Source: Patescibacteria group bacterium (lineage in GTDB: Bacteria; Patescibacteriota; Microgenomatia; JAMCZE01). Taken from it: a stretch of DNA of 42,748 nucleotides. A model generated the notes under the pieces. It made no database searches and was not told where the DNA came from. It saw only the letters and a program-made list of their open reading frames with translations. Location: NCBI GenBank assembly GCA_023485845.1, contig JAMCZE010000011.1:1-42748 (forward strand). Reading direction: 5' to 3'. Shown here one piece after another: positions 1 through 42,748 of the stretch. Every line of letters starts with the position of its first letter. Within the stretch, counting starts at the first letter, position 1. Both the position numbers and the translations under genes were made by a program.

Positions 1-67
1 CTTTCTGACCAGTTTTAACCTTCTCCAACACCTCCAGCTTTATTTCCTTAGGTACCGCTTTAAACAT
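1..67 (-). CDS. N-terminus of a probable IS3-type OrfA/HTH transposase subunit, running off the window edge
   Basis: Minus-strand ATG at 67 gives MFKAVPKEIKLEVLEKVKTGQK..., which resembles the start of OrfA-type HTH proteins; only 22 codons visible. Confidence 0.4.
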   Translation of the reverse strand, partial: MFKAVPKEIKLEVLEKVKTGQK

Positions 68-124
68 ATGCACAAATTCTACATCTCAAGACGCAGAAAG
101 TGTGTCCAGTTTATCGGGTACCTA

Positions 125-530
125 TCAAGTTAAATAGTCAATGCCATAAAGAACGGGGATCTTTTTCTCATAGCCCTTGACGGCAATATATTTGCCGTCA
201 ACCAAAAGAATGCCACAAAATTTGGAACAATAAAATCTGGTGAGATCAGAACAGTACGGAATCTGTTTTAAAGCACTACGATAACGCCTAAAAGCCGTTG
301 CGGGTGAGAAGTTGTATTCCTCTGCAAGAGACCGGAAAGATTGGCCGCGAATATGGGATAGAAGAATCTTTTTGGGCCTGAGCTTCTCCTTGCGATTTAA
401 CTGGAACCACGCTCCACAAGTTTTACAGACTAACTTAATTTTCCCCCGACGAAGTCCTTTGCGGATTGCTACTTCGTGGCATTTTGGACATCTAAAGTTT
501 TTTTCATCGCTGTAGTTTAGCGCAAACTAA
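125..530 (-). pseudogene. Truncated DDE-type transposase fragment with N-terminal zinc ribbon
   Basis: Minus-strand reading gives ...FRCPKCHEVAIRKGLRRGKIKLVCKTCGAWFQLNRKEKLRPKKILLSHIRGQSFRSLAEEYNFSPATAFRRYRSALKQIPYCSDLTRFYCSKFCGILLVDGKYIAVKGYEKKIPVLYGIDYLT*; stops just after the first catalytic-Asp-like motif (VDGKY); no ATG in frame. Confidence 0.6.
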
Positions 531-573
531 AGAGATTTCACCTAGTGAAAATGGGGTTTTAGATTGTAAATAT

Positions 574-626
574 AGGCCGAAGATACTAATTTAGGTGACC
601 AAAATGAAACGGTCTCGGCCTTTTTA
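574..626 (+). terminator. Probable intrinsic terminator
   Basis: AGGCCGA (574-580) pairs with TCGGCCT (615-621), followed by TTTTTATATA. Confidence 0.45.
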
Positions 627-665
627 TATAAGAAACTGATAATTCCTACCTACAATTAAGTAGAT
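627..665 (+). promoter_or_regulatory. Phage promoter-like element, copy 1
   Basis: TATAAGAA-N16-TACAATTA, 39 nt from element start to ATG; same layout at 4500-4538. Confidence 0.5.
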
Positions 666-2363
666 ATGGACAACGAGAAAATATTAGAAATAGTTCTCAA
701 AGCGCGGGATGAAGCCAGTAAAGTCATTGCCGGTGTAGGTGACCAGGTGGAAAAAAGTACCAAGCAAGTTATGGATTTGCAGTCGACCTTTAAGATCGCT
801 GGCGGGGTAATGTTGACGGCGGGTTTGGCTGGTATCGGAGCAATGAAGATGCTTGCCGACGCCGGAGCCGAACAGCAGGTAGCCATGGCCAGCGTAGAAG
901 CGACTTTGAAAAACGTCGCGGGCACGATCGGCAGTTTTGAGACGTTGAAGAAAACGACCGAAGATTTGGGAACCGCCTATATGAAGTTGGGCTTCGAAGA
1001 CGACGAAACTCAGCTGGCGTTTGCCCAGGATCTTCGGGTCACTAAAGACGTGGCTAACGCCAAGATAATGATGGCGACGGCAACCGATCTTGCCCGCCTC
1101 AAGCACATGTCCCTGGCTGAAGCCACGCAGATGCTCACCATGGCTTACGAGGGCAACCACCGAGCCCTGAAGACCCTTGGGATCGAGGTTGATGCCCATG
1201 CCAAAGGAATGGATACCATAAACGCGGTCGAGAAGGCAGCTTCCGGTCAAGCGGAGGCATTTTCGAAAACTTGGGAAGGGGCCACTGCCAGACTTGACGT
1301 CAATATCAAACAACTGAAGGAATCTCTGGGGGCCAGGCTGATTCCAAGCTTAACGGATTTTACAGAAAAAATCAGTGCCGTTATTGAACGATTAAACAAA
1401 CTCAGTCCGCAAACTTACGACACCATCATTAATGTTTTGAAATTTGGGACGGCTTTTGCCTTAGTTGGCGGCGCTATTCTTCTCTTCTTGGGGTTTCTTC
1501 CTGCTGTCGCGGCCGGTTTCGGCTTGATCTCCGGTGCTCTTTTACCGATTGCTTTGATTCTTGCCGGCGTGAGTGCCGCCGCCTTTCTCCTCTACAAAAA
1601 TTGGGACAATGTGACCAGAGCTTTCGAACAAGCCCGGCCCTATATTCAGACCGTTCTTGACCAGCTGTCAAAATTTTGGGTCGAAATCCAACCAAAACTG
1701 GAAGCCGCCTGGAACGCCATAAAAATTAAAATTGATGACCTGGCCAAGTTTATTAAGGACCATTGGGACCAGATAAAAATCGTCATAGAGATTGCTCTTG
1801 GAGTCATCATGACCTTCCTTATTGTCTGGTGGGAGCTATTTAAAACCGTTATCAAAGTTGCTCTCGACGCTATCTCCGGCAATTGGAAAGCTGTCTGGGA
1901 TGATATTAATGGCTTTTTTATTGGCGTTTGGGATGACATGAATGCCTTAACCGGCGGAAAGCTGGATGAAATCCTGAAAAATATCGAGAAATTCATTGGT
2001 GACGCCATTGCCAAATTTAAAAGCATGGCGGCGGGAATTACCAACGCCCTTCATGAGATCAAATTTCCTCATCTATCCATCGGCGAAGGCGATATTAATG
2101 TCGCCGGACACGACATTAAATATCCCAAACTGGACGTCCAGTGGTATGAACAAGGGGGTTATGTCCCCCAAACCGGTTTGGCCTATTTGCACCAAGGTGA
2201 ATTTGTCCTCTCCAGAGACATGCTGGAAGGACGAAAACCGGCGCCAACGTCTGCTTCTAATATTTACAAGCAACCAATAACGATCAATGCCAATGTTAAC
2301 AGCAATGTAGATATTAATTTGCTGGGCTACCGCCTGGCTTTTGCGTTACGTAATTCTAGATAA
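666..2363 (+). CDS. Phage tail tape measure protein
   Basis: 565 aa, coiled-coil N-terminus, hydrophobic central helices, tape-measure-like segment (ADAGAEQQVAMASVEATLKN...), followed by tail genes. Confidence 0.85.
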   Translation: MDNEKILEIVLKARDEASKVIAGVGDQVEKSTKQVMDLQSTFKIAGGVMLTAGLAGIGAMKMLADAGAEQQVAMASVEATLKNVAGTIGSFETLKKTTEDLGTAYMKLGFEDDETQLAFAQDLRVTKDVANAKIMMATATDLARLKHMSLAEATQMLTMAYEGNHRALKTLGIEVDAHAKGMDTINAVEKAASGQAEAFSKTWEGATARLDVNIKQLKESLGARLIPSLTDFTEKISAVIERLNKLSPQTYDTIINVLKFGTAFALVGGAILLFLGFLPAVAAGFGLISGALLPIALILAGVSAAAFLLYKNWDNVTRAFEQARPYIQTVLDQLSKFWVEIQPKLEAAWNAIKIKIDDLAKFIKDHWDQIKIVIEIALGVIMTFLIVWWELFKTVIKVALDAISGNWKAVWDDINGFFIGVWDDMNALTGGKLDEILKNIEKFIGDAIAKFKSMAAGITNALHEIKFPHLSIGEGDINVAGHDIKYPKLDVQWYEQGGYVPQTGLAYLHQGEFVLSRDMLEGRKPAPTSASNIYKQPITINANVNSNVDINLLGYRLAFALRNSR

Positions 2364-2366
2364 ACC

Positions 2367-3203
2367 ATGATTACCAGTGTCACTTTAGGAAATAACCAGC
2401 TGACCGGAGCGCAAGTTTTTTGTACGGCCATCAGAAACGCCGGCTTCCCGGGCGTGGCCTACACCCGGACCAAACGTGGCGGCTACCAGGGATCAAAACT
2501 AGTGACTCCCACTTTTGTCGGTTACAAAATCGAGCTAGAATGGAAAATTATCGGGGTTTCTTTCTCTGATCTGGCCACTCAACGGGAAAATTTTATTAAC
2601 GCTTTAGGTTTGGTTCATTCTCAAGGTTCGCAAACGCTGATCATCGCTAAATCCAATGGCATCCAGGTCCAGGCTGACGTTAAAGCCATTGATGTGACCG
2701 CTGATCTGGATACTGACAATCTTCTAGCCACCAATGTCCTGACGGAGATGGAAATAGAATATCCACTGCTTCAAAGTACCCAACAAAACTCCCAAGACGT
2801 CCTTATATTTAGCGGTGGTGGTGTAGGAGTGCCAATGAAGATTCCCATGGACATGTCCGTCGGCGGGACCAATCTGGTAACAATTACCAATAATGGCAAT
2901 TACGCTGCATATCCGGTATTCACTCTCGTGGGTAAGCTTACCAATCCGGCGTTTACGAATTTGACGACCGGAAAACAATTATCTTTGAACTACTCGCCGG
3001 CAGATAACACTCAGTCGATTGTCATCGACACTTACGCCCGGACCGTTCTCCTCCAGCCTTCAGGCAATAACGGCCGGCAGTATGTCAGCGGTGACTTTTG
3101 GACTATCGCCAAGGGGAACAATGTTTTACAGCTTGGCAATGCCAACCAATCAGATAGCGGCAAAGTGACCATAACCTGGCGCGATGCCTATTTAGGAATC
3201 TAA
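2367..3203 (+). CDS. Phage distal tail (Dit)-like protein
   Basis: 278 aa, directly downstream of tape measure; position and composition fit a Dit/tail-family protein. Confidence 0.6.
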   Translation: MITSVTLGNNQLTGAQVFCTAIRNAGFPGVAYTRTKRGGYQGSKLVTPTFVGYKIELEWKIIGVSFSDLATQRENFINALGLVHSQGSQTLIIAKSNGIQVQADVKAIDVTADLDTDNLLATNVLTEMEIEYPLLQSTQQNSQDVLIFSGGGVGVPMKIPMDMSVGGTNLVTITNNGNYAAYPVFTLVGKLTNPAFTNLTTGKQLSLNYSPADNTQSIVIDTYARTVLLQPSGNNGRQYVSGDFWTIAKGNNVLQLGNANQSDSGKVTITWRDAYLGI

Positions 3204-3207
3204 ACTT

Positions 3208-4263
3208 ATGTCAGCCAACATTACCGTCAAAATTCAAAATCCGGTCACCGACGACCTCTATGAACTGCCATTTTCGGCGATCAGTTATACCGAAGAGCTA
3301 AACGGCGGCAAGGATGCCCAATTCAGCTTCGATTTCATGGCTCTTGCCGATATTGCCAAAGCCTACAACACCAACCCGCTTTTCCTCCTGACCTCATCCT
3401 ACCGGGAAATTTGGGTAGAGATGAGCGGATCGAAGATATGGTACGGAGTCATTTCTGACTTTCATCTGACTAAAGACGCTCAAGGATTGTTTCAGTTAAA
3501 CGTTTATGGGCTGGACTTTTTCTCGCTTTTCCAAAAGAGGCGGACAAACAACTCGACTGTATTTACGTCTATCGATGCCGGGCAAATCGCTTGGTCACTG
3601 ATTAACACCAGCCAGCAAGCTGATTTACCCTATTCTGATTTGGGAATAACTCAGGGATCAATTCCGGCAAGCACCACCAGAACTATCGAATATAATTTTG
3701 CTGAAATCCGCCAGGCAATAATTGACTTGTCTAACGCCAAAGTTAAAAACGGCTTTGATTTTGATATCGACTTCACCAAAAAGTTCAATGTCTATTACCC
3801 TTATAAGGGGACAACGCGAAGTAACATCATTCTGGATGATAAGAATCTTCTCGGTTGGGCGGCCGTCAAAAATCTTTTAACAAACATTACCAATAAAGTT
3901 TATGTCGTCGGGAAAGGCATTAATAGCGACGTGGCCTATGTCTACGTTTCCGCCTCGTCTGATTACAGAAGTGCCTTTAAAGTCCTAGAGGATGCTGTTA
4001 GTGACAAAGCTCTGGACAGTCTGACTAACCTAACTGACGAAGCTAATATGTTCCTGGCATATAACCAGGCGCCGATTCTCACTTTGACCTTAAAACATCA
4101 CGGCGAAGATCCGGATATCACAACTTACGATCTTGGGGACATTATTTTTGTAACGATCCCGGAATTATCCCTCTCTCTTGCTTCCTTCCGCGTCAAAAAA
4201 CGCCAGGTCCAGATTGACGAAAACGGCAATATCTTGGTTGATGTCGATTTACAAACAATTTAA
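3208..4263 (+). CDS. Phage tail hub / tail-associated protein
   Basis: 351 aa, third in tail module order; beta-rich. Confidence 0.55.
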   Translation: MSANITVKIQNPVTDDLYELPFSAISYTEELNGGKDAQFSFDFMALADIAKAYNTNPLFLLTSSYREIWVEMSGSKIWYGVISDFHLTKDAQGLFQLNVYGLDFFSLFQKRRTNNSTVFTSIDAGQIAWSLINTSQQADLPYSDLGITQGSIPASTTRTIEYNFAEIRQAIIDLSNAKVKNGFDFDIDFTKKFNVYYPYKGTTRSNIILDDKNLLGWAAVKNLLTNITNKVYVVGKGINSDVAYVYVSASSDYRSAFKVLEDAVSDKALDSLTNLTDEANMFLAYNQAPILTLTLKHHGEDPDITTYDLGDIIFVTIPELSLSLASFRVKKRQVQIDENGNILVDVDLQTI

Positions 4264-4266
4264 CTT

Positions 4267-4494
4267 ATGGAAATGTGGAAGAAAATCATTAATGACATTC
4301 TGCGCCGGCTGGATGCGCTGGAAAATAACGTGGTGATTAAAAAGATTACGATTCCTTCTGATGGCTATTTGGTTTTAAAAGAAGTTACCAGTGATCCAAG
4401 TACGCCAAAAGAAGGCGAGATGTGGGTCAATAAAACTACCTGGCAAATAAAAGCCTGCATTAACGGCGTGATTAAAGTCTTCACTATCACCTGA
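4267..4494 (+). CDS. Small phage structural protein
   Basis: 75 aa ORF tightly packed in tail module. Confidence 0.55.
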   Translation: MEMWKKIINDILRRLDALENNVVIKKITIPSDGYLVLKEVTSDPSTPKEGEMWVNKTTWQIKACINGVIKVFTIT

Positions 4495-4499
4495 TTTTG

Positions 4500-4538
4500 T
4501 ATAAGAACCCGCACGCTCCTCAATACAATTAGATAGAT
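4500..4538 (+). promoter_or_regulatory. Phage promoter-like element, copy 2
   Basis: TATAAGAA-N16-TACAATTA with spacing to ATG identical to copy 1. Confidence 0.5.
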
Positions 4539-5402
4539 ATGATTAGAACCATTAGATCAGGCGGAACGGCCCATACGGAGGCGAGTGTTCTTCAGTTTGT
4601 CACCGACCTGCTGAAAGCCTCGGGTGTTTTGGACACAACTGGAACTCAATTCAAAGCCCAAGCACAAGCGTCACCTGATATGACGGCGCTAATAAATGTT
4701 GGTCGTGCCTATATTCTCAACTCCGGCGGAAACGGCTATCCCATTTATATGGATGCCTCGTCAAATGTCACCTTCGGGGCCAATTCCTCGGGTAACCCAC
4801 GAATTGATTCCGTAATTTTATACATTGACCTGTCCGCCTCCCCCAATGCCGATTCCTCTAATGTTGCTAAGCTAGCAGTGGTCCAGGGAACACCGGGGGC
4901 TTCTCCGAACCCGCCCAACACTTCTCAGATCCAGGCAGCTATTGGTGCGTCTAACCCTTATATAATTCTGGCCAACGTCACTGTGGCTTCCGGAGCAGTT
5001 CAAATTACCAACGGCAATATTGCTGACGTGAGAACCCAAATATCGTTCCGATCCGACGTTTTAAACCAGGACCAATGGGTGACGGTTAATGCAACAACCT
5101 CAACTACCACGTTGGATCTTTCTAAGGGCAAGAAATTTATCGTTAATTTGCAAACCGCAACTACAACCTTAGCCCTTCTTAACGTGCCTTTAAATTGCAA
5201 ATCAATTGTGGTCCGGCCGGTCCAGGATGCCACCGGAAGCCGGGTGCTGAACTGGTGGTCCGGATTGTCTTGGCCGGGTGGAACCGCGCCGACACTGACG
5301 ACAACGGCCAATAAAGCCGATGAGTACGGGATTAATTTCTTAACGGTGACTAATGATTCCACCAACACATCCGAGGGCTTTATCATTGGCCAAAGTATTT
5401 AA
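4539..5402 (+). CDS. Phage tail fibre / baseplate-like protein
   Basis: 287 aa, position in tail module, Ser/Thr/Asn-rich beta-type sequence. Confidence 0.5.
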   Translation: MIRTIRSGGTAHTEASVLQFVTDLLKASGVLDTTGTQFKAQAQASPDMTALINVGRAYILNSGGNGYPIYMDASSNVTFGANSSGNPRIDSVILYIDLSASPNADSSNVAKLAVVQGTPGASPNPPNTSQIQAAIGASNPYIILANVTVASGAVQITNGNIADVRTQISFRSDVLNQDQWVTVNATTSTTTLDLSKGKKFIVNLQTATTTLALLNVPLNCKSIVVRPVQDATGSRVLNWWSGLSWPGGTAPTLTTTANKADEYGINFLTVTNDSTNTSEGFIIGQSI

Positions 5403-5404
5403 AT

Positions 5405-6397
5405 ATGGATAATAATAAACTTTTTTCCAGAAACGAGCGACTGATTCTCCGGATGGTAAACTCTCCGGCCGTCAGGGAATATTTGGGCATTAAAGAAACT
5501 TATCCGATTGTTAAAGTTTCACCAAACAGCCTTCATTTTCTGGCTGATCAAAAAGATAATAAAGCAATTTGCCTCGCACGATTTTATTGTAACCAGGAGA
5601 TAGGCAGAATCTTTCTTCCGGTTCTTTCGCAATTAGAAATAGCCAACGAATATAGTGTTGTCCGGAATAACCCCTTTGAAGCGGGTTTGCATTTTGCCGG
5701 CATACAAAGAAACAACCGGATCTTCCCCACAATCTATTTAAAAGTCAGTCAATTCAGTGTTAACGGCAGCGATGGTGAGGTGGGTTGTGGCGGCGATCCC
5801 AACTTTTCCAACATGCACAATGCTTCAAACGGCGGTTGGACAAATCAAGCGGCTAATGCAGTGGCCCAATCAAATTTTGGGGTTGATCACACCGATAAAT
5901 ACTGGATAAAAAGACCTTTCGTTCCTTTTGACACTTCCGCTATTGGTGGCGGGAAAATTACGGCCGCTAAACTTTATCTTTATGTTAACGGAGCCAATCA
6001 TCAGTGGGGAGGATCTGGTTGTTTTGCTACCGTGGTCCAAACATCACAAGCGAATATTGCACTTCTAGCACTTTCTGACTATCCACTTTGTGGTTCTTCA
6101 GTTAACAATCCCACTGAAGGTAGTAACCAGCTGGCGCTGTCAACTATTGTTAGCCAGCAAAACAGCTATAACTACTGGACCCTTAATGCCACAGGCTTAA
6201 CTTGGATCAATGGTAAGGGAACGACCAAACTAGGACTACGTTGCGGCATTGATTACACGTCCAGTGACCCAGGCATGGGTGGCAATCAGGGAGAAAACTT
6301 CGTTTGGAATAACTCCTATTCAACCAGCAACAAACCTTACTTGGAAGTTACTTACACTCCAGCCGGTGGCGGGGCTTTTAATTTTCTGATTTTTTGA
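5405..6397 (+). CDS. Phage appendage protein, possibly DNRLRE/carbohydrate-binding-like
   Basis: 330 aa; C-terminal beta-sandwich-like region ending NKPYLEVTYTP. Confidence 0.45.
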   Translation: MDNNKLFSRNERLILRMVNSPAVREYLGIKETYPIVKVSPNSLHFLADQKDNKAICLARFYCNQEIGRIFLPVLSQLEIANEYSVVRNNPFEAGLHFAGIQRNNRIFPTIYLKVSQFSVNGSDGEVGCGGDPNFSNMHNASNGGWTNQAANAVAQSNFGVDHTDKYWIKRPFVPFDTSAIGGGKITAAKLYLYVNGANHQWGGSGCFATVVQTSQANIALLALSDYPLCGSSVNNPTEGSNQLALSTIVSQQNSYNYWTLNATGLTWINGKGTTKLGLRCGIDYTSSDPGMGGNQGENFVWNNSYSTSNKPYLEVTYTPAGGGAFNFLIF

Positions 6398-6398
6398 T

Positions 6399-6641
6399 AT
6401 GGCCAAAAACGGTGTTTGTTACAAAGATTTATATCTGGCACTTGAAGATCTCCGACGGGAGATGAACGGCAGATTTGACCGTATGGAAGATGTTTTTATC
6501 ACCTTCCACAAGGATGAGTTTGAACCTCTTCTCAACTGGAAGTCGGAATTGTCCGGAAAGTTAGCGGTTGCGGGAACCTTAGTTTTATTTGTCAGCTCAG
6601 CAATTTGGACATTTGTTTACGACAGAATTTGGGGGCGCTGA
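6399..6641 (+). CDS. Small membrane protein, XhlA/haemolysin-like lysis accessory
   Basis: 80 aa with one C-terminal TM helix just upstream of lysin. Confidence 0.45.
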   Translation: MAKNGVCYKDLYLALEDLRREMNGRFDRMEDVFITFHKDEFEPLLNWKSELSGKLAVAGTLVLFVSSAIWTFVYDRIWGR

Positions 6642-7510
6642 TGATTTCTGTACCAAATTATGCTCAAAGAGATGGCAAGTGGGGTAGTCTCACATTAGGA
6701 TCTAGTGGCCTTTCTGTGGCTTCTTACGGCTGTACTTCGGTTTGTTGCGCTGCTTGCTTAGGAATTGATCCAGCAACTTTTATAGACAAGATGAACAACA
6801 ACGCCGGCTACACCCCAGGCGGCCTTTTAATCTGGCAAATTGCGGCCAATCTTTTTAACGGTTCAGTCTCTAGGCATGATTGGTCAGAAAACCCTTCGGA
6901 TTTAGACTGGATAAAAAGTTTTCTTCAAAAAGGTTATCCCGTTATTCTCGAGACTCGTTTTCCTGGAAACTATAACGACGCTGAACGAAGCCTCACTTCC
7001 CATATGCACTTTGTCGTCTGTGTTGCTGACGACTTAACCATTAATGATCCCTGGTTTAACGATCAGGTGAAATTTACCGATAGGTACGGAGATCCGGCAC
7101 GATGGATTTATTCGGCGGTTTGCTTTAATAAGATCGTTGGCTCAAGCCAAAACCAAGTTACACTGGATGGTGACAAGTTTTCAGAGCTGGTCGATAAATC
7201 CACAAAATATGATGCTTTCGTGGCCGGCGGATACAAATCCATTGATGACATTAACAAAAAGCTTTCGGATTTAACTTCCCAAGTCCATGAGTACTCCATC
7301 AGCTTAGATACCGAAAAACAGCGTGCCGACAATCTCGATTCCTTCCTCGGTCAACTAGCAGAAATTCTTAATGTCCCAAAAGAACAATCACAAGTGCTAG
7401 CAACGATAAATGGAATGATCTCTTCAGCTGATTCAGTAGAGAAGTTTACTAAACAGATCTCAGATCTCCAAAGTGAATTAGCCAACGCTAATGGGTCGAT
7501 TAAAATCTAA
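6641..7510 (+). CDS. Phage lysin-like peptidase (C39-like), apparently frameshifted near its 3' end
   Basis: MISVPNYAQRDGKWGSLTLGSSGLSVASYGCTSVCCAACLG... with downstream H and N/D motifs (SHMHFVVCV, TINDPW); ATG at 6641 overlaps upstream stop. Confidence 0.7.
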   Translation: MISVPNYAQRDGKWGSLTLGSSGLSVASYGCTSVCCAACLGIDPATFIDKMNNNAGYTPGGLLIWQIAANLFNGSVSRHDWSENPSDLDWIKSFLQKGYPVILETRFPGNYNDAERSLTSHMHFVVCVADDLTINDPWFNDQVKFTDRYGDPARWIYSAVCFNKIVGSSQNQVTLDGDKFSELVDKSTKYDAFVAGGYKSIDDINKKLSDLTSQVHEYSISLDTEKQRADNLDSFLGQLAEILNVPKEQSQVLATINGMISSADSVEKFTKQISDLQSELANANGSIKI

Positions 7511-7665
7511 CAAAACAACTGCGGGATTCACAAACGGCATTACAAGATGCCACTAGCGCTAGGGATCAATCCGAAAAACAATACAAAGATTTATTAGCCA
7601 CAACTCCGGAACCGTTAATCCGAAAAAAATTTGCGAAATGGATTATAGAAATCTTCAGTGACTAG
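7506..7665 (+). pseudogene. C-terminal continuation of the lysin coiled coil in the -1 frame
   Basis: NLTKQLRDSQTALQDATSARDQSEKQYKDLLATTPEPLIRKKFAKWIIEIFSD* directly continues the coiled coil that stops at 7510. Confidence 0.6.
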
Positions 7666-7680
7666 AAGGGTGGTGAGAAT

Positions 7681-7902
7681 ATGGAATTAAAACCAGGTTA
7701 CCAGTCAACAGAATTTTACGTTACGCTAATTTCCCAAGCGATCGGGATATTGGCTTTAACGGGTGTCGTAATTCCCGACCAAATAGGGGAGTTGTCGAAA
7801 GCAATTATTACTATTATCGGAGCATTAATCTCCATCGTGCCGGCGGTCGTTTATATTTTTAACCGAACGTGGCTGAAATCAAAAGTCTCGGGAACAAATT
7901 AA
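7681..7902 (+). CDS. Phage holin-like protein
   Basis: 73 aa, two hydrophobic segments, next to lysin, good SD. Confidence 0.65.
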   Translation: MELKPGYQSTEFYVTLISQAIGILALTGVVIPDQIGELSKAIITIIGALISIVPAVVYIFNRTWLKSKVSGTN

Positions 7903-7905
7903 AAG

Positions 7906-8226
7906 TTATAGCTTGGAAGCCTTAGAAAGTTTCGCCAGTTTCGCCATGGCACTTTCTAGCTCTTCCATCAACTTTTGGTTTTGTTTAATCAAAGACGCTT
8001 TATCTGCCCGCAAATCGACGATGGTTTGGTCGGTTATCTTAAAATGCTCGTCAAATAACTTGTGGCCGTATTCCGTTTGTTTCTTTAACGCATCAATCTC
8101 GTCACGCAGTTTAGAATTGCGCCTCAAGTAATAAAAAATAAAGAATATAAGGGAAATACCAATGACCACAGTCAGCGCAAGAAGACCAACTGAGTCTAAG
8201 ATCATGTGGAGCTGTTCCGTACTCAC
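7906..8226 (-). CDS. Small membrane coiled-coil protein
   Basis: GTG start overlapping integrase stop; one TM then coiled coil. Confidence 0.55.
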   Translation of the reverse strand: MSTEQLHMILDSVGLLALTVVIGISLIFFIFYYLRRNSKLRDEIDALKKQTEYGHKLFDEHFKITDQTIVDLRADKASLIKQNQKLMEELESAMAKLAKLSKASKL

Positions 8227-9275
8227 CCCTTTATTTTATCAGGAGGTTTGTCTTCGTCAATCGCCTCAATGTCAATTCGGACTTTCCTGCCGTCCTTACT
8301 TCTTTTTTGGACATTGATATACACTTTCTGACGGTAGCGCTTCTCAGCCTTATAAAAGAAATCCAGAAACGATTGGATGATATCCACACCGCGTTTATGG
8401 GGCAGGGCTAATCGGTCGTTATCAATCATTTCCTGGACCGATTTCAAACTCATGTGGATGTATTTAGCGGTAGTATCCAGTCGCCGGTGGCCCATGGCTT
8501 TCTGGATTTTGAAAATAGAGACATCTTCATCGGCTTGTCTTGTGCCAAAGGAGTGCCGCAGACTATATGGCTGGAGATTCTCTCGAGTTGCCAGGGAAGG
8601 GAAATCCGGAGCCAGTCTTTTAATTCTTTTTTGGAAATCCTCCTGCCAGCTCATATCCTTCATATATGGGAGACCAGTGTTGTGAATTGGCGGAAATAGA
8701 TAGTCACCAATCATGATGTTATCAATGTAGTTTCTGACTTTATCACGAACAACAAAAGACATGGGGACAATCCGATTACCGGTTTTGCCACTGACGAGAA
8801 ATACATTTCTGCCAAAATCAGCGTCGCGTTTGCGCATTTTTACGGTCTCTCCCATGCGAAAACCGTGATAGGCATTAATTAGCCAAAACACTGTCCACAT
8901 CTCAAAGCGACGCCAATAAACACCATCTTTGGGATAAGGGTTAGTCAAACTGACAAAGGCTTCAACTTCTTCGTCGGACAAAATAGCCCGGATGTAATCG
9001 TCACGGTCTCTGCCTTTATAGAGTGGATATTCGATGAACTCGGGAACGGTAAAAACTTCGCCCCAATAATGCAAAACGACGATATATTGATTTATGTAGC
9101 TGGCGTCGCGACGTTTATCAATGAGATCGGTTATAAATTTGGAAAAGTTTGTAAGAGTTAAGGGGTCGACATCCTTGAGGATCCGGCGCATCAATTTTAG
9201 GTTGAATTGGACGGTGGTGGGCTGTAAAGCCTTATCACGCAAAAGAAACAGTCTTAATTGCTCTAGCTTATCCAT
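8223..9275 (-). CDS. Tyrosine recombinase / prophage integrase
   Basis: 350 aa; HGFRMGE, SLRHSFGT, GHRRLDTTAKYIH motifs (R-H-R-H-Y). Confidence 0.9.
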   Translation of the reverse strand: MDKLEQLRLFLLRDKALQPTTVQFNLKLMRRILKDVDPLTLTNFSKFITDLIDKRRDASYINQYIVVLHYWGEVFTVPEFIEYPLYKGRDRDDYIRAILSDEEVEAFVSLTNPYPKDGVYWRRFEMWTVFWLINAYHGFRMGETVKMRKRDADFGRNVFLVSGKTGNRIVPMSFVVRDKVRNYIDNIMIGDYLFPPIHNTGLPYMKDMSWQEDFQKRIKRLAPDFPSLATRENLQPYSLRHSFGTRQADEDVSIFKIQKAMGHRRLDTTAKYIHMSLKSVQEMIDNDRLALPHKRGVDIIQSFLDFFYKAEKRYRQKVYINVQKRSKDGRKVRIDIEAIDEDKPPDKIKG

Positions 9276-9381
9276 ACTTTACTATCGCTAGAGACAATTA
9301 TAGAAAGTTTTAACTAGATCAAACTGCCGCTTGACAGTGAAAAAACCCTGTGCCTATACTGTAAGCGTACATTAAAACTGT

Positions 9382-9495
9382 TCCGAACTTCTTACTTCGG
9401 ACGAAGCAAATAGGTAAGGTAGCATACTACCGGTGTACTAATCCCGCCTACGCTCCGCTTCGGCGGGCAAGCCCGCTAGCGTTGCATACATGCAA
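9382..9495. repeat. Hairpin-dense intergenic region beside the integrase, possible att/junction region
   Basis: TCCGAA-N8-TTCGGA (9382-9401), GGTAG-CATA-CTACC (9418-9431), CCCGCC...GGCGGG (9443-9467), GCGGGC-AA-GCCCGC (9463-9476), TTGCA-TACA-TGCAA (9482-9495). Confidence 0.6.
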
Positions 9496-9506
9496 GATTA
9501 TAACAC

Positions 9507-10091
9507 CTATCGCGGCAATTTAAGGACGTTGCCGGAATAAATCATGTCGGGATTTGCCAGGTTGTTTGCCTGGGCAATCTGGGTCCATTTGTAGCCGTCG
9601 CCATAAGCGCGCACCGCAATGTCCCAAAGGTCATCACCTTTGATCACCGTATACTCTCCGCCGGTGATTTTATTGGCGGTGACGGTGGTGGTCATGGCCT
9701 GGGCCACAGTTGGTGTTTTGGCTTCCACCTTCGGGATGGTTAACTTCTGATTAACTTCGATTGCTCCCGGATTAGAAAGCGAGTTGGCGGCGGAAATGTC
9801 CACCCAGTTGTAGCCGCTGGCATAATATTTTTCGGCGATGGACCAAAGGGTTTCGCCGGCAACCACCGTGTGGCTGGTCGGTAGGGCCACGGCCGCACCG
9901 GGTGTTCCCAATTCTCCCTGTTGATTTTCCGTTTGCGCTGCTGGCCCGGTTGCGGTTGGTCGGGTTTGGATATAGCGGTAGGCGGCAAAGCCGACCACAA
10001 TCACCACCAGGGCGCCTAACACCATGGCCAGAGACGATTCACTCAAATTAATTCCGTATTTTTTTAATTCTTTTCGCAGTTGATCTAGCAT
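9507..10091 (-). CDS. LysM-domain membrane-anchored protein (two LysM repeats)
   Basis: MLDQLRKELKKYG... TM helix, then HTVVAGETLWSIAEKYY and YTVIKGDDLWDIAVRAYG; SD GGAAGGAG. The longer tracked ORF extends through the tRNA and is not the real start. Confidence 0.85.
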   Translation of the reverse strand: MLDQLRKELKKYGINLSESSLAMVLGALVVIVVGFAAYRYIQTRPTATGPAAQTENQQGELGTPGAAVALPTSHTVVAGETLWSIAEKYYASGYNWVDISAANSLSNPGAIEVNQKLTIPKVEAKTPTVAQAMTTTVTANKITGGEYTVIKGDDLWDIAVRAYGDGYKWTQIAQANNLANPDMIYSGNVLKLPR

Positions 10092-10180
10092 TTGTTCACA
10101 CTCCTTCCGGGCAGAAGAATTTTGGCAGCTGATAAATAACTTATAACGGAAATTATGGGAGAAAACAAGATAGCAATTGC

Positions 10181-10254
10181 GGATCCGGCCGGATTCGAAC
10201 CGGTGGTCTCGTCCGTGACAGGGACGCGTGTTAACCAAGCTACACCACGGATCC
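10181..10254 (-). tRNA. tRNA-Asp (GTC)
   Basis: Cloverleaf: acceptor GGATCCG/CGGATCC, anticodon loop CTGTCAC, T loop TTCGAAT. Confidence 0.95.
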
Positions 10255-10280
10255 AGGCGTGCTACAATGATAACATAAAT

Positions 10281-12020
10281 ATGGATAATTTGGAAATTGC
10301 TAAACTGCTGCGAAAGATGGCGGCGGCCTACACGATTTTAGGAGACCCGCCTGCCGGCAGGCAGGGAAATCGCTTCAAGATTATTGCCTACGACAACGCG
10401 GCCACCGCCGTGGAGCATGCCACCTCGGAGCTAAAGGACCTCTGGGAAGAAGGCAAGCTGGACACTGTCCCTGGATTAGGGCCGGCAATCATCTCCCACC
10501 TGGACGAGCTTTTTCGTAAGGGCAAATCGGCCCATTTTGAAGCGACTCTAAAGAAAGTTAACCCGGCGATCTTTCCGCTTCTTGACGTTCCCGGCCTGGG
10601 ACCAAAGAAAGCGGCTAAACTGGTCAGCCAGCTGCACCTTAGGAGCCTAGATGACCTTAAAAAGGCGGCTAGGGAACATAAGATTGCCAGTTTAGAAACT
10701 TTTGGCAATAAAAGCGAGGAAGTGATTCTGTCCAACATCGAGCGCTTGGAAAAAGGGGCGATTAAGGAAAGACGGTTGCTGCTGCCCCAAGCCGATGAGA
10801 TTGCCGATGAAATTATTGACTATTTGGCCGTTAAGGCCGACAAACTGGGTAGTCTGCGCCGGCGGGTGGCGACCATCGGCGATGTTGATTTGGCAGTGGC
10901 CACCAATCAGCCGATAGAGGTGATTGAGAGATTTGTGAATTATCCCAAAAAGGTGAGCCTGATTGAGCGAGGTCCAACCGGGGCCTCAATTTTGCTGGCC
11001 TCCGGCCGTCAGGCAGATTTGCGGGTGAGCAAACCCCGGGAATATGGGGCGATGCTGCAATATTTCACTGGCTCCAAATATCACAATATTCGGCTTCGCG
11101 AGTTAGCGCTAAAAAAACATCTGTCAATTAACGAGTATGGCATAAGCGGTCACCGGTTTGCGACGGAAGAAAGCCTCTATAAATTTCTTGGTTTGGATTA
11201 CATCGAACCGGAATTGCGAGAGGACAATGGGGAGATTGAGGCAGCCAAGGCCCACAAATTGCCCAAATTAGTCGAATTAAGTCAAATTCATGGCGATTTA
11301 CAGTTGCATTCCAACTTTGATTTGCAAACCAGCCATGACAGTGGTGAGGATTCGATGAAAGAGCTCCAGGAAGCGGCCCAAAAATTGGGTTATGACTATA
11401 TTGGCGTGACCGATCACAACCCCAGCACCACTAAACATCGTCCAACCCAGGTGATGGCCAAAATGCGAGCCCAAAAAGAGCACGTTGAACACTTAAATAG
11501 TTCAGGACATTTGCCTAGAGTAATTAGTTTGCTCGAAGTGGATATTTCTGCTGATGGCAGTTTGCCAATGCCTCAAAATGCGCTAGCGCAACTTGACGGC
11601 TGCCTGGTTTCCGTTCACTCATCGTTTGGCATGGATAAAAAGGAAATGACCAAGCGGGTGATTGGGGGATTGTCAAATCCGGTGGCCCGGATCCTGGCGC
11701 ACCCCACGGGACGGATTCTCCAACAACGTGATGGCTACGAATTGGACTGGGACGTTATTTCTCGGTTTTGCCTCGAGCATGACAAAGCTCTAGAAATCAA
11801 TGCTCATCCCAGTCGGTTGGATTTGCCGGACACCCTCGTGCGGGAAGTGGTTAAGCGGGGAGTGAAGTTGTCCCTGGGGACCGACTCTCATAAAAAAGAT
11901 GATTTGGTTAATATGAAATATGGGGTGAGTGTCGCCCGCCGGGGTTGGGCGCAGGAGAAAAACATCATTAATAGTTGGAATTATGCTAAAATTCTGGCGT
12001 GGTTTCATCAAAGGGGGTGA
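10281..12020 (+). CDS. polX: DNA polymerase X family (PolX) with PHP domain
   Basis: VPGLGPAIISHLDEL and VPGLGPKKAAKL HhH motifs, GDVDLAV catalytic motif, PHP motifs (GDLQLHSNF, GVTDHN, GTDSHKKDD). Confidence 0.92.
   Translation: MDNLEIAKLLRKMAAAYTILGDPPAGRQGNRFKIIAYDNAATAVEHATSELKDLWEEGKLDTVPGLGPAIISHLDELFRKGKSAHFEATLKKVNPAIFPLLDVPGLGPKKAAKLVSQLHLRSLDDLKKAAREHKIASLETFGNKSEEVILSNIERLEKGAIKERRLLLPQADEIADEIIDYLAVKADKLGSLRRRVATIGDVDLAVATNQPIEVIERFVNYPKKVSLIERGPTGASILLASGRQADLRVSKPREYGAMLQYFTGSKYHNIRLRELALKKHLSINEYGISGHRFATEESLYKFLGLDYIEPELREDNGEIEAAKAHKLPKLVELSQIHGDLQLHSNFDLQTSHDSGEDSMKELQEAAQKLGYDYIGVTDHNPSTTKHRPTQVMAKMRAQKEHVEHLNSSGHLPRVISLLEVDISADGSLPMPQNALAQLDGCLVSVHSSFGMDKKEMTKRVIGGLSNPVARILAHPTGRILQQRDGYELDWDVISRFCLEHDKALEINAHPSRLDLPDTLVREVVKRGVKLSLGTDSHKKDDLVNMKYGVSVARRGWAQEKNIINSWNYAKILAWFHQRG
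10346..10366. repeat. 21-bp palindromic repeat inserted in frame in polX
   Basis: CCCGCCTGCCGGCAGGCAGGG; deletion restores LGENRFKIIAYDNAA. Confidence 0.75.
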
Positions 12021-12027
12021 GAATTAA

Positions 12028-12576
12028 ATGATTATCGAAATTATTGGTTTATTGGTCTTACTGGTGATTTTTGTGTGGGTGCTCTATAACGGGCTGGTGA
12101 GCAAAAAGATGCGCGTTGACGAGGCAGCCAGCCAAATTGATGTGCAGTTGAAGCGCCGGGCGGATCTAATTCCTAACCTGGTGGAAACCGTTAAGGCTTA
12201 CGCTAAACACGAAAAAACCGTTTTTGAGGAAGTCACCAAAGCCCGATCGGCTTTAGTGTCTGCCGGCAGCCTGGCCCAGAAAAATGTGGCCAACAATCAA
12301 CTGGCCGGGGCGCTGAAATCATTGTTCGCGGTGGCGGAGGCCTATCCCCAACTGCGGGCCTCGGAAAACTTCAAGAGTCTGCAGGAAGAATTGACGGACA
12401 CGGAAGACAAAGTGGCTTACAGCCGCCAGTTCTATAACAATGTGGTGATGGACTATAACACGGCTCTGAAAGTTTTTCCGAATGTGCTTTTTGCCCAGAT
12501 GCTGAATTTTAAAGAAGCGGAATTTTTCGGTGACGTAACAGGAGAGGATAAGAAAGCACCACATGTCAATTTATAG
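12028..12576 (+). CDS. lemA: LemA family protein
   Basis: N-terminal TM plus RADLIPNLVETVKAYAKHEKTVFEEVTKARS. Confidence 0.93.
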   Translation: MIIEIIGLLVLLVIFVWVLYNGLVSKKMRVDEAASQIDVQLKRRADLIPNLVETVKAYAKHEKTVFEEVTKARSALVSAGSLAQKNVANNQLAGALKSLFAVAEAYPQLRASENFKSLQEELTDTEDKVAYSRQFYNNVVMDYNTALKVFPNVLFAQMLNFKEAEFFGDVTGEDKKAPHVNL

Positions 12577-13465
12577 CCAGATAGATTCGAATAAAAGGCG
12601 AACATGGCTAATTATGGCTTTGTTCGTGGCGTTTATCACCACGGTCGCCTATATTTTCGGCCGGGCCTATGGGTTTGGTTTGGGCTTTGCCGGCATGGCC
12701 TTAATCGTCGCCGGGTTGTTTTCCTTTGCTAGTTATTATTTTTCCGATTCGATGGTGCTGGGAATCTCCGGGGCAAAAGAAATCAAAGTGGCCGATGACC
12801 CCGAGCTCTATCATGTGGTGGAAAATTTAGCCATCGCGGCCGGGTTGCCTAAACCGAAAGTCTACTTAATTAATGATGCTTCTCCAAATGCTTTTGCCAC
12901 CGGGCGCGATCCGGCTCACGCGGTAGTCTGTGTCACCAGCGGCTTGCGGGAGAAACTGGATAAATCGGAACTGGAAGGCGTCATCGCTCATGAATTATCC
13001 CACGTGGGCAATTACGACACGCGGCTAATGGCCATTGTGGTGGTGTTGGTTGGATTGGTTGCCTTGATGGCCGATTGGTTTATGCGCAGCCTTTGGTGGT
13101 CCGGCGCCGGACGAGGGGACAGTCGCGATAATGACCGGTCCGAGGGCATTTTTATGCTGGTCGGGGTGGTGCTGGCCATATTGTCACCCGTTATTGCCAC
13201 CCTTATCCAGCTGTCCATCTCACGTCGCCGGGAATTTTTGGCGGATGCCAACGGGGCCTATTTAACACGCTATCCAGAAGGGTTAGCGCGGGCACTGGAA
13301 AAAATTTCCACTGACAAAGCGCCCGCTTCTTTTGCCAATAACGCCACGGCCCATTTGTTTATTGTGAATCCTTTCCACGGCAAGGATGTCGCTTCCTGGT
13401 TCTCGGGACTTTTCGACACCCACCCACCAATTGGTGAGCGCATTAAAATTTTGCGATCGATGTGA
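12563..13465 (+). CDS. htpX: HtpX-like M48 membrane metalloprotease
   Basis: HELSH and REFLAD motifs, TM helices, C-terminal HPPIGERI. Confidence 0.93.
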   Translation: MSIYSQIDSNKRRTWLIMALFVAFITTVAYIFGRAYGFGLGFAGMALIVAGLFSFASYYFSDSMVLGISGAKEIKVADDPELYHVVENLAIAAGLPKPKVYLINDASPNAFATGRDPAHAVVCVTSGLREKLDKSELEGVIAHELSHVGNYDTRLMAIVVVLVGLVALMADWFMRSLWWSGAGRGDSRDNDRSEGIFMLVGVVLAILSPVIATLIQLSISRRREFLADANGAYLTRYPEGLARALEKISTDKAPASFANNATAHLFIVNPFHGKDVASWFSGLFDTHPPIGERIKILRSM

Positions 13466-14637
13466 TTAAGCTCCTTGCCAAATTAGTTTCGTTTGTCAGC
13501 AAAACTCTTGGCTTAGGCGCGGGAGTGACTTGGGCCGGGGAAATTGCCTTAAAATTTGACCCGAATATTCTTTCAAAATTAATTCCAACCGGTTCGCGGG
13601 TGATTTTGATTGCCGGAACTAACGGGAAAACCACCACATCGAAAATGATCACCCAGATTCTTGGCAACGCCGTTTCCAATGACACCGGTGCCAACATTCT
13701 TAACGGCATCGTTGGGACTTTAATTACTAAACCGGCGGCCAAAAACATTGTTTTGGAAACCGACGAAGCCACCTTGCCAGCCGTGGTGGCGCAAATCACT
13801 CCTGACACGGTGGTTCTTCTTAATCTCTTTCGGGATCAGTTAGACCGCTATGGCGAGGTGGACACGATCGCTAAAAAATGGTTGTCAGCACTGGAAAAGC
13901 TATCCTGCCGGTTTGTCATTAACGCCGATGATCCGCAGTTGGCCTGGTTGGGCTCCAAACTAAAAAAGGTCTCTTTTTTTGGACTGGACGATAAAAAATA
14001 TTTTTTGCCAAAGATGCAGCATGCCACCGACTCCATCTTTTGTCCGGCGTGCGGCACTAGATTAAAATACGCTGGCGTTTATTTTTCCCATCTGGGCCAA
14101 TATCGATGTCCAAAGTGTTCGTTTAAGCAGCCAAAACTAGACCTGGCTGCCAGGGATGTCAAAAGCCCGCTGCCCGGGGTTTATAACCTGTATAACATGC
14201 TGGCGGCCGCGGCCGTCACCGGGACAAACGAGATTACTGCTTTCTCGCCGGCCTTCGGAAGGATGGAAAAAATCGGCAATGCCCGGCTGCTTTTGTCAAA
14301 AAATCCGGCCGGGTTTAATGAGTCACTGCGGACCGTTTTAGACGCAAAAGAGCGCGGGCCAGTGTTATTGGTTCTTAATGACCGCATTCCTGACGGCCGC
14401 GATGTGTCCTGGATTTGGGATGTGGATTTTGAAAATTTAACGAATTATCGCGAATGCATTACCTGCTCGGGTGACCGGGTCTATGACTTGGCATTAAGAT
14501 TGAAATATGCCGGTATTTCAAACATGCGAATTGTCCCGAATCTTGGGGATGCGGTAAAAAATCAGTCCTGGATTCTGGCAACATATTCCGCCATGTTGGA
14601 AGTCAGAAAAATTTTAACCGGAAAGAAGATAAATTAA
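13462..14637 (+). CDS. murT: Lipid II isoglutaminyl synthase subunit MurT
   Basis: GTNGKTTTSKM P-loop, LFRDQLDRYGE, CPACG...CPKC zinc ribbon, C-terminal MurT domain. Confidence 0.88.
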   Translation: MIKLLAKLVSFVSKTLGLGAGVTWAGEIALKFDPNILSKLIPTGSRVILIAGTNGKTTTSKMITQILGNAVSNDTGANILNGIVGTLITKPAAKNIVLETDEATLPAVVAQITPDTVVLLNLFRDQLDRYGEVDTIAKKWLSALEKLSCRFVINADDPQLAWLGSKLKKVSFFGLDDKKYFLPKMQHATDSIFCPACGTRLKYAGVYFSHLGQYRCPKCSFKQPKLDLAARDVKSPLPGVYNLYNMLAAAAVTGTNEITAFSPAFGRMEKIGNARLLLSKNPAGFNESLRTVLDAKERGPVLLVLNDRIPDGRDVSWIWDVDFENLTNYRECITCSGDRVYDLALRLKYAGISNMRIVPNLGDAVKNQSWILATYSAMLEVRKILTGKKIN

Positions 14638-15347
14638 TGAAAATTGAAAATTGTAAATTAAAAATTGTCGTTTGTTGGCTTTATCCGGAGTTAATGTCCA
14701 CCTATGGGGACCGGGGTAATATCATCTGCCTAACTAAGCGTTGCCAGTGGCGCGGGATTGACGTGACCGTGCAGGATAAACTGGCTGGTGCCGATTTGAT
14801 TTTTGGCGGCGGGGCTCAGGATCGCCAGCAAGAAATCGTCATGCGTGATTTGTCCGGCAAAAAAGACCAGCTGCAAAAAATGTTTGACGATGGTGTCCCC
14901 GGTCTTTTCGTGTGCGGCGCGCCACAACTTTTGGGCCGACCCTATCTGGGAATCTTTGATATGGAAACAAGCTTCCCCGGCGGCCCACGCCTGATCGGTA
15001 ATTTAGTTGGTGAAATTTCTAGTCACTATAACCTAGAACCTAGAACCTTCGTCGGTTTTGAGAACCATGGCGGCCGGACCTATTTGGGCCCGGGAGTGAA
15101 ACCTTTTGCCAGGGTGATCAAAGGGTTTGGTAATAATGGGGAGGACGGCACCGAGGGAGCCGTCTACAAAAACTGCTTGGCCACCTACTCTCATGGGCCG
15201 TTTTTGCCCAAGAACCCAGCCGTTGCCGATTGGCTGATTAAAACGGCCCTGGAAGTGAAGTACCGAAAAGAAGTAGAATTAAAACCGTTGGATGATGCCT
15301 TAGAGCATCAAGCCCATGATTTTATTGTTAAAAAATATGGACATTAA
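14637..15347 (+). CDS. gatD: Lipid II isoglutaminyl synthase glutaminase subunit GatD
   Basis: LYPELMSTYGDRGNI, VCGAPQLLG, GFENHGGRTYLG, YSHGPFLPKNP; adjacent to murT. Confidence 0.88.
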   Translation: MKIENCKLKIVVCWLYPELMSTYGDRGNIICLTKRCQWRGIDVTVQDKLAGADLIFGGGAQDRQQEIVMRDLSGKKDQLQKMFDDGVPGLFVCGAPQLLGRPYLGIFDMETSFPGGPRLIGNLVGEISSHYNLEPRTFVGFENHGGRTYLGPGVKPFARVIKGFGNNGEDGTEGAVYKNCLATYSHGPFLPKNPAVADWLIKTALEVKYRKEVELKPLDDALEHQAHDFIVKKYGH

Positions 15348-15624
15348 ACACGTTGCCAAATTAGCCAACCTGCCGTTGACAGCTGACGAGGAAAAGAGGT
15401 TTTCGGCTCAGTTAACGGCAATTTTAAATCTAGTTTCCCAGCTTCAAAAAGTTCCTACCAAAAATGTTGTTCCGACCTCGCAAGTGACCGGCCAGGAAAA
15501 TGTTTTTCGGGATGACAAGATTGAAACCGAGCGAATTTTAACCCAAGACGAAGCCCTAAGCAACGCCAAGAAAACTTATAACGGTTACTTTGTTGTTCCA
15601 AGAATTTTTAAAAATGACCATTGA
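15337..15624 (+). CDS. gatC: Asp/Glu-tRNA amidotransferase subunit GatC
   Basis: MDIKHVAKLANLPLTADEEKRF; start moved to 15337. Confidence 0.88.
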   Translation: MDIKHVAKLANLPLTADEEKRFSAQLTAILNLVSQLQKVPTKNVVPTSQVTGQENVFRDDKIETERILTQDEALSNAKKTYNGYFVVPRIFKNDH

Positions 15625-16936
15625 TGAATGTTACCAGAACATAGGCAGGATTGCTGACAAGACAAACGCTTTCATCACTGTCATTTCCAAGGCAGAGGCC
15701 GTTAAAAAAATGCAGCATGCCAAGAGTTTCTTATCTGGTGTGCCGTTTGTTTTGAAGGACTCATATGTGACTAAGCACATCAAGACAACGGCTGCCTCCA
15801 ATGTTTTAAAAGATTACCTGCCGCAATATAGTGCCACGGTCTATCGGCGACTGGAAGGTGCCGGGGCGATTTTATTGGGGAAGATGAACATGGATGCTTG
15901 GGGGCATGGGGGAACATCGGAAAACACGGATTTTGGCCCCGTTAAAAATCCTTGGGACCTAACTCGTGTTGCCGGCGGTTCCGGCGGCGGCCCAGCCGTG
16001 GCGGTGGTTACCGATTGTGCCGACTTTGCCATTGGTGAGGACACCGGCGGTTCAATTCGCAATCCTGCCGCCTGGTGTGGCATCACCGGTTTAAAAGTGA
16101 CATATGGTCGGGTTTCCCGCTACGGTTGCATCGCCTACGCTTCATCATTTGACACGGTCGGTCCAACTGCCCGGACAGCACAGCAGTGTGCCAGGATTTT
16201 GCGGGTTATTGCCGGGAAAGACCCTTATGATGCCACATCCTCAAATAAACCGGTGCCGGATTACGTTGGCCAGTTAAAAAAACCACTTGGCAAATTAACC
16301 ATCGGTTGGCCAAAAGAGCTTTTTGGCGAGGGCCTTGACTGGGAGATTAAAATAGCAATTGAGCAGGCACGCCGGGAATTGGAAAAACATGGCATTAAAA
16401 TTAAGGAAATTTCCATGCCGCTTTTTTCTTATGGCGTTCCGGTTTACTACATTATCGCTCCCAGTGAAACCAGTTCAAATTTGGGCCGATATGACGGTGT
16501 GCGCTTTGGCAACGGTCGGGAAAACTTCACCTCGGAAACAAAAAGAAGGATCATGGTTGGAACTTACGCGCTGTCGGCCGGTTATTATGATGCTTATTAT
16601 AAGAAGGCCCAGCAGGTGCGCACACTCTTTATTAAGGAATACGCAAAGGCGCTATCGGAATGCGATATGGTTTTAATGCCTGTCAATCCCACTCCACCGC
16701 CGAAAATTGGAGAATTAATCAACGATCCGGTCAAAAAACTGCTGGCGGATTATTACACAACATCGCAAAACCCGGTAGGGGTGCCCTCATTGGCATTGCC
16801 TTGCGGATTTACGAGAAGCGGGCTACCAATCGGAATGCAATTGGTTGGGAAAATGTTCTCTGAAGATTTACTGTTGCAAGTCGGGTATCGCTATCAGCAA
16901 GCCACCGATTGGCACACACGAAAACCAAAACTATGA
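15614..16936 (+). CDS. gatA: Asp/Glu-tRNA amidotransferase subunit GatA
   Basis: [27 protein letters not shown] amidase signature; start at 15614 overlapping gatC. Confidence 0.92.
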
Positions 16937-18195
16937 AGATAACTCCGATCATTGGTCTTGAGGTGCACGTGGAGTTGGCGACAGCGTCAAAGATGTTTTG
17001 CGGCTGCCCGGCGGACCATTTCGGCAAGCCGCCAAACATCCAAACCTGCCCCGTGTGTTTGGGCCTTCCCGGTGCTCTGCCTGTGCCAAACAAAAAAGCG
17101 GTGGAGTGGACGATTATATTGGCCCAAGCCTTAGACTGCAAAATTAATTTAATATCCAAGTTTGACCGCAAAAACTACTTCTACCCTGATCTGCCCAAAG
17201 GCTATCAGATCACCCAATATGATCAGCCATTTGGGGAAAACGGAAAGCTGGGAAAAATCCGCATCCGTCGCGTTCATCTGGAAGAGGACACCGGCAAACT
17301 TCAACATGAGGGGCAGCAGTCCTTGGTGGACTTTAACCGCTCCGGAGTGCCCTTGGTGGAGATTGTCACCGAGCCAGATTTTCGCAGCGTTGAAGAAGTG
17401 GACGTTTATCTTAAAAAACTGCAGAGAATAATTCGTTATCTGGGAATTTCCAGCGCAGACATGGAAAAGGGTTCTATGCGCTTAGAGCCCAGTATTTCTT
17501 TGTCTAATGATGGCTCTTTGCCAAATTATCGGGTCGAGGTAAAAAATATTAATTCTTTTAGGTTTGTTCGCATGGCCTTGGAATATGAAATTAAGCGGCA
17601 GCAAAAAGAGCCGCATATTCAGCAAACTAGAGGATGGAGTGAAGCAAAAAATGCCACGGTCCCCCAGCGGGAGAAAGAGGAGGCTCATGACTACCGCTAT
17701 TTTCCCGATCCGGACATCCCACCCATACGAATGAGCAATGAGCAATTGGCAATAATTAAAGAACAGATTCCGGAGTTGCCAGAAGCAAAATTAACTCGAT
17801 TTGTTAAGCAATACAATTTATCGCAATATGCGGCTAACATTTTAACTGATGATAAAAACACCGCCGATTATTTTGAAGAGGCGGCAAAATTATCGGATCA
17901 ATTTGCCGACATTGCCAATTGGATTATTAACAAAAAAGCGGACATCACCACGCTTGTTCCGGCGCAGCTGGTGGAGCAGATCAAAAAGTCACAAACTGCC
18001 ATGCCGGTTGACAAAACCGCCCTGGAACAAGCAATCAAAACTGTCCTGTCCGCCAACCCCAAAGCTGTTGCCGATTACAAAAAAGGCAAAACCGCCGTTA
18101 TTGGATTTTTTCTTGGCAAGATTTCACAGGCTGTAAAAATACCAGCCAATGATATGATTAGAACTGTTCTAGAAAGGATGTTAAATGCCCGATAG
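16933..18195 (+). CDS. gatB: Asp/Glu-tRNA amidotransferase subunit GatB
   Basis: [35 protein letters not shown]; start at 16933 (ATGA overlap). Confidence 0.94.
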
Positions 18196-18733
18196 CGAGC
18201 GAAGGTCACCAAGAGAAATAGAATTGCAGGCTGAAATCGAGCAATTAAAACATCAACTCGAGCTTGATTATCTGACTGGTGCTGCTAATTCCAGGGCATT
18301 TGATAAAGAGATTAAGGGTCTGGGGAAACTTGCGCATTCTGGAATGCTTCAAAATATTGGCTTCATTTATGCTGACATCGACGATTTCAAAAAAATTAAT
18401 GATCAACTTAGTCACGCATTTGGCGATGAAGCATTAAAAATAGTGGCCGCCACATTGCAAGGTAGTGGCCGTAGTAAATTAGACACTGCCTTCCGATTTA
18501 GTGGAGATGAATTTGGTCTTCTATTGCCAAATGCTGACGAACTTGTTGTCCAAAGGATTATGCAGAAAATTAATGCGAGCCTAAAAAAACCTGTTAGACA
18601 TGAAGATAATGAAGGAGTAGTTACCATAACAATGGGGATAGCAATATTTCCAGAAACTTCAATTGACAAGTTGAAAAAAGTTGCAGAAAAAGCCATGAGA
18701 GATGAAAAGAAAAATAAAGGAGTTGGACGCTAA
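18185..18733 (+). CDS. Stand-alone GGDEF-domain protein (SGDEF variant)
   Basis: [49 protein letters not shown]. Confidence 0.9.
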
Positions 18734-21700
18734 TGGTTAAGTATGTGTCGCTGCACACCCACTCCGAATATTCCCTTCTTGACGGATTAAGCCGCATTAA
18801 GGATTTGGTGGCAAAGGCCAAAGAATATGAAATGCCGGCCATCGCCCTCACCGACCATGGCACCATGCACGGCGCGATCAAATTTTATCTGGCCTGCAAA
18901 GAGGCTGGCATAAATCCGATTATTGGTGTTGAGGCCTACCAGGCACAACGCAGCCGGCATGACAAGCAGCCGGGGGTGGATAAGGACCAGTATCACCTGA
19001 TTTTATTAGCAAAAAACTATACTGGCTATAAAAACCTGATGAAAATGGTTTCCATCGCTGCCCTTGAGGGTTTTTATTATAAACCGCGGTTGGACTGGGA
19101 AGTTTTGGAAAAATACCACGAAGGAATAATCTGCACCACCGCTTGCGAAGGCGGTTTGGTCGGCAGTTTGGTTGGCAAAAACGAGCGTATTGGGGCACAG
19201 GGAACCATTCGCAAACTGGAAGAAATATTCGGCAAGGATAGTTTTTATCTGGAAATTCAACATCATCCGGGAATGGACCGGGGGAATGAAATCTACGGCG
19301 TTATTTCTAAATTTTCCCGGGAGATGGGCATTCCCCTGGTGGCGACTAATGATTCGCACTACACCGATAAAGACGATGCCGAAGCGCAAGAGACGCTGCT
19401 TTGCATCCAAACACAGAAAACCTGGCTGGACAAAAACCGCCCCCTTTCGATGATCGATTATCCAGATTTTTACTTTAAGTCCCCGCAACACATGGCTGAT
19501 GAATTTGCCCAGTTTCCCGACGCCCTGGAAAACACCCTAAAGATAGCCAACGACGTCAATGTAGAAATTCCTCTGGACAAGTTAATTTTCCCACCATTTG
19601 AAGTCCCAAAAGGGGAGACACCCGATAGCTATTTAGAAAAATTGGTTTGGGAACATGTCGGCGATCGCTATGAAACAGTGACACCAGAAGTTAAAGATAG
19701 AATTAATCATGAGTTAAAGATTATTGAAAAAGTTGGCTACGCAACCTATTTGCTAGTTTTTTCGGACATTGCCCGTTGGGCGCACGAGCACGGGATTATG
19801 CGAAATGTCCGCGGTTCCGGCGCCAGTTCGATTGTTAATTACATCATCGGCACTTCAACACTTGATCCGATTCGCTACCGGATTCCTTTCGAAAGGTTTC
19901 TTTATGTGGGTCGTCCCTCACCTGCCGACATCGACTTTGATATTGCTGATGCTTATCGCGAACAGGCAGTGGAATATGTCCGTGATAAATATGGTTCTGA
20001 CCGTGTGGCTCAAGTGATTACTTTCGGAACCATGGAGGCCAAGGCGGCCGTGCGGGATGTGGCCCGGGCACTAGGCCATCCCTATGCTGTCGGTGATCGG
20101 CTTTCAAAGTTGATTCCCTTCGGCAGTCAGGGATTCCCTATGACAATTAAACACGCGATGGAGCTGACACCAGAGTTAGATCAAGCCTACAAAAATGAAC
20201 CCGAGACAAGGAAGATTATCGACTTGGCGGAAAAGCTTGAGGGCGTGGCGCGTCATGCCTCGGTACATGCAGCCGGAGTGGTTATCGCCGACAAGGACAT
20301 CACTGAATACACACCGCTTCAGCTTGACCCCAAAGGGGGAAAAATTATCACCCAATATGACATGTATTCGCTAGATCTAAACGTTAGTAAACACGCTGTT
20401 GGTTTGATGAAGATGGATTTCCTGGGACTGCGGAACCTCACTATCCTTGGAGAAGCGGTTCGCTTTGTGAAGCAATATAAAGGAATTACCGATTTTGATA
20501 TTGAGAATATTTCTATGGATGATCAAGCAGTTTTTCAAATGCTCACCAAGGGCGACACTACCGGTGTTTTTCAATTGGAATCGGCCGGGATGAGAAAATT
20601 GGTTCGGGAATTAAAACCGACCACAGCGGAAGATTTAGGGGCCCTAGTGGCACTCTATCGTCCCGGACCAATGGAAATTATCCCGGATTTCATTAAACGG
20701 AAATCACATCCAGAGTTGATCTTCTATCCCCATGATGACCTGCGCCCAATCTTGGAGGAAACATACGGCTTGATTATTTATCAGGAACAAGTGATGGAAA
20801 TTGCTAATAAACTGGCGGGCTATAGCCTGGGCGAGTCGGATGGTTTTCGTAAGGCAATGGGAAAAAAGAAACCAGAGTTAATGAAAAAAGAAGGCGAAAA
20901 ATTTAGGGCAGGAATGATCAAGAAAGGCTACACTGCTAAGCTCGCAGATCAACTGTTCGGTTTAATTGAAAAATTCGCGGCCTATGGTTTTAACAAGGCG
21001 CACAGCGTTTCCTATGGAGTGATTGCCTATCAAACGGCTTATATGAAATTGCATTTCCCGGTGGAATATATGACGGCCATGCTCACGGCTGAATCACGGG
21101 GCAACACCGGCGACACTAAGAATGAAAAAATTCAGATGTGCATTGATGAATGCCGGCGGATGAAGATCATCGTTTTGCCGCCGGACATTAATAAATCAGA
21201 GGTGGAATTTGGCATTGAGGGAAATTCTATTCGCTTTGGCCTTTCCGCCATTAAAAATGTAGGGGCGGCAGCCATTGAAAGCATTCTCGCCGCCCGCAAA
21301 AATGGGTTACCCTTTTCGTCACTTTCGGATTTTGCCCGTCGGGTGGATTTGCAAAAGGTTAATCGCAAAACGTTGGAAAGCTTGGTTAAAGCCGGAGCCA
21401 TGGATAAATTTGGCAAACGGGCGGCTATGTTGGCCGCTTTAGACAAAATTATTAAGGAGTCGCATAATCTTTCCAAGCAAATTAGCAGCGGCCAGACTGG
21501 TATGTTTGAATCGGCGCAAGCAGTTGCCAGTTCGTTTGAGCTGCCGGATATGGAAGAGCTGCCAAAAGATCAACTGCTGCTGTTTGAAAGGGAGTTTCTG
21601 GGTTTCTACCTTTCCGAGCATCCGGCCCAAAAAGCCCTGGAAAAACTGACGGAAATGGTCACCCACGAAATTTCGGAACTCACTGCCGATCTCCACCTGG

Positions 21701-21957
21701 GAAAGATCGTCACGATTGGCGGGCTTGTCACCGGCTCCCGCCGGGTGTTTACCAAGAAAAATAACGAGGAGATGGCGTTTATTACAATTCAGGGTCGAGA
21801 TGGCGGCAAAATCGACTGTGTGATTTTCCCTAAGCTTTATAGCAATGGGGCTAAGAAGGCTTGCGACCCGGATAGTGTGATTGTTTGCACTGGCCGGGTG
21901 GACAACCGGGACGAAAAATTAAGCATCATCGTTGACTCTATTCACGCTTTGGATTAA
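18733..21957 (+). CDS. dnaE: DNA polymerase III subunit alpha
   Basis: 1074 aa; PHP LHTHSEYSLLDG, ADIDFDI catalytic region, C-terminal OB fold. Confidence 0.96.
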   Translation: MVKYVSLHTHSEYSLLDGLSRIKDLVAKAKEYEMPAIALTDHGTMHGAIKFYLACKEAGINPIIGVEAYQAQRSRHDKQPGVDKDQYHLILLAKNYTGYKNLMKMVSIAALEGFYYKPRLDWEVLEKYHEGIICTTACEGGLVGSLVGKNERIGAQGTIRKLEEIFGKDSFYLEIQHHPGMDRGNEIYGVISKFSREMGIPLVATNDSHYTDKDDAEAQETLLCIQTQKTWLDKNRPLSMIDYPDFYFKSPQHMADEFAQFPDALENTLKIANDVNVEIPLDKLIFPPFEVPKGETPDSYLEKLVWEHVGDRYETVTPEVKDRINHELKIIEKVGYATYLLVFSDIARWAHEHGIMRNVRGSGASSIVNYIIGTSTLDPIRYRIPFERFLYVGRPSPADIDFDIADAYREQAVEYVRDKYGSDRVAQVITFGTMEAKAAVRDVARALGHPYAVGDRLSKLIPFGSQGFPMTIKHAMELTPELDQAYKNEPETRKIIDLAEKLEGVARHASVHAAGVVIADKDITEYTPLQLDPKGGKIITQYDMYSLDLNVSKHAVGLMKMDFLGLRNLTILGEAVRFVKQYKGITDFDIENISMDDQAVFQMLTKGDTTGVFQLESAGMRKLVRELKPTTAEDLGALVALYRPGPMEIIPDFIKRKSHPELIFYPHDDLRPILEETYGLIIYQEQVMEIANKLAGYSLGESDGFRKAMGKKKPELMKKEGEKFRAGMIKKGYTAKLADQLFGLIEKFAAYGFNKAHSVSYGVIAYQTAYMKLHFPVEYMTAMLTAESRGNTGDTKNEKIQMCIDECRRMKIIVLPPDINKSEVEFGIEGNSIRFGLSAIKNVGAAAIESILAARKNGLPFSSLSDFARRVDLQKVNRKTLESLVKAGAMDKFGKRAAMLAALDKIIKESHNLSKQISSGQTGMFESAQAVASSFELPDMEELPKDQLLLFEREFLGFYLSEHPAQKALEKLTEMVTHEISELTADLHLGKIVTIGGLVTGSRRVFTKKNNEEMAFITIQGRDGGKIDCVIFPKLYSNGAKKACDPDSVIVCTGRVDNRDEKLSIIVDSIHALD

Positions 21958-21966
21958 AATAGCGTT

Positions 21967-22260
21967 ATGGAAATTAACTTTCGCGTTGGTGACACTGTTC
22001 GTGTTCATCAGAAAATTGTGGAAGGAGAGAAAACCCGGACGCAAATATTTGAAGGAGTGGTTTTGGCAATTAATAAAGCTTCCAAATCCTTCACTGTTCG
22101 CAAGATTTCTGACGGTGTAGGTGTGGAACGAATTTGGAGCTTTAATACGCCTTGGATTGAAAAAATTGAAGTTAAACGGCACGCCGCCAAGATTCGCCGG
22201 GCAAAACTCTACTATCTTCGCGGTCTCACTCCGAAAGAATCGGCTCGAGTGGTAGCTTAA
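21967..22260 (+). CDS. rplS: 50S ribosomal protein L19
   Basis: [30 protein letters not shown]...[19 protein letters not shown]. Confidence 0.95.
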
Positions 22261-22275
22261 GAACTTCTTCTGCGG

Positions 22276-22281
22276 TATAAT
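22276..22281 (+). promoter_or_regulatory. -10 box for tRNA operon
   Basis: TATAAT 11 nt before tRNA-Lys. Confidence 0.6.
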
Positions 22282-22292
22282 CCAATACAAAC

Positions 22293-22367
22293 GGGGCGTT
22301 AGCTCAGTGGTAGAGCAGGAACCTTTTAAGTTCTTGGTCACTGGTTCGAATCCAGTACGCCTCACCA
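22293..22367 (+). tRNA. tRNA-Lys (TTT)
   Basis: Cloverleaf, anticodon loop CTTTTAA, T loop TTCGAAT, encoded CCA. Confidence 0.95.
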
Positions 22368-22438
22368 GGCGCGTTCGTCTAACGGCAGGACGGCAGATTT
22401 TCACTCTGCCAACAGGAGTCCGACTCTCCTACGCGCTA
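22368..22438 (+). tRNA. tRNA-Glu (TTC)
   Basis: Acceptor GGCGCGT/ACGCGCT, anticodon stem-loop GCAGA-TTTTCAC-TCTGC. Confidence 0.9.
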
Positions 22439-22443
22439 CCGCG

Positions 22444-22469
22444 CCCCGCGAAGCATTAGCGAAGTGGGG
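22444..22469. repeat. Short GC-rich imperfect palindrome
   Basis: CCCCGCGAAGCATTAGCGAAGTGGGG between tRNA-Glu and typA. Confidence 0.5.
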
Positions 22470-22476
22470 TAATTTT

Positions 22477-24273
22477 ATGGACATTCGTAATGTGGCGATT
22501 ATCGCGCACGTGGACCACGGCAAAACAACGCTCGTGGACGCGTTGCTGCGGCAGTCACACACCAAGCTTAATAAAGAGCAGGAGACTCAAGATACAATCC
22601 TTGACTCCAACGAATTAGAACGCGAACGCGGCATCACGATTTTCTCCAAAAATGCTTCCGTTGTTTGGCAGGGAACCAAGATTAACATTATCGACACGCC
22701 CGGCCATGCCGATTTTGGTGGGGAAGTGGAGCGGGTGTTGTCCATGGCTGATGGCGCCCTGCTTTTGGTGGATGCCAAAGAGGGTCCCATGCCCCAGACC
22801 CGCTTTGTTCTTAAGAAAGCCCTGGAACTAGGCCTAAAAATTATCGTGGTCATAAATAAAATTGACAAGAAAGATGCCCGGCCGCAGGACGCGCTAGGAA
22901 AAACTTTTGATCTATTTGTGGAGCTGGGAGCTAACGAGCAAACAGCCTTTTTCCCGGTCATCTATGCTGTCGGCAAAGACGGTCTGGCGGGAGTTGATCC
23001 GGACGTTGCAAAGATGACCGATATCTCCCCGATTTTTGAGGCAATTTTAGAGCATATTCCCGCTCCGACTGGTGATCCAGACAAACCTCTGCAAGTGCTA
23101 ATTTCCACCATCCGGGGTGACAATTATAAAGGTCGGATTGCCACCGGGCGAATCTATAACGGACAAATAACTGCCGGACAGGAAGTGATGCGAATCAACC
23201 GGGCTGGCCAGGTGGAAAAATATAAATTAACCGCCCTAATCGGTTTCGAGGGCTTGCAGCAAAAGGAAATTACCCAAGCGTCGGCCGGGGATATTGTGGC
23301 GCTGGCCGGAGTCCCCGACATTAACATTGGTGAAACCATTGCTGATCCAATTTCTCCATCGGCCTTACCGGTGCTTAATGTGGAACAGCCGACCGTGAAG
23401 ATGACTTTTGCCGTCAATAGCTCCCCCTTTGCCGGTCGAGAAGGGCAATTTTCCACCTCGCGGCAAATCAGAGAGAGACTTATGCGAGAACTGGAAACTG
23501 ATATGGCCTTGCAAGTGGAAGATAATATTGACGGCACCTGGACAGTTTCTGGCCGAGGGGAACTGCACCTGGCCATTCTCATTGAACGGTTACGGCGTGA
23601 GGGTTATGAATTTCAGGTTTCCCGACCCCAAGTCATCGAGAAGGACGGTCAAGTGCCATTTGAAGTCTGTTTTATTGAAGTGCCGGAACAATATGGCGGC
23701 ATCGTTATGCAAAAAATGGGGGTCAGGCATGGAGAGCTCAAGGATATGAAGGCCGATAATGGCATCACTTATTTTGAATTTATTATCCCGACCCGGGGCC
23801 TTTTTGGCTACCGCAGTGAATTTTTAACCGATACGCGAGGACTGGGGATAATTAACACATCGTTCTTAGATTATCGGGGAGACTTTGCTAACTGGAGAGA
23901 GCGGGAACAAGGGTCGCTGATTGCTTTTGAGGCAGGCACGGCGATGCTCTATAGTCTTCTTAATGCCCAGGATCGGGGACAACTGTTTATTGGCCCGGGA
24001 GTGGTGGTCTATAAGGGCCAAATCATTGGTCAAAATAGCCGACCCGATGATTTGCGGGTCAACATTTGCAAAGAGAAGCATCTGACCAATCATCGGTCGA
24101 AGGGGGAAGGCGTGGCGGCCCATTTTGACACCCCGAAAGCAATGAGCCTGGAAGATAGTCTGGAATATATTGATGATTCGGAACTGGTGGAAGTGACCCC
24201 ACAAAATATCCGTTTGCGCAAGAAAATTCTTGATGAAGTTGAAGCCCGCCGGGTGGCCAGAGGATTAACCTAA
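22477..24273 (+). CDS. typA: GTP-binding protein TypA/BipA
   Basis: IIAHVDHGKTTLVDALL, RERGITI, NKIDKKDARP, full-length C-terminal domain. Confidence 0.96.
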   Translation: MDIRNVAIIAHVDHGKTTLVDALLRQSHTKLNKEQETQDTILDSNELERERGITIFSKNASVVWQGTKINIIDTPGHADFGGEVERVLSMADGALLLVDAKEGPMPQTRFVLKKALELGLKIIVVINKIDKKDARPQDALGKTFDLFVELGANEQTAFFPVIYAVGKDGLAGVDPDVAKMTDISPIFEAILEHIPAPTGDPDKPLQVLISTIRGDNYKGRIATGRIYNGQITAGQEVMRINRAGQVEKYKLTALIGFEGLQQKEITQASAGDIVALAGVPDINIGETIADPISPSALPVLNVEQPTVKMTFAVNSSPFAGREGQFSTSRQIRERLMRELETDMALQVEDNIDGTWTVSGRGELHLAILIERLRREGYEFQVSRPQVIEKDGQVPFEVCFIEVPEQYGGIVMQKMGVRHGELKDMKADNGITYFEFIIPTRGLFGYRSEFLTDTRGLGIINTSFLDYRGDFANWREREQGSLIAFEAGTAMLYSLLNAQDRGQLFIGPGVVVYKGQIIGQNSRPDDLRVNICKEKHLTNHRSKGEGVAAHFDTPKAMSLEDSLEYIDDSELVEVTPQNIRLRKKILDEVEARRVARGLT

Positions 24274-24503
24274 ACAGCAAAAGAAACTCCAAGTTTTTGA
24301 TCGACTTTGCCACGCCATCGAAAAAGATCCCCAATTTTATCATCATGAATGTCGGCCACTCGGTTAATGGCCGCTTGCAATTCGTTATGCTGTCGGTCAT
24401 TTTTCTTTTCCGTTCGATCCATTCGAACGTCAAGTCTATCAACCTTTTCCTCAATGGGTCTAACAATGGCTTTTATGGCTTTAAGATCATCATTCGTTAG
24501 CAT
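24270..24503 (-). CDS. Small coiled-coil hypothetical protein
   Basis: 77 aa coiled coil, convergent with typA. Confidence 0.5.
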   Translation of the reverse strand: MLTNDDLKAIKAIVRPIEEKVDRLDVRMDRTEKKNDRQHNELQAAINRVADIHDDKIGDLFRWRGKVDQKLGVSFAV

Positions 24504-24557
24504 ATTTATAGACTACCAATAATTTTTTTTCGTTGCAAGTGGGAGTATAATTTAGCT

Positions 24558-25652
24558 GTGCTTCGGAATATTTTGCTCGCCATAATATTATTATTCCTGA
24601 TCTGCGCTAACAGTGTTTATGCTATTTATGATCCGCTGTCGGTGCCCAATAACCGAATTGGTATTCATATTCTTGATGTTTCGGAACTTGCCAAAGCCGC
24701 TTCACTGGTAAACACCACTGGCGGTGATTGGGGCTATGTAACAATCCCTATTCAGGCCAACGACCGTAATCTTGTCAAGTGGACCCAGTTTATGCAGGAC
24801 TGCCATCAGCTTCACTTAATTCCTATTTTGCGAATTGCCTCATTTCCGGTGAGTGATTACTGGATGGCGCCGAACGAATGGGACTTGGTCGACTTTGCTA
24901 ATTTTTTGGACGAACTCCCCTGGCCAACTAATGACCGCTATGTGGTTATCTATAATGAGCCAAACCACAAAAACGAATGGGGCGGGTTTATTTATCCTGC
25001 CGAATACGCCCAGGTGCTAAATTTAGCCGTGGACATTTTTCACCGGCAAAATCCTAATTTTTTTGTTATTTCTGCCGGTTTTGACTCCGCCGCGCCCGAC
25101 AATGAATATGATTATATGCGAGCCATGAATGCCGCTGTGCCGGGCATTTTCAATAAAATCGACGGCTTTTCCTCCCACTCCTATGGTAACCCTGACTTTT
25201 CCAGTTTCCCCAATGTCTACAGCCGAATAAACGTGGCTAACTATCGTTTTGAGGAAAACTTTCTTTCCACCCTGGGAGTGCCCCGGCCAAAGTTATTTCT
25301 GACCGAAGCCGGCTGGCACCAAGATGTGCCAACCTCCTTCTTCAGTCAGGCTTTTAACGACATTTGGACGGATGACAACATCGTGGCCATCACCCCATTC
25401 CTGCTATCGGCCCAGGCGGGGCCATTTGTCGACTTTAGTTTCACTGACGGCTTGGGAAATTTTTCTCCGGCGGGGAAGCTAATTCAAAACCTGCCCAAAA
25501 TCGCTGGGCGGCCGGAACTGGCCTCGATGAACATTGCGACGCAATCTGCTAAGATAACCCCATGGAATGGCAAGACGCCCCCGACGTCAAATTTCGACTT
25601 GATCGGCTCCTTAGAGCAGATCTTTTTCCGTATGTTCGGGGAACAAAAATAG
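24558..25652 (+). CDS. Secreted glycoside-hydrolase-like (TIM-barrel) protein
   Basis: GTG start; signal peptide LLAIILLFLICANSVYA; YNEPNHKNEWGG and LTEAGW typical of clan A-like glycosidases. Confidence 0.7.
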   Translation: MLRNILLAIILLFLICANSVYAIYDPLSVPNNRIGIHILDVSELAKAASLVNTTGGDWGYVTIPIQANDRNLVKWTQFMQDCHQLHLIPILRIASFPVSDYWMAPNEWDLVDFANFLDELPWPTNDRYVVIYNEPNHKNEWGGFIYPAEYAQVLNLAVDIFHRQNPNFFVISAGFDSAAPDNEYDYMRAMNAAVPGIFNKIDGFSSHSYGNPDFSSFPNVYSRINVANYRFEENFLSTLGVPRPKLFLTEAGWHQDVPTSFFSQAFNDIWTDDNIVAITPFLLSAQAGPFVDFSFTDGLGNFSPAGKLIQNLPKIAGRPELASMNIATQSAKITPWNGKTPPTSNFDLIGSLEQIFFRMFGEQK

Positions 25653-25951
25653 CGGCCTTGCGGGGTCACGGCTCAACTTCCCGCGCCATTGCCCGCATTT
25701 GGAGCCTTCCCCGGCCCTGGCAACAAGTGTTAGGCATTGATCCGCAATATATTATCGAGGTGATAACCGAGCGTTTTGACAGGCTTTCCGACCAGGATAA
25801 AGACCGAACATTAATTCATGAATTAATGCACATTCCCAAGTCCTTTTCCGGAGCGCTGGTGGCTCATCGCGGTGGTGGTCGGGGCCGCCCCCACCGTATT
25901 GATCGTCACACCGTTGAAGTTTTATATCAGAAATATATTCAATCACAATGA
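25562..25951 (+). CDS. Putative phage-type metallopeptidase (HELMH)
   Basis: DRTLIHELMHIPKSFSG zinc motif. Confidence 0.65.
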   Translation: MEWQDAPDVKFRLDRLLRADLFPYVRGTKIAALRGHGSTSRAIARIWSLPRPWQQVLGIDPQYIIEVITERFDRLSDQDKDRTLIHELMHIPKSFSGALVAHRGGGRGRPHRIDRHTVEVLYQKYIQSQ

Positions 25952-26544
25952 TCACGGTCTTGCACGGCGAAGATATCACGGCCTCACGCAAGGAATTGAA
26001 CCGGTTGCGGGAGGAATTTGACGGGGAGGTGCTAATTAATCCCACCGAGCTGGCGCAAGCGCTGGAAGGCGGCTCACTATTTGCGCAGAAAAAACTGATC
26101 ATTTTGGAAAACCCCAAGGAAGTCCCAGAAACGCAGTCTGATTTAATCATTTGGTTCGACCGTAAGCTCACTGCGGCGCAAGCAGCTAAGTTTAAAAATG
26201 CCAAGACCTTAGAATTTAAGCTAAACCAATTAGTTTTCAAATTTGTGGAATCGCTGCGGCCGGCCAACCAAAAAGAAATGCTGACACTTTTTTCGCAATA
26301 TTTGGACCAGGAGGTGCCCGAGATTGCTTTTTCCATGATTGTTCGCCAGTTCCGCTTAATGTTAAATCCCGTCGGGTTAGCAGCTTGGCAGGAAGGAAAA
26401 ATTAAGACTCAAGCGGCTAAATTTGGCCCAGCGCGCCTAAAATCACTTTACAAAAAGTTGCTGGAGATTGATTTTGCTGTTAAAACCGGCCAATTCCCCG
26501 GCAGTCTGCGGCTTGCCCTTGAACTCTTCCTTCTGGCGCTCTAG
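25948..26544 (+). CDS. holA: Short DNA polymerase III delta-like subunit
   Basis: MITVLHGEDITASRKELNRL...; C-terminal delta-like helices (LALELFLLAL); only 198 aa. Confidence 0.55.
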   Translation: MITVLHGEDITASRKELNRLREEFDGEVLINPTELAQALEGGSLFAQKKLIILENPKEVPETQSDLIIWFDRKLTAAQAAKFKNAKTLEFKLNQLVFKFVESLRPANQKEMLTLFSQYLDQEVPEIAFSMIVRQFRLMLNPVGLAAWQEGKIKTQAAKFGPARLKSLYKKLLEIDFAVKTGQFPGSLRLALELFLLAL

Positions 26545-26553
26545 ACTGGAAGG

Positions 26554-27876
26554 GTGAACATTGACGCTGCCTTCAAGCTTTTTGATGTACGAGGAAAATA
26601 TCCCCAAGAAGTCGATGAGCGACTGGCTTTTGCCCTAGCCCGGGCCCTTGCCCAGATTAAAAAGCCCAAAAAAGTTTTAGCCTGCTGTGACACACGAGAA
26701 AGTTCGCCGTCTTTGAAGGAATTTTTAATTGACGGGTTTTCCACCGACAATGTCCCGGTGGTGGACCTTGGTGAAGCCCCCCTGCCGATGTTTAACTTTG
26801 CCATGACCACGGCTGATTATGATTTGGGGGTGATGGTCACCGCCTCGCATATCGCTGATGATGAAAACGGTTTCAAAATTATGGCCGCCGGGCCGCTCCC
26901 ACTAGACGAACAAGAGCTCGTTAACGTTAAAGAGGCGACCCGGCAGTTTCAAAGCGACCCGATTGTTGTTCCGCGGCTCGCGCCGGAAAAAATTAACCTT
27001 TCCGACCGTTATATTGATGCTATCCTCAAATTGGTTGGCATCCAAAAGCCAAAGCTCAAGTTAGCCTTAGATGTCACCCAAAGCGCGGTGGTGACAACGG
27101 TTATGGTTATCTTTCAGAAACTGCAGGCGGACTTTCATTTGGTTAATGCCAACCACAGTGGCAATCCGCTCCTGGCGCAAAACCGTCAGGACCTGGAGAA
27201 AGCTGTGGTGAGCAGTCAGGCCGATTTAGGCGTGATTTGGGATTCCGATGGAGACCGGGCGGTGTTTGTTGATCGGCACGGAAAATTAATTCCCCTATCC
27301 TTTACGCTGGGGATGTTGGCAGTTGATGCCCTTGGGCGTCTGCCGGGGCGAAAGATTGCTGTTGACGTGCGGGCAGGTCTGGCCGTTCGGGATTTGGTGG
27401 AGCAGGCGGGAGGGAAACTAGAAATTTTGCCAGCCTGGAATGAGTTTACTAAATTTGCCATGGCCGCCGATCCGGAAATTGCCTTCGGGGGTGAGACCTC
27501 GGGCCACTATGTTTTTTCCGATTTCTTCCGGATTGATGACGGCATTTTGGCGGCCCTGCGCTTTATCCGGCTGTTTGAACAAGGGAAAATTGAGCCGCAG
27601 CTGGCACAGCTAGCGAAAAAATATTTCGAGCTGCCGGAAAAAAATTTTCCCTGCTCACCGGAAAAATCCACCGCAATTTTAGAAAAATTAACGAATGACT
27701 ACCGTGCTTCCGGTTATCTGGTTTCCATCAAGGACGGCCTGACGGTTTTTGCCCCCGACTGGAAATTTAATTTACGCCAGAGTGTCACCGAGCCCTATTT
27801 GCGGCTTAACCTGGAGGCAAAATCAGAAACGGTGGCCAAGTCTATTGTTTCTCAACTGCAAAAGCAGCTAGAATAG
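26554..27876 (+). CDS. Phosphomannomutase/phosphoglucomutase
   Basis: VTASHIADDENGFK, WDSDGDRAVFVD, GGETSGHYVF. Confidence 0.9.
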   Translation: MNIDAAFKLFDVRGKYPQEVDERLAFALARALAQIKKPKKVLACCDTRESSPSLKEFLIDGFSTDNVPVVDLGEAPLPMFNFAMTTADYDLGVMVTASHIADDENGFKIMAAGPLPLDEQELVNVKEATRQFQSDPIVVPRLAPEKINLSDRYIDAILKLVGIQKPKLKLALDVTQSAVVTTVMVIFQKLQADFHLVNANHSGNPLLAQNRQDLEKAVVSSQADLGVIWDSDGDRAVFVDRHGKLIPLSFTLGMLAVDALGRLPGRKIAVDVRAGLAVRDLVEQAGGKLEILPAWNEFTKFAMAADPEIAFGGETSGHYVFSDFFRIDDGILAALRFIRLFEQGKIEPQLAQLAKKYFELPEKNFPCSPEKSTAILEKLTNDYRASGYLVSIKDGLTVFAPDWKFNLRQSVTEPYLRLNLEAKSETVAKSIVSQLQKQLE

Positions 27877-27880
27877 AATT

Positions 27881-30148
27881 ATGGAAAAAGTTGTCATCTG
27901 GTTTAAGGACATTAGAAAGGACGACACACTGCTGGTGGGCGGGAAGGGAGCCAACCTTGGGGAAATGGTTTCCATCAACATGCCGATCCCGCCGGGATTT
28001 GTGGTTAGTGCCGTCGCCTACCGGCACTTTTTGGAAGCTAACGGCTTAGATAAAAAGATTAAAGAGGCCCTGGCCGGTCTGGACACCAGCCAAGTAGAAA
28101 AAACTCAAGACGTCGCCGTGCATATTAAGAAATTAATCACCACTGCCCCTATTCCCAAAGAAATTTCCAAGCCAATTATCCAAGCCTATTTTGAATTAAA
28201 AAAGCCGCTGGTGGCCGTGCGCAGCAGTGCCACTTCGGAAGACTCGAAAGATGCTTCCTTTGCCGGCCAAAACGAAACCTTTCTCAACGTTTCCGGTGAG
28301 GCTAGTTTGGTGGATTTTGTTCGGCGCTGCTGGGCCTCGCTTTTTGAAGGTCGATCCATCTTTTATCGGCATCAGCGCCACATCGACCACCTGAAGGCGG
28401 AGATTGCCGTGGTGGTGCAAACCATGGTGGAATCCGACTCCTCCGGGATTATTTTTTCACTTGACCCGGTGACTAATAATAAAAACCGGATCATTATTGA
28501 ATCAATTTTTGGCTTGGGGGAATACATTGTCCAAGGAAAAATCACCCCGGACCACTATGAAGTCAATAAGCAGGACCTAAAAATTGTGGAAAAACAAATT
28601 GCCAAGCAGGAAATTATGCTGGTGCGGGACAAATCCGGCCGGGTTAAGCAAGTGAGAGTTGATCGCAGACGGCAAAATGTCCAAAAAATTTCCGACGATT
28701 TAATCGTCAGGTTTGCCCAACTGTCCAAGGATTTAGAAAAACACTATTACTTTCCTCAGGACAGTGAATTTGCCGTCCACCACGGTCAGGCTTATCTTGT
28801 CCAAACTAGGCCGATCACAACAACAAAATTGGACAAATTTGATCAATTTGTCAAATTAGATATGTCTCACAAAGTTATTCTCCTGGAAGGTGCCCCGGCC
28901 AGCCCGGGTATCAAATCGGGGCCGGTTAAAATTCTAGCCTCCGCCAAGGAGATTGATAAACTCAAAAGCGGGGAAGTGCTGGTGGCCCAGCAGACTAACC
29001 CGGACTATGTTCCGGCCATGAAGAAAGCGGGGGCAATCATCACCGACCGGGGCGGTCGCACCTCCCACGCGGCGATTGTTTCCCGGGAACTGGGTATTCC
29101 CTGCGTGGTGGGAACAGAAAAAGCCACAATGAGCCTTAAAGACGGGGAAGTGGTCACGGTCGACGGAACAGAGGGAAAAGTTTACAAAGGAGGCATCGAA
29201 ATAAAAACAGTAACACAGTCACACAATAAACCAATTAAAATAATGACGGATGAGCTAAAAACGGCAACTAAGGTTTACGTTAATTTGGCCGAGCCGGAAA
29301 AAGCCAAAGAGATTGCTGCGCTGGATTGTGATGGGGTGGGATTGTTGCGGGCGGAATTTATGCTGGCCGGCATCGGGATACATCCGAAAAAAATAATTGA
29401 AGAAAGAAAGCAAGAAGAATATGTTAACACCCTGGCGCAAAAGATGACCATGTTCGCCGAGGCTTTCTACCCGCGGCCAGTGGTCTATCGGGCGACCGAT
29501 TTTAAAACCAATGAGTACCGGTCACTTAAAGGCGGCGAAAAATATGAACCGGAAGAAGCCAATCCAATGTTAGGTTTTCGCGGCGCCTTCCGCTATATTG
29601 TCGAGCCAGAAGTTTTCAAAATGGAAATCGAGGCAATCAAGAAAGTGCGGGATGACAAAGGCTTCAAAAATCTATGGCTGATGATTCCGTTTTGCCGGAC
29701 AGTGTCGGAATTAGCGCGGGTGAAGTCCCACATTAACCTCTATGGCCTGCAGCGGTCCGCTAATTTCAAACTTTGGATGATGTGCGAAATTCCGGCCAAC
29801 GTCCTGCTGATTGAGGATTTTTTAAAAGTGGGCATTGACGGCATATCGATCGGTTCCAACGACCTAACCATGCTCACCTTGGGAGTGGACCGAGATAACG
29901 AAAACGTCGCCCGAGAGTATAACGAGTTGGACGAGGCGGTGCTCTGGAGTTTTGAGAGGGTTATCAAGGCTTGCCGCAAGGCCGATGTCACTTGCTCCAT
30001 GTGTGGCCAGGCCCCATCCGACTATCCCAAACTCACTGAGAAGCTAGTGGAATGGGGCATCACCTCTGTGTCCGTTAATCCCGACGTTATCGCCAAAACC
30101 CGCGACATCGTCTACCACGCGGAAAGAACACTTCTTACCAGCAAATAA
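27881..30148 (+). CDS. ppsA: Phosphoenolpyruvate synthase
   Basis: VGGKGANLGEM, VRSSATSEDS, GGRTSHAAIVSRELGIPCVVG, C-terminal SVNPDVI. Confidence 0.95.
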   Translation: MEKVVIWFKDIRKDDTLLVGGKGANLGEMVSINMPIPPGFVVSAVAYRHFLEANGLDKKIKEALAGLDTSQVEKTQDVAVHIKKLITTAPIPKEISKPIIQAYFELKKPLVAVRSSATSEDSKDASFAGQNETFLNVSGEASLVDFVRRCWASLFEGRSIFYRHQRHIDHLKAEIAVVVQTMVESDSSGIIFSLDPVTNNKNRIIIESIFGLGEYIVQGKITPDHYEVNKQDLKIVEKQIAKQEIMLVRDKSGRVKQVRVDRRRQNVQKISDDLIVRFAQLSKDLEKHYYFPQDSEFAVHHGQAYLVQTRPITTTKLDKFDQFVKLDMSHKVILLEGAPASPGIKSGPVKILASAKEIDKLKSGEVLVAQQTNPDYVPAMKKAGAIITDRGGRTSHAAIVSRELGIPCVVGTEKATMSLKDGEVVTVDGTEGKVYKGGIEIKTVTQSHNKPIKIMTDELKTATKVYVNLAEPEKAKEIAALDCDGVGLLRAEFMLAGIGIHPKKIIEERKQEEYVNTLAQKMTMFAEAFYPRPVVYRATDFKTNEYRSLKGGEKYEPEEANPMLGFRGAFRYIVEPEVFKMEIEAIKKVRDDKGFKNLWLMIPFCRTVSELARVKSHINLYGLQRSANFKLWMMCEIPANVLLIEDFLKVGIDGISIGSNDLTMLTLGVDRDNENVAREYNELDEAVLWSFERVIKACRKADVTCSMCGQAPSDYPKLTEKLVEWGITSVSVNPDVIAKTRDIVYHAERTLLTSK

Positions 30149-31690
30149 AGAGGAAGCAGGTTTTCTTAGGGACTTGTGGCTGGGGACTGGAGACTGGTTT
30201 AGGGGCTGGGGAATTTTGGATAACCGTTTCTGCCGCTGACACCGTGGCCACAGGAACAGAAACTGTTGTGGTTATTCCCTCCACCACCTTAAACTCCGTG
30301 TTTGTTATCGTTGTGGTGGTGGCCACGGTTTTGTCTTGGTTGTTAACCACCATCGGATTAAGAATGGGAAGCCAAGTATTGTTGGATAGGTAGACGATAT
30401 GTGGATCAGCAACGGTGTACGGCAGGATGATGGTGTAGGGATTGGTGGTGGGAGAGATGGGATAACCGTTAAAAGCCGAAGATACGTTAATCCGGAAGAT
30501 AGTGGTATCAAGGGGGTCAGTGGTGATCTGGACATGAAGATCAGATGGATCAGTGTTTGTTGTGGTCAGAACGGTTGCTCCGTTAGCAGAGGTGAGGCCA
30601 TTACCCAAACAATACTTGAAATATTGGGGACAGTTAGACGTATCTGGTTGGCTGCCATACCAGAAACTGTTGGTGTTGTAGGAGGATGGGGCGGTGTAGG
30701 ATCCATTGGTATCCTGGGCCCTAATGTAGAGGGTGTGCTTGGTGTTAGACTCCAGTCCTGACAGGGAGATATCATTACAGGAGAAGCCTTCAGACAGGGA
30801 GTTAAACTCCCCATCAGAAGGTTTACAATCCTTCCAGTTACTGGATGATGGGTCGTTACTGTCCAGGTTGTACTGGACATTAGCTATCTTGGTGACACTG
30901 TTAGGAGCATTCACCGTCCCGGCGACATTGAACTTATCCTGGAAGGTAGAAATATTTCCTGGAGCGTTACCTGACAGACTAATGGTGTGAGGGAAGTTGT
31001 AGATGATATATAGAGAATGTTGACTCCCTCCTGCGCCCCCAATTAATAAATCAGCACTGCCGTCACCATTAAGATCTAGCGGCAGGTTGACAAATGGACT
31101 TTGTGAAAGGCGGCTTGAGGCCGCTGCTCCATCATAGCGCCAGGTGTAGTTTCTTGGATCGGTTATGTTAATAGTATTCCCAGTAGTGCCGTCATAGAGC
31201 ATAAAGATTTTACGGCTGATGATATAGAATGACCCAGAGAGGGAACCATTAATTGGTGAGTTCCAACTGCTAATAGCCAGATCTAGACCCCCATCGTTGG
31301 TAAATTCCCCAGCATAAAGGGAATGAAAGCCTCCTAACCCATTAATTACCACTGTATAGTTGGAGGGAGTTGCCATATCAACTAGATTGCCTGTCCCTTC
31401 GTGTTTCCCCAAGAAATCTGGTAAATTCGTGATAATGGTTATATGTCCATTCCCTGCCGAGCCAGCATTGCCTACCACTAGAGCAGGTTTCCCGTCGTTA
31501 TTAAAATCAGCCACCACGACAGATCGCCCGAAGAAAATTAGGTTAGGGTCGCTGACTCCATCTAGTCGAAGGCTCCAATTACCACTATTAGCCATATCTA
31601 GAATATTACCGGTGCCACTCATGTGTTGACTCAAAATGCTGTCTCTGACAATATAGACAGACCCGGATAGTGAGCCAGATGGGACGCAGA
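30135..31690 (-). pseudogene. FG-GAP repeat surface protein, N-terminally truncated by element integration
   Basis: VADFNNDGKPALVVGNAG, LDLNGDGSADLLIGGAGG FG-GAP motifs; repeat phase broken upstream at recombinase overlap; C-terminus PKKTCFLFICW. Confidence 0.7.
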
Positions 31691-33249
31691 GGCAACAAAG
31701 CGTCCTTTTGTGTTGAATTGTCGGGCTTTTTTGTAAGTTCGAATTTTCCATTTTCCAAATCGTCAATTTTATCAACTTTCGGACGATTGGTTTCTTCTAC
31801 TGCTTCAGAGAGGATTTTGAAGGTCTTGGAGTAGGTGTAGCTTAGCTTTCCCTCATCAACTGTTAAGGTGGCAAAGATAAACCTGATTAAGGCTCTTTGT
31901 TCGTCTATCATGCCTTTATCCTTGGCTTTTAGGTATAGTTCTTTGGCTCTCTGGGAGAGTTCGTAGATATTTACCCCTAAGTTGATGTAGCCTGTGCTTG
32001 CCTGGGAATGCTTTTTTATTGATTCAGTTATTTCGTCTTTCTCGTCCGAGTATTGTTTGAGCTTTCTGCTGTAAAACTCTGGGGTAATCTTTTCGTCCAA
32101 CTTGTCATCGTATAACTTGTCCATCCGCTTCTGAACCGCCTCGTAGCGGGCTTCAAGCTCGCCAACAGTGTTGTTGTGGTATTCGACCTCGTCCTGGTGA
32201 CTTTCTTTAAGTGCCTTCTTAAGCCATCCGACTATACGGCTGTTTTTGATTTTCAAGGTTTCAAATCCTTCTAAAAGCTGGGCTTCGACTTCATGCTCTT
32301 TTACCCAGGTTGTCTGCGGGCATTCGTGATAATGATTGCAGTGACCGTAAATGTGACCCTTGGCTGTTTCAAAAGTGATTGAGTTGTGGCAGCCAGCGCA
32401 TTTAATCAGTCCTCGAAAGAGAAAATTGTGCTTGCGGTATTTAGGTGTAGTTCTGCTTTTGAGCATAGCTTGGACTTTATTAAATTGCTCGACGGTAATC
32501 AACGGTTGGTGTTTGCCTTCATACAAGTCATCGTTCCATTTAATTTTACCAATGTAGAAAGGTTCACGCAGCAGGGAATGTATTCGGCTGTGTGGAAGTT
32601 TGTGCCCTAACTGCGAACGCATGCCTTCAGCAAACATCTTTTTAGATAATCGTTTGGTTGAGTAATTGCCTGTAAGGTACAAATCAAACATTTTCCTTAC
32701 AAACGGCGCCGTATCCTCGTCGATGATATGAGTTTTGTGCCCAGTTTCGCCAATGGTTTTGTAGCCGTTTGGCGGCTTGGTTGGTAGCCATCCCTGGGCA
32801 ATCTTTTCTTTTTGCCCCTTCTTCACATTCTCTGAGAGGAGTCGGACATAGTATTCGGCTGTTGCCACCTTCACCCGCCACATAAACCACTCGTGGGAAC
32901 GAGAGGTGTTATGGAGAATACAGCCTTCTTTTGCCAGGTGGACTTGATGGTTCTCATTCTCAGTAATCCATAAATCAATAGTGGGAACATCAGCAAAGTT
33001 CCTAGTTAGTCGGTCAGTTGTCTCTACGATAATCGTGGGGATGTCGTGTTTGCGGACATAAGCGATCATCTCAATAAAGACTTTTCTTTGGGTTTTACCA
33101 GCTGCTGATTCGGAAATGGCAAAGACCTTGGCTACTTCTAGCCCTTGTTTGTCGGCATAATCCCTCAAAAACTTCTCCTGGGCTGGCAGAGAGTAACCTG
33201 TTTCTTCTTGTTCTTTGCTGCTTACTCGGCAGAATATGGCAGTTTTCAT
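31606..33249 (-). CDS. Large serine recombinase
   Basis: MKTAIFCRVSSKEQEETGYSLPAQ, TDRLTRN, zinc-ribbon CAGC...C, coiled coil; C-terminus runs into FG-GAP gene. Confidence 0.92.
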   Translation of the reverse strand: MKTAIFCRVSSKEQEETGYSLPAQEKFLRDYADKQGLEVAKVFAISESAAGKTQRKVFIEMIAYVRKHDIPTIIVETTDRLTRNFADVPTIDLWITENENHQVHLAKEGCILHNTSRSHEWFMWRVKVATAEYYVRLLSENVKKGQKEKIAQGWLPTKPPNGYKTIGETGHKTHIIDEDTAPFVRKMFDLYLTGNYSTKRLSKKMFAEGMRSQLGHKLPHSRIHSLLREPFYIGKIKWNDDLYEGKHQPLITVEQFNKVQAMLKSRTTPKYRKHNFLFRGLIKCAGCHNSITFETAKGHIYGHCNHYHECPQTTWVKEHEVEAQLLEGFETLKIKNSRIVGWLKKALKESHQDEVEYHNNTVGELEARYEAVQKRMDKLYDDKLDEKITPEFYSRKLKQYSDEKDEITESIKKHSQASTGYINLGVNIYELSQRAKELYLKAKDKGMIDEQRALIRFIFATLTVDEGKLSYTYSKTFKILSEAVEETNRPKVDKIDDLENGKFELTKKPDNSTQKDALLPLRPIWLTIRVCLYCQRQHFESTHEWHR

Positions 33250-33313
33250 AGTAATTTTTGTCCAACACAGAACATAAACGAACTTTTTGTTAATATCAAA
33301 CAGTTATAATTTT

Positions 33314-33649
33314 TCATGGTAATTTAGCCTCAATCATTCCTTTATATTTTCTTTTGCGATATTCAAGGTTAAGACAATTTCTGCATCCAACTTTTCCGTT
33401 AATGGGATGTTTATAAAGAACTGCTATTCGTGCCTGACAGATGGGGCATTTAAACCAGAATCGGATACCGTTGTTGTAGGTTTTGGAAGTAGCCAATTCG
33501 ACCTTTACGCCTGATGCTTCAATTTCAGCGTTCAACAACGCCTCTTTTAATTTTTCTTTTGAGGATCTTAAGATGTCTTGCATTCTGATTTTCTGGCAGT
33601 TCTCAACTAAAAATTGATTTCCTAAATCATTTGGCTTCAATGATTTCAT
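33314..33649 (-). CDS. Small zinc-ribbon protein
   Basis: CPIC...CRNC; start chosen at 33649 with SD AGGAGG. Confidence 0.65.
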   Translation of the reverse strand: MKSLKPNDLGNQFLVENCQKIRMQDILRSSKEKLKEALLNAEIEASGVKVELATSKTYNNGIRFWFKCPICQARIAVLYKHPINGKVGCRNCLNLEYRKRKYKGMIEAKLP

Positions 33650-34289
33650 CTGTTTTATCCTCCTTTCCTTCGGCTGAGTTATTGCCGACATTAAACTGTT
33701 GATTTTGAGCGACAAAAGCGGTCTTAGTTTTAACATTCACTTCTATTTGCGGAGCCTTAATTTGCTTAAGGGTTTGTAGTGCGGTGAGAAATTGACGATT
33801 GGCACGATCTAATTCCAAACCAATGATTTGCATTCGTTTTAAGAGGAACGGATATGTTTTTATGTCCATTACCTGAACGCTGGTGTTTTCCATCATTATG
33901 TGCAGTCTTCTTGAAAGATCGAGGACATGTTCAAAAGCGATTACGACTGTCTGAGCAAGAGCTTTTTCTGATGCTGTTTGGCAGTTGTATTCCTTATAAA
34001 GCTGAATGCCGAACTCAGCAGCTCGTCCTTTATCCCAATTGCTTACAAGCTCTCGGAGGCTGTAAAAATTGTCCAAACTAAACAAGGAGGCAATGCTGAT
34101 GTCTTGTTCAGCTGCATCGTCTTTAGATGATTTACTTTTGGTAATGCGCTTGTCTATTTGTGCCTCAATGCCATAAACAGGCTTACTAAGTAATTCTTTT
34201 AGCTTGGTTTTTAAATCGTCAATATTTTTTGGTGCGACCGTCCGTTTTTGATTGACTTGTAGTTTCGTATTTTTATTCTTCATAAGCAA
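33627..34289 (-). CDS. Hypothetical protein
   Basis: 220 aa ORF overlapping the zinc-ribbon gene start. Confidence 0.6.
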   Translation of the reverse strand: MLMKNKNTKLQVNQKRTVAPKNIDDLKTKLKELLSKPVYGIEAQIDKRITKSKSSKDDAAEQDISIASLFSLDNFYSLRELVSNWDKGRAAEFGIQLYKEYNCQTASEKALAQTVVIAFEHVLDLSRRLHIMMENTSVQVMDIKTYPFLLKRMQIIGLELDRANRQFLTALQTLKQIKAPQIEVNVKTKTAFVAQNQQFNVGNNSAEGKEDKTDEIIEAK

Positions 34290-34362
34290 AATGACGATAG
34301 TAACTTATATAAATACATTTCCTCTTAAAAGGGAAAAAATGTTACTGTAAAAATCCCTTTAT

Positions 34363-34383
34363 AAGTCCCTATATAGTTACTAT
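34363..34383 (-). promoter_or_regulatory. Operator-like motif copy 1
   Basis: Minus strand ATAGTAACTATATAGGGACTT. Confidence 0.5.
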
Positions 34384-34388
34384 TGGTT

Positions 34389-34742
34389 TTATAAGTTAAT
34401 ATCATCTAGATTTACCTCCTCGATTACAGTTTCATCGTCTTTACCCTGATTGGGGTTTTTACTTCTCGCAAGACAGTAGGCGTCATATATTTTTCCAATG
34501 ACCTCGTCAAATAACTTACTGTCATCTATGAAGACGATCTCATTCCATTTGCCAATAAATTTGTAACTTGGAGCTTGAAACCAGATATATTCTTGGAATT
34601 TCGAATGAAGTCTGTCGGATTTTAGGACCTTCCATCCATGCTCTTTCCAGATATCAAAAAGGATAACCGTTGCCTGGGCGAGGATGGTTTCCGATTTTAA
34701 TAATTTAATTTTGACTGTTATGTTATCAATTGTTATTGTCAT
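34389..34742 (-). CDS. Hypothetical protein
   Basis: 117 aa ORF in compact minus-strand operon. Confidence 0.6.
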   Translation of the reverse strand: MTITIDNITVKIKLLKSETILAQATVILFDIWKEHGWKVLKSDRLHSKFQEYIWFQAPSYKFIGKWNEIVFIDDSKLFDEVIGKIYDAYCLARSKNPNQGKDDETVIEEVNLDDINL

Positions 34743-34977
34743 GGTGATTTATAGTCATATTAATTTTTCTTTTTCCGCCCCATTTTCGTTTTAATAAATT
34801 TTCAAGCTCATCTTTATGCGGACAGTCTTTTTTGTGTTCAATCAGCGCAAGAACTTCAAAAAAATCTTTTAGTGTGTTTGCCAGTATTAACACCTCGTCT
34901 TGGCTAAGTTCGACCTCAAGTTCTGCTTCTAAAACTACTTTTAATCCGCTTACTAATTTGTCACTTGTCATCTGCAT
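34726..34977 (-). CDS. Small acidic helical protein
   Basis: Start at 34977 with SD AAAGGAGG; resembles neighbouring ORF. Confidence 0.6.
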   Translation of the reverse strand: MQMTSDKLVSGLKVVLEAELEVELSQDEVLILANTLKDFFEVLALIEHKKDCPHKDELENLLKRKWGGKRKINMTINHHDNNN

Positions 34978-35146
34978 TTTGTTTGCCTCCTTTGTATATC
35001 CCAACAGAATCAATTTTTAATAAAGTCTCGACATATGCCAGTAAGCCTGTGCCTATTTCCATCACTTCCTGGAGTGTTAACTTCAGTTTCCATTCATCTT
35101 CCAGGATTTGTTTTAGTTCCAATAAAAGACTCGTGCTTATTGTCAT
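34961..35146 (-). CDS. Small helical protein, paralogue-like of neighbour
   Basis: LKQILEDEWKLKLTLQEVMEIGTGLLAYVETLLKI vs LKVVLEAELEVELSQDEVLILANTLKDFFEVLALI. Confidence 0.55.
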   Translation of the reverse strand: MTISTSLLLELKQILEDEWKLKLTLQEVMEIGTGLLAYVETLLKIDSVGIYKGGKQNADDK

Positions 35147-35148
35147 AG

Positions 35149-35397
35149 TTATTCGTTTGCATACAGACGGGCTTTGACCACCCGTAGTTGATTAAAATAA
35201 ACTTGTGGCGAAATTTTGATTTCATTGCGGTAATACTCATCGACAAGTTTTTGAAGTTGATTTGTATTTTGAAAAATGAAAAACGCTTTACGGGGATTTG
35301 CTCGGTCAATGTCCTCAATGGGGCACCAAAGGGAGAGGGTGGTGGCAAGCGAGAGATCGCTGGTTTGATAGTAATGCTCGTCTAATTGTTGGTTCAT
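35149..35397 (-). CDS. DUF5659-like small protein
   Basis: QTSDLSLATTLSLWCPIEDIDRANPRKAFFIFQNTNQLQKLVDEYYRNEIKISPQVYFNQLRVVKARLY. Confidence 0.65.
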   Translation of the reverse strand: MNQQLDEHYYQTSDLSLATTLSLWCPIEDIDRANPRKAFFIFQNTNQLQKLVDEYYRNEIKISPQVYFNQLRVVKARLYANE

Positions 35398-35403
35398 AGT
35401 TAT

Positions 35404-35434
35404 AAAAAAAGCTAGGCTTTACTTACAGCCTAGC
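35404..35434 (-). terminator. Intrinsic terminator/attenuator
   Basis: Perfect 8-bp stem GCTAGGCT-N8-AGCCTAGC followed by T7 on minus strand. Confidence 0.9.
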
Positions 35435-35462
35435 TCTTAGGGGGTTATATAAAGTTATCTAA

Positions 35463-36395
35463 CTACTTTTCGGGGAAGGGTAGATATTTCGGAGTGACTC
35501 TGATCGTTTTTTTATTAACATCGAGAAGATCTTTTATTCCTGTTTCAATGGCAACCTTCTTATTAATCTCAAGCCCTGCTCCATAAACCTTACGCCAATC
35601 ATCGTCTTTATATGTGCCTTCTGTTCCTTCTCGTTGATCTAAGACATCCATCCAGGACCACTCTTTCTTCATAGATTTTGTACTCTTGAGAAGAGTACGG
35701 CAAATTGAGTCTTGAAAGCCGTCTGGAATAAAGACCTCCTTACCTTTGAAACTTAGTTTATGAGAAATATAGGATAGGTGCGGTTCTATCAGAGCTATCA
35801 ACCTTTTTGTTATCTGTATAGTAACTATTGGAACTTTGTGTGTAGTAAAAGCGTTTTGGTGAGCATCTCTTCCGAGGAGCGAAGTGACTGGAGAAAGCGG
35901 AAAAGTTGTCACCTCATGAGGTTTTGAAGTGCCAAGCCTCAAGCTTAAAACCTCGATAAGTCCTTCTAGCTCTAAAGCTAATAGTGTTTCGACAAAAGTA
36001 ATTCTGTCAGTATCTTCTCCAAAAAGCTGTGTGTCTTTTTCTGGGTGAAGAGGAACTTTCATTCCATAGCGCTTTAGATACTCTCCAATATGATCGATAA
36101 AGATGTTTTTCTGGTGCTGGTAGGAATATCTGATTAATGCTGGATTAGTGACTAATTTTGCATACGCTCCTGACCTGAAGGCTTTTAGATCCCTTTCTAG
36201 TAGTTTGCTCAACTCTTTTTTGTCTTTCTTTTCCAACATCCTGATTTCGTTAACCTGGCTTTCGTCCAAGTTATATTTCTCGATGAAGGTATCAAAGAGG
36301 GTAAAAAAGTTGTCCTCCTCCAAAATCAGACACTTCGCAATTAGCAATTTGTCAAAAAAGAATGCCAGTTGTTTTATTTGATCGTCATTATTCAT
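35463..36395 (-). CDS. Hypothetical protein
   Basis: 310 aa ORF followed by terminator. Confidence 0.7.
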   Translation of the reverse strand: MNNDDQIKQLAFFFDKLLIAKCLILEEDNFFTLFDTFIEKYNLDESQVNEIRMLEKKDKKELSKLLERDLKAFRSGAYAKLVTNPALIRYSYQHQKNIFIDHIGEYLKRYGMKVPLHPEKDTQLFGEDTDRITFVETLLALELEGLIEVLSLRLGTSKPHEVTTFPLSPVTSLLGRDAHQNAFTTHKVPIVTIQITKRLIALIEPHLSYISHKLSFKGKEVFIPDGFQDSICRTLLKSTKSMKKEWSWMDVLDQREGTEGTYKDDDWRKVYGAGLEINKKVAIETGIKDLLDVNKKTIRVTPKYLPFPEK

Positions 36396-36427
36396 TTAAT
36401 TATCATTGTCATCGTTCAGCGATGAAA

Positions 36428-36448
36428 AAGTCCCTATGTAGTCATTAT
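36428..36448 (-). promoter_or_regulatory. Operator-like motif copy 2
   Basis: Minus strand ATAATGACTACATAGGGACTT; 18/21 match with copy 1. Confidence 0.5.
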
Positions 36449-36482
36449 ATAAAAATTGGCTCATAATTGGTAAAATAACCCT

Positions 36483-36612
36483 AACGACCTAAACCCTGTA
36501 AAGGGCATGGTTAAACAAGTCCTCGTGAGCAATAAGCTCTCCCTAGAGCGCTCACGAGGCTGTCTCCCGAAAGGGTGGCAGGTGGCGCAAGCCATCGCTG
36601 GGGGGAGCTTTT
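36483..36612 (+). ncRNA. Candidate structured small RNA
   Basis: Extended -10 TGGTAAAAT at 36468-36476; hairpins with GUAA, GAAA and GCAA tetraloops; 10-bp perfect stem 36521-30/36550-59; 3' GGGGGGAGCUUUUU complementary to an internal loop. Confidence 0.6.
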
Positions 36613-36620
36613 TGTTTGAT

Positions 36621-36649
36621 TTGACAATCTCCCCAAGCGAAGTTAACAT
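36621..36649 (+). promoter_or_regulatory. Promoter for downstream gene
   Basis: TTGACA-17 bp-TAACAT. Confidence 0.65.
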
Positions 36650-36698
36650 GCAACACCTCAAGGGTAATTATTAGTTTTGACCCGAGAGGAGATGAAAA

Positions 36699-37565
36699 AT
36701 GAATATGAAACATAAAAATAAATCTCGTTTTCTACCTGTTATTCTTCTCATTGCCTTGATTGCCGTCCTTGCTGTAGTTTTGGCTCCTCGTTTAGTCAGC
36801 CAATCAAAGGTTATTCAGACCTTACAATCCAATTCCAAGGACAAAGAGGTTTCTGAACTCCTGGCTGCTATGAGTGCCAATCCAAACAAGGAATCGGAGG
36901 AGTATAAAGTGCTGCGCCAGAAGTTTTGTCTTTTAACAGCCAGACCAGAGACGGAAAGAGCTAAGGCGGTAAACAACATCAGAGAGTTTTTGCATGGAGT
37001 TTACCCAGCCGTTAGTAAAGAATTTGAGCCAGAGTTTATCTGTAGTAGATTTAACGGTAAGCCTGATGATAGTGGGACCGATTATAACAACCCTGCAGTG
37101 GAGTTTTACGAAGCAGAAAACCATAGCTTCGAGATTGATCCTAAGACAAATTACATTCTTGGATTCGCAGAGGCGGAACGAAACAAGAGAAGCGACCCTT
37201 TACCCAACTATGACTACTCAGGAATTTACAGTAAACCAGAAGAGTTAAGGCAGGTTGCAGAGAGGTTTTTGGTTGACCACAGAGACATCTTGGGTGTCGA
37301 TATTACCAAGATGACTTATAAGTTCGAGGGAACAAAGCCTGGCAATTTCTTTATGTTCTGGGAAGACAAGAATGTCTCATCAACCAAAGAGCATGAGGTT
37401 TGCGGGGATGTTGATCAGAAGCGGGAGGGAGCATATAAAAACAATCAAGGAGTCTGGTGTATCAAGATGAAATCGACCAATTATCAGAGGGTCGATATCA
37501 CGATCACCAACGGCGGGCAGATTATAATCTATCGCAATAACATCAACGATCTTGATAAACTATAA
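36699..37565 (+). CDS. Membrane-anchored/secreted hypothetical protein
   Basis: 288 aa, N-terminal TM helix, SD GAGGAG. Confidence 0.75.
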   Translation: MNMKHKNKSRFLPVILLIALIAVLAVVLAPRLVSQSKVIQTLQSNSKDKEVSELLAAMSANPNKESEEYKVLRQKFCLLTARPETERAKAVNNIREFLHGVYPAVSKEFEPEFICSRFNGKPDDSGTDYNNPAVEFYEAENHSFEIDPKTNYILGFAEAERNKRSDPLPNYDYSGIYSKPEELRQVAERFLVDHRDILGVDITKMTYKFEGTKPGNFFMFWEDKNVSSTKEHEVCGDVDQKREGAYKNNQGVWCIKMKSTNYQRVDITITNGGQIIIYRNNINDLDKL

Positions 37566-37567
37566 AT

Positions 37568-37720
37568 ATGAAGAAGTTTATCGTTGTTGGACTACTGCTG
37601 CTTGTTCTTCTGCTGGTTTTTGAATATCTATGGTTTAAGGGAACTATGCGTTGTGTGATTAACAGATCTCAAAGTGGTCAAATTGTTGATTGGGAATTGA
37701 TCAAAGACTGCAGCTACTAA
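37568..37720 (+). CDS. 50-aa membrane peptide
   Basis: MKKFIVVGLLLLVLLLVFEYLWFKGTMRCVINRSQSGQIVDWELIKDCSY*; begins 2 nt after upstream stop. Confidence 0.55.
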   Translation: MKKFIVVGLLLLVLLLVFEYLWFKGTMRCVINRSQSGQIVDWELIKDCSY

Positions 37721-37723
37721 GGA

Positions 37724-37858
37724 TTACTCCGTCTTGTTTCCCGCCTTCAAACCTCTTTTAAGGGCGTTAAGAGATGCTTGTGCCTCCCTCTGGATCTGTT
37801 CCTCTCGTTTGTTCTGAGGCTGCTTGTCCTGATTGTTATGTTTCTTTTGTTTTTTCAT
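37724..37858 (-). CDS. 44-aa basic protein
   Basis: MKKQKKHNNQDKQPQNKREEQIQREAQASLNALKRGLKAGNKTE*. Confidence 0.5.
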   Translation of the reverse strand: MKKQKKHNNQDKQPQNKREEQIQREAQASLNALKRGLKAGNKTE

Positions 37859-37862
37859 AGCT

Positions 37863-38024
37863 TTACTCCGTTTTATCTCCTGCTTTAAGTCCTTTTATAA
37901 AGGCTCGACGACAGGCTTCAGCCCTCTTTTTGCTTCCTTTCTGCCAATCGGACAGGGGCTTCTTCTCATCACTGTTTAGAAGCCTTTCTATTTTCTTTTG
38001 ATATTTATTTTGTTTCATTTCCAT
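37863..38024 (-). CDS. 53-aa basic protein
   Basis: MEMKQNKYQKKIERLLNSDEKKPLSDWQKGSKKRAEACRRAFIKGLKAGDKTE*; SD GAGGTG. Confidence 0.55.
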   Translation of the reverse strand: MEMKQNKYQKKIERLLNSDEKKPLSDWQKGSKKRAEACRRAFIKGLKAGDKTE

Positions 38025-38097
38025 AGTTACACCTCAGCATTGAAACATAAACAAAAGAGGGGGAAATATCAAGTTAAGTTGAATTTTTACCAAGACA

Positions 38098-38307
38098 GGG
38101 CTAAATTGTTTACTGGTTCTGACGCTAGAAATACACCCTTTGGGGAAACTCTCTAGGCTAGCCCAATTAAGTATGGAGGTTAAGGAGTCCTCCCAGAACT
38201 ATTGCAGATTTCCGCAACAAGTCCCCAACGAGGATGGTAAAGCTAAACAGAGGTGAACTTATGCCATCTCAGGCACGAAAGCCCCACACAAGTCAACACA
38301 CGGGGAC
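38098..38307. ncRNA. Candidate structured RNA or structured origin/transfer region, strand unresolved
   Basis: GGGCTA/TAGCCC, CTAGA/TCTAG, CCC-TTT-GGG nest; GGAGG/CCTCC; TTGC/GCAA; GTCCCC/GGGGAC enclosing GAG(G)ATGG/CCATCTC. Confidence 0.45.
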
Positions 38308-38331
38308 ACGAGCTGTATTTATCAGAGTAAC

Positions 38332-41301
38332 TTATTGCTTTAGGTATTTCTGATCTCTCTTTTGAAAAGCTGGTAGAGTTCCCTCAAGAACATCTAATAT
38401 CTTTTTGTTCGTAGTGGGATTTTCTATGCTACCAGAACTGTATCGTATTTCATAAGTATGTTTGTCCATTTCAGAGCTAATTATTTGCTCGGCGTCACAA
38501 ACTACAGCAAGATTCGGATTGTGTGTAACGATGATAATTTGTCGTTCTTTCTTAGCCTGTTTAATATAAGGGACTAATAGAGTGAAGACAGATTCATTAT
38601 CCAAGTTCTCCTCTGGTTGGTCAATAATAAGAGGAATTTTATCTTTGTCGATTAGTAGGTAAAAAATAAGCAGAAGTGCCCCAATTTCTCCAGGGGAAAA
38701 CTCATTTTCGTTAAGATCTTTACCGTTGAAAGTAATATTGTATTTAACTTCTAGGTAACTTAACCCGTGTAGGTAGTTGTAAAACTCAAGTTTTTTACCA
38801 TCACTTTTAATAAGTTGTTCATCAAGTAATTTGGCAGGGCTGCCTTTAACTGATTTATCCGCTTTAAGGCAATTAATGAGTTCTTGGATAAAGTGTATTA
38901 TTCCGTCTTTTGTTTTGAGATCACTAATGGCTATGGTTTCCCTAACTCTAGTCAAACCTTCGGTTTTTCCCTGGAAACTGCCATCTCTGCTTTGGTCAAT
39001 AAAGGATAGGAAATCTGGAGCAAAGTTGAGTTTGTCAAAGACGATTCCGACATTGAAATCAAGAACGCTCCCAGTTTTCAGCTGTTTTTCTTTTTTGTCT
39101 TTGATAATCTTACCAAGAGGAGCATATATTTCGTTATAAAACGAGATCTTCTTGTTTAGTTCGTCATAAACCTGTCCTACATACTTGTCTCTTTCTGCTT
39201 GAGTAGACTCGATATCTTTATCTAATTTTTCCTGAACATATTTTATTTCGTTGGTTAAGGATTGAATTGTTGCTAGATTAGTGTCTTCGTTAGTTCCTTC
39301 AATTTCTGCTTTTTTATTCTGGTATGCCTTCAGTGTTTTTTGATACTCACGGTAGGTGTTATTTTCTTTATCGAGACCGTCGTAGATTTTCTTAAGCTCG
39401 CTTTGTATGTTTTTCTTTTTTACAACTAGACTGTTTTTATCGTTGCCTTCCGTTGAGAGTAGGGCGGTTAATTTCTCTCTTTCTGTATTTAGGAGACCTC
39501 TCTTTCTGACAATAATATCTTTATCAATTTTTATGTTGATTAATTTTTGTGTGTCTATTTCGAGAAGCTTTAAGTCTTCTTCATGATTGGCTAGGAACTC
39601 CTCAAACTGTCTCTGAAGGCTTCCTAGTGCGATTTCAAGATTTTGTAGTTTAGTTGTGCGTTGGTTGACGCTTTTAAGTTCCTGTTGTTTTTCTCCGATT
39701 TGTTTTTCGACTTCTTCTAACGAAGTGTTAAATGTAGTAATTTTTTCCTCAATTTCTTTTGAAGGTTTACTTTTAGGTTCAGCGACTTTTTTAGGTTCGA
39801 CTAACCCCTTGAGCTCTCGTTGTTTTTCAGCCAATTTGCGTTTTAATAGTTCAAGATATGAAGGAAGCTTCTTGTCTTCTAGTCCACAAATTAACTCATT
39901 CTGTTCAGATACTCTCTGTCGGAAGGTTTCGATATTTCGGTCTATTAGTCCAGTTTTTAGTCTGATTAAATCTTTTAAGTTGATCGTGTCGTCTCTGCTT
40001 TCTTCGGGAACATAGGAAAAAATAACTTTATCAATTTCTTGCTGAAACAGGCTAATACCGCTTTCGTTGCAGATGGTCTCGACAAATTTTTGAGGTAGGT
40101 ATTTTACCTGCTCTGGTTCTGTGTCTGTGTTTACCTGGTCATTGAGATTGCATTTAACGGCAATTCCGTCACACCAAGTCAACACTGCTTCATATTGTCT
40201 TGCCAAGCCCTTTTTTCTGAATTTGTCATCTCTTAGGAAGGAGTAGTTATCAGGTGCTGTATGGCTTTTTCCAGCTAGGGCAATAGAGTCAGCTTTTGCG
40301 CTTTTTCCACTGCCTTTTTTGCCAATGATAGCCACCAAACCAGGGTTAATGGGTGTTTCATTATTAAACCATGCGTGTTGTTGTGTACTATCAGTTGGTT
40401 TCAGGGTTATGGAGTCAATGTAATGAGATTTATTGCATTCAATATCAATCAGTTTGGGAGGGATTTTACCGATGAATATTCTGTCCTCTGCTTCATTTAC
40501 GACCTGCCTTAAACCCTCGAAAGTTGGATCCGACTTAATCCAGCAACATTTCTCACAAGGCTGAGTTTTATCATCTCTCAATGAGCCGATCGGGTAAGTA
40601 TGTTCATGAGAGTCGCTACCCTTGAGGCACGGTTTCTTGTCTTTAAACCACTTACGAAACTGATCTTCTTTAATTGCATCGTCTTTCCAAAGAAAGAAAT
40701 CGATTTGTTTTGGGTTAGATGACCCAATGAAATGGGAATCGTTAATGAGACCCTGCTTAAACCATTGGTCGTTTACTGGATCTATGTTATCAATGCCTCC
40801 ATATTCATCATAAGGCATCCAAATTAGATATTTTCCCCTGAAGGCAGTATCTGACTCTAGCGCACCCACAATAGAGTTAAAGTCGACTGCTACCTTTTCA
40901 TACAGAAACTGGCTATCCGTATATTTACTTGAAATTTTTGTTCCATTGACGGTAAGAGATTTCAAGAAGTTTTCTATATCCGTAACATCAATCTCGTTGC
41001 TGAAAATGATATGGAAGTTTATCCTTTGCCCGTTTTTCGAGTTTTTATTGAGAAGGGCATTAAGCATTCTAAACTCGACAACGGGTAACACGATTTTACT
41101 TGAGTCGGGCTTTCTGGTTATAAATTGCTTGTATCCCTCGACAGAGCAGTAGTCATTGATGCCGATGACATCACAATCTGAGTTTTCGACCTGGTTGATG
41201 AATTGATCGTATGTCCCTTTATAGCTGTATGAGGCTGGACTGTGGACATGTAAATCCCACTTTCGCCAAATTGAGCCTCTTGGATCATTTGTTATTTTCA
41301 T
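38332..41301 (-). CDS. PHP-domain plus SMC/RecN-like ATPase (TrlF-like)
   Basis: PHP: DLHVHSPAS, GINDYC, GSDSHEHTYPIG; Walker A GKKGSGKS; signature FSPGEIGALLL; Walker B IPLIIDQPEENLDN; H-loop THNPN; long coiled coil. Confidence 0.88.
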   Translation of the reverse strand: MKITNDPRGSIWRKWDLHVHSPASYSYKGTYDQFINQVENSDCDVIGINDYCSVEGYKQFITRKPDSSKIVLPVVEFRMLNALLNKNSKNGQRINFHIIFSNEIDVTDIENFLKSLTVNGTKISSKYTDSQFLYEKVAVDFNSIVGALESDTAFRGKYLIWMPYDEYGGIDNIDPVNDQWFKQGLINDSHFIGSSNPKQIDFFLWKDDAIKEDQFRKWFKDKKPCLKGSDSHEHTYPIGSLRDDKTQPCEKCCWIKSDPTFEGLRQVVNEAEDRIFIGKIPPKLIDIECNKSHYIDSITLKPTDSTQQHAWFNNETPINPGLVAIIGKKGSGKSAKADSIALAGKSHTAPDNYSFLRDDKFRKKGLARQYEAVLTWCDGIAVKCNLNDQVNTDTEPEQVKYLPQKFVETICNESGISLFQQEIDKVIFSYVPEESRDDTINLKDLIRLKTGLIDRNIETFRQRVSEQNELICGLEDKKLPSYLELLKRKLAEKQRELKGLVEPKKVAEPKSKPSKEIEEKITTFNTSLEEVEKQIGEKQQELKSVNQRTTKLQNLEIALGSLQRQFEEFLANHEEDLKLLEIDTQKLINIKIDKDIIVRKRGLLNTEREKLTALLSTEGNDKNSLVVKKKNIQSELKKIYDGLDKENNTYREYQKTLKAYQNKKAEIEGTNEDTNLATIQSLTNEIKYVQEKLDKDIESTQAERDKYVGQVYDELNKKISFYNEIYAPLGKIIKDKKEKQLKTGSVLDFNVGIVFDKLNFAPDFLSFIDQSRDGSFQGKTEGLTRVRETIAISDLKTKDGIIHFIQELINCLKADKSVKGSPAKLLDEQLIKSDGKKLEFYNYLHGLSYLEVKYNITFNGKDLNENEFSPGEIGALLLIFYLLIDKDKIPLIIDQPEENLDNESVFTLLVPYIKQAKKERQIIIVTHNPNLAVVCDAEQIISSEMDKHTYEIRYSSGSIENPTTNKKILDVLEGTLPAFQKRDQKYLKQ

Positions 41302-41321
41302 AGTTATTATTTTTCAACACT

Positions 41322-41504
41322 TTATTTCATGATTTTTTCTAAATCTTCAGGTTTATATCTTCTGTCACCACGCTCGTTTACCCTAATAGCTTTTAATTTT
41401 CCGCTTTTATCCCACCGTCTTAGCGTCTCTACATGGACATTCAATACCTCCGCTACTTGGCGGATGGTTAACAGTTTTGGAAGTGTCGTGTTTTTCTTCG
41501 GCAT
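41322..41504 (-). CDS. MerR/excisionase-like HTH protein
   Basis: LLTIRQVAEVLNVHVETLRRWDKSGKLKAIRVNERGDRRYKPEDLEKI. Confidence 0.85.
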   Translation of the reverse strand: MPKKNTTLPKLLTIRQVAEVLNVHVETLRRWDKSGKLKAIRVNERGDRRYKPEDLEKIMK

Positions 41505-41567
41505 ACCTCAACATAATTATACATAAGTCGATATAAAACATAAAGAGTTTATGGAGAATAAATATTC

Positions 41568-41596
41568 TTGACTTATTGCAACTGATTTGCAATAAT
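41568..41596 (+). promoter_or_regulatory. Promoter with overlapping Zur/Fur-type operator
   Basis: TTGACT-17-AATAAT; 23-bp perfect palindrome TTATTGCAA-CTGAT-TTGCAATAA at 41573-41595. Confidence 0.8.
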
Positions 41597-41608
41597 ATCT
41601 CAAGAACT

Positions 41609-42013
41609 ATGGAAGAAATTGCTAAAACGCTTCAACAAAAAGGTTATCGCTTCACCAAGCAAAGGCAACAGGTTTTTGATGCTCTGACCTCATCCCCACA
41701 AACTGTTGAAGAAATTGTTGCCTCCCTTAGGAATAAAGATATAAGTATTGATAAAGTAACTGTGTATAGAACACTCGATTGTTTTGTCAATCTCGGTCTT
41801 GTCAGTAAAACCCAGTTCAAAGACAAAACTGCCAAATATGAACTTTTGGTGGCAGCCAATCACCATCACCACTTAGTTTGTGATAAATGTGGGTCTGTGG
41901 AAGATATCCCACTGGATGATTCCATTCTTCTCAAGAGGGTTCGTAAACAAACAGATTTTCAGGTTAAAAGTCACTCATTAGAATTTTTTGGCATTTGCGC
42001 TCATTGCCAATGA
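41609..42013 (+). CDS. zur: Fur family regulator, probably zinc-responsive (Zur)
   Basis: GYRFTKQRQQVFDAL, VTVYRTLDCFVNLGLV, HHHHLVCDKCG...CAHC; followed by znuA-like gene. Confidence 0.85.
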   Translation: MEEIAKTLQQKGYRFTKQRQQVFDALTSSPQTVEEIVASLRNKDISIDKVTVYRTLDCFVNLGLVSKTQFKDKTAKYELLVAANHHHHLVCDKCGSVEDIPLDDSILLKRVRKQTDFQVKSHSLEFFGICAHCQ

Positions 42014-42033
42014 TATGAAAGGGGAAATGATCT

Positions 42034-42748
42034 ATGTCTAAAAAATTACTTTATTTTGCAGTTGTGATTTTAGCAGTCGTTGGAGTTGTCTTTTTTATCA
42101 GTAAACGATCATTCCAACAGAACCAAACGGTAAACGACAACAAGCTTCAGGTTATAACAACTCTCTATCCTCTTTATGATTTTGTTAAAAATGTCGGACA
42201 AGATAAGGCTGAGGTAACACTTCTTCTTCCTCCTGGAGTTGAGCCGCACGCTTTTGAACCCAAACCAAATGATGTCATGGCAATTAACCAAGCGGATGTC
42301 TTTGTTTATACTGGCAAGTTTATGGAAGTTTGGGCGGAAGATATTCTTAAGGGCGTAACAAACAAAGATCTCAAAGCGGTTGATACTAGCGAAGGCATTA
42401 AACTGATTCTCTCAGAATTTCATGATGAGGACGAACCAGCAGGTTCAAGTGACCCTCACATCTGGCTTGATTTTAACAATGCGCAGGTTATGGTAGATAA
42501 CATCACCCAGGGTTTAATTGAGAAAGATCCTATCAATAAAGATTTCTATCTAGCCAATGCTGTCTCGTATAAGAAAAAACTCCAGGAGTTGGACGAGCAG
42601 TATAAGACGATATTAAACACTTGCAAAATAAAGGATGTTGTTTATGGTGGGCATTATGCCTTCGGCTATCTGACTAAGCGATATGGTTTAAATTATGTAG
42701 CTGCTCAAGGCATTGCTCCTGATTCAGAACCAACTGCAAACGATATGG
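42034..42748 (+). CDS. znuA: Zinc ABC transporter substrate-binding protein, partial
   Basis: TM/signal, TTLYPLYDFVKNV, GVEPHAFEPKPND, DPHIWLDF, GGHYAFGYLTKRYGL; runs off window. Confidence 0.85.
   Translation, partial: MSKKLLYFAVVILAVVGVVFFISKRSFQQNQTVNDNKLQVITTLYPLYDFVKNVGQDKAEVTLLLPPGVEPHAFEPKPNDVMAINQADVFVYTGKFMEVWAEDILKGVTNKDLKAVDTSEGIKLILSEFHDEDEPAGSSDPHIWLDFNNAQVMVDNITQGLIEKDPINKDFYLANAVSYKKKLQELDEQYKTILNTCKIKDVVYGGHYAFGYLTKRYGLNYVAAQGIAPDSEPTANDM

Follow-up and report, generated by a model that had tools for sequence, protein, structure and literature searches.

LOOT RNA as a candidate two-state 5′ leader of cargo genes in mobile elements of Patescibacteria

The stretch of DNA analysed here (the window, 42,748 nt of contig JAMCZE010000011.1 from a Patescibacteria group bacterium) contains a large serine recombinase gene and, on the opposite strand, a compact structured RNA followed by an open reading frame (ORF). 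An earlier note on this DNA had proposed a novel, independent small RNA at this site, and each sequence element that it described was found where it had been placed. The features of the locus are as follows.

31606-33249, - strand: large serine recombinase (Resolvase, Recombinase, Zn_ribbon_recom).
36468-36476, + strand: extended -10 promoter-like site TGGTAAAAT, seen in the sequence, with family-wide promoter-like enrichment upstream of LOOT.
36486-36596, + strand: LOOT core, RF03000 model positions 1-121 (79.2 bits, E 2e-13).
36486-36512, + strand: P1 and the P2 hairpin, CCUAAAC...GCAUGG, the best-conserved part by model alignment and conservation.
36486-36489 with 36509-36512, + strand: the strands of P1.
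36494-36497 and 36502-36505, + strand: the strands of P2, with loop GUAA (CCCU-GUAA-AGGG, 36494-36505).
36521-36530, + strand: P3a, the 5′ strand of the hypervariable helix P3, CCUCGUGAGC.
Between 36530 and 36550, + strand: AAUAAGCUCUCCCUAGAGC, enclosed by the P3a and P3b strands.
36534-36546, + strand: a1, AAGCUCUCCCUAG, at the apex of P3, which pairs with the tail in the pseudoknot.
36550-36559, + strand: P3b, the 3′ strand of P3, GCUCACGAGG.
36560-36581, + strand: P4 hairpin, CUGUCUCCC-GAAA-GGGUGGCAG, from the model alignment.
36582-36596, + strand: P5 hairpin, GUGGC-GCAA-GCCAU (36582-36595), from the model alignment.
36598-36610, + strand: a2, the 3′ tail CUGGGGGGAGCUU, which pairs with a1 and lies outside the Rfam model.
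36609-36617, + strand: U-rich, terminator-like stretch UUUUUGUUU, with UUUGUUU directly 3′ of the tail (sequence, family T frequencies).
36621-36649, + strand: promoter-like TTGACA (36621-36626), 17 nt, TAACAT (36644-36649), kept in 9 loci of the window's clade.
36628-36635, + strand: a3, UCUCCCCA, a second possible partner of a2 in an alternative hairpin (family own versus swapped z = 10.5).
36699-37565, + strand: downstream cargo ORF of 288 aa with a hydrophobic N-terminus.

A cmscan search against Rfam 15 returned LOOT RNA (RF03000) as the sole match over 36400-36700 at E <= 1, with the full model length covered and a score far above the gathering cutoff of 46.4 bits. The RNA at 36486-36596 belongs to the LOOT RNA family. 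The novelty claimed for it was thus ruled out by the Rfam scan, a check that the earlier note had itself named as able to refute the claim. The earlier note did not recognise the RNA as tmRNA, RNase P, SRP or 6S RNA, and neither these nor any other Rfam RNA matched this interval at E <= 1. In the covariance-model alignment and family comparison, the window copy displays the conserved P1/P2 element, a variable P3 and GNRA-capped P4 and P5, and the hairpins reported previously correspond to P2 (GUAA loop), P3, P4 (GAAA) and P5 (GCAA). The structured nature of the RNA was confirmed by a predicted fold of -62.6 kcal/mol (z = -4.5), which none of 200 shuffles equalled. LOOT RNA derives from Zasha Weinberg's data (PMC7779021). 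It is filed by Rfam under the type 'Gene; sRNA' and not as a leader, and a literature search found neither a functional study of LOOT nor an assigned function.

The location in a mobile element, also part of the earlier reading, agrees with the serine recombinase gene listed above. A search for the element ends in the window found no clean direct repeat. The reading frame of an FG-GAP repeat protein (30135-31775) runs into the end of the recombinase gene and is possibly a host gene cut by insertion of the element. A 21-nt imperfect direct repeat, AAGTCCCTATRTAGTYAYTAT, occurs at 34363-34383, among other element genes, and at 36428-36448, just upstream of the LOOT promoter; it is a possible shared regulatory site. 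At 38332-41301 lies a gene for a 989-aa protein with a PHP-like start and an SMC/AAA ATPase region at its end, with PADLOC matches to Ppl, mad3 and others, which is likely a phage-defence ATPase. Separate from the LOOT element, a prophage-like tail module (tape measure, distal tail and minor tail proteins) occupies 666-9275. It is closed by a tyrosine integrase (8223-9275) near tRNA-Asp (10179-10254), which suggests integration at this tRNA gene.

In the window's phylum, 64 of the 287 genomes sampled carry LOOT, up to five copies each; in its class the count is 54 of 374, and all 14 control genomes lacked it. A strict DNA pattern run over 84,980 prokaryote genomes gave 28 records, all from CPR/Patescibacteria or from MAGs labelled 'bacterium', and six IMG/VR viral contigs carry LOOT. 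The RNA sits in serine-recombinase elements of Patescibacteria. Across 20 genomes (roughly 20 Mb), the serine recombinase domain PF07508 occurs 57 times, so that ~6% of 20-kb stretches would be expected to contain one; 25 of the 33 LOOTs in these genomes have it within 10 kb. In several genomes, inspection of the sequence by eye showed phage terminase-like genes near LOOT. LOOTs may also be clustered, with three in ~9 kb at one site, each with a different P3, and three pattern matches in 3 kb at another. On two contigs of one genome, LOOT copies lie exactly at the contig ends, which might reflect a multi-copy repeat, either LOOT or the sequence around it, interrupting the assembly.

The arrangement of the neighbouring genes is consistent across loci. 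The next downstream gene lies on the LOOT strand in 67 of 72 loci (93%, p = 6e-15; some of the loci are not independent, being related by descent), compared to 29 of 72 for the upstream gene. In 142 of 158 loci, the distance from P3 to the start of an ORF is 62-200 nt, with an interquartile range of 84-105 nt; the ORFs are naive calls of at least 50 codons from the first in-frame ATG. The set of 158 was collected by a finder that accepted only LOOTs with an identifiable P3 and with GAAA as the P4 loop, and it is therefore biased to canonical LOOTs. A co-directional, closely following gene is the signature of a 5′ leader. The proteins encoded behind LOOT include staphylococcal-nuclease-like proteins, zinc-ribbon membrane proteins, DNA methyltransferases, trypsin-like proteins and defence proteins; as the led genes differ so widely, the shared part is the leader and not the product.

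In the window, the ATG of the 36699-37565 ORF, which has no Pfam or PHROGs match, is preceded by a Shine-Dalgarno-like GAGAGGAG. Family-wide, a Shine-Dalgarno sequence of at least 5 nt precedes 21% of LOOT-led genes versus 11-12% of other genes at the same loci. The proposal that LOOT replaces the Shine-Dalgarno sequence was rejected, since led genes are not poorer in it than their neighbours, and an unusual initiation route gains no support.

Of 144 loci, 52 have strong -35/-10 pairs upstream of LOOT (16 expected from shuffles), and 13 have them between LOOT and the ATG (3.9 expected); nine of these 13 belong to the window's clade. The motif ACAAYT lies just upstream of LOOT in 90 of 158 (4 expected). 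In six genomes, LOOT is preceded on the same strand by a small MerR/HTH_17 excisionase-like gene whose end lies 22-27 nt away. Both promoter-like sites described previously are present in the window, namely TGGTAAAAT ahead of the RNA and the TTGACA-17-TAACAT site before the next gene, the latter conserved as TTGACW-N17/18-TAAYAT after LOOT in the nine loci of the clade.

The further claim, that LOOT is an independent RNA gene, is doubtful. Such a gene would encode a trans-acting small RNA with its own promoter, body and 3′ pseudoknot or terminator, and the gene behind it would use a promoter of its own. The Rfam type, the promoter-like sites upstream, the U-rich stretch directly after the tail and the conserved second site of the window's clade all agree with this. 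However, the downstream gene is closely spaced and nearly always co-directional, and most loci have no promoter-like pair between LOOT and the gene. Taken together, strand, spacing and promoter pattern favour a portable 5′ leader over a free-standing sRNA gene, an alternative that appears unlikely though not negligible. In most of the family LOOT is probably a cis-acting leader. The leader role of the window's own copy would follow from that of the family; there, the second promoter-like site may serve the downstream gene, and its conservation makes a separate short RNA a fair alternative for this copy.

The P3 helix is hypervariable, with ~135 distinct helices in 158 LOOTs and all four Watson-Crick pairs at every position counted. 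G-U pairs account for 5 of 1232-1244 pairs (0.4%), however G-U was scored in finding P3, compared to 20-24% in P4, P5 and the pseudoknot. The 5′ strand of P3 recurs over 8-13 nt between LOOT and the gene (P3a′) in 26 of 158 loci, and most of these repeats end 0-9 nt before an ATG. Expectations drawn from foreign leaders were 1.03 for repeats of at least 8 nt (26 observed) and 0.35 for at least 9 nt (23 observed). Repeats upstream (1 versus 0.8 expected) or in antisense (1 versus 0.8) are at chance, and the reversed sequence shows nothing. The repeat-bearing loci have 24 different P3 sequences, which indicates that the repeat arose many times. Seven of ten repeat-bearing cargo genes scanned have DNA methyltransferase or GmrSD restriction domains, and defence matches were found as well. 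In three loci the cargo gene behind LOOT has early stop codons although the P3 repeat ahead of its ATG is still complete, which suggests that the cargo is decaying faster than the leader.

Given a repeat of P3a before the ATG, the 3′ strand of P3 has two possible partners, P3a and the start site. In predicted energies that leave the pseudoknot uncounted, the P3-closed and start-site folds differ by a median of 1.9 kcal/mol, and the start-site fold is at least as good in 9 of 26 loci; P4, P5 and the a2:a3 hairpin are predicted to be nested inside the start-site helix. Sequestration of the start site would appear to be a real mechanism in the repeat-bearing subset, with reasonable though not high confidence. 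The repeat is missing in ~84% of loci, window included, with no weak residue there; a weakened repeat in all loci was rejected, as the distribution is bimodal. The window P3a, CCUCGUGAGC, has no second copy ahead of the downstream ATG, and its single occurrence elsewhere in its own genome is what chance gives (1-2 expected). A role for P3 as an address acting in trans was likewise rejected, with copies within ~10 kb about at chance apart from the start site and this single occurrence outside LOOT in the window's genome. The specificity of the repeat for the downstream ATG, at about chance elsewhere nearby, also speaks against a free-standing sRNA gene.

The scarcity of G-U pairs might instead point to a feature of the DNA, in which P3 and its repeat form inverted and direct repeats for a recombinase or DNA-binding protein, or are kept perfect by template-switch repair, with no role for RNA pairing. 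The contrast between 0.4% and 20-24% would be expected if identity rather than RNA pairing is kept. This explanation is very improbable: P3a, P3b and a1 are parts of a conserved RNA structure in which GNRA and UUCG loops replace one another, the repeat is located at the start codon, and the LOOTs of one genome mostly differ in P3, so that one shared protein could not easily read them all.

The Rfam model of LOOT ends before the 3′ tail, at 36596 in the window, and includes neither the pairing of the tail with a1 nor a3. The sequence adjoining this end is GCUGGGGGGAGCUUUUUGUUU, and its G-rich part pairs with AAGCUCUCCC in P3. The earlier note had proposed that the tail, GGGGGGAGCUU, pairs with AAGCUCUCCC (36534-36543) inside the hairpin now recognised as P3. 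This pairing is real and extends to 13 bp with AAGCUCUCCCUAG. The same place 3′ of P5 pairs with the P3 loop in 72 LOOTs, and then in 158 distinct ones, despite their differing sequences; the helix has at least 7 bp in 92% of the 158, with a median of 12 bp. Own tails score 25.4 against 15.5 +/- 0.3 for swapped tails (z = 32; 158 LOOTs), with no overlap in 2000 permutations. The covariation check suggested at the outset was also positive, with compensatory changes on both sides at 10 of 11 a1:a2 pairs in an alignment of 40 diverse sequences, although its register was picked by complementarity, which favours the percentage paired. None of 500 shuffles reached any of five covariation measures, and slid registers failed. 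The swapped-tail permutation is the fairer test, because all registers were searched for foreign tails too. Tail pairing across the LOOT family is on this comparative evidence nearly certain. As a1 lies within P3 and a2 outside it, the pairing forms a pseudoknot if P3 is closed, and this pseudoknot is an addition relative to the Rfam model, to which the claim is limited.

The a1:a2 pairing has two competitors. One is a small inner P3 hairpin, and the other is a3, whose complementarity to a2 is enriched family-wide by the own-versus-swapped comparison. A tie between a3 and the start-site repeat was rejected, as no association was found and a3 is not commoner in repeat-bearing loci. The window a3 (UCUCCCCA) lies between TTGACA and TAACAT, in the spacer of that promoter-like site. 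The near-universal a1:a2 pairing with U-rich sequence directly after it, and the competition of the inner hairpin and a2 for a1, could describe a transcription attenuator or antiterminator. In that scheme the pseudoknot and U stretch would stop the polymerase unless a factor, the inner P3 hairpin or a3 captured a2, and pairing of P3 with the start site would be secondary. The U stretch is, however, short and broken by G (family T frequencies 0.47, 0.78, 0.83, 0.69, 0.51, 0.74 ...), and attenuation leaves the P3a′ repeats and P3's lack of G-U unexplained. An attenuator is therefore considered improbable.

The reading preferred here, by a modest degree of belief, is that LOOT may be a two-state 5′ leader that controls how cargo genes of CPR mobile elements are expressed. 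Transcription by RNA polymerase would begin just upstream, and P1/P2, P3, P4 and P5 would be made in turn, followed by the tail. In state I, P3 would be closed and loop a1 paired with tail a2, giving a pseudoknot followed at once by the U-rich stretch. In state II, a2 would pair with a3 further downstream; in repeat-bearing relatives, P3b would also leave P3a for the identical P3a′ before the start codon, hiding the start site. The balance of the two states would set the amount of cargo protein. The switching itself, the state that is on and the trigger form the part of the model that we infer. P3a′ is absent in the window, so only the choice between a1:a2 and a2:a3 could apply there. A more speculative extension, held as possible at best, is that LOOT might be a widespread 'self-addressed' switch of CPR mobile elements. 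This would be a portable leader in which the strictly Watson-Crick, hypervariable P3 serves as an address matching the start site of the cargo gene behind it. A genome could then hold many LOOTs acting side by side with no cross-talk, and rewriting P3 would bring new defence genes under control.

On this reading LOOT, so far named without a role, gains a place as the putative leader of mobile cargo genes (restriction-modification, secreted and membrane proteins) in CPR bacteria. It also gains an extended structure, the tail pseudoknot, and a testable mechanism in the loop-tail and start-site pairings. If true, mobile elements of the host-dependent CPR bacteria would commonly use such leaders to keep risky cargo, for example restriction enzymes, under control. 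A helix that is hypervariable yet strictly pairing, as P3 is, constitutes an unusual evolutionary signature.

Compared with known systems, the window copy is a member of RF03000, with which it shares the P1-P5 architecture, the sequence and the covariance score. The hok mRNA of plasmid R1 adopts metastable, mutually exclusive folds in which a strand near the start site can swap partners. A partner-swapping start-site strand within one mRNA is also what is proposed for LOOT; hok has no homology to LOOT, and processing or 3′-to-5′ locking belongs to the hok side and was not seen for LOOT. The ORFs downstream of LOOT are mostly large and diverse, with no antisense P3 enrichment near the loci, which is not the pattern of a type I toxin-antitoxin system of the hok or timP type. 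ROOL and GOLLD are structured, oligomeric RNAs often linked to phages or mobile elements, with no role assigned; we know of no leader-like position for them. They resemble LOOT in their phage and mobile-element ties, but are far larger, and their oligomeric structures have been described (PMC12286853). The closest experimentally described parallel encountered for LOOT is the leader of the timP mRNA, of a type I toxin-antitoxin system. Originally catalogued as the noncoding RNA RyfA, timP proved to be an mRNA; its leader is proposed to take up mutually exclusive folds that decide translation, and the active fold contains a pseudoknot (PMC11228461). The timP sequence is unrelated to LOOT, and its system comprises a small toxin and a separate antisense RNA, whereas LOOT, with no antisense partner found near its loci, precedes many unrelated cargo genes.
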